Shown: piece after piece, positions 1 to 38,987 of the stretch
Layout of the letters: every line of letters begins with the position of its first letter
Position numbering within the stretch: position 1 is the stretch's first letter
Origin: an uncultured SAR86 cluster bacterium
GTDB taxonomy: Bacteria; Pseudomonadota; Gammaproteobacteria; Magnimaribacterales; AG-339-G14
Assembly: GCA_902523885.1 (NCBI GenBank)
Contig: CABZAV010000006.1
Location: forward strand, 1 to 38,987
Direction: 5' to 3'
DNA length: 38,987 nt
Notes under the pieces: model-generated
Database searches by the model: none
Told to the model about the DNA's origin: nothing
What the model saw: the letters and a program-made list of their open reading frames with translations, nothing else
Program-made: the position numbers and the translations under genes

Positions 1-885
1 TGAATAAAAATCTTCTTGTATTGAATCTATTTCTGACTGTAAGTCATTTTGTTGTGACCTAAAGACATCAATTGAACTGATTAACTTTTGTTTTTCAGTT
101 TGTAATTTTTCAATTTCTAATTCAGTTTGTTTAACACTTAAATCTAGTTTTGAAGCAGCTTCATTTCTTGCTTGCCAACTAAATGCTTTCAATAAACCAT
201 TAAATTTTTTCTCTTTTTCCTTAAGAAAGTTATATCTTTCAGCTGACTTAACCTGTTGATTGAGTTTGAGCAAAGCTCTTTCTATTTCATCGCGAATATC
301 AGAAACCCTATTTAGATTTTCTCTAGTCTTTTTTATTCTCGACTCTGTTTCTTTTTTTCTTTCCCTGTATATTGATATTCCAGCAACTTCTTCTATATAA
401 GCTCGCAACTCTTCTGGTTTTGAACTTATTAATTTCGTTGCCATTTCTTGTTCAATCACGGCATAACTTCTAGGACCTAATCCGGTTCCTAAAAATATGT
501 CGGTTATGTCTTTTCTTCTGCATTCAGATCCATTTAATGAATAAGTAGATTTCCCGTCTAAATCTAATACTCTTTTTACTGAAATTTCTGAATAGGAAGA
601 ATATTCACCCCCTATCCTGCCTTGATCATTATCAAAAAGAAGTTCTACTGAAGCTCTGCTTGAGGGGGCTCTAGATGAAGATCCATTAAAAATTACATCG
701 GCCATTGATTCTCCTCTTAGGTTTTTTGCTGAAATTTCACCCATCACCCATCGAACTGCATCAATAATGTTTGATTTACCACACCCATTTGGACCTACGA
801 CACCTGACATACTGGAGGGGAAGCTAATTTTCGTTGGATCAACGAAAGATTTAAAACCTGAAAGACTAATATTTTTTAATCGCAT
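1..885 (-). CDS. smc: Chromosome segregation protein SMC, N-terminal part (runs off window)
   Basis: This is the first 295 codons of an SMC ATPase, the coiled-coil protein that organises and segregates the chromosome. The reading frame is open from the ATG at 885 to base 1, so the hinge and C-terminal head lie outside the window. The start MRLKNISLSGFKSF and the Walker A motif GPNGCGKSN at about residues 30-38 are typical of SMC. Around residues 115-145 there is the conserved stretch with GLGPRSYAVIEQ. From about residue 165 the protein becomes highly charged and helical, which is the first coiled-coil arm. It lies 37 bases downstream of ccmI on the same strand and could be read from the same transcript. 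RecF and RecN share the Walker A type but lack this N-terminal arrangement, so the call is firm. Confidence 0.95.
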   Translation of the reverse strand, partial: MRLKNISLSGFKSFVDPTKISFPSSMSGVVGPNGCGKSNIIDAVRWVMGEISAKNLRGESMADVIFNGSSSRAPSSRASVELLFDNDQGRIGGEYSSYSEISVKRVLDLDGKSTYSLNGSECRRKDITDIFLGTGLGPRSYAVIEQEMATKLISSKPEELRAYIEEVAGISIYRERKKETESRIKKTRENLNRVSDIRDEIERALLKLNQQVKSAERYNFLKEKEKKFNGLLKAFSWQARNEAASKLDLSVKQTELEIEKLQTEKQKLISSIDVFRSQQNDLQSEIDSIQEDFYS

Positions 886-922
886 ATTTAGCTTCTAAGC
901 TATATTTTAAACGATTTAAGAC

Positions 923-1507
923 TTATTTACTGTTGTTTTTTTTAATTTCTAACTCTTTAAGAGCTGTATTCATCACTAAAATTAAAGACTTTTTTTGGTC
1001 TTCAGAATCTACATTTTCCAGAGCAACGGACCAACTTTTTAGAGCTAGTTCAAATTCGCTTTGACTGAATAAATAAAGCCCTTTCATTGTAAGGGCTTTA
1101 TGATTTGATGGGTCAAGGTAAAGAGATTTCTCCAAATTTTTTAGGATATTTGCGTTGAAGGATAGATCCTTAATAAGATATTGAACCTCTGCATAAGCGG
1201 CATAAATTTCTGCATCAATTTGATCCGGATAAACGGCAATATATTTATTTAAGACCTTATATGACTGATCATAGTATCCATCCGCAAGTAAATTCATAGC
1301 AAGTAAATTCAATTCAGACGCAGACAAACTATTCAGATTTAATAATTCATCAGTTTTAGTATTTAAATTTAAAATAAAATTTTCGTCTTTTTCGCCTTTA
1401 TAAAAAGAGCTAAAAGACTGTTTAGTTAAATTATCAAAACCGCCAATAGATAAATAAATTAACAAAGCAGTAATTACTGAAATCAATAAAAGAATTCTAC
1501 TAGTCAT
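923..1507 (-). CDS. ccmI: Short CcmI/CycH-like TPR protein of cytochrome c maturation
   Basis: A 194-residue protein with one N-terminal membrane segment (about residues 4-22) and a periplasmic part containing about three TPR-like helical pairs (residues 60-180, for example LNLLAMNLLADGYYDQSYKVL and the later alternation of small and large residues). CcmI/CycH holds apocytochrome c for the CcmFH heme lyase through its TPR domain. Position supports the role: its ATG overlaps the ccmH stop as ATGA at 1504-1507. It is much shorter than usual CcmI, which is roughly 300-400 residues with two membrane segments and a cytoplasmic loop, so that N-terminal module is missing here. A generic TPR protein is possible, but the operon position favours CcmI. 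Confidence 0.75.
   Translation of the reverse strand: MTSRILLLISVITALLIYLSIGGFDNLTKQSFSSFYKGEKDENFILNLNTKTDELLNLNSLSASELNLLAMNLLADGYYDQSYKVLNKYIAVYPDQIDAEIYAAYAEVQYLIKDLSFNANILKNLEKSLYLDPSNHKALTMKGLYLFSQSEFELALKSWSVALENVDSEDQKKSLILVMNTALKELEIKKNNSK
1073..1101. repeat. Perfect 11-bp inverted repeat inside ccmI
   Basis: Arms ATAAAGCCCTT and AAGGGCTTTAT at 1073-1083 and 1091-1101 flank a 7-base loop. The hairpin lies within the coding sequence of the ccmI-like gene. Neither side has a run of more than three T, so a simple intrinsic terminator is not supported. It could still be an RNA stem in the ccm message. Confidence 0.6.
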
Positions 1508-1887
1508 TTTTTTTGAAGTACTAAGTAAAGAAAATAAGCTGATAATAAAATTAAAATTATTGGAAAGAAAAAAAGTAAATAAGAAAAGTTATTTACTGGA
1601 GGCATGTAAAGAATATCGTCACCAAATTTTTCTGTTAAAAAAAATTTAATTTGATCATCGCTCTTATTTTCGAGAATCATATTAAAAATAATATTTTTCA
1701 TGTCTTTAGCTATTGGAGATGTAGAACCATTGATGCTTGAGCCTTCGCACAACGGGCAACTTATTTCCTCAGCTAAAGAATAAAATCTTTGTTCGTGATT
1801 TTCGGATGAAAAAGAGTACAAGTTCAAAGCTTCTTGAGTAAAAACAAAATATGAAACAAACAATAGAAAATAAGAAAAAAATTTCAT
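1504..1887 (-). CDS. ccmH: Cytochrome c maturation thiol reductase CcmH
   Basis: A 127-residue CcmH/CcmL. It has an N-terminal signal or membrane segment, a short periplasmic domain with the redox motif Cys44-Pro-Leu-Cys47, and a C-terminal membrane helix at about residues 101-124. CcmH keeps the two heme-binding cysteines of apocytochrome c reduced and works with CcmF and CcmI. The usual LRCxxC reads here EISCPLC, keeping both cysteines. It lacks the C-terminal TPR domain that is fused in Escherichia coli CcmH; that function is supplied by the separate downstream gene. Its ATG overlaps the ccmG stop (ATGA, 1884-1887), implying coupled translation. Confidence 0.92.
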   Translation of the reverse strand: MKFFSYFLLFVSYFVFTQEALNLYSFSSENHEQRFYSLAEEISCPLCEGSSINGSTSPIAKDMKNIIFNMILENKSDDQIKFFLTEKFGDDILYMPPVNNFSYLLFFFPIILILLSAYFLYLVLQKK

Positions 1888-2390
1888 TCCATTAAGTTTG
1901 TAAATTTATTCACCCAAACCTTTTCATCAATTATGCCAATATGCTTTTGAACAATTTTATTTCTTTTATCTATTAAATAAGTTTCTGGTGCTCCAGAAAC
2001 TCCAATTTCTAATCCAAAATTACCTCTTGGATCAAAAATAGTTTTCCAATAAGGGTTACCAAATTGCTCTAGCCATCTAAGAGCTTTTTCTTTGTCATCT
2101 TTGTAGTTCAATCCAAAAATTTTTATTCCTTTATTCTGCAGACTCATTAAGAAACCATGTTCTAATTTACAATTAACACACCAAGTAGCCCATACATTAA
2201 TTAATTTATACTCGCCCTCTTGAAATGAATTTTGATTGATTGGCTCTTCATTTAATTCGTTCATCTCAAAAGCTGGAAAACTAGAAACTTCAATTATTTT
2301 TTCATTAGGGTTTAACAATGTCACAATAAAAATAAGAAAAAGAATTCCTATGAAAAGACTGGAAAATAGAAAAAGATTTATTTTATTCAT
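1884..2390 (-). CDS. ccmG: Thiol:disulfide interchange protein CcmG/DsbE
   Basis: A 168-residue membrane-anchored thioredoxin-fold protein that passes reducing power from the inner-membrane DsbD-type protein to the CcmH/apocytochrome pair. The N-terminal anchor spans about residues 6-26. The active site is WATWCVNC, with cysteines 71 and 74, and the cis-proline region reads GVSGAPETYLID, which is diagnostic for CcmG. The spacing and total length match the family. It overlaps the end of ccmF by eight bases (2383-2390) and the start of ccmH by four. Nothing is missing or truncated. Confidence 0.95.
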   Translation of the reverse strand: MNKINLFLFSSLFIGILFLIFIVTLLNPNEKIIEVSSFPAFEMNELNEEPINQNSFQEGEYKLINVWATWCVNCKLEHGFLMSLQNKGIKIFGLNYKDDKEKALRWLEQFGNPYWKTIFDPRGNFGLEIGVSGAPETYLIDKRNKIVQKHIGIIDEKVWVNKFTNLME

Positions 2391-4275
2391 ACTTTGTTCT
2401 TCTAAAGACTGCTAAAAATCCTCCAATTGTCATAATTAATGCGCCTAACCAAATTAATCTTACAAAAGGTTTGATCTGTATTTTTGCTATCCATTTACCT
2501 GAATCCAATTTTTCACTAAGACTAATATATAAATCTTCTTTCGGACTTACATAGATATCAGATTCGGTCATCACATTATTAGAAGCTGGATAAAAGCTTT
2601 TTTCAGGTTTTAAATCTATTTTATTTTTGGTTGTATTATCTAAAACTTCGAATTGAACAACTTGAGCATAGTAATTTGAGAAATCTTGCTTGCTCTCATC
2701 AACCAACTTTATATTGTAATTATTCAAATTAGTGAATTCTCCTTTTCCAATTATTACTTCTTTATTTTGTGAAAAAGAAGAAACGACACCTATACCTAAA
2801 ATCATTACGGCAATCCCAAAATGTGCCGTAACCATGCCTAAATTATTAAATAGTAAAATTGAGTTTTTTGAATTTCTATAAATATAGACTACTAATCCAG
2901 AAATAATTGCAGCGAACATCAAATAACTAGCCGTGGAAAAAATATCTGGATAATTAAACAAAGTGTAGGTGAAGAAAAAAGTGAGAATAAAAACTATACC
3001 TAAACAAGTTAAATAAAAATAATTATCTTTTTTAGATTTTCCCCAAAAAGTTAAGATTCCATAACCTTGAAAAAAGGCTATAAAAAACGCAATTGGTACA
3101 GTTGTTAAATTAAAATAAGGTGCTCCAACTGTAATACTCTTACCGCCAGTAAAGATATCATAAATAATTGGGTATATTGTTCCAAACAGGATCACAATGG
3201 CTAATATCAGCAATAAAGCATTATTAATTAACAAGAAAAATTCTTTTGAAAAAAAAGAATAATCTGCCTCTTCTTTTGAGATTATGTCTCCCCTAAAAAA
3301 TAGATAAAAAGAATAAATAGATATTAAAAAAGTTAAGATCAACAAGATCAATCCTCTTTCAGGATCAAGAGCAAATGTATGAACTGAAGTTAAGATTCCA
3401 GACCTAACTAAAAACATACCAATAAAGCTTCCAATTACTGCCAAAACAGATAACAGAATAGTCCAGTTAACAAAAATATTCCTTTTATTAGTAACAATTG
3501 CTGAGTGTATTAAAGCTGTGGCAATCAACCAGGGGACCAGTGAGGAATTTTCTACGGGATCCCAAAACCACCAACCACCCCAACCGAGCTCGTAATAAGC
3601 CCACCAACTCCCAAGTGCAATCCCGAGTGTTAAAAAACTCCAAGCTAATGTCGTCCATTTTTTTATTCTCAAAGCCCAAGCTTCCATCACACCGACACAA
3701 CGGCCTAACGCGATAGCAAATGGAATTACCAAACCTGCATAGCCTAAATAAAGCATCGGAGGATGAATAGTAAAAGCAAAATCTTGCAATAAAGGATTTA
3801 AATCTGTTCCATTTAAAGGAGAAATTGGCAGTAATCTTTCAAAAGGATTAGATGTGAATATGGTGAAGCCTGCAAAACTTAAAAAAATTAGAGAGGTAAA
3901 GCCATGAAGGTAATTCTTGTCTCTTACAGATTGATAATTTGTAGATAATGAGAATAAAACAATCCATAAAGAAAGAATCAATATAAATAAAAGCATCGAG
4001 CCTTCATGTCCTCCCCACAAAGCTGAAAACTTATAATAAATTGGTAAAAAAGGATTGGAATTACTTGCTACATAAAGCACACTGAAATCATCAGACAAAA
4101 ATGATATTTCTAGTGCTATAAAACTCATAAGGATAAAAACAAACTTGAAATAAACTAAATTTGATAAATTAATTATTTCTCTATTTAGATAATACGAATA
4201 GCTTGCTAGACAAAAAATAGAAACAGCTAAAACAAAAGATATTATTAAAAAAATATTACCTATTTCAGGAATCAT
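2383..4275 (-). CDS. ccmF: Heme lyase subunit CcmF
   Basis: A 630-residue polytopic inner-membrane protein, close to the usual CcmF length of about 650. It ligates heme from holo-CcmE to apocytochrome c. The conserved WWD segment is clear at about residues 230-245 (GWGGWWFWDPVEN), and upstream is WGGHEGSMLLF, another family signature. Many hydrophobic segments fill the protein, with one large periplasmic domain near residues 500-600 before the last helix, as in known CcmF proteins. Its ATG at 4275 overlaps the ccmE stop as ATGA. Two open frames on either strand across its WWD region are shadows of this gene. Confidence 0.97.
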   Translation of the reverse strand: MIPEIGNIFLIISFVLAVSIFCLASYSYYLNREIINLSNLVYFKFVFILMSFIALEISFLSDDFSVLYVASNSNPFLPIYYKFSALWGGHEGSMLLFILILSLWIVLFSLSTNYQSVRDKNYLHGFTSLIFLSFAGFTIFTSNPFERLLPISPLNGTDLNPLLQDFAFTIHPPMLYLGYAGLVIPFAIALGRCVGVMEAWALRIKKWTTLAWSFLTLGIALGSWWAYYELGWGGWWFWDPVENSSLVPWLIATALIHSAIVTNKRNIFVNWTILLSVLAVIGSFIGMFLVRSGILTSVHTFALDPERGLILLILTFLISIYSFYLFFRGDIISKEEADYSFFSKEFFLLINNALLLILAIVILFGTIYPIIYDIFTGGKSITVGAPYFNLTTVPIAFFIAFFQGYGILTFWGKSKKDNYFYLTCLGIVFILTFFFTYTLFNYPDIFSTASYLMFAAIISGLVVYIYRNSKNSILLFNNLGMVTAHFGIAVMILGIGVVSSFSQNKEVIIGKGEFTNLNNYNIKLVDESKQDFSNYYAQVVQFEVLDNTTKNKIDLKPEKSFYPASNNVMTESDIYVSPKEDLYISLSEKLDSGKWIAKIQIKPFVRLIWLGALIMTIGGFLAVFRRTKYE

Positions 4276-4697
4276 TTTCCCTCCAAAGCCTGAACAACTT
4301 CTTTTGGTTCATAATTTTCATCGTGCTTAGCCAGGATTTCAAAAGCTTGAAAACTACTGTTCGTTTGATCGTAATACCCAGTTGCAACCACTCCCGCCTC
4401 TTCTTTAAATAAGTCGGGCAAAATTCCTGAATAATTGACTGTAACTTCTTCTTTTAAATCAGTGATTATAAAATTTATTTCTAACGAATCAGGAATTCTC
4501 ATGAGTGAACCCTTTTGAACTAATCCACCAACACGTATTGACTTATTTGGTGAAGGATTAGATGAAAACAAATCTGAAGGAGAATAAAAAAGGTTGATGT
4601 TTTGATTGAGCGCTGTCAGGACTAAAACGGTTGCCAACAATGAAGAGCCGAATATAAATAAAACTGCGTAAAGACGATTTTTTCTAATTTTTTTCAA
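4272..4697 (-). CDS. ccmE: Heme chaperone CcmE (TTG start)
   Basis: A 141-residue heme chaperone that binds heme covalently in the periplasm and hands it to CcmF. A positive N-terminus (MKKIRKNR) precedes one membrane anchor at about residues 9-31, followed by an OB-fold domain. The heme-attaching histidine is His125 in LAKHDENYEP, with Tyr129 as the expected ligand. The start codon is TTG at 4697-4695. An in-frame TGA lies just upstream and there is no usable ATG, so this start is nearly forced. The gene begins inside the end of ccmD, overlapping it by 14 bases in another frame, which may make its translation depend on ccmD. Confidence 0.95.
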   Translation of the reverse strand: MKKIRKNRLYAVLFIFGSSLLATVLVLTALNQNINLFYSPSDLFSSNPSPNKSIRVGGLVQKGSLMRIPDSLEINFIITDLKEEVTVNYSGILPDLFKEEAGVVATGYYDQTNSSFQAFEILAKHDENYEPKEVVQALEGK

Positions 4698-4824
4698 TTT
4701 TTTTCAATTTATTTATTTTATTTAGTCTAACTTTAGGAATTATTAAATTAAAACCTATAAGAGCAATGGTTATCAATAAAACCAACCAGACATGAAAATT
4801 ATAATCATTGAAATCGTAAATCAT
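4684..4824 (-). CDS. ccmD: Small heme exporter protein CcmD
   Basis: A 46-residue protein starting at the ATG at 4824-4822 and ending at TAG 4686-4684. It begins MIYDFNDYNFHVWLVLLI, has one membrane helix (about residues 11-30) and a basic cytoplasmic tail rich in lysine. This is the CcmD layout: an aromatic and tyrosine-rich start, the VW pair at the membrane edge, then a positive tail. CcmD helps release holo-CcmE from the CcmABC transporter. It lies between ccmC (four-base gap) and ccmE (14-base overlap), exactly where ccmD is expected. Confidence 0.92.
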   Translation of the reverse strand: MIYDFNDYNFHVWLVLLITIALIGFNLIIPKVRLNKINKLKKIEKN

Positions 4825-4828
4825 CTTT

Positions 4829-5575
4829 TTAATAATTTTTAAACCATTCCTTATTAATTTCTCGTTTTGCTATCTCAGCTCTCATTGCCATCAAGCCTGA
4901 TAAAAGAACAACTAAATAAAAACCAAATATAGAAATTATGAGCGGGTATAACATCTCAGTTGAGATAGAAGAACTTTCTGTAAATTTAATACTTGCAGGT
5001 TGATGGAGAGTATTCCACCAGTCAACTGACTTTTTAATAATCGGTAAATTAACTGCCCCTACTAACGTAAGAATAGAAACGGCTTGATCAGCAGATTTCT
5101 TTTCACTAAAAGACGAATACAAACTGACAATAGCAATGTAAAAGATAAATAATACAAGAGTAGATGTAAGTCTTGCATCCCAGATCCACCAAGTTCCCCA
5201 CGTTGGTTGTCCCCATATGGAACCACTTATTAAAGCTAAGAAAGTAAACGATGCGCCTATCGGTGCCATTGATTTAATAAAGATACCAGCCATTTTCATT
5301 CGCCAAATCATTGATACAACAGCAGCAACCGTCATAGTGTAATAAATAGCTTGAGAAACTGAGGCCGCAGGCACATGTATGTAGATAATTCTGTAAACAT
5401 CTCCTTGTTTAAAGTCTGTTGGAGAAAAAAAGACTCCCCAGACAATTCCAATAAATAAAAATAGAAATGAGAACAAAGCTATATAGGGGATAGTAATTCC
5501 AGAGATTCTGTAAAACCAAGGCGAAGAACCTAGTTTGTGATAAAAATTTTTTAAAGAGTTAAACGTCCTATTCAT
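4829..5575 (-). CDS. ccmC: Heme exporter membrane protein CcmC
   Basis: A 248-residue, six-helix inner-membrane protein of the heme-handling family. The WWD motif is visible as WGTWWIWDARLT near residue 130, and the first conserved histidine is in IYIHVPAA near residue 67. CcmC loads heme onto CcmE. The start ATG (5575-5573) overlaps the ccmB stop by eight bases. The length matches the family and no key motif is missing. Confidence 0.96.
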   Translation of the reverse strand: MNRTFNSLKNFYHKLGSSPWFYRISGITIPYIALFSFLFLFIGIVWGVFFSPTDFKQGDVYRIIYIHVPAASVSQAIYYTMTVAAVVSMIWRMKMAGIFIKSMAPIGASFTFLALISGSIWGQPTWGTWWIWDARLTSTLVLFIFYIAIVSLYSSFSEKKSADQAVSILTLVGAVNLPIIKKSVDWWNTLHQPASIKFTESSSISTEMLYPLIISIFGFYLVVLLSGLMAMRAEIAKREINKEWFKNY

Positions 5576-6230
5576 AATGCAACCTCAAAGCACCAATACA
5601 TGCGTAGCAAATCAAAGGTAACAAGAAAATAAATATTGCTAACATCATTAAAAAATAAAAACTCGGATTTTCTCCATTTAAAAATGAAGTAACCGAAGAA
5701 GTTCCCATTATCAATATAGGCAGACTTAATGGCAAAACAATTGCTGGGCCTAAAATACTACTTTTTCCTAAAGACAATGCTCCTGCCAAAGCTCCGAAAA
5801 GAGATATTACAGGAGTTCCTAAAAAAAGACTTGTTAACAAAATTACTAAGCCTTCACTAGGTAAAAATAATAAAAATATAACCGTTGATGACAATATTAT
5901 TATCGGTAAGGAACTGAAAATCCAATTAACTAAAATTTTTAAAATAATCAAAGAAAGGGTTGAAACTCTTAATGAAAAGAATATATCCAGTGTTCCGTCT
6001 TCAAAATCTTCATTAAATATATTTTGGATTGATAGTAAAGTTGATAAAAGAACGCAAATCCATGTTATGCCCGGAGCCAAAAAAGATAAGTCTGCTGGAT
6101 CATTAGATAGAGCAAGAGGATAAAGCGCAATGGTAATTAGAAAGAATACAATTGGACTTAAGTAAGTGCTTGATCTCTTTCTATAAGAAACGAGCTCTTT
6201 ATAAAATATCCTTTTTGCTAAATTAGTCAT
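5568..6230 (-). CDS. ccmB: Heme ABC exporter permease CcmB
   Basis: An inner-membrane permease of about 220 residues with six hydrophobic segments. It pairs with CcmA and, with CcmC and CcmD, releases heme-loaded CcmE. Conserved features include the early KEL stretch and LAPGITWICVLLSTLLS, with the acidic segment EDFEDGTLD after it. I place the start at ATG 6230, which gives MTNLAKRIFYKEL and overlaps the ccmA stop by eight bases. An upstream TTG at 6245 and an ATG at 6242 are in frame and would add five or four residues, but the ATG at 6230 best matches the usual CcmB N-terminus. Confidence 0.93.
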   Translation of the reverse strand: MTNLAKRIFYKELVSYRKRSSTYLSPIVFFLITIALYPLALSNDPADLSFLAPGITWICVLLSTLLSIQNIFNEDFEDGTLDIFFSLRVSTLSLIILKILVNWIFSSLPIIILSSTVIFLLFLPSEGLVILLTSLFLGTPVISLFGALAGALSLGKSSILGPAIVLPLSLPILIMGTSSVTSFLNGENPSFYFLMMLAIFIFLLPLICYACIGALRLHYE

Positions 6231-6828
6231 TTTTAAAATCATCAATATTTATTTCCTGAGAGCTTTTTCCTTGATTCTCATGAGAAGTAAAAACTATTGA
6301 ACTCCCTTCAGAAGTTTTTTGCCAAAATATCTCATTCAAGCAATCTATTCCTTCATCATCTAGATTAGAAAAAGGCTCATCTAAAACGTACAAATCAGCT
6401 TTAACACAAGCAAACAAAGACAATAAAATTTTTTTCTTTTGGCCTTCTGAGTAATTGCCAAGAGAAGTTGAGAAAGAAACCTCGCAACCAAAATCACTTA
6501 GATAGTTTTTAATTTTATCCAAATCAAATTTTGGATTTCTCAAATCATTTTTTAAATTTTCTTCAACTGTTAGATTATCTTTAAATCCGTTCTTATGTCC
6601 CGCGTAGAAAATATTTGGAGAAAAAATATCTTTGATATTTTCATTTAGAAACAAAATTTCGCCTTCATAATCTTGTAATATTCCAGATATATTTTTTAAA
6701 AAAGTAGTCTTTCCAGACCCATTGGAACCTGAAACTTTTGTAATGGTTTTAATATCTAAGTAAAGGTTTAGATTTTCAAATAGATATTTATCCGTATAGG
6801 CATATGATAAATTATCAACTTTTAACAT
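6223..6828 (-). CDS. ccmA: Heme ABC exporter ATP-binding protein CcmA
   Basis: A 201-residue ABC ATPase, a normal length for CcmA. Walker A is GSNGSGKTT at about residues 38-46. The signature loop reads NYSEGQKKK, where most ABC proteins have LSGGQ and CcmA typically has LSAGQ. Walker B is LYVLDEPFSNLD, followed by the switch histidine in TSHEN. It couples ATP hydrolysis to release of heme-loaded CcmE from CcmC and CcmD. It is the first gene of the minus-strand ccm cluster, so the promoter should lie in 6829-6905. Confidence 0.94.
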   Translation of the reverse strand: MLKVDNLSYAYTDKYLFENLNLYLDIKTITKVSGSNGSGKTTFLKNISGILQDYEGEILFLNENIKDIFSPNIFYAGHKNGFKDNLTVEENLKNDLRNPKFDLDKIKNYLSDFGCEVSFSTSLGNYSEGQKKKILLSLFACVKADLYVLDEPFSNLDDEGIDCLNEIFWQKTSEGSSIVFTSHENQGKSSQEINIDDFKND

Positions 6829-6905
6829 GACTGAGATTAGTTAAATTAAATATTTAACTGTTTTAAGTTAATATTATAACTAATTATAAAATTAAGGACT
6901 TTAGA
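6829..6905. promoter_or_regulatory. Divergent regulatory region between ccmA and hisI
   Basis: A 77-base, almost pure A+T spacer separates the divergent ccmA and hisI starts. On the plus strand TATAAC (6875-6880) or TATAAA (6885-6890) could be a -10 box; the latter has TTTAAG 17 bases upstream. A ribosome-binding site AAGGA lies at 6894-6898, seven bases before the hisI ATG. That site argues for the more upstream -10, since the TATAAA box would start the message inside it. No convincing -35 was found for ccmA. Confidence 0.4.
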
Positions 6906-7364
6906 ATGAGTGACGATTTTGGAAAGAGAATAAGTATAGAAGAGGTAGAGGAAGGAACTTCTTTTATGCCTAAATTTGATGAAAAAGGCTTAATTCCCGT
7001 GATAACAGTAGAAGACAGCACTAGTGAAATACTTATGCATGGCTACTCAAATAAAGAAGCTTTGCTTCAAACAATCGAAACCAACCAAGCCCATTATTGG
7101 AGTAGAAGTAGAAAAAAAATCTGGAAAAAAGGTGAAACCAGTGGCTTGAATCAAGTAATAAAGAAAATACTCATTGACGACGATCAAGATTGTCTAATTT
7201 TTAGAGTTGAACTTGGTGGAATGGCGGCAAGTTGTCACGTTGGTTATAAATCATGTTTTTATAGGTCATTGGAAGGTAAAAATGAGTTAGTTTTTACCGA
7301 GACGGAAAAAGTTTTTGATCCTGAAGAGGTTTACGAAAGTCAAGACAACCCAACCATTCTTTAA
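6906..7364 (+). CDS. hisI: Phosphoribosyl-AMP cyclohydrolase HisI
   Basis: A 152-residue stand-alone HisI, which opens the ring of phosphoribosyl-AMP in histidine synthesis. Conserved blocks are HGYSNKEAL, YWSRSRKKIWKKGETSG (residues 64-80) and CHVGYKSCFYR (110-120). The metal motif usually written DCDxD reads Asp91-Asp92-Asp93-Gln94-Asp95 followed by Cys96. The three aspartates for magnesium are kept, but the first zinc cysteine is moved from the second to the sixth position. Cys110 and Cys117 are present. HisE is not fused and no other his gene is nearby. The start is supported by AAGGA seven bases upstream. tRNA-Arg follows after five bases and may share the transcript. Confidence 0.95.
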   Translation: MSDDFGKRISIEEVEEGTSFMPKFDEKGLIPVITVEDSTSEILMHGYSNKEALLQTIETNQAHYWSRSRKKIWKKGETSGLNQVIKKILIDDDQDCLIFRVELGGMAASCHVGYKSCFYRSLEGKNELVFTETEKVFDPEEVYESQDNPTIL

Positions 7365-7369
7365 CATTT

Positions 7370-7445
7370 GCCCTTGTAGTTTAACTGGATAAAACGGCCG
7401 CCTCCTAAGTGGCAACTCTAGGTTCGAGTCCTGGCTGGGGCACCA
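7370..7445 (+). tRNA. tRNA-Arg (anticodon CCU)
   Basis: The cloverleaf is complete. Acceptor strands are GCCCTTG (7370-7376) and CTGGGGC with one U-U mismatch and one G-U pair. The anticodon stem is GCCGC/GTGGC with loop CTCCTAA, giving anticodon CCU for AGG codons. The T arm is CTAGG-TTCGAGT-CCTGG. The discriminator is A and CCA is encoded at 7443-7445. Confidence 0.96.
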
Positions 7446-7462
7446 CTAAAGAAATTTCATAT

Positions 7463-8272
7463 TTATTTAAAAAGAGATCTAATATTCCTTTTCAACTTCT
7501 TTTTATTTTTGCCATAGTTGAAACGTATATTTTGATAATTGGGGTCTGGCAATAAATACATTAAGAAATAAAATGGAAATTTAAAGATTATTTTCCAGGC
7601 AAGTTTCAAGTACCTTAATTTTTCTCCTTCATGCCTCACAAAACAAGGTTTAATTAATTTATTAAATTCTTTTTTAATCTCTTTATTTTTTTTATCGCTA
7701 GTTTTTAAACCTTTTTTTCCAAAAAAATATAAATCTCTTGAAAAAGGATTGTATGTTATGTAGTGATATATGAAATCCAACTTGGAAGACTCATTTAAAA
7801 ATTCTTTCACCGTAACATTCTTATAATAATCCCAACCTTTTTCTTGACTAGCAGCAGATAATTCGGGGTTTGTTCTTGTAGTTCCATGTTCGTCAAATCC
7901 CCTAGAAGCAATTTGAACGATCAGGTGTCCCTCTTCTTTTGTAACCCGATACATATCAACTAAATTAGACTTCCAATAAGGATTATGCTCAAAACAATTG
8001 CAACTAATAGATAAATCAAAATAATTGTTTGAGAGAAAGTTTAAATTTTTTCCATCATATATCTTGTCTACATTGGGGCCTTCAGAAACATCGACACCTA
8101 TATATTCATTAAAAGAAAAAAAAGGTTTTATCGAACCATTTACATCATATGAACCGAGTTCAAAAATTTTTTCACTATGATTTAAATTTAAATATTCTGA
8201 AGCTATTTCTACAAACTTCTCTTGCTGAAAATGAGACATATTATTTTGATAGAGATGTAAATACTCTATCAT
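7463..8272 (-). CDS. Class I SAM-dependent methyltransferase, substrate unknown
   Basis: A 269-residue protein with a Rossmann methyltransferase core. Motif I is degenerate but readable in IFELGSYDVNGS (about residues 36-47), followed by the acidic ribose-binding segment YIGVDVSEGPNVD and the motif IV region YFDLSISCNCFEHN. This is the methyltransferase_11-like layout; the substrate cannot be told. The C-terminal 90 residues are basic and contain a hydrophobic stretch (IIFKFPFYFLMYLLPDP) that may touch the membrane. Two starts are possible: ATG 8272, overlapping the upstream gene by 32 bases, or ATG 8239, one base after that gene's stop. Neither has a clear Shine-Dalgarno sequence. Confidence 0.8.
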   Translation of the reverse strand: MIEYLHLYQNNMSHFQQEKFVEIASEYLNLNHSEKIFELGSYDVNGSIKPFFSFNEYIGVDVSEGPNVDKIYDGKNLNFLSNNYFDLSISCNCFEHNPYWKSNLVDMYRVTKEEGHLIVQIASRGFDEHGTTRTNPELSAASQEKGWDYYKNVTVKEFLNESSKLDFIYHYITYNPFSRDLYFFGKKGLKTSDKKNKEIKKEFNKLIKPCFVRHEGEKLRYLKLAWKIIFKFPFYFLMYLLPDPNYQNIRFNYGKNKKKLKRNIRSLFK

Positions 8273-9176
8273 TTAGGAGTTCTGGACCAACTGGAAAATA
8301 TTCGAAGGCAGGGTTTATTTCTTGAATTTCTAAAAGTGTTTTGCCTTCAGATATTAATATCTGGATTTTATTTCTTACTTGAATAAGATTCTCAAGATAA
8401 TTTTCTATTATTGACTTATCAGCAATTTCTCCATGACCAGGTACCACAATAGTTTTTTCATTAATTATATTTAAAACCTTTTCTAAACTATGAATCATCC
8501 CATGGATAGAGCCTCCATTATCGACATCTATAAATGGTGCTACTTCTAAGTTTCCTACATCCCCCAAATGAATAACATTTGCATCCTTAAAAAAAATAAT
8601 ACTATCGCCAGTCGTGTGAGCTGGACCAAAGTGAAGAACCTCTATCATGTGGTCATTAATATTTAACGAAAGTTTTTCTTTATATAAAATATCAGGAATG
8701 GCTTCCTCTTCATATGGTTGTTGTGGCCAAACTATAGAAACTAAATTTATATATGTTCCATTTTTGAAATAATCTAAAGTATTTTCATGTGCATAAATAT
8801 TGGCACCCATAGGACCATAAGCTCTATTTCCTTCGGCATGATCAAAATGAAAATGTGTGTTAATAATAAAGTCTACTTTTTTTCCACCTAGTTCATTTAT
8901 TTTTTCTAAGATAACAGAAGAGCTATCTGGGAATTGACTATCAACAATTAAAGTTCCATCTTTTCCAATAGATACTAAAATATTTCCACCGTATCCAAAA
9001 ATTACATGCAAGTTTTTTGTTAAAGAGGTAGTTTTAATAAAAGAAGGTTCAAATCCAGCCCAACCAATGGATTCTAAAAATAAATTTTGTTCTTCAGTAT
9101 ACGAATAAGTTTTATTAGAAACGGTTTCAGAACATGAAATAAAGAAAATACTTAAAATTAGAAAGGCATTTTTCAT
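8241..9176 (-). CDS. Metallo-beta-lactamase-fold hydrolase, predicted lipoprotein
   Basis: A 311-residue exported enzyme. The N-terminus MKNAFLILSIFFISC ends in a lipobox with Cys15, so it is probably a lipoprotein. The zinc motif THFHFDH (His108, His110, Asp112, His113) is intact, with further ligands expected in HFGPAHTTGD, HLGDVGN and VVPGHGE. Proteins of this type are often annotated as MBL-fold hydrolases; some act as lactamases, lactonases or quinoprotein-linked hydrolases, and I cannot choose between these. The downstream methyltransferase start overlaps its end, and a 66-base gap separates it from the secreted protein gene at 9243-9623. Confidence 0.85.
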   Translation of the reverse strand: MKNAFLILSIFFISCSETVSNKTYSYTEEQNLFLESIGWAGFEPSFIKTTSLTKNLHVIFGYGGNILVSIGKDGTLIVDSQFPDSSSVILEKINELGGKKVDFIINTHFHFDHAEGNRAYGPMGANIYAHENTLDYFKNGTYINLVSIVWPQQPYEEEAIPDILYKEKLSLNINDHMIEVLHFGPAHTTGDSIIFFKDANVIHLGDVGNLEVAPFIDVDNGGSIHGMIHSLEKVLNIINEKTIVVPGHGEIADKSIIENYLENLIQVRNKIQILISEGKTLLEIQEINPAFEYFPVGPELLNDRVFTSLSK

Positions 9177-9242
9177 TTCTATTTGTTTTTTTAATTGTGG
9201 TAATAATTAAAGTTTTTCTTTCAGACTCTCAGTTTTCAAAAT

Positions 9243-9623
9243 TTACTCTGTCAAAAATCCACTTCTTGATAACTCAACTCTACATTTACTAAATCCAGCT
9301 TCGATTTTTGATTCTAAACTTGAATCTTTTAAAGCCTCATCAAAATATCTAGTAAATTCTGGACCAAAGTCTGCTAAATCAGGAGCAGTCCCAATCCAAT
9401 AGAAAGCATTAGCTGTTTCTTCAGCATAAAAAATAGGCATCCAGATTTCAGCGCTATAATCGTAACCATTTTTTTTCATTACTTCATTGAATTCATCTTT
9501 AAGTTCTACAATTTCATCCATTGAGCATTGGCCAGTTGCCTCCATTTTAACTACATCTTTATAAGCTGCAGATGCAAAAGCTGAAACTAAAGTAAAAACA
9601 ATTCCTAAAAGCATTTTTTTCAT
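9243..9623 (-). CDS. Small secreted protein of unknown function
   Basis: I choose the ATG at 9623, giving about 126 residues, because GGAG lies a short distance upstream and the protein then begins with a clean signal peptide (MKKMLLGIVFTLVSAFASA, cleavage before AYKD). Longer in-frame starts at 9677 and 9635 would place residues before the signal. The mature part is about 107 residues, acidic, with two cysteines that could form one disulfide (in GQCSMDE and SKCRVEL) and many aromatic residues (YDYSAEIWMPIFYAEE). I recognise no family. It is probably periplasmic. The upstream neighbour is an esterase and the downstream neighbour a lipoprotein hydrolase, but the gaps of 92 and 66 bases do not show an operon. 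Confidence 0.75.
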   Translation of the reverse strand: MKKMLLGIVFTLVSAFASAAYKDVVKMEATGQCSMDEIVELKDEFNEVMKKNGYDYSAEIWMPIFYAEETANAFYWIGTAPDLADFGPEFTRYFDEALKDSSLESKIEAGFSKCRVELSRSGFLTE

Positions 9624-9715
9624 ATTTATCTCCATATATTTAAATCTATTCTGACATAACACAATATTTTTTTGCATAAATAATTTTAAAAATTCTTATT
9701 AAGGATTAGTTTCTA

Positions 9716-10744
9716 TTAATAAGTTTGGATGATCTTTTCGTTTTTAAGAAGCTTAGAATTTAAAAAATTCATGATCTTTTTAAGGGCGGGAATAGCATCC
9801 CTTTTAAAATCATTTCCTGATAAAAAAGTTTTACCAGAATCTAAATAAGCATGCCTTTGATCTTTGTATTCCCAATAGGTGACTTCCTGACCAGCATCTT
9901 TCAGCACTTTAACGTATTCCTCGATAGCACGAACCGGAGTTACAATATCCTCACTTGCTGAAGTTATAAATTGTGGTGGCAATTTTCTTTCATCTATATC
10001 AGGAATATTATAAATAGGTGAAATCGCCTTATACATTTCAGGATTTTCTTGCGCATTAAAATTATCCCCAAAAATGCCTCTTGGTTTCGATAGAGCAAGT
10101 GTCCAAAATGGATTTTTTCTTGTTTCAAAAATTCCTTTAAGAGCTGGACTATATAAATTGTAACCCCCATAACTAAGCACTGCTGCTTGCACATCAAGAA
10201 GGTTTTTATTTTTGATGTCTTCAGCTGTTATTGACTCAGGCACATAAGATGGTTTTATACATAGGTGATCAGAAAAATTTCCACTAGTAGCTATTTTATT
10301 TCCTGAATTAACAATCATTGCTGATATGTATGCCCCTGCACTATCACCAGTCACTGCAATGGAATCTCTGTTTCCTTTGTAGTTCGTGATATTTTCTTTG
10401 ATCCACAACATGGCCCCGAATGTATCTCCAATGAGCTCATCAAAGGTAACGGAGTTTTTTTGATCTCTCAACAAACGATAATCTACATTACAGACGACAT
10501 AATCATAGTTACTGGCAATATATTGAGCCATATTTTCTATGATATATTTTCTTCTTAATAAAAAACCGCCGCCATGAAACATTACCAAGACCGGAAAAGA
10601 ATCTCCCACTTTGGTTGGTGAATATATATCCATAGCCAAATCAAAGCCTTTGGGTGAGGCCCAGATAACATTTTTTGATAAGGAATAATTCTTCCTATTG
10701 TTTATGTTTTTATCTAAAGAATATAATTTTGAAATTAGATACAT
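9716..10744 (-). CDS. HSL-family alpha/beta hydrolase (esterase)
   Basis: A 342-residue serine hydrolase of the hormone-sensitive lipase / carboxylesterase type IV group. The oxyanion motif HGGGF begins at His57, the nucleophile motif GDSAG has Ser135, the acid is expected in ASEDIVTPVRA and the base in DQRHAYLDSG. These enzymes hydrolyse short acyl esters; the true substrate is unknown. A first segment (MYLISKLYSL) is not a convincing signal peptide, so it is probably cytoplasmic. An intrinsic terminator just upstream separates it from metY, so it should have its own promoter, but the short spacer shows no clear one. Confidence 0.85.
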   Translation of the reverse strand: MYLISKLYSLDKNINNRKNYSLSKNVIWASPKGFDLAMDIYSPTKVGDSFPVLVMFHGGGFLLRRKYIIENMAQYIASNYDYVVCNVDYRLLRDQKNSVTFDELIGDTFGAMLWIKENITNYKGNRDSIAVTGDSAGAYISAMIVNSGNKIATSGNFSDHLCIKPSYVPESITAEDIKNKNLLDVQAAVLSYGGYNLYSPALKGIFETRKNPFWTLALSKPRGIFGDNFNAQENPEMYKAISPIYNIPDIDERKLPPQFITSASEDIVTPVRAIEEYVKVLKDAGQEVTYWEYKDQRHAYLDSGKTFLSGNDFKRDAIPALKKIMNFLNSKLLKNEKIIQTY

Positions 10745-10764
10745 TTTAGAATTTTAAGATTTAT

Positions 10765-10796
10765 ATAAAAAACCCAGCTAATGCTGGGTTTTTTTA
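10765..10796 (-). terminator. Intrinsic terminator after metY (bidirectional form)
   Basis: An eight-bp perfect stem AACCCAGC/GCTGGGTT with a four-base loop lies at 10771-10790. Read on the minus strand it is followed by a T run, placing it 18 bases past the metY stop. It also has a T run on the plus strand, but no plus gene ends here. Confidence 0.9.
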
Positions 10797-10807
10797 TTTA
10801 TTTATTT

Positions 10808-12112
10808 TTAACTAGCTTTATCTATTGCCTGAGTAATGTCATCAATAATATCCTCAACATTCTCAATTCCGATAGATAATCTTACATAGCCAGGTGTCAC
10901 ACCTGCAGAAAGTTGTTCTTCTGGAGCTAATTGACTATGCGTTGTAGTTGCAGGATGAATGGCTAAGGATCTTGAATCTCCAATATTAGCAACGTGATAC
11001 AGAAGCTCCAAAGAGTCAATAAACTTACTACCCGCTTCCTTTCCGCCAGGTAATTCAAAACCGATTAAAGCACCATAACCACCAGTCATATATTTATCAG
11101 CCTTTTCTTTTTCAACTCCTTCGAATAATCCTGGATAAGTTACCGATTGCACTTTTTTATTGGCTGCGAGAGCTTTGGCAACTGCTTGAGCATTTTTTGC
11201 ATGTTCTCTCATTCTTAACGGTAGAGTTTCCAGTCCTTGAATGAACATCCAAGCATTGAAAGGACTCATGGCGCCGCCTAAATCTCTTAACAAAGTAGTT
11301 CTTAGTTTAAGCAAATAGGCAAAAGGAAGTCCCATATTTTTTGTCACTTGTTCGTCCCAAACTACTCCACCATAACAAGGATCTGGAGTATTCATAGCTG
11401 GCTGCCTATCAGCGCCTGCTTTTCCCCAATCAAAATTACCGCCATCCACAATCAAACCACCAATGGTAGTTCCGTGACCGCCAATATACTTTGTAGTTGA
11501 ATAAGTAGTAATAGCAGCTCCATGATCAAAAGGCCTACATAGGACTGGTGCAGCAGTATTATCAACTATTAATGGAATATCATGTTTTCTTCCAATTTCT
11601 GCTACTTCGGAGATAGGAAAAACATGAAGTTTTGGATTTGGCAATGTTTCTGCAAAATAAGCTCTTGTTTTATCATCAGTGGCCTTTTCAAAATTTTCCG
11701 GGTCAGTAGGATCAACAAATCTCACTTCAATACCCATTTCTTTCAAATTATTTTTGAATTGATTGTATGTGCCGCCATATAAGTGAGAAGAAGAAACAAT
11801 GTTATCCCCTGCTCTAGCTAAATTTTGAATCGAATAAGCAGATGCTGTTTGTCCTGAAGCAACTGCAAGCCCTGCTGCTCCTCCATCCAACGCAGCCATT
11901 CTTTGCTCAAGCACATCACAAGTAGGATTCATTATTCTGGTGTATATGTTTCCAAATTCCTGCAAACCAAAAAGACTCGCTGCATGAGCAGTATCATTAA
12001 ATTGATAGCTTGTGGTTTGATGAATTGGAACCGCTACTGATCCTGTAGTTTCATCGTTTCTCCATCCCGAATGAAGCGCGATAGTTTCTAAATTTTTTCC
12101 TTCGTAAGCCAT
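10808..12112 (-). CDS. metY: O-acetylhomoserine sulfhydrylase MetY
   Basis: A 434-residue PLP enzyme that makes homocysteine from O-acetyl-homoserine and sulfide, the direct sulfhydrylation route to methionine. Family features include ETIALHSGWR at the N-terminus, the motif YTRIMNPT (57-64), and the PLP lysine Lys208 in STTKYIGGHG. Its length matches MetY and exceeds the roughly 390 residues of MetB/MetZ. AGGAG lies six bases before the ATG. The leader carries a SAM-II riboswitch and an attenuator terminator, so transcription should fall when S-adenosylmethionine is abundant. It is a single-gene unit ended by the hairpin at 10771-10790. Confidence 0.96.
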   Translation of the reverse strand: MAYEGKNLETIALHSGWRNDETTGSVAVPIHQTTSYQFNDTAHAASLFGLQEFGNIYTRIMNPTCDVLEQRMAALDGGAAGLAVASGQTASAYSIQNLARAGDNIVSSSHLYGGTYNQFKNNLKEMGIEVRFVDPTDPENFEKATDDKTRAYFAETLPNPKLHVFPISEVAEIGRKHDIPLIVDNTAAPVLCRPFDHGAAITTYSTTKYIGGHGTTIGGLIVDGGNFDWGKAGADRQPAMNTPDPCYGGVVWDEQVTKNMGLPFAYLLKLRTTLLRDLGGAMSPFNAWMFIQGLETLPLRMREHAKNAQAVAKALAANKKVQSVTYPGLFEGVEKEKADKYMTGGYGALIGFELPGGKEAGSKFIDSLELLYHVANIGDSRSLAIHPATTTHSQLAPEEQLSAGVTPGYVRLSIGIENVEDIIDDITQAIDKAS

Positions 12113-12133
12113 TTTTTCTCCTGTAACTTAAAA

Positions 12134-12165
12134 TAAAAAAACCTGTTTGCTTTCGCTAAACAGGT
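12134..12165 (-). terminator. Attenuator terminator in the metY leader
   Basis: On the minus strand an eight-bp stem ACCTGTTT/AAACAGGT (12141-12165) is extended, after one bulged A, by two GC pairs capped with a GAAA tetraloop. Seven T follow, at 12135-12141. It lies 22 bases before the metY ATG and 9 bases past the SAM-II aptamer. Its 5' arm is also complementary to the aptamer 3' strand. Confidence 0.92.
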
Positions 12166-12173
12166 CTTAAAAG

Positions 12174-12226
12174 TCTTGTTTAGCAAAATTTATAAAGCGT
12201 TTGCAAGTCAGATAAATCAACGCTAG
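12174..12226 (-). ncRNA. SAM-II riboswitch aptamer upstream of metY
   Basis: On the minus strand the P1 stem AGCGTT/AACGCT encloses GATTTA and ends TTGCA before the second strand. ATAAA and GCTAAA follow at the spacing of the known SAM-II (metA motif) pseudoknot. TTTAT in the loop can pair with ATAAA, and TCT with AGA at the 3' end, as the pseudoknot requires. SAM-II is an established S-adenosylmethionine sensor commonly found before methionine genes such as metY and metA. The match is by eye from memory of the consensus. Confidence 0.9.
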
Positions 12227-12228
12227 GT

Positions 12229-12259
12229 ATATAAAACCAAATTAATTTATAATTATCAA
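12229..12259 (-). promoter_or_regulatory. Possible promoter of the metY leader
   Basis: TTGATA (minus strand, 12259-12254) could be a -35 box, with TTTATA or TATATA 18-20 bases downstream as the -10. That would start the RNA just before or within the first aptamer strand. The spacing is loose, so this is tentative. Confidence 0.35.
12248..12253 (+). promoter_or_regulatory. Possible -10 box of the crotonase operon
   Basis: A perfect TATAAT lies 14 bases before the plus-strand ATG at 12268, so the predicted leader is only about 7-9 bases. No good -35 is seen. It abuts the proposed -35 of metY on the other strand, so the two promoters could interfere. Confidence 0.4.
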
Positions 12260-12267
12260 CTATTTTT

Positions 12268-13128
12268 ATGAAAAATTTAGAAACAGTTCGAACAGAGGTA
12301 AGAGAAAATTCTCTAATCATTTACTTATCAAGAGAAGAAAGAATGAATGCTTTTACTCTTAATATGCAACAAGAGATAGTAAAAGTTTTAGACGATGCAG
12401 AAGAAGATGACGACATAAAAGCAATTATATTTTCTGGTGACGGAAAAGCTTATTGTGCAGGAGCAGATTTATCATCTGGAGGAGATACCTTTGATAATAG
12501 AAAAGGAAGAGAAAGAACTAATGATGTTGTAAGAGATTCTGGTGGTTTGCTTACATTAAGACTTTTTAAATGTAAAAAACCTCTTATTGCAGCTGTTAAT
12601 GGGGCTGCTGTTGGAATTGGAGCAACTATGTTACTACCAATGGATACTAGAATTTGCTCTGATCAAGCTCGCTTCGGTTTTGTTTTCGCAAAAAGAGGTA
12701 TCGTCCCTGAAGCAGCATCGAGTTGGTTTCTTCCAAGATTGATTGGTATTAATAAAGCTTTAGAACTTTGTTATACCGGAAAGGTAATCTCTGCTGAAGA
12801 GGCAAAAGAAATCAGGTTAGTTTCTGAGATATTAAATCAAGATAAATTAATTGATAGAGCCCTTGAAATTGCCAAAGAATTTACAGCTGAGAGTTCACAA
12901 ATCTCTATAGCACTTACCAGACAGATGATGTGGCGTATGCTTGGTGCCGACGATCCTATGGAAGCTCATAAGATTGATTCAAGAGCAGTTTTTGAACTGG
13001 GCCAATCAGGAGAAGCAATTGAAGGTGTGACTTCCTTTCTAGAAAAACGTCCCCCTTCTTTTCCAGGAAAAGTTTCAAAAGATATGCCAAGTTTTTTTCC
13101 ATGGTGGGATGAAAAAGAATTTGAATAA
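12268..13128 (+). CDS. Crotonase / enoyl-CoA hydratase-family protein
   Basis: A 286-residue crotonase. The CoA-binding and oxyanion segments are AYCAGADLS (61-69) and NGAAVGIGAT (111-120), and the second conserved region reads FGFVFAKRGIVPEAASSW. Glu148 in VPEA sits where isomerase-like crotonases such as PaaG carry an acid, while the glutamate that classical hydratases have earlier (QPE) is not present. It may therefore be an isomerase or a hydratase with altered chemistry; the exact reaction is open. There is no Shine-Dalgarno sequence and the predicted leader is very short. The carboxyltransferase gene starts two bases after its stop, so they are co-transcribed. Confidence 0.9.
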   Translation: MKNLETVRTEVRENSLIIYLSREERMNAFTLNMQQEIVKVLDDAEEDDDIKAIIFSGDGKAYCAGADLSSGGDTFDNRKGRERTNDVVRDSGGLLTLRLFKCKKPLIAAVNGAAVGIGATMLLPMDTRICSDQARFGFVFAKRGIVPEAASSWFLPRLIGINKALELCYTGKVISAEEAKEIRLVSEILNQDKLIDRALEIAKEFTAESSQISIALTRQMMWRMLGADDPMEAHKIDSRAVFELGQSGEAIEGVTSFLEKRPPSFPGKVSKDMPSFFPWWDEKEFE

Positions 13129-13130
13129 AT

Positions 13131-14660
13131 ATGTCTTGGAAAAAAGAAATTAAAGAGATCGGTATCAGAAAAAAGGCTTCAAAAGCTCAAGGAGGTAAAG
13201 AGGCGGTAGAACTTCACCATAAAAAAGGAAGACTTACTTTGAGAGAAAGAATTGATATTTTTCTTGATAAAGACTCCTTCGAAGAAATAGGAGAATTAGC
13301 AGGAGGAGTAGAAAAAGATGAAGAAGAAAACTTCAAATCAATGACTCCTGCAAATTTTATTTTAGGTTTTGGAAAAATAAATGGAAAACAAATTATAGTT
13401 GGCGGAGAAGATTTTACAGTTAAAGGTGGTTCACCAAATTCAGCCGGTTTAAGAAAAAGTGTTTACACTGAAGAATTAGCTATTCAATACAAATTGCCTT
13501 TAGTCAGGCTTCACGAAGGTGGTGGTGGCTCGGTAGCTGGACCAAAATCAGGTTCCAGTGCAGATCCGGTCTTTACAAGATCTAGATTCAAATCCGTTGC
13601 TGATTCATTGAAAGAAGTGCCAGTTGCTAGCGCTGCGCTTGGACCTGTTGCTGGTCTTCCTGCTTCAAGATTTGTAGGCTCTCATTTTAGAGTAATGACG
13701 AAAAAAAATTCTCAAATATTAGTTGCAGGACCGCAAGTTGTCTCAAGAGCTTTCGGAAAAGAATTTACTAAAGACGAACTGGGAGGCTCAGATATTCATA
13801 AAAAAAATGGTGTGACAGATAATATTGCTAATACCGAAGAAGAAGCTTTAGAGCAAATCAAAACTTTTTTATCTTACTTCCCTCAAAATGTATACGAAAT
13901 TCCTTCCTCTATAGAATCTAATGATTCTCCAGAACGAACTGAATCTGCCCTTTCATCTATTATTCCAAAAGAAAGAAATAAAAGTTATGAAATGAGAGAT
14001 ATATTGAATCTGGTATTTGATAAAGATAGTTTTTTTGAAATGACTAATTTTTATGGTCGAGGCATAATCACGGGTTTTGCAAGGTTGAATGGTTTTTCCT
14101 TTGGAGTTTTTTCAAATGACAGTAATTTTTATGCTGGTTCAATGACTGCAGATAATGCAAAGAAGACATCTCGATTTGTAAAACTTTGCGACACATTTCA
14201 CTTACCCATTATTACATTTGTGGATGAACCTGGTTTTTTAATTGGTCCGGAAGCAGAGAAAGAGGCAACTATCTTGCACGGTACCGAAGCAGTTCTTGCC
14301 GTAAATGAAACTTCAGTTCCATGGGCTACTGTTTTGGTAAGGAAATCTTTTGGGGTTGCAGCTGCTGCACATTTTGGGAATAATCCTTATGTTCTAGCTT
14401 GGCCGTCCTCTGAATCAGGAGCACTGCCATTAGAAGGAGGAGTTGCAGTTGCATTTGCCAGAGAAATTGCAAATGCTGATGATCCAGATAAGAAAAGAAA
14501 AGAAATTGAAGAAGAAATGGCAAAAAAACAAAATCCTTTTTCAAAAGCAGAAAGTTTTTCCGTTCATGAAATTATTGACCCCAGCGAAACTAGAAAGTAT
14601 CTTTGTGGGTGGATTGAGAAGGTTCAGCCTCAATTAAAGGCAAGATTACATATAAAATAA
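13131..14660 (+). CDS. Acyl-CoA carboxyltransferase-domain protein, unusual clade
   Basis: A 509-residue carboxyltransferase with both crotonase-like halves. The N half has LTLRERIDIFLD and RLHEGGGGS; the C half has FVDEPGFLIGPEAEKE, with DPSETRKYLCGW near the end. In propionyl- or methylcrotonyl-CoA carboxylase beta subunits each half has a Gly-Gly oxyanion motif (GPCAGG; YGGAY). Here these read GPVAGL (171-176) and FGVAAA (407-412). No biotin carboxylase or biotin carrier gene is in the window. I recall the FGVA variant from other annotated but uncharacterised carboxyltransferases, so it is likely a real clade. Whether it uses biotin is unknown. It sits in an operon with a crotonase and an aldehyde dehydrogenase. 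Confidence 0.88.
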   Translation: MSWKKEIKEIGIRKKASKAQGGKEAVELHHKKGRLTLRERIDIFLDKDSFEEIGELAGGVEKDEEENFKSMTPANFILGFGKINGKQIIVGGEDFTVKGGSPNSAGLRKSVYTEELAIQYKLPLVRLHEGGGGSVAGPKSGSSADPVFTRSRFKSVADSLKEVPVASAALGPVAGLPASRFVGSHFRVMTKKNSQILVAGPQVVSRAFGKEFTKDELGGSDIHKKNGVTDNIANTEEEALEQIKTFLSYFPQNVYEIPSSIESNDSPERTESALSSIIPKERNKSYEMRDILNLVFDKDSFFEMTNFYGRGIITGFARLNGFSFGVFSNDSNFYAGSMTADNAKKTSRFVKLCDTFHLPIITFVDEPGFLIGPEAEKEATILHGTEAVLAVNETSVPWATVLVRKSFGVAAAAHFGNNPYVLAWPSSESGALPLEGGVAVAFAREIANADDPDKKRKEIEEEMAKKQNPFSKAESFSVHEIIDPSETRKYLCGWIEKVQPQLKARLHIK

Positions 14661-14678
14661 TAATTATTAAGGAGAAAT

Positions 14679-16121
14679 ATGAATAAATACGAACAATTTT
14701 ATATCAACGGCGAATGGATAAATCCTGTAAATAAATTAAAAACGTTGGATGTTATTAATCCTGCAACTGAGGATGTTATTGGAAGCATTGCTATGGGTGA
14801 TTCTGATGATGTTGACGCAGCAGTTAAAGCTGCAAAAGATGCCTTCAAAACATTTGGACAAACTACTACAGAAGAGAGAATTGAAATTCTTCAAAAAATA
14901 GTTGAGATCTACATGACTAGATCTGCAGAAATTGCGGAGATGATTTCAATAGAAAATGGTTCTCCTATAACTCTATCCAGAAACGCACAAGCGGCATCGG
15001 GCATAGGTCATTTCGCAACTGCTCTAGCGACTTTACAAAATTATAATTTTGAAGAAATTAGAGGCGAGACGGTCATCAGAAAAGAACCCATTGGCGTAGT
15101 AGGAATGATAACTCCTTGGAATTGGCCCATAAACCAAATTTCTTGCAAAGTTGGTCCAGCAATTGCAGCAGGTTGCACAATGGTATTGAAACCAACAGAA
15201 ATAGCTCCTTTAAATGCGATCTTATTAGCTGAGGTTTTACATGAAGCAGGATTGCCGAAAGGAGTATTTAATTTAATCAATGGAGATGGGCCAACTGTGG
15301 GAGAAGCGATGTCTGCTCATCCAGACATTGACATGATGTCTTTTACAGGTTCTACCAGAGCCGGAGTAGCTGTTGCTAAAGGCTCCGCTGATTCAGTAAA
15401 GAGAGTTCATCAAGAGCTCGGAGGAAAATCTGCAAACATAATTTTAGATGACGCGGATTTTGCTAATGCAGTAAGCAGAGGTACCAAGCATATGTTCAAC
15501 AATACTGGTCAATCTTGTAACGCTCCTTCAAGAATGTTGGTACCTGAAAGTAGACAAGCTGAAGCAAAAGAAGCTGCTAAAAAGGTTGCTGATGAGTTAA
15601 AAGTTGGTGATCCTTCTTTAGAAGAAACAGTCATGGGTCCTGTAGTGAGCGATGTTCAATTTAATAAAATTCAAGGCTTGATAGAAAAAGGCATTGAGGA
15701 AGGTGCTGAAGTTGTTGTAGGAGGTTTAGGAAAACCAGAAGGATTAAATCAAGGTTATTTTGTTAAACCCACGGTTTTTGCAAACGTATCAAATGATATG
15801 ACAATTGCTAGAGAAGAGATATTCGGTCCAGTTTTGTGCATGATTCCTTATAAAGACGAAGAAGAAGCTATTAAAATTGCTAATGATACTCCTTATGGAT
15901 TATCAGGATATATTTCCTCCGAAGATCCCGAACATGCTTTAAGTGTTGCGAGAAGAATTAGAAGTGGAAACGTTCATATAAACAATGCGCCAACAGGTAT
16001 AAATGATCCTTTCGGAGGTTTTAAACAATCTGGGAATGGAAGAGAATGGGGAGTTTTTGGATTTGAAGAATTTTTAGAAATCAAAGCTGTATTAGGTTAC
16101 AAACCCGACGAAATAGATTAA
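14679..16121 (+). CDS. NAD(P)-dependent aldehyde dehydrogenase
   Basis: A 480-residue class I/II-like aldehyde dehydrogenase. Catalytic residues are in place: Asn148 in TPWNWP, Lys171 in VLKPTE, Glu246 in HQELGGKS and the nucleophile Cys280 in TGQSCN. The dinucleotide-binding loop is FTGSTRAGV. It oxidises an aldehyde to an acid; the substrate is not visible. AAGGAG lies eight bases before the ATG, the strongest ribosome-binding site in this operon, only 18 bases after the carboxyltransferase stop. Its stop codon shares TTAA with the stop of the next, convergent gene. Confidence 0.93.
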   Translation: MNKYEQFYINGEWINPVNKLKTLDVINPATEDVIGSIAMGDSDDVDAAVKAAKDAFKTFGQTTTEERIEILQKIVEIYMTRSAEIAEMISIENGSPITLSRNAQAASGIGHFATALATLQNYNFEEIRGETVIRKEPIGVVGMITPWNWPINQISCKVGPAIAAGCTMVLKPTEIAPLNAILLAEVLHEAGLPKGVFNLINGDGPTVGEAMSAHPDIDMMSFTGSTRAGVAVAKGSADSVKRVHQELGGKSANIILDDADFANAVSRGTKHMFNNTGQSCNAPSRMLVPESRQAEAKEAAKKVADELKVGDPSLEETVMGPVVSDVQFNKIQGLIEKGIEEGAEVVVGGLGKPEGLNQGYFVKPTVFANVSNDMTIAREEIFGPVLCMIPYKDEEEAIKIANDTPYGLSGYISSEDPEHALSVARRIRSGNVHINNAPTGINDPFGGFKQSGNGREWGVFGFEEFLEIKAVLGYKPDEID

Positions 16122-17179
16122 TTAATAATTATTTCATCTGAATTCTTGTAGACAATAATTTTATCATTGTCTCTAGCCAACAGAAAATCATAAGAAACAT
16201 TAGAAAATAAGTCTTCCATATATCTTATTCCAATTGGATTCTTGGCAGGAACCAAGTGGTTAATTATCAACAATCCTAAGTCTTTATTCTCTAAATTTCT
16301 CTTTATATCAATGACATCAGCGTGGTAATCCAAGATATCATGAAACGCTACTTCCGCTCTATAAACATTATTTTCCTTAGCCACTTTTTCTAGAAGCTTT
16401 ACATGATCTTTAATCATTCCGTCGTGAATCAAAATATCGGCCCCATTTACCAAGGAAAAAACATTATCTGTTATCTCTGTATCACCAGAAATTATGATTT
16501 TCTTATTGCCAAAGAAAAGCCTAAATCCAAGTGCTTCTTTAACTGGGTGATGATCAACAAGAAAGGATTCAACTTTTAGATTTTCATCTTCAAAAATTAA
16601 TTGAGGAGAGTTTGTAGGTTTATGCACTATAGGAATCATTGGCCTGTTTTCCGGCGGAACAAATTCGACTCCGTGATGATCAACCCGATAGTTTTCATCA
16701 TTTTGATAAGCTAAATTTATTCCTTCTGTAACATTAATAATTTCAGAGCTACCGTAAACTTTTAAAGGTGTTTCAGCCCCACTAACCCATCTTCTTAAAT
16801 TTAGCTCATCTAAATCTCCAATATGATCTGAATGAGCATGAGTTATGAAAACCGCTTTAATATTTTGTGGAGGATAATTATTTGAAATTTTGGCAAAACT
16901 GTTTTCTCCATTATCTATCACATAAATATCAGAACCTATAACAAATGCCATACATTGAGCTCCCTCGGGCATCATAGACAGTGGTGAACCTGAACCGCAG
17001 AAAAAAATTTCTAATTCATCAGAATTAACAGATTCACTCTCTGCAAAAAGTGCTTGCATTCGAGATTCAAATAATGATTTTAGAAGAAAATTTTGAACAA
17101 ATTGATTACTTAAAGAAAAATAGCCAGCAATGGCAAGTGATAAAATAATCAGCAACGAGAAAATAAGGATTTTTTTCAT
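16118..17179 (-). CDS. Membrane-anchored RNase Z-like metallo-hydrolase
   Basis: A 353-residue metallo-beta-lactamase-fold protein. A signal or anchor helix (about residues 4-24) is followed by a core with THAHSDH (His114, His116, Asp118, His119), a later metal aspartate in IISGDTEITDN and a histidine in INHLVPA. The core resembles the RNase Z/arylsulfatase branch, but export to the periplasm makes tRNA processing unlikely; a small-molecule hydrolase is more plausible. It is a single gene, ending convergently into the aldehyde dehydrogenase with a four-base overlap and starting 54 bases from the divergent barrel gene. Confidence 0.83.
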   Translation of the reverse strand: MKKILIFSLLIILSLAIAGYFSLSNQFVQNFLLKSLFESRMQALFAESESVNSDELEIFFCGSGSPLSMMPEGAQCMAFVIGSDIYVIDNGENSFAKISNNYPPQNIKAVFITHAHSDHIGDLDELNLRRWVSGAETPLKVYGSSEIINVTEGINLAYQNDENYRVDHHGVEFVPPENRPMIPIVHKPTNSPQLIFEDENLKVESFLVDHHPVKEALGFRLFFGNKKIIISGDTEITDNVFSLVNGADILIHDGMIKDHVKLLEKVAKENNVYRAEVAFHDILDYHADVIDIKRNLENKDLGLLIINHLVPAKNPIGIRYMEDLFSNVSYDFLLARDNDKIIVYKNSDEIIIN

Positions 17180-17233
17180 TTAGTTTTAATATTTTATATA
17201 CATTATACTTTCCTCAGTATATTTTTTTTCAAA

Positions 17234-18709
17234 ATGTTTGCTTTTAAAAACTTCTATCTATTAACAATAATACTTTTTTCAAATTATTTTCTATCGACTA
17301 TTTGGATTGAACCAAAAGATGAATTCAAGATAAAAAAACTTGAACTTTATACCTCTAAAAAAAATATAAACGTTAGAACAACTTCCTATCCACTAAATTT
17401 AAATTCTTTAAAAAATTCTACTATTTTAGGAAATTCTTTTTTGAGCGATAAAATTGAATTAAATTTAATTATTGATAAATATTTTAAAAAAACTAAAAAA
17501 TTTAATTCTTCTTTTTCTTTAAAAACCTTTTCTGACGATTCAATGATCAAAAACCTAGGTGATAATTGGACAAGTAAAAATTCTATTATTCTTAAAAATA
17601 GTTATACGAATAAAAATTTTTCCTTAAATCTTAACCTTCATTTTATTGAAGATTCATATGATGAAAAAAATATTATTTATAATGGATCATATATCTCATT
17701 TACAAAATGGAATTTAATTTTTGGAATTGGATTTATTGATCGTTGGTGGGGACCCACTCACAACAATAATTTGATTCTTTCAAACTATGCTAAACCTCCT
17801 GTGGGTTTGTTTATAAATTCATTGAAAGGATTTGAATTTTCAAATAGATTTTTAGCGCCTTTAGGAAAAGTTGATTTTTCTATTTTTGTAAACAGACTTG
17901 AAAAAAATAGACATATTCCAAATCCTTTTTTGGTTGGCACAAGAGTTACCTTAAATCCTTTGAATAATCTTTATTTAGGTTTTTCAAGAACTGTAATGAT
18001 TGGGGGAGAAGGTCGAAGTGAAAGTTTTAATTCCTTTTACAAAGCTTTTTTTGAAGTAACAGGGAACGATGAAAACCCAAGAGTTGATGGAGAATATATT
18101 GGTCAAAACTTATCAAACCAGTTGGGGGGATATGATATTAAATACGATATAAAAGTTAATGAAAATATTGCATCTATCTACTTTCAACGGATTGGAGAAG
18201 ATTCTGATACCAGTAGCACAAGCCTAATATCGTCTTATATATCTACTCTAGGAACAGAATTTAAATTTTTTAGAAATGATTTATTGAATTCAATTATTTT
18301 AGAATTTTCTAAAACTTCCACTGAAGACCACTTTGCTTATGAAAAATATAATATCACTTATGTGCATGGTACATATCGATCTGGATATAAGTATAAGAAA
18401 TTGCCAATAGGAGCATTTATAGATGCCGATTCTAGATATACCCAGTTATCTTTCTTGAGAGAAATTGATGACAATTCTCATTTTAAATTAGATTTATTTT
18501 ATGCAGAACCAAACGTGGATCAAAGTGGGACAAATGTTTGGGGTTCTTCTGGTGAGCCTTTTTATGGCTTAAAAACTAAATACAAAACTCAAATTTCAGA
18601 AAAATTCTCGATGGAATTAATTCTTACTATGAGTGATAAAAAACTTCAATTTTTAGATAAAAATTTAGATAAAAACATATTAGGCATAATCACCGAATAC
18701 AATTTTTAA
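17234..18709 (+). CDS. Wzi-like outer-membrane beta-barrel protein
   Basis: A 491-residue exported protein. The first 25 residues form a signal peptide. The rest alternates polar and hydrophobic residues as in beta strands and ends in EYNF, with the terminal Phe typical of outer-membrane barrels. Around residues 165-200 are GIGFIDRWWGPTHNNN and NYAKPPVGLF, which resemble the central motif of the capsule assembly protein Wzi family. Wzi anchors capsule polysaccharide at the surface in Escherichia coli. No capsule or glycan genes are nearby, so the role may differ. It converges on the RND pump gene with a one-base gap. Confidence 0.75.
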   Translation: MFAFKNFYLLTIILFSNYFLSTIWIEPKDEFKIKKLELYTSKKNINVRTTSYPLNLNSLKNSTILGNSFLSDKIELNLIIDKYFKKTKKFNSSFSLKTFSDDSMIKNLGDNWTSKNSIILKNSYTNKNFSLNLNLHFIEDSYDEKNIIYNGSYISFTKWNLIFGIGFIDRWWGPTHNNNLILSNYAKPPVGLFINSLKGFEFSNRFLAPLGKVDFSIFVNRLEKNRHIPNPFLVGTRVTLNPLNNLYLGFSRTVMIGGEGRSESFNSFYKAFFEVTGNDENPRVDGEYIGQNLSNQLGGYDIKYDIKVNENIASIYFQRIGEDSDTSSTSLISSYISTLGTEFKFFRNDLLNSIILEFSKTSTEDHFAYEKYNITYVHGTYRSGYKYKKLPIGAFIDADSRYTQLSFLREIDDNSHFKLDLFYAEPNVDQSGTNVWGSSGEPFYGLKTKYKTQISEKFSMELILTMSDKKLQFLDKNLDKNILGIITEYNF

Positions 18710-18710
18710 T

Positions 18711-21700
18711 TTAAGTTTCTACTCGCCCTAAAAAACAGTACATAGAGGGAATTAGTAAAAGCGCAATCAGGGCGGAACCAATCACACCGAAACACATTGC
18801 CCATGCTAAAGTCTCAAAAAAAGTATCGAACAAAAGAGGAAATAAACCACCGACAGTGGTAATTGAAGTAGTAACTATGTGTCTTGTTGATCTTATGGTT
18901 GTGGAAATTAATTCGTCTTTGGATAATTTACCATCAGCAGCCTCTTCATTTAAATGAGATAAAACTACTATGGCATCATTAATTGCTAGGCCTGCTAAAC
19001 CGACTATTCCTACCAATCCTATAAATCCAAAATTTTGAAAGCCTAGAAACATTCCTAAAAATCCCAAACCTACACAAAGAAGGCCGACAAATAGAATTAC
19101 ACAAGCTTGAAGAAAACTATTTAGTATCATTACCAAGGTAAGAATTATCAAGCCTAGGAATAAGAAAAAAGTACTGAATAATTGTCCGAAAGATCTAGCT
19201 CTTTCATCTGCGTCTCCAAACTGTCGCATTGAATAACCGGCAGGTAAAGAATTTTCAAAAACTTTTAATTCCTCTTCAACGTCTTTTAAAACCATGGATG
19301 CTAGGCTGCCAGGATAAACAGCTGCTTTTACAGAATTCAATCTCGATCCTTGATATCTATTAATTTGATTAATTTCACTTTTGAATTCAATATCTGAAAA
19401 ATTTTCCACATATTCGTATCCATTTCTTCCAGGTATTGCTAAAAGAGAAGTTTGATTTATCTCTTTTGACTCAATATTGTTATTTTTTATCCTAATTGGA
19501 ATTTCTTTATTACCATCCAACATAGAACTTATATACATTCCTCTTGTTGAAGATGAAATTTCATTTAAGATTTCTCTTGAAGACTTTGATGAAAAGGCTA
19601 AATCTATTTCGTCTAACTTTAATTCTAATCCAGTAATACTTGCAGATTGATCAGCAAAAACATCACTCACTTGCGGAGACTTGGATATTATTGCTTTAAG
19701 CCTTTCTCCTAAAATTTTTAATACTTGATTATCGTCGCCAAAGATAGCTACCTGCACAGGAAATTCAACCGGTGGTCCATTAGTAAATTTACTAACTCTA
19801 ATTCTTACATCAGCATGATCTTTTTCCAGATTTTTAGCCAAATCTTCCAAACTTCTATCCATTTCAGAATATGAGTTTGTGAAATAAACACCTGTAGCTA
19901 AGTTATCTGAGCCTTCTCCAGAAGAACCTCCAATGACATTGTATAAAAGTCTAGGTAGCCTTCTTCCAATCCACCACATATCAGAATCTATGTAGTCTTC
20001 CATTAAAACTTGTTCTCTAATGCTTTTTACTCTTTCTTTCGTGGCAAAAATAGAAGCGTTTTTATCTAACTCCACTTCAACTTTAAACATTGGTTTTCCT
20101 TGATTAGGAAAAAAATCAGTGTCAAGAAAATTGAAAGAAATAAATCCTGTCAGAGGGAGTATTAAAGAAAGAATCAGTGCTCTAAAAGGTTTGTGAAAAC
20201 TCCACTTTAAGAACTTTTCATAATTTTCATATATTTTATCATTACTAAAGCCTGAATTTTTTGAATTGTTCAGATTAAAAAAATTTTTCTCTTCCATTAT
20301 TTTTAATAAGACTGGCACCACTGTTAAAGCTAATAACAATGAAGAGGAAACAGCAAAAATAATTGTAATTGCCATTTCTCCGACAAATTCAGGGCTTGCT
20401 CCCTTCCCTGCCGCCATAGGCATAAATGCAAGGCCAGTTGTAACAGTTGCAGCAAGCAGAGGCAAGGATAAATGTCTTATTGAGGCATATATTGCCTCAC
20501 GATTTATTAAATTTTTACTTTTTCTAAATTTATAATCTTCAACTACAATGATGGAGTTATCAATTAACAATCCTAGTGACAAAATTATTCCAGTAACTGA
20601 GGTGGTGTGTAACGGAATACTAAAAATACTACACAATACTAAAACTAGAAGAATTGTAAGAGGGACCACCGCGCTAACAATTATTGCTGATCTTGGGCCA
20701 AGTGAAATATAACTTAAGGCTAAAACCAAAAACGTTGCAATTAAAATACTCTGCAGTAAAAAAGAAAATTTATCTTCAACAAAGTCTGCCTCATTAAAAA
20801 CTAACTCTAGTCCTATTTCTTCAGGTAGTTCTCTTTTAAATTCATCAGTAATTCTTAAAACCGAGCCAGAATATAAATCAGTTCTTTGAGAAAAAATTCC
20901 TCTCACTTCAACAAAAACAGACGGGGTACCATTAAATTCAACAAACTCTATAGGAGGATCGACTGGCAGTTTATTAACTGTCGCAACGTCTTCCAACCTC
21001 AAGGCTTGGAAGTCTCCTATTATTTTTAATGGTAGTTTTTTTAGATCGTTTACTAAAGATATATTGTCTTGAGCTTGAATTCTAAATTCTGATTTGGCAC
21101 CAGTTATGTTTCCTAAAGCTTGTTTACTATCGTATTGATTTACCGAATTAGCTATATCTTGAATATTCATTCCAGCATCTGCTAATAAATCTAAATTTGC
21201 TCCAATATAAATTTCTTCTTTAGTGTCGCCATAAATAACAGATTTTTCTGAATTGGAAATATTTGCTAACTTTCTTTTCAATTGACTTGCCAAGCGAGAG
21301 AGAATGATCATCTGAGGTTCACCGTCACCAAGCCACTGAAGAGCGAAAAGAAGAGTTGTGGGAGGTCCACTATGACTGAGACCAATTCTCGTGCCTTCTG
21401 GAACTAAATTAGAAGTCTCTCTTAGTTTATTTTCTATTTTCGACCATACTTCATCTGTTTGAGCTTTGCTGACAGTTTCTTTAAGCTCGATTCCTACTAG
21501 TCCAACTCCGGTAGATGAGTTTGAACTTAATATTTTTATTTCGTCAATTTCTCTAAGTTCTGTTTCTAAGATGTCCGAAATTTGAGTTTCTACTCGCTCA
21601 GGTGAAGCGCCTGGCAAAACAGCTGTGATATCGCCCCATCTTTCAGCCAGTTGAGGATTTTCTTGTCTTGGTAAAGAGTCAAGAGATAGAAGTCCTCCAA

Positions 21701-21770
21701 ACACAACAAATAACAAAAAAAGAACAAAGATTTTTGGTCGATCTAAATATAAATCAACTATTTTTTTCAT
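18711..21770 (-). CDS. RND efflux transporter permease
   Basis: A 1019-residue inner-membrane pump with the RND plan: a first helix at residues 13-30, a large periplasmic part (to about 335), helices 2-6, a second periplasmic part and the final helices. The start MKKIVDLYLDRPKIF and LPRQENPQL are typical. The proton-relay region in helix 4 reads LGLLIDNSIIVVED, with a single Asp404 followed by Asn rather than the Asp-Asp of AcrB. It expels a substrate using the proton gradient. The start overlaps the adaptor stop by one base (TAATG). No outer-membrane factor is encoded here, so a TolC-like partner elsewhere is expected. Confidence 0.95.
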   Translation of the reverse strand: MKKIVDLYLDRPKIFVLFLLFVVFGGLLSLDSLPRQENPQLAERWGDITAVLPGASPERVETQISDILETELREIDEIKILSSNSSTGVGLVGIELKETVSKAQTDEVWSKIENKLRETSNLVPEGTRIGLSHSGPPTTLLFALQWLGDGEPQMIILSRLASQLKRKLANISNSEKSVIYGDTKEEIYIGANLDLLADAGMNIQDIANSVNQYDSKQALGNITGAKSEFRIQAQDNISLVNDLKKLPLKIIGDFQALRLEDVATVNKLPVDPPIEFVEFNGTPSVFVEVRGIFSQRTDLYSGSVLRITDEFKRELPEEIGLELVFNEADFVEDKFSFLLQSILIATFLVLALSYISLGPRSAIIVSAVVPLTILLVLVLCSIFSIPLHTTSVTGIILSLGLLIDNSIIVVEDYKFRKSKNLINREAIYASIRHLSLPLLAATVTTGLAFMPMAAGKGASPEFVGEMAITIIFAVSSSLLLALTVVPVLLKIMEEKNFFNLNNSKNSGFSNDKIYENYEKFLKWSFHKPFRALILSLILPLTGFISFNFLDTDFFPNQGKPMFKVEVELDKNASIFATKERVKSIREQVLMEDYIDSDMWWIGRRLPRLLYNVIGGSSGEGSDNLATGVYFTNSYSEMDRSLEDLAKNLEKDHADVRIRVSKFTNGPPVEFPVQVAIFGDDNQVLKILGERLKAIISKSPQVSDVFADQSASITGLELKLDEIDLAFSSKSSREILNEISSSTRGMYISSMLDGNKEIPIRIKNNNIESKEINQTSLLAIPGRNGYEYVENFSDIEFKSEINQINRYQGSRLNSVKAAVYPGSLASMVLKDVEEELKVFENSLPAGYSMRQFGDADERARSFGQLFSTFFLFLGLIILTLVMILNSFLQACVILFVGLLCVGLGFLGMFLGFQNFGFIGLVGIVGLAGLAINDAIVVLSHLNEEAADGKLSKDELISTTIRSTRHIVTTSITTVGGLFPLLFDTFFETLAWAMCFGVIGSALIALLLIPSMYCFLGRVET

Positions 21771-22744
21771 TAGTTAATTTTTATATTTTGTCCTTCTGCG
21801 ACTTTAGAAGCGCCACCAATAATAACTAGATCACCGTCTTTAATTGTTCCAGACACATAAGCCATATTATTTTCAATATGAATTAGTTCAACGTAATCTT
21901 TTTGAGCCAAATTGCTTGACGAAACAGTATATAAATTCCATAGGCCTTGTTCCGATTGAGAGAGAGAATTTAAAGGAACCCAAGCTCCTTTTTTTGATTC
22001 GGTAGTGCTTAGAACAAGTCTTGCTGTAGCTCCAGGATTAAAAAAGTCATTAAATTCGAATAATCCTAATTTATTGTTTGTGCCTTTTTCCGACATGGGA
22101 GCGATTCTTGTTAATTTGCCTGTGTATTCTTTATCTTCAATCAAAAATTCATACTCTTTACCTAAATCTAAAATGTTTACTAATGATTTAGGTAAAGAAA
22201 CTCTTGCTTCGACAAATTTTGAATCAAGGATTTCTACTATAGGAATACTGGCGTTAATTATAGAACCTTCGTCTAAAAACCTATTTTGTATAATCCCGTC
22301 GTAAGGAGCTAAAATTTTAGTTTGTTTAAATTTGATCAAGGCTTTATCAAATTGAGCTTGTGCAACTAAAAAATTAGATTCAGCTTTTTCTAACTCTTGA
22401 TCAGAAACAAAATTATCTTTATTTAAAGACAAAGATCTTTCAAAGATTTTTTCGAACATGGAAAGTTTAGCTTTTGCTTCGTTATAATTAGCCAAAGCTT
22501 CTGAATCTTCAAGTTCTGCTAAAAGATCTCCTGCATTAACTTCATCGCCAATATCAACAACTACTTTCTTCAATTTTCCAGAAATTTCAAAACCAAGAAT
22601 GGATTGCCTTTTTGGCGTAATTTTTCCAGGTAATAATTTATTAATTTTAAATTCGTCAATTATTTTTACTTCATGAGATTCAATATTTTTTTCAGAAAAT
22701 ACCAATGTGGAAAATAACAACGATAAGATTAAAAATTTTTTCAT
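21770..22744 (-). CDS. RND periplasmic adaptor (membrane fusion protein)
   Basis: A 324-residue adaptor joining the inner-membrane pump to an outer-membrane channel. A signal peptide occupies about residues 1-17. A lipoyl-like half motif follows (VDIGDEVNAGDLLAELED, about 66-83), then a helical hairpin (residues 85-150), the second lipoyl half (ILAPYDGIIQNRFLDEGS) and beta-barrel and membrane-proximal domains ending KVAEGQNIKIN. It is the first gene of the pump operon, read from the promoter at 22773-22801, with a leader of about 20 bases. Confidence 0.93.
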   Translation of the reverse strand: MKKFLILSLLFSTLVFSEKNIESHEVKIIDEFKINKLLPGKITPKRQSILGFEISGKLKKVVVDIGDEVNAGDLLAELEDSEALANYNEAKAKLSMFEKIFERSLSLNKDNFVSDQELEKAESNFLVAQAQFDKALIKFKQTKILAPYDGIIQNRFLDEGSIINASIPIVEILDSKFVEARVSLPKSLVNILDLGKEYEFLIEDKEYTGKLTRIAPMSEKGTNNKLGLFEFNDFFNPGATARLVLSTTESKKGAWVPLNSLSQSEQGLWNLYTVSSSNLAQKDYVELIHIENNMAYVSGTIKDGDLVIIGGASKVAEGQNIKIN

Positions 22745-22759
22745 TTTTTATAAATTAAT

Positions 22760-22802
22760 GTTTACAGTGCACACATTAGAGTCTAAAGTTAACACTGTCA
22801 AC
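22760..22802. promoter_or_regulatory. 43-bp operator dyad carrying two antiparallel promoters
   Basis: The minus promoter for the pump is TTGACA (22801-22796), 17 bases, TAATGT (22778-22773). The plus promoter for the TetR gene is TTTACA (22761-22766), 17 bases, TAAAGT (22784-22789). Both lie within one dyad centred on 22781: outer arms GTTTACAGTG and CACTGTCAAC (9 of 10 match) and a perfect core TTAGA-G-TCTAA. The TetR-family protein encoded next door is the likely ligand. Confidence 0.85.
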
Positions 22803-22812
22803 ATTTATTTTT

Positions 22813-23439
22813 ATGAAATATCATCACGGAAATTTGAAAGAAAAATTGATTCAAAGTGCTTATGACTGGATCTCTAAAAATGGTATTGAAGGAATAAGTC
22901 TAAGAAAGATTGCAAAGATTTCAAATGTCTCTCAAGCTGCTCCTTACAGACATTTTTCTTCTAAAGAACACCTTTTAGCTGAAGTTACTGAATTAGGTTT
23001 TGAAAAATTTTTATTAGAGCTTTCTTCTGCAAAGAAAAGTAATAATTCAGTTGAGAATTTAATAAGTAGCGGTATTAAATATATAGATTTTGGGATGAAA
23101 AATCGGAACATAGTCAGTTTGATGTTTGACTACCCTCTTCCCAAAAGCGAATATCCTAGCCTTCTTTTAGCAGCTAACAATGCATTTTCAGAATTACAAA
23201 GTAGAGTGAAGTTTTTATACAAATCTAATATTTCAAAAAACCAATTGAATAGTATTGCTTTGCATGCATATACACATGGATTATTAAATATTATTCAGAT
23301 GAACCAGAGAATAGATTTAGAAACAAAAAGTTCGACAAGCAATTTAGCCAAGTCATCTGATTTTTATAAAGCATCTAAAAAGGTAAAAATTAATCTTAGA
23401 AAATTATTAAAGGATTTTATTAAAAATCTGGAGTTTTAA
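22813..23439 (+). CDS. TetR/AcrR-family transcriptional regulator
   Basis: A 208-residue regulator with the TetR helix-turn-helix at about residues 8-50 (ISLRKIAKISNVSQAAPYRHF, followed by SSKEHLL). The remaining residues form an all-helical ligand domain resembling the TetR_C_33/WHG group. It probably represses both itself and the divergent efflux operon through the dyad at 22760-22802. The predicted message has a leader of roughly 17 bases and no Shine-Dalgarno sequence. The ligand is unknown; substrates of the pump are the natural guess. Confidence 0.92.
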   Translation: MKYHHGNLKEKLIQSAYDWISKNGIEGISLRKIAKISNVSQAAPYRHFSSKEHLLAEVTELGFEKFLLELSSAKKSNNSVENLISSGIKYIDFGMKNRNIVSLMFDYPLPKSEYPSLLLAANNAFSELQSRVKFLYKSNISKNQLNSIALHAYTHGLLNIIQMNQRIDLETKSSTSNLAKSSDFYKASKKVKINLRKLLKDFIKNLEF

Positions 23440-23462
23440 TAATTTTTCATATACTTTGTTAT

Positions 23463-23750
23463 TTAATGCTTTTTAAGATTTTCTTTAGCGCTATTCCAAT
23501 TTGAAATTATATTTTTGTTTTCTTCAATCCATCTTTCTATTTGTAGGATTGCATAATCTTGACTCAATATAAGATCAAAGTTTTCTTGTGGGATTAAATC
23601 TTTTTCTTTTGACATTAATTCAATTAAGACTAAAAGATTTTTATTTTGCTCTTCGTACTCTCTCAATAATGGGTGCTTTTTATCATTAAATGTGTTTTTT
23701 ATTTCATCTAGAAGTGCACTCTTAAGTTTTTGTAATTCATATATGTCCAT
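23463..23750 (-). CDS. Small helical protein, function unknown
   Basis: A 95-residue protein predicted to be almost entirely helical, with heptad-like leucine/isoleucine spacing and high Lys/Glu content. No signal peptide, cysteine or catalytic motif is visible, and I recognise no family. It begins 34 bases after the aminotransferase stop on the same strand, so it may be translated from that message. The composition resembles its neighbours. A real gene is likely because the frame fills the space exactly between two coding regions, but a chance frame is not excluded. Confidence 0.55.
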   Translation of the reverse strand: MDIYELQKLKSALLDEIKNTFNDKKHPLLREYEEQNKNLLVLIELMSKEKDLIPQENFDLILSQDYAILQIERWIEENKNIISNWNSAKENLKKH

Positions 23751-23784
23751 AAATAATTACAAATGGATATTTATTTTTTTTAAT

Positions 23785-25002
23785 TTAGATGGAAATAGCT
23801 TCAAAAGCTTCAGAAGCAATTCTAACAATCTCGTTGATTTCATTTTCACCATGGGCGACCGATAAAAAATGGTTATGATAACTAGTAAGATATAACCCTC
23901 TTGATAAACATTCATCGGTCCAATCGACATGGAAATTTTTAGTTTGATCTTCAATCCTAAAATAAGGCATTGATGGTACTCCTGAAACTTTAATTTCTAA
24001 GCCAAAGGCTTTTGCGGCATTAGAAAGATCATCTTTCAACTTTAATCCGTTAGTATTCATAATTTCAATAGCATTCAAATTTTGAAGTTCTTCTAGAGTG
24101 GCCTTAGAAGCAGCCATTGGGGCAGAATTAAAAAATTGTGTTCCACTGAAATAAACTTTATTAGCTGCATCTTTTAATGATGCTTTGCCAACAAGAGCTG
24201 AAATTGGATAGCCATTTGCCATTGCTTTTCCTAAACAGACCAAATCGGGGCTAAATCCAAAAGCATTATGAGAGCCTTTTAGATCAATCCTGAATCCGGT
24301 TCTGACATCATCAACTATTAAAACAATATTATTTTCACTACATTTCTTTTCAATATGTTTCCAATAACCTTCTTTCGGGAGGGAGCTATCTTTTGAGGTG
24401 GGATGATCGTATGAACTAGAAATAAAACATGCTATCTCATTACCAAATGACGAAATCATTTCATCAAATTCGTCTAGATCATTCCATGAAATTGAAAGAA
24501 CCTCTTCGCTATCAGAATTGATTATTCCTGGATTGTTTTTATTTTGCATCCAGCCATTGGCGCCATGATAACCATCCTTAATTTTTAAAATTTTTGATTT
24601 TCCAGTCTCTGCTCTGGCAACCATAACCGCTAATTGGGTGCTATCCCCACCATTTTTTCCAAAAAGAGCCCAATCTGCTATATCAACTAAATCAGTTAAG
24701 GTTTCAGCGAGCTCTACCATTACTGGAGAGGCAACACTAACTGTGTTTCCAAGATCATATTGAGTTCGAGCAGCTTTATCTATCTTTGAATTGTTATACC
24801 CCAAAATCATTGGGCCCCATCCACAAATTAAATCTAAATATTTATTACCATCTATATCCCAAAAGTAAGCATTTTTTGCTCTAGAAAAGAACTTAGGACC
24901 CTCCTCTCTTACCGCAAATTTATAATGGCCAAAAATTCCACCAGGAATTAATTCCTGAGCTTTCAAAAAAAGTTCATCTGATTTTTTTTGTTTTAACTTC
25001 AT
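23785..25002 (-). CDS. Class III PLP aminotransferase (GSA-aminotransferase-like)
   Basis: A 405-residue fold-type I aminotransferase. The PLP lysine is Lys259 in CLGKAMANGYP, and the pyridine-nitrogen aspartate is Asp231 in VDDVRTGFR (usually DEVxTGFR). The segments FFSRAKNAYFWDIDGNKYLD and KDGYHGANGW match glutamate-1-semialdehyde aminomutase relatives. True HemL normally keeps DEV and is about 425 residues, so I favour a relative with another substrate. It is preceded by tRNA-Ser on the same strand and followed by a small unknown gene. Confidence 0.87.
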   Translation of the reverse strand: MKLKQKKSDELFLKAQELIPGGIFGHYKFAVREEGPKFFSRAKNAYFWDIDGNKYLDLICGWGPMILGYNNSKIDKAARTQYDLGNTVSVASPVMVELAETLTDLVDIADWALFGKNGGDSTQLAVMVARAETGKSKILKIKDGYHGANGWMQNKNNPGIINSDSEEVLSISWNDLDEFDEMISSFGNEIACFISSSYDHPTSKDSSLPKEGYWKHIEKKCSENNIVLIVDDVRTGFRIDLKGSHNAFGFSPDLVCLGKAMANGYPISALVGKASLKDAANKVYFSGTQFFNSAPMAASKATLEELQNLNAIEIMNTNGLKLKDDLSNAAKAFGLEIKVSGVPSMPYFRIEDQTKNFHVDWTDECLSRGLYLTSYHNHFLSVAHGENEINEIVRIASEAFEAISI

Positions 25003-25029
25003 CTCTATAAAAAAGCTTACCTAATAAAG

Positions 25030-25120
25030 TGGCGGAGAGGGAGGGATTCGAACCCTCGATGCAGGATTACCACATACTCCCTTAGCAGGGGAGCGCTTTC
25101 AACCACTCAGCCACCTCTCC
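25030..25120 (-). tRNA. tRNA-Ser (anticodon GCU)
   Basis: A class II tRNA of 91 bases with encoded CCA. The acceptor is GGAGAGG/CCTCTCC, the anticodon stem CTCCC/GGGAG holds loop CTGCTAA (anticodon GCU, for AGC/AGU), and a long variable arm precedes GAGGG-TTCGAAT-CCCTC. The discriminator base is G, as in bacterial serine tRNAs. Confidence 0.97.
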
Positions 25121-25141
25121 GGAAGAGCAATTGTAAATTGT

Positions 25142-26770
25142 TCAAGCAGATTGTCTAATGATATCAGCTGCTTTTTCAGCAATCATAATGGAAGGTGCAT
25201 TTGTGTTACCACCTATAAGAGTAGGCATTATTGAGGCATCTACTACTCTGAGATTATCTACACCCCTAACCTTAAGATTGTCATCAACAACAGCTAGATC
25301 GTCAGATCCCATCTTGCAAGTGCCAACAGGATGATAAAGGGTCTCGCCAGTATTTTTAATCCAAGCATCTAATTCATCATCACTATCTACATTAACGTCT
25401 AACCCTGGTTTGTATCTATCTCCTCTGTATTCATCAAAAGCTACTTGATTGAAAACTCTAATGGTCTCTCTAGTAGCATTTCTTGTGTCAATTAGATCTT
25501 GCTCTTCAGATAAATAATTGGGAAACATTAAAGGAGCATCATCAGGATTTGAACTTTTTAGTTCTAAATGGCCTCTACTTTGAGGTCTTAAAATACAAAT
25601 TACAGCACTAAAGCCATGTTCATTTGGATCTATAGGCACTCTGCCGTGAGTATCTTCAGCTATATAAGATGCGTAATGCAGTTGAGTATCTGGAATATCT
25701 TTCTCTGGGCTAGATTTAAAAAATGCTCCAGCACTTGTAGGAGGAAATGCTGCATCCCCAGTACCAAAAAGTAAGTATTTTAAACCTGCCATTTGAGTTT
25801 TCAAGAAACTTGCTGACCTATGTAAAGTTATGGGTTGCGTGCAATAAAAAGAATTCACTACTGCATAATGATCTTGTAAATTTTTTCCAACACCCTTTAG
25901 CTCGTGTATTACATTGATGCCATGTTTATTTAATTCTGAAGTATCTCCAATTCCGCTATTCATCAAAATCTGAGGAGAATTAATAGCTCCAGCAGACAAA
26001 ATCACCTCTTTATTTACCTTCACTGAAAAAGTTTTGCCTTTTTTAGTATATTCCACACCGATGGCTTTTTTTTCTTCAAACAAAATTTTATTAACTTGTA
26101 CATTTATTTCAGTGGAAAGATTTTTTCTTTTCAAAGCAGGATGCAAATATGCTCTTGCAGAACTCCATCTTCTTGGTCCTCTTTTAGTGTCTGCCATTGT
26201 ATGTTCATATCTTGAAAAACCTTCCTGATTTTCGCCATTGAAATCTTTAGTTAGAGGAAATCCCGCTTGTTCTCCTGCATCAACAAATACGTCTAACAGT
26301 TCGTCATGATCGCTCTCCGATTTTTTTACATTTAATGGGCCATCAAAGCCATGATAATCATTATCACCCTCACCATTAAACGATTCAGCTTTTTTAAAAT
26401 AAGGCAAAACATCTTCATAAGACCAACCTGTGTTACCTTGTTGACGCCATAAATCATAGTCGTAAGCATGGCCTCTTATATATACCATTGCATTTATAGA
26501 TGAAGATCCTCCCCAACCTCTTCCTCTCGGCCAATAAAGTTTTCGATTGTCAGTAGTCTCCTCTGGCTCCGTTTCAAATCCATAATTTAAATCACTTTTG
26601 TTTGGTACTATTTGAGAAAACCCAGAAGGCATATGTATAAAAAAGTTTTTGTCCTTGCCTCCGGCTTCTAAAATCAATACGGTATTTTTACCATTTTCTG
26701 AAAGTCTGTTTGCCATGACACAACCTGCGCTTCCTGCACCAACTACTACATAATCAAAACTTTTTTCCAT
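25142..26770 (-). CDS. GMC-family FAD oxidoreductase (choline dehydrogenase-like)
   Basis: A 542-residue flavoprotein. The FAD-binding motif [16 protein letters not shown] is at residues 8-23, GMC signature 1 reads [17 protein letters not shown], and the catalytic pair is His480 in [10 protein letters not shown] and an Asn of GGNTNAP (522-524). These enzymes oxidise alcohols such as choline or long-chain or polyethylene glycol alcohols to aldehydes; the substrate cannot be named from sequence. GGAGAGAAGGA precedes the ATG. Its promoter overlaps that of the divergent alpha/beta hydrolase. tRNA-Ser lies 21 bases past its stop. Confidence 0.93.
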
Positions 26771-26800
26771 ATCCTTCTCTCCTTGTATATACGGCTTTTT

Positions 26801-26840
26801 AATATATTTTATTTACCGATTAATTACAAAGAAATATACT
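26801..26840. promoter_or_regulatory. Overlapping divergent promoters between GMC oxidoreductase and hydrolase
   Basis: Minus strand: TTGTAA (26829-26824), a 17-base spacer, TATATT (26806-26801). Plus strand: TTTACC (26812-26817), a 17-base spacer, TATACT (26835-26840). Both fit sigma70 spacing and they interleave. The plus start point would fall at about 26846-26848, at the GTG start codon of the hydrolase. Confidence 0.7.
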
Positions 26841-26846
26841 AAAAAA

Positions 26847-27791
26847 GTGGGAGATTTGGCAAAGGTTAACGGCATTGATATTTGGTGGGAGGATTTTGGT
26901 GACTCAGAAAATCCTACTATTTTATTTATCATGGGAGCCTATACAAATTCTCAGGCTTGGCCTATGAGTTTAATAAATTTTTTTGTTCAAAATAATTATC
27001 ATGTTGTAAGGTTCGATAATAGAGATTCAGGGAAAAGTTCTTGGTTTGGGAAGCGAAATTTTTTTGAGAATTTAATAAAATTTTTCCCTAGTTTCCTTCT
27101 TAAATATTTAATTAGATATGTAATTCAATCAAATTATAAAAAATCACCTAATCCTGAAACTGTAAAATCTCCTTACGATTTAAACGACATGGCTAACGAT
27201 ACCATGGCTTTAATGAAATATCTTAAAATTAAAAAGGCCCACTTGGTAGGAGCATCTATGGGAGGATTGATAGCTCAAACAATTGCATTAAACAATCCTG
27301 AAATAGTCAGTTCACTAACTTTAATGGTCACTTCACCTGGAATAAGAGATGATAGATTATCTAAACCTGACCCTGTATTTTTAGATGGAATGACTGAATC
27401 TGCGTTAATGATGATTAAAAATAACCAAAAAGAGGCTATGTTGAAAACCTTTAAAGCGTCTATCGGTTCCAGATTTTCCTATGATGACTCAGTAATTGAG
27501 GAACTATTCAATATGGTAGATGATCATGGAACTAATACTTATGCTTTCCATTCTAAAGCCATAGAGAAAACTCCAAGCTATTTGGACAAACTTAAAAATA
27601 TTAAGACCCCTACTTTAATAATAAATGGTTCTGAAGATCCTTTAATTCCGATAGATCACGCATTTGCTCTTTCGGAAGGCATCACTAATTCAGAATTATT
27701 TGTCATGGAAGGAGTTGGGCATGAGTTACCAGAAGAATTGATGAAAGAAATCTCTACTAGAATGTTAAAAATTTTTGAAATTAGTTATTAA
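26847..27791 (+). CDS. Alpha/beta-fold hydrolase
   Basis: A 314-residue hydrolase. The nucleophile is Ser137 in LVGASMGGL, the acid is expected in NGSEDPLIP and the base in VGHELPEE. The strand with VVRFDNRDSGKSS is typical of the esterase/haloperoxidase-like group. Substrate is unknown. The start is GTG at 26847: no ATG is placed suitably, and the proposed promoter would start the RNA at or within a base of it, so the message is probably leaderless. It ends convergently into the nitroreductase with the two stop codons sharing TTAA. Confidence 0.88.
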   Translation: MGDLAKVNGIDIWWEDFGDSENPTILFIMGAYTNSQAWPMSLINFFVQNNYHVVRFDNRDSGKSSWFGKRNFFENLIKFFPSFLLKYLIRYVIQSNYKKSPNPETVKSPYDLNDMANDTMALMKYLKIKKAHLVGASMGGLIAQTIALNNPEIVSSLTLMVTSPGIRDDRLSKPDPVFLDGMTESALMMIKNNQKEAMLKTFKASIGSRFSYDDSVIEELFNMVDDHGTNTYAFHSKAIEKTPSYLDKLKNIKTPTLIINGSEDPLIPIDHAFALSEGITNSELFVMEGVGHELPEELMKEISTRMLKIFEISY

Positions 27792-28345
27792 TCCCAAGTT
27801 ACAACAAAATCTTTTGAGTTCAATTCTGGAATTTTTTTTGTTTTACCTTCAACTGTTCCTATATATAAGTAACCGATAACTATCTCATTTTCTTTAAGAT
27901 TCAGTTCAATAGATATTTCCTTATTGAATGAAAATTTTCCTGTTCTCCAGATACCGCCAAAGCCCATTTCATGAAAAGCCAATAACATATTTTGCCCTGC
28001 AGTAGCGGTTGATAATTGCTGCTCAATAACAGGAACTTTTGGATGCTCTTTAGTATCTGCTACCAAAACTATTATGAGTGGAGCTCTATAAGGCGCTTCT
28101 TTATATCTTTTTAAAATCTCAGGATCAACATTTTTATCTAATTTTTTTGCCGTATTTACAAAAACTTTTGAGAGTTTATCTAAACCTTTTCCAGAAATTT
28201 GAATAAATTTCCAAGGTCTTATCCACGCATGATCTGGTGCTCTTAATGCGCATTTGTATGCAATTTCAAGTTGATTCTCCGTAGGGATTGGAGTCGTTAG
28301 TCTTGGTGCAGAATTTCGAGTAAGTAATGCGTCTATGGTATTCAT
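27788..28345 (-). CDS. YdjA-type nitroreductase family protein
   Basis: A 185-residue FMN-dependent nitroreductase. The opening MNTIDALLTRNSAPRL, the segment APDHAWIRPWKFI and GFGGIWRTGKF, with the flavin-binding arginines, closely follow Escherichia coli YdjA, a minimal-domain nitroreductase. It probably uses NAD(P)H to reduce nitro or quinone-like compounds; the in vivo role is unclear. It is the last gene of the minus-strand operon, one base after lysC. Confidence 0.92.
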   Translation of the reverse strand: MNTIDALLTRNSAPRLTTPIPTENQLEIAYKCALRAPDHAWIRPWKFIQISGKGLDKLSKVFVNTAKKLDKNVDPEILKRYKEAPYRAPLIIVLVADTKEHPKVPVIEQQLSTATAGQNMLLAFHEMGFGGIWRTGKFSFNKEISIELNLKENEIVIGYLYIGTVEGKTKKIPELNSKDFVVTWD

Positions 28346-28346
28346 G

Positions 28347-29564
28347 TCAGCCTAATTCAAAAACGTCATGAAGAGCTTTTACAGCATCTTCAGCGCTTTC
28401 TCTTGAAACCACAACAGAAATTTTAATTTCTGAAGTAGATATCATATCTATATTAATATTTTTATCTGCAAGAGCCGAAAACATTTTCGTTGCTACTCCA
28501 GCATGAGATTTCATTCCTACTCCTACAACAGACACTTTGCTTATTTCTTTAGCTAGCTCAACACTTCCACCTCCCAATTCACCAGATAGATCATTTAAAA
28601 TTTTTGCAGCTTTGTCCGCATCTTCATCCTTAACTGTAAAAGTAAAGTCCGTGGTTTTGTCTTCTGCAACGTTTTGAACGATTACATCGACCTCAATTCC
28701 CACATTACTGATGGGAGATAATATTTTGGCAGCAATCCCAGGTACATCAGGGACTTGTCTTATGATTAATTTAGAGTCATTTTTTGTATGAGTCACTCCA
28801 GAAATTAAAGCATCCTCTAAATTTTCATCTTCTTTATCAATCAAAGTACCTTCTCCTTTATTAAAACTGGATAAAACTCTTATTGGCATATTGAATTTAC
28901 TTGCAAACTCAACTGCTCTTATTTGGAGAACTTTAGCACCTAAACTAGAAAGTTCTAACATTTCTTCAAATGATAATTTATCTATTTTTTTTGCCTTTTC
29001 ATAGACTCTTGGATCAGTCGTATAAACTCCATCTACATCAGTAAATATCTGACATTCATTAGCCTCTAAAGCTACTGCTAAAGCAACAGCAGAAGTATCT
29101 GATCCTCCTCTTCCGAGAGTAGTAATATCACCTGATTCGTTAATTCCCTGAAATCCTGTTATTACAGGCACTATTCCTTTTTTTAAATCTTCATGTAACA
29201 CACTTGTATCTATAGAATTAATTCTAGCTTTGCCGTGAATTTGATCGGTTTTTAAGCCCAATTGAAAAGCAGTGTAAGATTTTGATAAAAAGTTTTTTTC
29301 CTTGAGAGCCATTGCTAAAAGAGCTACTGAAACTTGTTCGCCTGAAGAAATAAGTGCATCGTACTCTCTAGGATCAGGTTCTGATTGAACTTCTTTAGCA
29401 AGATCAATTAAACGTTGTGTTTCTCCTGCCATTGCAGACACTACAGCCACAACCTCTTTTCCATTAAGAACTGATTGCTCTATTAAATTTGCTACAGCTT
29501 GAATTCTCTCGATGTTAGCCAGAGAAGTACCGCCAAACTTTTGTATAACTAAATTTGAAATCAT
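28347..29564 (-). CDS. lysC: Aspartate kinase
   Basis: A 405-residue aspartokinase, the first step of lysine, threonine and methionine synthesis. The kinase signature is VIQKFGGTSLANIERI at the N-terminus, TLGRGGSDTSAVALA marks the ATP/aspartate site, and two ACT domains occupy about residues 270-405. The length fits the single-function lysine/threonine-regulated type, as in Pseudomonas and Corynebacterium. An internal start for a separate regulatory subunit is known in some relatives but was not evident here. It follows alaS by 11 bases, the usual gammaproteobacterial neighbour order, but csrA does not follow. Confidence 0.95.
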   Translation of the reverse strand: MISNLVIQKFGGTSLANIERIQAVANLIEQSVLNGKEVVAVVSAMAGETQRLIDLAKEVQSEPDPREYDALISSGEQVSVALLAMALKEKNFLSKSYTAFQLGLKTDQIHGKARINSIDTSVLHEDLKKGIVPVITGFQGINESGDITTLGRGGSDTSAVALAVALEANECQIFTDVDGVYTTDPRVYEKAKKIDKLSFEEMLELSSLGAKVLQIRAVEFASKFNMPIRVLSSFNKGEGTLIDKEDENLEDALISGVTHTKNDSKLIIRQVPDVPGIAAKILSPISNVGIEVDVIVQNVAEDKTTDFTFTVKDEDADKAAKILNDLSGELGGGSVELAKEISKVSVVGVGMKSHAGVATKMFSALADKNINIDMISTSEIKISVVVSRESAEDAVKALHDVFELG

Positions 29565-29575
29565 TTATTTAATTT

Positions 29576-32161
29576 TTAATTTAAAAAATTGTTTGCTTCA
29601 GTCAATGCTATATCTATTTTTTTAGGGTCACCGCCGCCTGCTTGAGCAAAATCTTCTTTTCCACCGCCTTTAGCATCGATCAATTTTGAACAAGATTTTA
29701 ACAAGTTTCTTGCATCTATCTTATTTATTAAGTCCTTTGAAATAGAAACAATTATCGTTGCTTTTGATTGAAACTCTCCCGAAAGCACGATAACTACTCT
29801 TCCAGTAGAATTTTTTAATGAATCCAAAGGTCCTCTTAAATTTGACAAATTTATCCCATCTATTCTCTTAACAAGGACATTCATTTTATTAATTTTTTTA
29901 AAATCTTCTTTAAAACTTAAGATCAGGTTTTCATTTTGTTTTTGTTCTATTTTTTTTAACCTTTCTTGATATTTTTTTAAACGAAGCCCTAAATTTTTCA
30001 TTTTATTTGGGATGTTATTTACCTCAGTTCCTAAAAACTTTGATAGTTCAATAATTTCATTTTTTAAGTCATCAACGAGCTCTTCAGCCAAAGAATTGGA
30101 AACAGCTTCAATTCTTCTGACACCTGACGATATACTCGATTCAGAAACTATTTTAAATAGTTTAATTTCACTTGTACTTTTGACGTGGGTTCCACCACAT
30201 AGTTCAGTGGAAAAGTCTCCTCCAATTTTTATGACTCTTACAATGTCACCATATTTTTCACCAAAAAAAGCCAGAGCACCTAATTTTATTGCTTCATCAT
30301 AAGTGGATTCAAAAACTTCTGTTTTAATATCTTTACTAATAATTTCGTTAACTTGATTTTCAATTTTTATGATTTCTTTCTTTGTTAAAGCTTTGTCATG
30401 AGAAAAATCAAATCTTAATTTTTCTTCATTTACTAAAGAACCTTTTTGCTCAACATGCTTTCCCAAAATATTTCTCAATGAAGCATGCATTAAGTGAGTA
30501 GCAGAATGGTTAGAGACTATTTTTTTTCTTTTATCAATTTCGATTTCCATTAGAATATTTTGGGATTTTTTAAAAGAACCCTTTTTTACTTCTGCAAAAT
30601 GAATGAAATGGCCACCAGTTTTTTGCGTATCTTTAACCTTAGCGAGTCCTATGTCCGCTTTTATAAAGCCGGAATCTCCAACTTGCCCTCCTGATTCTGC
30701 ATAAAAAGGAGTTTTATCTGTTATGAATAAAAATTCTCCAGAATCAACTTCTTCTACTTCTAAACCGTTTTTGAAAATCAATCTTATTTGAGCTTCACAA
30801 GCATCTTGTTGATATCCTAAAAAATCAGTTTCCTTGTCTAAATCAATCGAAGAAGGAAGCAGAGACTCGAAAGAGCTTGCTTCTTTAGCTCTCTTTCTTT
30901 GGTTGTCCATGAGGTTTTCATATTCATCTACGTCTACTTCAAGATCTTTTTCTCTAGCTAAATCCAATGTCATATCCAGTGGAAAGCCATAAGTGTCATA
31001 AAGTTTAAAAGCTAATTCACCAGGAATAATTTTTTCTTTTAGAGAATTTAATTTTTCTTCAAGTAAGCTCATTCCCGTTCGAAGCGTATTACTAAACTGA
31101 TTCTCTTCATTTTCAAGAGAATCTTTTATAAGATTTCTATTTTTAATTAGCTCAGGATAGGCGTTACCTAGGTTATCAATTAACTCTTTAGCTGATTTAG
31201 ATAAAATGTGATTTTCTTCTGTATTTAATTTATAAGCATGTCTAAGCGCTCTTCTAATAATTCTTCTTAAAACATAACTCCTTCCTTCATTTCCAATTAT
31301 TACTCCATCTGATAAAAGAAACGATGAAGATCTTAAATGATCTGCAATAACCCTCAGAGAAGGATCTGATATGTCATTTACTTTCAATTTTTTTGCAATA
31401 TTTTTTATTAAATTATCAAAAATATCAGTCTTATAATTATCATTCGTGTTTTGCATTACCGCTGTAATTCTTTCAAAGCCCATTCCAGTATCGACTGATG
31501 GTTTGGGTAAAAGAGTCATATTTCCTTTTACATCTCTGTCATATTGCATAAAAACTAGATTGTAAATTTCTATATACCTGTCTCCTGAATCATTTCCTTC
31601 TACAGGAGGATCACCTAGAAAATCGCTCCCATGATCGTAAAATATTTCTGAACAAGGGCCACAAGGACCTGTGTCTCCCATCGACCAAAAATTATCTTCA
31701 TCTAATCTATTAACTCTTTCTTTTGTAATCCCAATTTTATTGAGCCAGATATCTTCAGATTCATCGTCATCAATGTGGACTGTTATCCATAATTTTTCTT
31801 GAGGTAATTTATATCTTTCTGTTAACAACTCCCATGCGAACTTGATCGCATCTTCTTTAAAATAATCTCCAAAACTAAAATTTCCCAACATCTCAAAAAA
31901 AGTATGATGCCTCAAGGTGTATCCAACATTCTCCAAATCATTATGTTTTCCACCAGCCCTAATACATTTTTGAGATGAAGTGGCTCTTTTAAGAGTAGTT
32001 TTTTCTGCACCAAGAAACACATCTTTAAACTGAATCATCCCAGCATTTGTGAACAATAAAGTTGAATCGTTTTGAGGAATTAATGGCGAACTTTTAACAA
32101 GTTCGTGATCTTTTTCTTTAAAAAAATCTAGAAAAGTTTTCCGAACTTCAGAAGAATTCAT
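29576..32161 (-). CDS. alaS: Alanyl-tRNA synthetase
   Basis: An 861-residue class II synthetase that charges tRNA-Ala. The catalytic domain begins VRKTFLDFFKEKDHE and contains HTFFEMLGNFSFGDYF. The editing domain has HSATH and a CGGTH zinc/active-site motif, and the C-terminal domain contains DAKGGGKEDFAQAGG. It is complete and only slightly shorter than the roughly 875 residues usual in this class. It belongs to a co-directional six-gene run and lies eight bases after the dienelactone hydrolase gene. Confidence 0.97.
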   Translation of the reverse strand: MNSSEVRKTFLDFFKEKDHELVKSSPLIPQNDSTLLFTNAGMIQFKDVFLGAEKTTLKRATSSQKCIRAGGKHNDLENVGYTLRHHTFFEMLGNFSFGDYFKEDAIKFAWELLTERYKLPQEKLWITVHIDDDESEDIWLNKIGITKERVNRLDEDNFWSMGDTGPCGPCSEIFYDHGSDFLGDPPVEGNDSGDRYIEIYNLVFMQYDRDVKGNMTLLPKPSVDTGMGFERITAVMQNTNDNYKTDIFDNLIKNIAKKLKVNDISDPSLRVIADHLRSSSFLLSDGVIIGNEGRSYVLRRIIRRALRHAYKLNTEENHILSKSAKELIDNLGNAYPELIKNRNLIKDSLENEENQFSNTLRTGMSLLEEKLNSLKEKIIPGELAFKLYDTYGFPLDMTLDLAREKDLEVDVDEYENLMDNQRKRAKEASSFESLLPSSIDLDKETDFLGYQQDACEAQIRLIFKNGLEVEEVDSGEFLFITDKTPFYAESGGQVGDSGFIKADIGLAKVKDTQKTGGHFIHFAEVKKGSFKKSQNILMEIEIDKRKKIVSNHSATHLMHASLRNILGKHVEQKGSLVNEEKLRFDFSHDKALTKKEIIKIENQVNEIISKDIKTEVFESTYDEAIKLGALAFFGEKYGDIVRVIKIGGDFSTELCGGTHVKSTSEIKLFKIVSESSISSGVRRIEAVSNSLAEELVDDLKNEIIELSKFLGTEVNNIPNKMKNLGLRLKKYQERLKKIEQKQNENLILSFKEDFKKINKMNVLVKRIDGINLSNLRGPLDSLKNSTGRVVIVLSGEFQSKATIIVSISKDLINKIDARNLLKSCSKLIDAKGGGKEDFAQAGGGDPKKIDIALTEANNFLN

Positions 32162-32169
32162 TCTTTAGT

Positions 32170-32871
32170 TTAAAAAAGCTCCATAAGGAGATCTGTAAAA
32201 ATTTTCCAAGACCTTTCATCAGCATTTTTAGAGTACACAGCTCCAAAGTCTGGATCGTTTGCTTCAGGATTAGTAAAAGAATGCATTGCACCTCCAAAAA
32301 CATGCAGCTGCCAATCGACCTTTTTACTTGTCATTTCCTGTCTGAAAGATTCAATTTGATCTTGACCTACCATAGGGTCTGAATCGCCATGAAGAGCTAA
32401 AATTTTTGCTTTTATTTCGTTAGTTGAATTTTCAGGACCAGCAAGAAAACCGTGAAAGCTAACAGCGCCTTTGATGTCAACACCTGTTCTAGCAAGATCC
32501 ATTGCAACTAATCCTCCGAAACAATAACCCATGATTACAATTTTACTCGCATCGATATTATCAATTTTTGAAACAGCATCTAAAGAAGCAAGAGCTCGCC
32601 TTGCCAGCTCTTCTCTGTCATCGAGTAACGGTTGCATCATGCCTGCATTTTCTTCATTTGATGTTCCAATTTTTCCTTCTCCATACATATCTATTGCAAA
32701 TGCCGCGTATCCAAGTTCGGTTAATAATTTAGCTTTTTCTTCCACAAAAGCATCTCTTCCTGCCCAAGTGTGCGCAATTAGCACACAAGGGTTAGAATCG
32801 CCCTCTGGTTGAGCCAAATATCCTTCAAATGATTTATCCCCAGATTGATATGTTATTTTTTCTGTCTTCAT
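32170..32871 (-). CDS. Dienelactone hydrolase family protein
   Basis: A 233-residue alpha/beta hydrolase with the dienelactone hydrolase triad: Cys117 in MGYCFGG, Asp165 in HGDSDPMV and His197 in [10 protein letters not shown] cysteine nucleophile is typical of this family, which includes carboxymethylenebutenolidase. No aromatic-degradation genes are nearby, so a general lactone or ester substrate is as likely. Its ATG overlaps the carbonic anhydrase stop by four bases. Confidence 0.92.
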
Positions 32872-33395
32872 ATTTTTTGCTCCATTAAGTCTTTTTTAAA
32901 TTTTTTATAATTTTCTACATAGTGACTTGCACTACCTATTAAAATATCCTTCATTGAAGGATCAAGCTCTTTTTTAATTTTCGCAGGTGATCCCATCACT
33001 AGAGAATTGTCTGGAATTTCTATTCCTTCTGTAATAAGAGAATTTGCTCCAATTAAACAATTTCTGCCTATTTTAGCTCCATTCAGAATTACACTATTAA
33101 TTCCGATTAAAGAATTATCTCCAATTGAACATCCATGCAACATAACCTTGTGCCCCACGGTAACATTTTTGCCAATTAGAAGGGGATGTCCTGGATCAGC
33201 ATGTAAAACGGACAAGTCCTGAACATTAGAATTCTCTCCTATTTTTATTTCTTCTACGTCTCCTCTTACAACAGCGCCAAACCATACACTTACGTGTTTT
33301 GCTAAAAAAACTCTTCCCATAACTGAAGCAGACGGCGCAATAAAAAAATTATCTCCATCAGTCGAAACTTCATATTCACCTAGTTTATAAATCAT
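32868..33395 (-). CDS. Gamma-carbonic anhydrase-family protein (YrdA/PaaY-like)
   Basis: A 175-residue left-handed beta-helix protein of the hexapeptide-repeat fold. The three zinc histidines are visible in LSVLHAD, VGHKVM and MLHGCSIG (His65, His82 and His87 with the start used here), and [10 protein letters not shown] near the C-terminus is typical. Relatives are carbonic anhydrases or thioesterase-like enzymes; activity is not assured. I use the ATG at 33395, because the upstream in-frame codon at 33401 is TTG. It overlaps the Nudix gene by 11 bases. Confidence 0.9.
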
Positions 33396-33954
33396 AATCA
33401 AATTTTATATCTAATAAGTCTAAAAAGTTAATTGTAAAGGCTAAAGTAAGCCCCCAGATTTTATATTTTTCAAAATTGAATACAGGAGTTTTAAAGGTTT
33501 CCCCTTTAAAATTAGTAACTTTTTTTGAAATATTTGGTTCATTTTTAAAAAATGATAGTGGAATATAAAAGATATCTTCAACTTCATTCGAGTTAGCCTT
33601 AAGAATTAATTTTTCATCGGCAACAGCTATAAATGGAGTTACGCTTAAACCAAATCTAGATTTTAAAGTATCTATTTCTCCTATTATTTTAATTTTACTT
33701 TCATCTAAATCAATTTCTTCAGATGCTTCTCTCAAAGCTGTTTGTATAAGCGATTCATCTTTTTTTTCTCTTTTACCCCCAGGATAGGCTACTTCGCCAG
33801 GATGTCTTGGGAGATTTTTTGACCGCTGAGTCATCACAATAAATAATTCTCCATCGGCCTCATAACAAATAATCAAAACTGCTGCTTGAGGATGATCTTT
33901 TAAAGACCCGTTCGGAGCATAATTTTCAAGATTTGACTTTAGGGTAGATATCAT
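33385..33954 (-). CDS. nudL: Nudix hydrolase, CoA pyrophosphatase type (NudL-like)
   Basis: A Nudix protein of about 189 residues. [19 protein letters not shown] followed by [12 protein letters not shown] contains the NudL signature and the Nudix box. Family members cleave CoA to phosphopantetheine and adenosine bisphosphate. ATG 33954 is preferred over the TTG at 33969: a TATAAT at 33981-33976 would start the message near 33968, after that TTG. It heads the operon with carbonic anhydrase, dienelactone hydrolase and alaS. Confidence 0.9.
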
Positions 33955-33975
33955 TTTTAAAGGTATCAAAGATCA

Positions 33976-33981
33976 ATTATA
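33976..33981 (-). promoter_or_regulatory. Proposed -10 box of the nudL-to-nitroreductase operon
   Basis: A perfect TATAAT on the minus strand lies about 22 bases before the ATG at 33954, with only a weak -35 (TATTAA-like) 17 bases further up. It supports the shorter nudL start. Confidence 0.5.
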
Positions 33982-34013
33982 CTTCTGATTCTTTTTAATT
34001 AATAAAATTTATC

Positions 34014-34553
34014 TTGAATTATTGTTCTATTTGCTCAGGAAAAGTTATTCTCAAAGTCCCTGAAGGTGATAATAGAGAAAGATATGTCTGTACTAATTGT
34101 GGAGCGATTCACTATTCAAATCCAAATGTAGTTGTGGGTACTTTGCCTACTTTTGAAGATAAAATTCTTCTTTGTAAAAGAGCTATAGAGCCCAGAGTAG
34201 GTTTGTGGACAGTGCCTGCAGGTTTTTTAGAAAATGGAGAATCATTGCTTGAAGGAGCTTGGAGAGAAACAAAAGAAGAAACTCAAGCAGAGGTAGACAT
34301 GAGAGACATATTTACGATATTTAACATTCCTCAGATAAATCAAATTTATGTTATTTACCTTGCTGATATTGAAGATAACTCTTTCGGACCCACATCTGAA
34401 AGTTTAGATGTAAAACTATTTTCTTATGATGAGATTCCTTGGGAAGAGCTTGCTTTTCCATTCGTACCAAAAACTATTAAATATTATTACCAATGTCTAG
34501 AAAAAAAATCTTTCAATCTTCATGTTGAAGATATAGTAAGAAAAAAGAGTTAA
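34014..34553 (+). CDS. Zinc-ribbon Nudix hydrolase
   Basis: A 179-residue protein with an N-terminal zinc ribbon (CSIC at residues 4-7 and CTNC about 20 residues later) and a Nudix box GFLENGESLLEGAW followed by RETKEE. This layout resembles NudC and ADP-ribose pyrophosphatases, but the NudC SQPWPFPxS motif is missing, so the substrate is open. The start codon is TTG at 34014. An in-frame stop lies 16 bases upstream and the zinc ribbon begins at once, so no other start fits. It ends convergently into purL with stops sharing TTAA. Confidence 0.9.
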   Translation: MNYCSICSGKVILKVPEGDNRERYVCTNCGAIHYSNPNVVVGTLPTFEDKILLCKRAIEPRVGLWTVPAGFLENGESLLEGAWRETKEETQAEVDMRDIFTIFNIPQINQIYVIYLADIEDNSFGPTSESLDVKLFSYDEIPWEELAFPFVPKTIKYYYQCLEKKSFNLHVEDIVRKKS

Positions 34554-37500
34554 TCAACAAATTGTCTGGCATTTAAGAACATTTCAAACCAAGGACTAAA
34601 GCCAGAATCCTCGTTATTTGTCCATGAAAGTTGCCTATTTAAAAAAGCTCTTTCGGGATGTGGCATAAGAATAGTTGCTCTTCCATCATTGGAGCAAACT
34701 GAAGAAATCCCTTCAGTTGTACCATTTGGATTAGAAGGATAACTGGTGGTGATTTCACCTTTTGAGTCAACATATTGCAGAGGAATTTGATTATTTGAAA
34801 TTAATTTTCTTAAATTAGATGGATTGGGAAATTCCATTCTTCCTTCGCCATGCGCTACTGGAACAATTAGTTGAGAATCTTTCATATTTTGGAAAAATAT
34901 AGATTTTGAGTCATTAACTTTTAATTGAACTAATCTAGCTTCAAATTGATTTGAAAGATTTTTTTTTAAACTAGGCCATTCTTCTGCACCAGGAATTATT
35001 TCCTTTAGTTCAGACAAGACCTGACATCCATTGCATACTCCAAGAGAAAAAGTATCAGATCGTTTGAAGAAATTTTCAAAATTGTCCCTTAGTTCATTAT
35101 TCATTAAGATTGAATTTGCCCAACCTCTGCCTGCTCCAAGAACGTCTCCATAAGAAAAACCCCCGGGAAAACCTAAGCCTTTAAAATCATCTAACCTAAA
35201 AATTTTATTTTTTAAATCGGTCATATGAACATCAAAAACCTTAAATCCAGCTTTTGTAAAAGCAGCTGACATTTCAGTTTGCCCATTAATTCCCTGATCT
35301 CTTATAACAGCTATTTTTGGCTTACCAGAAAAGACTTTTTTAAAGTTTGAACTTTTGAAATGAGTTTTTTGATTTAATTTATTTTTTTCTCTTTCAATAA
35401 AAGATTTTGATTCATCTAAAGCAGATATTGGATTATCTCTCAAAGATTTAATTTTTGTTGATACATGTGTCCAATTTAAAATTAATGTTTCTAAATTGAT
35501 AGTTTCATTAAATTCGCTTGAGGAAATAGTCAAACCATTATTTTCATTTGTATTCCCAAGAATAGTTAACATTTCTTCTGCTCTGATAGCTTTCATAAAA
35601 ACTTCTATTTCATTTAAGGTTTCTTTAGAAACCTGTATAACGAACCCTAGCTCTTCTGAAAATAAAAAATGCTGCAGATCTTTTTTTGATAACTCTGTTT
35701 TTAGATCAAAGCCACTGTTACCAGAAATTATCATTTCTGCTAAGCAAGCAATGAGGCCTCCATCAGAAATATCATGGTAAGAGAATATTTTTCTGTCTTT
35801 TATTAATTTTGCAACAAAATTAAAAATCTTGGGAAATTCTTCAATTGCATCCATATCAGGAACTTCTCCTAAATCCTTTTTAAGAGTCTCAGATAAAATT
35901 GAACCACCTAATCTATAATTTTTTGAATTGAAATTAATTCTCAAGACAACTAAATCTGAATTTTGGTTTAAATCAGGAGTGATGCTTTTGGTAACATCTG
36001 GGATTGGTGAAAACGCAGAAACTACCAGAGATTGTGGAGAAGTATTTTTCTTATTGTCCCAAGCAGTTTCCATTGATAAAGAATCTTTTCCCACTGGAAT
36101 TGTTAGGTTCCATTTATTGCAAAGATCTTTAGAAATCGATTTAACAGTCTCATACAAATCATAATCATTAGAATCATTATTCGGCGAGGCCATCCAATTA
36201 GCAGATAATTTTATTTTAGATATCTCTTCAACTCCCGAGGAGAGGATGTTTGTCAAAGCTTCAGTTATAGCAACCCTTCCTGAAGCCGGAGCGTCAATAA
36301 TAGCTATTGGAGATCTCTCTCCTATAGACATTGCTTCGCCTTCAATAGAATCAAAATGAGACATTGTAATTCCATTGTCTGCTACTGGAACTTGATATGG
36401 CCCCACCATTTGATCGCGATACGTCAGACCTCCAACATTTCTGTCTCCAATAGTAATCAAAAAGTTTTTACTCCCTACAGTGGGATGTCTCAAAACATCT
36501 AAAATAGATTTTTTTATATTTAAATCAAAATTAATATTGTCGGGTTTGTTTCTAGAAAAGTCCTTTAGATTTCTTTTTAATTGCTCTTTGGCTCCAAAAA
36601 TAAAATCCATATCGAGATCGATAGAATTTTCATTTAAGTTTTTATCTATTAGTTTGAGTTTTTTTTGTTTAGTAAAATCTCCAACTATTGAAAAAGGACA
36701 ATTTTCTCTCATACAGATAATTTGAAATTTTTCTATATCATCTTTTTCTATAGCTAACACATACCTCTCTTGAGATTCATTGCACCAAATTTCTAATGAA
36801 CTCATAGATTTATCTACTATTGGTATTTTATTTAAATCTATAACAGCCCCTAAATCACAATCTTTTGCTAACTCCGGAATAGCGTTTGACAGACCTCCTG
36901 CGCCTACATCATGAATAAATGCAATTGGATTACTTTTATCAAGCTGCCAACATTGATCTATAACTTCTTGGCATCTTCTTTGCATTTCAGGATTTGATCT
37001 TTGAACTGACGCAAAATCTAAATCTTCGCTAGATTTACCAGATTCAACTGAAGATGCTGAGCCCCCTCCTAATCCAATAAGGTAACCCGGTCCTCCTAAA
37101 ACAACTATTTTTGCTGAACTAGATACTTTTGCCTTGTTGGTATGCATAGGCTTAATATTTCCGAGACCTCCTGCCAACATGATAGGTTTATGAAAACCAA
37201 AATATGAATTTTCAGTTCTGTATTCATAAGATCTGAAATAACCCAGAATGTTTGGTCTTCCAAATTCATTATTAAAAGAAGCAGCTCCTATTGGTCCTTT
37301 AATCATAATTTCTAAAGGCCCTGCTATTCTGCTAGGTTTATCCTCTTCCCCTTCCCAATCTTCATTTTCATTTGGTATTCTTAAATAAGAAACAGAAAAT
37401 CCGCATAATCCAGCTTTGGGTTTAGCTCCCCTTCCAGTTGCTCCTTCATCTCTAATTTCTCCTCCAGAACCAGTCGCAGCTCCGGAAAAAGGGGATATAG

Positions 37501-38419
37501 CAGTTGGATGGTTATGAGTTTCTACTTTTATACAAAAGTTATTTTTTTCATCAATGGACTTATATTCTTTAGTAACAGGATCTGGATAAAATCTTTTTTT
37601 ACCCTGACCAGAGATAATGGCAGCATTATCACTATAAGCAGACAAAACATCCATTGAATAATTTTTATAAGTACCTTTTATCATGTCAAAAAGACTATCT
37701 TTTTTATCTTTCCCATTCGAAGTCCATGTCGAGTTAAATATTTTATGACGACAGTGTTCTGAATTTATTTGAGAAAACATCATCAATTCAGTATCTGAAG
37801 CTTCTTTATTTGAAAGCTCATAACCTTTGGTTAAATAATTTATTTCGTATTCATTTAAAGCTAAGCTCATTGAAGAATTCAAAGTATTTAAATTTTTTTC
37901 ATTTTTATTAATTTTTATAAATTTAGTTTTCTTTTTTTCTAAGTCAGAAAATAATTCTCTTAAAAACTTAAAATCTGTAAAAAAAGATTCAGTCAGCGGG
38001 TCAAAAAGGGTTTTTTTTAAATTCGTTTTATTTATGAGTTCATTCGAAAATTTTATAGCTTTTAATTTTTCAATTTTAATAACTTCAGTTAAACCACAGC
38101 TATCAAAAATATTTAAAGTTTTAGTTGCCCAAGGAGATTGCACTCCCTTTCTTGGAGATGAGAAATAAAATCCTTTCAATTCATATTTTTTTAAATCGAC
38201 CTCTGCTTGAAGCAACTTAAAAATTTGCGCCTTTTTTTCTTCGGGTAGTCTTATCCATTCTATTGACAACTCTAGAAGATAAAAATCTTTAATTTCTTTT
38301 AGTTTATTATTGGATGTCTTTTCTATTTCTTTAGAAAGATTCTTTAATTCAAAATCAGTTAATGTTTCTTGCCCTAAAAGACCAATTAAATAAGGATTAA
38401 TATGATAAATATCTAACAT
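34550..38419 (-). CDS. purL: Phosphoribosylformylglycinamidine synthase PurL
   Basis: A 1289-residue single-chain FGAM synthase, the fourth purine step: FGAR, glutamine and ATP give FGAM. The order is an N-terminal PurS-like domain, a linker, two AIRS-like domains and a C-terminal glutaminase. Visible features are HCRHKIFNSTW, VETHNHPTAISPFSGAATG, the glutaminase cysteine in GVCNGCQVL (near residue 1140) and HPERAF near the end. Length and fusion are the gammaproteobacterial form. No frameshift is seen. It is the last gene before the uvrB end, separated by 49 bases. Confidence 0.98.
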   Translation of the reverse strand: MLDIYHINPYLIGLLGQETLTDFELKNLSKEIEKTSNNKLKEIKDFYLLELSIEWIRLPEEKKAQIFKLLQAEVDLKKYELKGFYFSSPRKGVQSPWATKTLNIFDSCGLTEVIKIEKLKAIKFSNELINKTNLKKTLFDPLTESFFTDFKFLRELFSDLEKKKTKFIKINKNEKNLNTLNSSMSLALNEYEINYLTKGYELSNKEASDTELMMFSQINSEHCRHKIFNSTWTSNGKDKKDSLFDMIKGTYKNYSMDVLSAYSDNAAIISGQGKKRFYPDPVTKEYKSIDEKNNFCIKVETHNHPTAISPFSGAATGSGGEIRDEGATGRGAKPKAGLCGFSVSYLRIPNENEDWEGEEDKPSRIAGPLEIMIKGPIGAASFNNEFGRPNILGYFRSYEYRTENSYFGFHKPIMLAGGLGNIKPMHTNKAKVSSSAKIVVLGGPGYLIGLGGGSASSVESGKSSEDLDFASVQRSNPEMQRRCQEVIDQCWQLDKSNPIAFIHDVGAGGLSNAIPELAKDCDLGAVIDLNKIPIVDKSMSSLEIWCNESQERYVLAIEKDDIEKFQIICMRENCPFSIVGDFTKQKKLKLIDKNLNENSIDLDMDFIFGAKEQLKRNLKDFSRNKPDNINFDLNIKKSILDVLRHPTVGSKNFLITIGDRNVGGLTYRDQMVGPYQVPVADNGITMSHFDSIEGEAMSIGERSPIAIIDAPASGRVAITEALTNILSSGVEEISKIKLSANWMASPNNDSNDYDLYETVKSISKDLCNKWNLTIPVGKDSLSMETAWDNKKNTSPQSLVVSAFSPIPDVTKSITPDLNQNSDLVVLRINFNSKNYRLGGSILSETLKKDLGEVPDMDAIEEFPKIFNFVAKLIKDRKIFSYHDISDGGLIACLAEMIISGNSGFDLKTELSKKDLQHFLFSEELGFVIQVSKETLNEIEVFMKAIRAEEMLTILGNTNENNGLTISSSEFNETINLETLILNWTHVSTKIKSLRDNPISALDESKSFIEREKNKLNQKTHFKSSNFKKVFSGKPKIAVIRDQGINGQTEMSAAFTKAGFKVFDVHMTDLKNKIFRLDDFKGLGFPGGFSYGDVLGAGRGWANSILMNNELRDNFENFFKRSDTFSLGVCNGCQVLSELKEIIPGAEEWPSLKKNLSNQFEARLVQLKVNDSKSIFFQNMKDSQLIVPVAHGEGRMEFPNPSNLRKLISNNQIPLQYVDSKGEITTSYPSNPNGTTEGISSVCSNDGRATILMPHPERAFLNRQLSWTNNEDSGFSPWFEMFLNARQFVD

Positions 38420-38468
38420 TTAAATTAGAAAAAACAATTATAACTGAGTTGCAAACTTAATTTAAATT

Positions 38469-38987
38469 TTAGGCAGCAAATAATCTATTTTTAAGTTCGG
38501 AAATCTTATCTCTCATATTAGCGGCTTCTTCAAATTCTAATTTATTAGCATGCTCAATCATTAATTTTTCTAATGAATCAATTTGTTTAGCCAACTCTTT
38601 AGGAGATAAATAATCTTCCTTAATTTTTTTATCCATTTCGGAAATAAATTGTTTTTTGGTGAAGTTTTTAGAACCTTCCATGACATCTGAAACTGGTTTA
38701 ATTATTCCCGTCGGAATAATTTTATTTTTTTTATTGAATTCGAGTTGGATTTTTCTTCTTTTTTTGGTTGTTTTGATTGCTCTTTCTATTGATCCTGTTT
38801 CTTTATCAGCATATAAAATAGCATGTCCATTGATATGTCTTGCAGCCCTTCCTATAGTTTGAATAATTGAAGTTTCAGATCTTAAAAACCCTTCTTTATC
38901 CGCATCAAGAATTGCGACAAGAGAGACTTCTGGAAGATCTAGACCTTCTCTTAATAAATTAATACCTACTAATACATCAAAATTACC
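38469..38987 (-). CDS. uvrB: Excinuclease ABC subunit UvrB, C-terminal part (runs off window)
   Basis: This is the last 172 codons of UvrB, the damage-verifying helicase-like subunit of nucleotide excision repair. The frame is open from the right edge to the stop at 38469. Helicase motifs V and VI read [14 protein letters not shown] and [14 protein letters not shown]. The C-terminal UVR domain, which binds UvrC, contains [13 protein letters not shown] shorter start at 38681 would make a 70-residue protein, but it is only the tail of this longer frame. Confidence 0.97.

Follow-up and report, generated by a model that had tools for sequence, protein, structure and literature searches.

A SAM-II riboswitch leader with a predicted terminator before an apparently alphaproteobacterial-type metY in a SAR86 bacterium

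The metY leader and its identity

We analyzed a 38,987-nucleotide stretch of DNA from an uncultured SAR86 cluster bacterium (contig CABZAV010000006.1; hereafter the window). SAR86 is an abundant uncultured lineage of the ocean. On the minus strand, a leader bounded by the metY ATG at 12112 and by the start of a divergent enoyl-CoA hydratase gene at 12268 contains a SAM-II aptamer, followed by an intrinsic terminator and metY (Table 1). The preliminary description had placed a SAM-II riboswitch before metY in a gammaproteobacterium, and this was right: SAR86 is filed in Gammaproteobacteria, the motifs P1 AGCGTT/AACGCT, GATTTA, TTGCA and GCTAAA stand in the order it gave, and the metY product passes the TIGR01326 model with 600 bits against a cut-off of 495, which places the aptamer upstream of a methionine-biosynthesis gene. 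Its end points, 12174-12226, took in the aptamer and missed the terminator. A simple terminator scanner reported nothing at 12135-12166; this scanner accepts loops of 3-8 only, and the terminator loop is 9 nt. A scan of the leader for a sigma-70-like promoter found none; according to the available text of Corbino 2005 (PMC1273637), the transcription start site of SAM-II leaders usually lies a few bases before P1. The divergent cluster at 12268-16121 encodes members of the enoyl-CoA hydratase, methylmalonyl-CoA decarboxylase-alpha-like carboxyltransferase and aldehyde dehydrogenase families.

Table 1. Features of the metY leader and its flanking genes in the window.
Feature	Position	Strand	Remark
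Divergent enoyl-CoA hydratase family gene	12268..13128	+	Upstream limit of the leader
SAM-II aptamer	12174..12224	-	
P1 5' strand AGCGTT	12219..12224	-	4/6 P1 pairs changed on both sides in 50 leaders
P1 loop GATTTATCTGACTTGCA	12202..12218	-	Holds the L1 uridines and the 5' strands of P2a and P2b (the latter TTGC, 12206-12203)
P1 3' strand AACGCT	12196..12201	-	
Pseudoknot 3' strand GCTAAACAAGA	12174..12184	-	P2b, then P2a
Proposed antiterminator 5' strand TTGCTAAACA	12177..12186	-	Region of GCTAAACAAGA plus two preceding bases
Terminator 5' arm and loop TGTTTAGCGA	12153..12162	-	10 bp complementary to TTGCTAAACA, one G-U
Intrinsic terminator GACCTGTTT-AGCGAAAGC-AAACAGGTT and T tract	12135..12166	-	
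Shine-Dalgarno-like AGGAG	12118..12122	-	
metY	10808..12112	-	O-acetylhomoserine sulfhydrylase family, type found in Alphaproteobacteria

The Rfam SAM-II model RF00521 (SAM_alpha), run in E-value mode, scored the window at 29.9 bits (E 4.7e-5), with a gathering threshold of 36; at gathering thresholds the window yielded two tRNAs and no SAM-II. At E 0.001, this was the single RF00521 match in the whole 1.11 Mb genome (E 3.6e-5), and none of 14 control genomes had one. The preliminary description had proposed that a score below gathering would speak against the assignment, and 29.9 is indeed below 36. This is a poor refutation test, because 118 of 369 sampled genomes of the class, including that of the window, match RF00521 at E 0.001 and only 30 of the 369 reach gathering. 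We then used two further models, R1 from 28 gammaproteobacterial aptamers outside SAR86, with no SAR86 sequence, and R2 from 21 non-gammaproteobacterial aptamers; both were made from top-scoring RF00521 matches and represent the better-scoring members. With R1, the metY leader scored 36.4 bits (E 5.6e-8, a rough value from a short calibration) and the next best position in the window 11.3 bits; with R2, the leader scored 25.0 bits. This gap, together with the covariation described below, rules out a chance match. The long-loop model RF01726 scored 21.6 bits against a gathering threshold of 44 (E 0.073), which places the leader outside the long-loop group. The folding z-score of the whole leader was only -1.49.

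Only one SAM aptamer was found before the window metY. SAM-V had no match at E-values up to 10, and RF01725 (SAM-I/IV) had none at E 0.001 in the window genome, which is 88% complete, so that the locus does not belong to the tandem type. It resembles the tandem SAM-II/SAM-V leaders of Pelagibacter in its marine origin, small genome and methionine genes, and differs from them in this single aptamer.

Conservation of the pseudoknot and distribution of the aptamer

We aligned 50 leaders (alignment A1), 36 from SAR86 and 14 from other Gammaproteobacteria, leaving out SAR86 near-duplicates, L020 and L026. The 14 were taken from 21 such leaders with a terminator. The P2a and P2b pairs were defined from what we take to be the published SAM-II pseudoknot, and tested on this alignment. 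P1 was paired in 99.7% of cells, with four of six pairs changed on both sides. Similarly, both P2a pairs had changed on both sides, and 92% of cells were paired. All three P2b pairs were invariant and thus uninformative by themselves. In total, 93.6% of cells were paired, compared with 32-50% when the partner was slid by 1-3 columns. Four of five covariation measures exceeded shuffles; the measure of further pair types did not (399 of 500 shuffles were as high). The terminator helix was paired in 85% of cells of the same alignment, which we counted as a point against the proposed switch. GCUAAA was invariant in 50/50 rows, and GATTT and TTGC were also invariant or nearly so; the window shares this conserved core. 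These results support a pseudoknot formed by UUGC/GCUAA (P2b) and P2a. The pairing of TTTAT with ATAAA that had been proposed earlier fared differently, with none of its four pairs changed on both sides in the 50 leaders and nothing above shuffles, and we discarded it. Judged from its sequence, the feature is a genuine SAM-II riboswitch that is conserved and comes with a transcription terminator; it belongs to a known RNA class and is ordinary for SAR86.

The preliminary description had regarded SAM-II as mostly alphaproteobacterial, a premise that is outdated, as gammaproteobacterial cases have been published since 2005. In the portions of these papers available to us, Corbino 2005 (PMC1273637) reported a small number of SAM-II examples from Bacteroides and from further proteobacterial lineages, with a Coxiella sequence aligned, Barrick and Breaker 2007 (PMC2258182) found the class in Gammaproteobacteria and Bacteroidetes and raised possible horizontal transfer, and Meyer 2009 (PMC2704228) listed Alpha-, Beta- and Gammaproteobacteria. 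For SAR86 itself, we found no link with SAM-II in the literature searched; PMC5069961, as far as its text was available, names SAR86 in its reference list only. A wider distribution, which the same description had suggested, is true of the 369 sampled Gammaproteobacteria. Across the phylum, 58 of 299 genomes matched and 49 reached gathering, and the top scores all came from outside the class. Among the window genome and 40 relatives, 27 of 41 matched and six reached gathering, whereas R1 matched 96 of 151 genomes of the order, in 20 of 22 genera. MetY was matched at 1e-60 in 119 of these 151 genomes, some only distantly (41-49% identity). The nearest MetY loci (92-99%) were mostly from named SAR86 single-cell genomes, with a few labelled only Gammaproteobacteria.

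The leader was present in 39 of 39 SAR86-type metY loci examined, two of which (L056 and L093) carry a changed base before ATTT, the G of GATTT. One of the 39 (L065) lies on a contig labelled Gemmatimonadales UBA2989 with a SAR86-like metY locus and is probably mis-binned. We also read by eye 18 metY loci of family f3 and two of f4. In 16 f3 loci SAM-II stood near metY and no clear terminator could be seen, and two (L269 and L270) showed no SAM-II. Several f3 leaders (among L253-L268) have a T-run in place of GATTT, which suggests a different output. Two further SAM-II-like SAR86 leaders without a detected terminator (L012:1501-1575 and L028:1501-1575) precede a gene of the fatty-acid-desaturase family and one encoding an unknown small protein.

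Among seven tested target genes of other gammaproteobacterial SAM-II leaders, four were metZ, and the others were metK, metF and a different metY. The metK-like genes follow SAM-II at L119 (confirmed by TIGR01034) and, by eye, at L132 and L138; the metF gene (TIGR00676) is at L135. In relatives of the window genome within the same order, 8 of 25 SAR86 SAM-I/IV loci (L214-L221) have a SAM-II motif just upstream; in two short loci, L210 and L224, the region searched was not centred. All eight precede an OmpW-like outer membrane gene, three by Pfam PF03922 and the rest by eye, and in G693, G696 and G751 the coordinate order is SAM-II, SAM-I/IV, OmpW, SAM-II, metY. Tandem SAM-II/SAM-I-IV as such is not a new arrangement, since the available part of PMC9481103 counts seven; in the literature searched we found no report of OmpW as its target. 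At E 0.001, no match to OmpW or to SAM-I/IV was found in the window genome. At three loci of non-gammaproteobacterial genomes (L273, L274 and L279), two SAM-II aptamers stand in tandem, with a terminator after the first by eye. The next gene is a sulfhydrylase in L273 and L279, and in L274 another ORF stands between the aptamers and MetY.

A predicted transcriptional switch

We consider it very probable that the leader is a SAM-II riboswitch that switches metY off at the level of transcription. The evidence consists of aptamer homology and covariation, the terminator, and two mutually exclusive pairings conserved in relatives: the terminator 5' arm is CCTGTTTAGC, the aptamer 3' strand is GCTAAACA, and pseudoknot and antiterminator require the same bases. 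At low S-adenosylmethionine (SAM), newly made GCUAAACA would pair with UGUUUAGC in the terminator 5' arm to form an antiterminator, and polymerase would continue into metY. At high SAM, the ligand would lock GCUAAA into the pseudoknot and leave the terminator 5' arm free for its 3' arm; the terminator would form, and transcription would end at the U tract, short of metY. GCUAAA, the strand for ligand binding, is likely to double as the antiterminator. Binding of SAM, reported for SAM-II in the available text of Corbino 2005 (PMC1273637), is presumed here, as are a kinetic choice between the pairings and termination in cells; repression would be expected to lower homocysteine synthesis. A SAM-sensing switch at this step would bear on how methionine demand is set in a streamlined cell.

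When prefixes of the window RNA were folded every 3 nt, those of 76-91 nt gave the antiterminator and longer ones, starting at 94 nt, gave the terminator; the fold energies, including P1, were -15.1 and -19.0 kcal/mol, respectively. Leaders without a detected terminator, namely 4/52 from SAR86 (L012, L022, L027 and L028), 8/29 from other Gammaproteobacteria and 6/30 from the alphaproteobacterial set, were left out of the prefix and helix counts that follow. The same switch in prefix folding was found in 46 of 48 SAR86 and 19 of 21 other gammaproteobacterial leaders. By contrast, it was found in none of 34 non-gammaproteobacterial leaders (0/10 PS1 and 0/24 others). A contiguous antiterminator helix of at least 7 bp was present in 30/39 SAR86 metY leaders, 8/9 other SAR86 leaders and 15/21 from other Gammaproteobacteria, against 0/10 from PS1 and 7/24 from the alphaproteobacterial set. 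In A1, antiterminator pair 7 was C-G or U-G in 31 of 36 SAR86 rows and G-C in 13 of 14 other gammaproteobacterial rows, and pair 8 was A-U in 35 of 36 and C-G in 9 of 14, a comparison that is conditional on the rows chosen, since the gammaproteobacterial leaders left out of A1 (L111, L119, L121, L128, L129, L132 and L138) all have an antiterminator helix shorter than 7 except L129. A point against it is an A-C mismatch in the antiterminator, carried by seven of the 36 SAR86 rows (L042 and L045-L048 among them). In full-length minimum-energy folds, with pseudoknots unscored, the terminator was present by our own criterion in 24/48 SAR86, 9/21 gammaproteobacterial, 6/10 PS1 and 16/24 other non-gammaproteobacterial leaders. 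As only half of the SAR86 folds contain it, equilibrium folding alone would not make a switch, and kinetic control would be needed.

Among the closest known systems is the alphaproteobacterial SAM-II before genes such as metZ of S. meliloti, which shares the H-type pseudoknot, P1, GATTT, TTGC and GCTAAA as well as a following sulfhydrylase gene and a downstream terminator. According to PMC9373788, transcription is predicted to terminate at the SAM-II of S. meliloti metZ, which yields an sRNA of ~100 nt that is higher in high-SAM medium. The window type differs in having a shorter loop (7-9 versus 9-13 nt), a shorter P2a-like helix (median 3 versus 5) and GCUAAA as antiterminator, a role that the prefix test assigned to none of the 24 alphaproteobacterial-set leaders. 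The split between alpha- and gamma-type expression platforms in the sampled leaders amounts to a testable claim on the way one aptamer came to be wired to two different terminators.

Two other readings of the leader have to be weighed. SAM-II can block ribosome binding, as stated in the available text of PMC10907184, and the f3 leaders carry the aptamer near metY without a clear terminator, so the aptamer might govern translation and the terminator be incidental. We regard this as very unlikely, however, because the Shine-Dalgarno-like site lies ~50 bases past the aptamer, beyond the terminator, and a terminator was detected in 48 of 52 SAR86 leaders, almost all of which belong to f1 and f2. 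The lower R1 scores of f1 (28-45 bits) relative to f2 (50-65 bits), together with the altered GATTT of L1 in several f3 leaders, could point instead to a SAM-II leader that has decayed or been retuned to another ligand. Such a history is hard to reconcile with the (near-)invariance of GATTT, TTGC and GCUAAA in the 50 A1 leaders, with the compensatory changes in their stems, and with a G of GATTT changed in only two of 39 SAR86 metY loci, and we give it little credence. The transcriptional OFF switch is the reading that we prefer for the leader.

Ancestry of metY and its leader

The surprise of the locus is the ancestry of its alpha-type MetY, not the switch. SAM-II in a gammaproteobacterium is unremarkable; what merits further attention is the gamma-type expression platform together with the foreign metY. 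SAR86 MetY appears, from sequence comparison, to be derived from a different bacterial class and to be of alphaproteobacterial type. It was monophyletic in a tree of f1 and f2 (100/100; 16 SAR86 rows, with L234 dropped as short) and in a tree of f1-f4 (98/90), and was sister to the PS1 clade in both (100/98). The clade enclosing SAR86 and PS1 MetY otherwise held only alphaproteobacterial or other non-gammaproteobacterial rows among those sampled (100/100), where the label 'alpha' denotes for part of the genomes the same phylum and a class other than Gammaproteobacteria. Rows L163, L239, L243, L246 and L248-L251 were not used, and the 'gamma' group of the f1-f4 tree included L245, from the same phylum and another class. 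Non-gammaproteobacterial genomes also have other MetY types, with seven such rows outside that clade in the f1 and f2 tree. Among matches at 1e-100 in 274 sampled gammaproteobacterial genomes, no MetY outside SAR86 exceeded 56% identity to that of the window. Ten MetYs of non-gammaproteobacterial genomes were at 65-70%. Transfer, which the preliminary description had offered as an explanation for the leader, thus fits the gene, whose product is nested among alphaproteobacterial MetYs; for the leader it is neither shown nor excluded. The combination of an alpha-type MetY with a gamma-type leader offers a case in which to ask whether riboswitches travel together with the genes they control or acquire others.

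The leaders themselves fall on the gammaproteobacterial side. R1 scored higher than R2 in 34 of 34 SAR86 leaders, three of which R2 did not report at E 0.1, and in 18 of 18 f3 and f4 leaders, some unreported by R2 at E 0.5; R2 scored higher in 10 of 10 PS1 leaders. The loop measured 7-9 nt in SAR86, 8-12 nt in other Gammaproteobacteria, 12 nt in PS1 and 9-13 nt in the alphaproteobacterial set. Gammaproteobacterial SAM-II leaders before metZ (L113, L116, L122 and L131) share the aptamer subtype and the GCUAAA/UUUAGC antiterminator with those of SAR86, but control metZ, whereas the SAR86 leader controls an alpha-type metY. SAM-II of the PS1/OCS116 clade, which has the closest MetY relatives outside SAR86, likewise precedes metY, yet differs in a P2a-like helix of 6-7 bp, another terminator and the lack of a GCUAAA antiterminator.

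We see about an even chance that leader and metY came together from an alphaproteobacterium with a short-P2a SAM-II before MetY. Four non-gammaproteobacterial genomes (G411, G417, G634 and G667) have SAM-II aptamers with a far better fit to the gamma model (67.8-73.4 versus 28.5-37.5 bits). In G417, ~290 bases separate such an aptamer from a downstream MetY with 68% identity to that of the window; in G411 the distance is ~675 bases, the MetY is 70% identical, and an ORF of ~170-210 aa lies between. These pairings of an R1-type aptamer with an alpha-type MetY make co-transfer as good an explanation as the alternative, or better. SAM-II also precedes metY in 10 of 10 PS1 relatives. On the other hand, the leaders of PS1, the sister in MetY, score higher with the alpha-type model in 10/10 and have a GCUAAA antiterminator in 0/10, and among 14 non-gammaproteobacterial loci examined, five scored higher with the gamma model and nine with the other, a share biased by choosing the loci partly for weak Rfam scores. 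The argument that the leader must be native since PS1 leaders differ is weakened by the four gamma-type non-gammaproteobacterial loci, of which two precede an alpha-type MetY.

Alternatively, and more tentatively, the riboswitch may have been native to Gammaproteobacteria before metZ, which an incoming alpha-type metY then displaced, so that switch and enzyme would differ in origin. The preference of all 34 SAR86 and all 18 f3 and f4 leaders for the gamma model is consistent with this, as are the antiterminator design common to SAR86 and other Gammaproteobacteria and the four metZ genes among the seven targets. A SAM-II motif was found within ~420 bases upstream in 0 of 27 non-SAR86 gammaproteobacterial MetY loci (best matches), and MetX of the window genome passes an O-succinyltransferase model (580 versus 560), MetZ being the enzyme that uses that product. 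However, joint arrival covers the same facts with one event, SAM-II also precedes a MetY of another type in some Gammaproteobacteria (L112), and MetX also passes NF001209, named for an O-acetyltransferase (515 versus 331); against TIGR01392, the acetyl form, it stays below the cut-off (441 versus 500). The fuller proposal, in which SAM-II has two mechanistic subtypes, GCUAAA is the antiterminator of the gamma subtype, and a native SAR86 switch captured a foreign metY from Alphaproteobacteria, which took the place of metZ in an O-succinylhomoserine pathway, strikes us as rather unlikely when taken as a whole.

A separate observation concerns the enzymes of the window genome: its MetX (L287:1486-2586) passes the O-succinyl model, yet the riboswitch-controlled sulfhydrylase matches the O-acetylhomoserine family.
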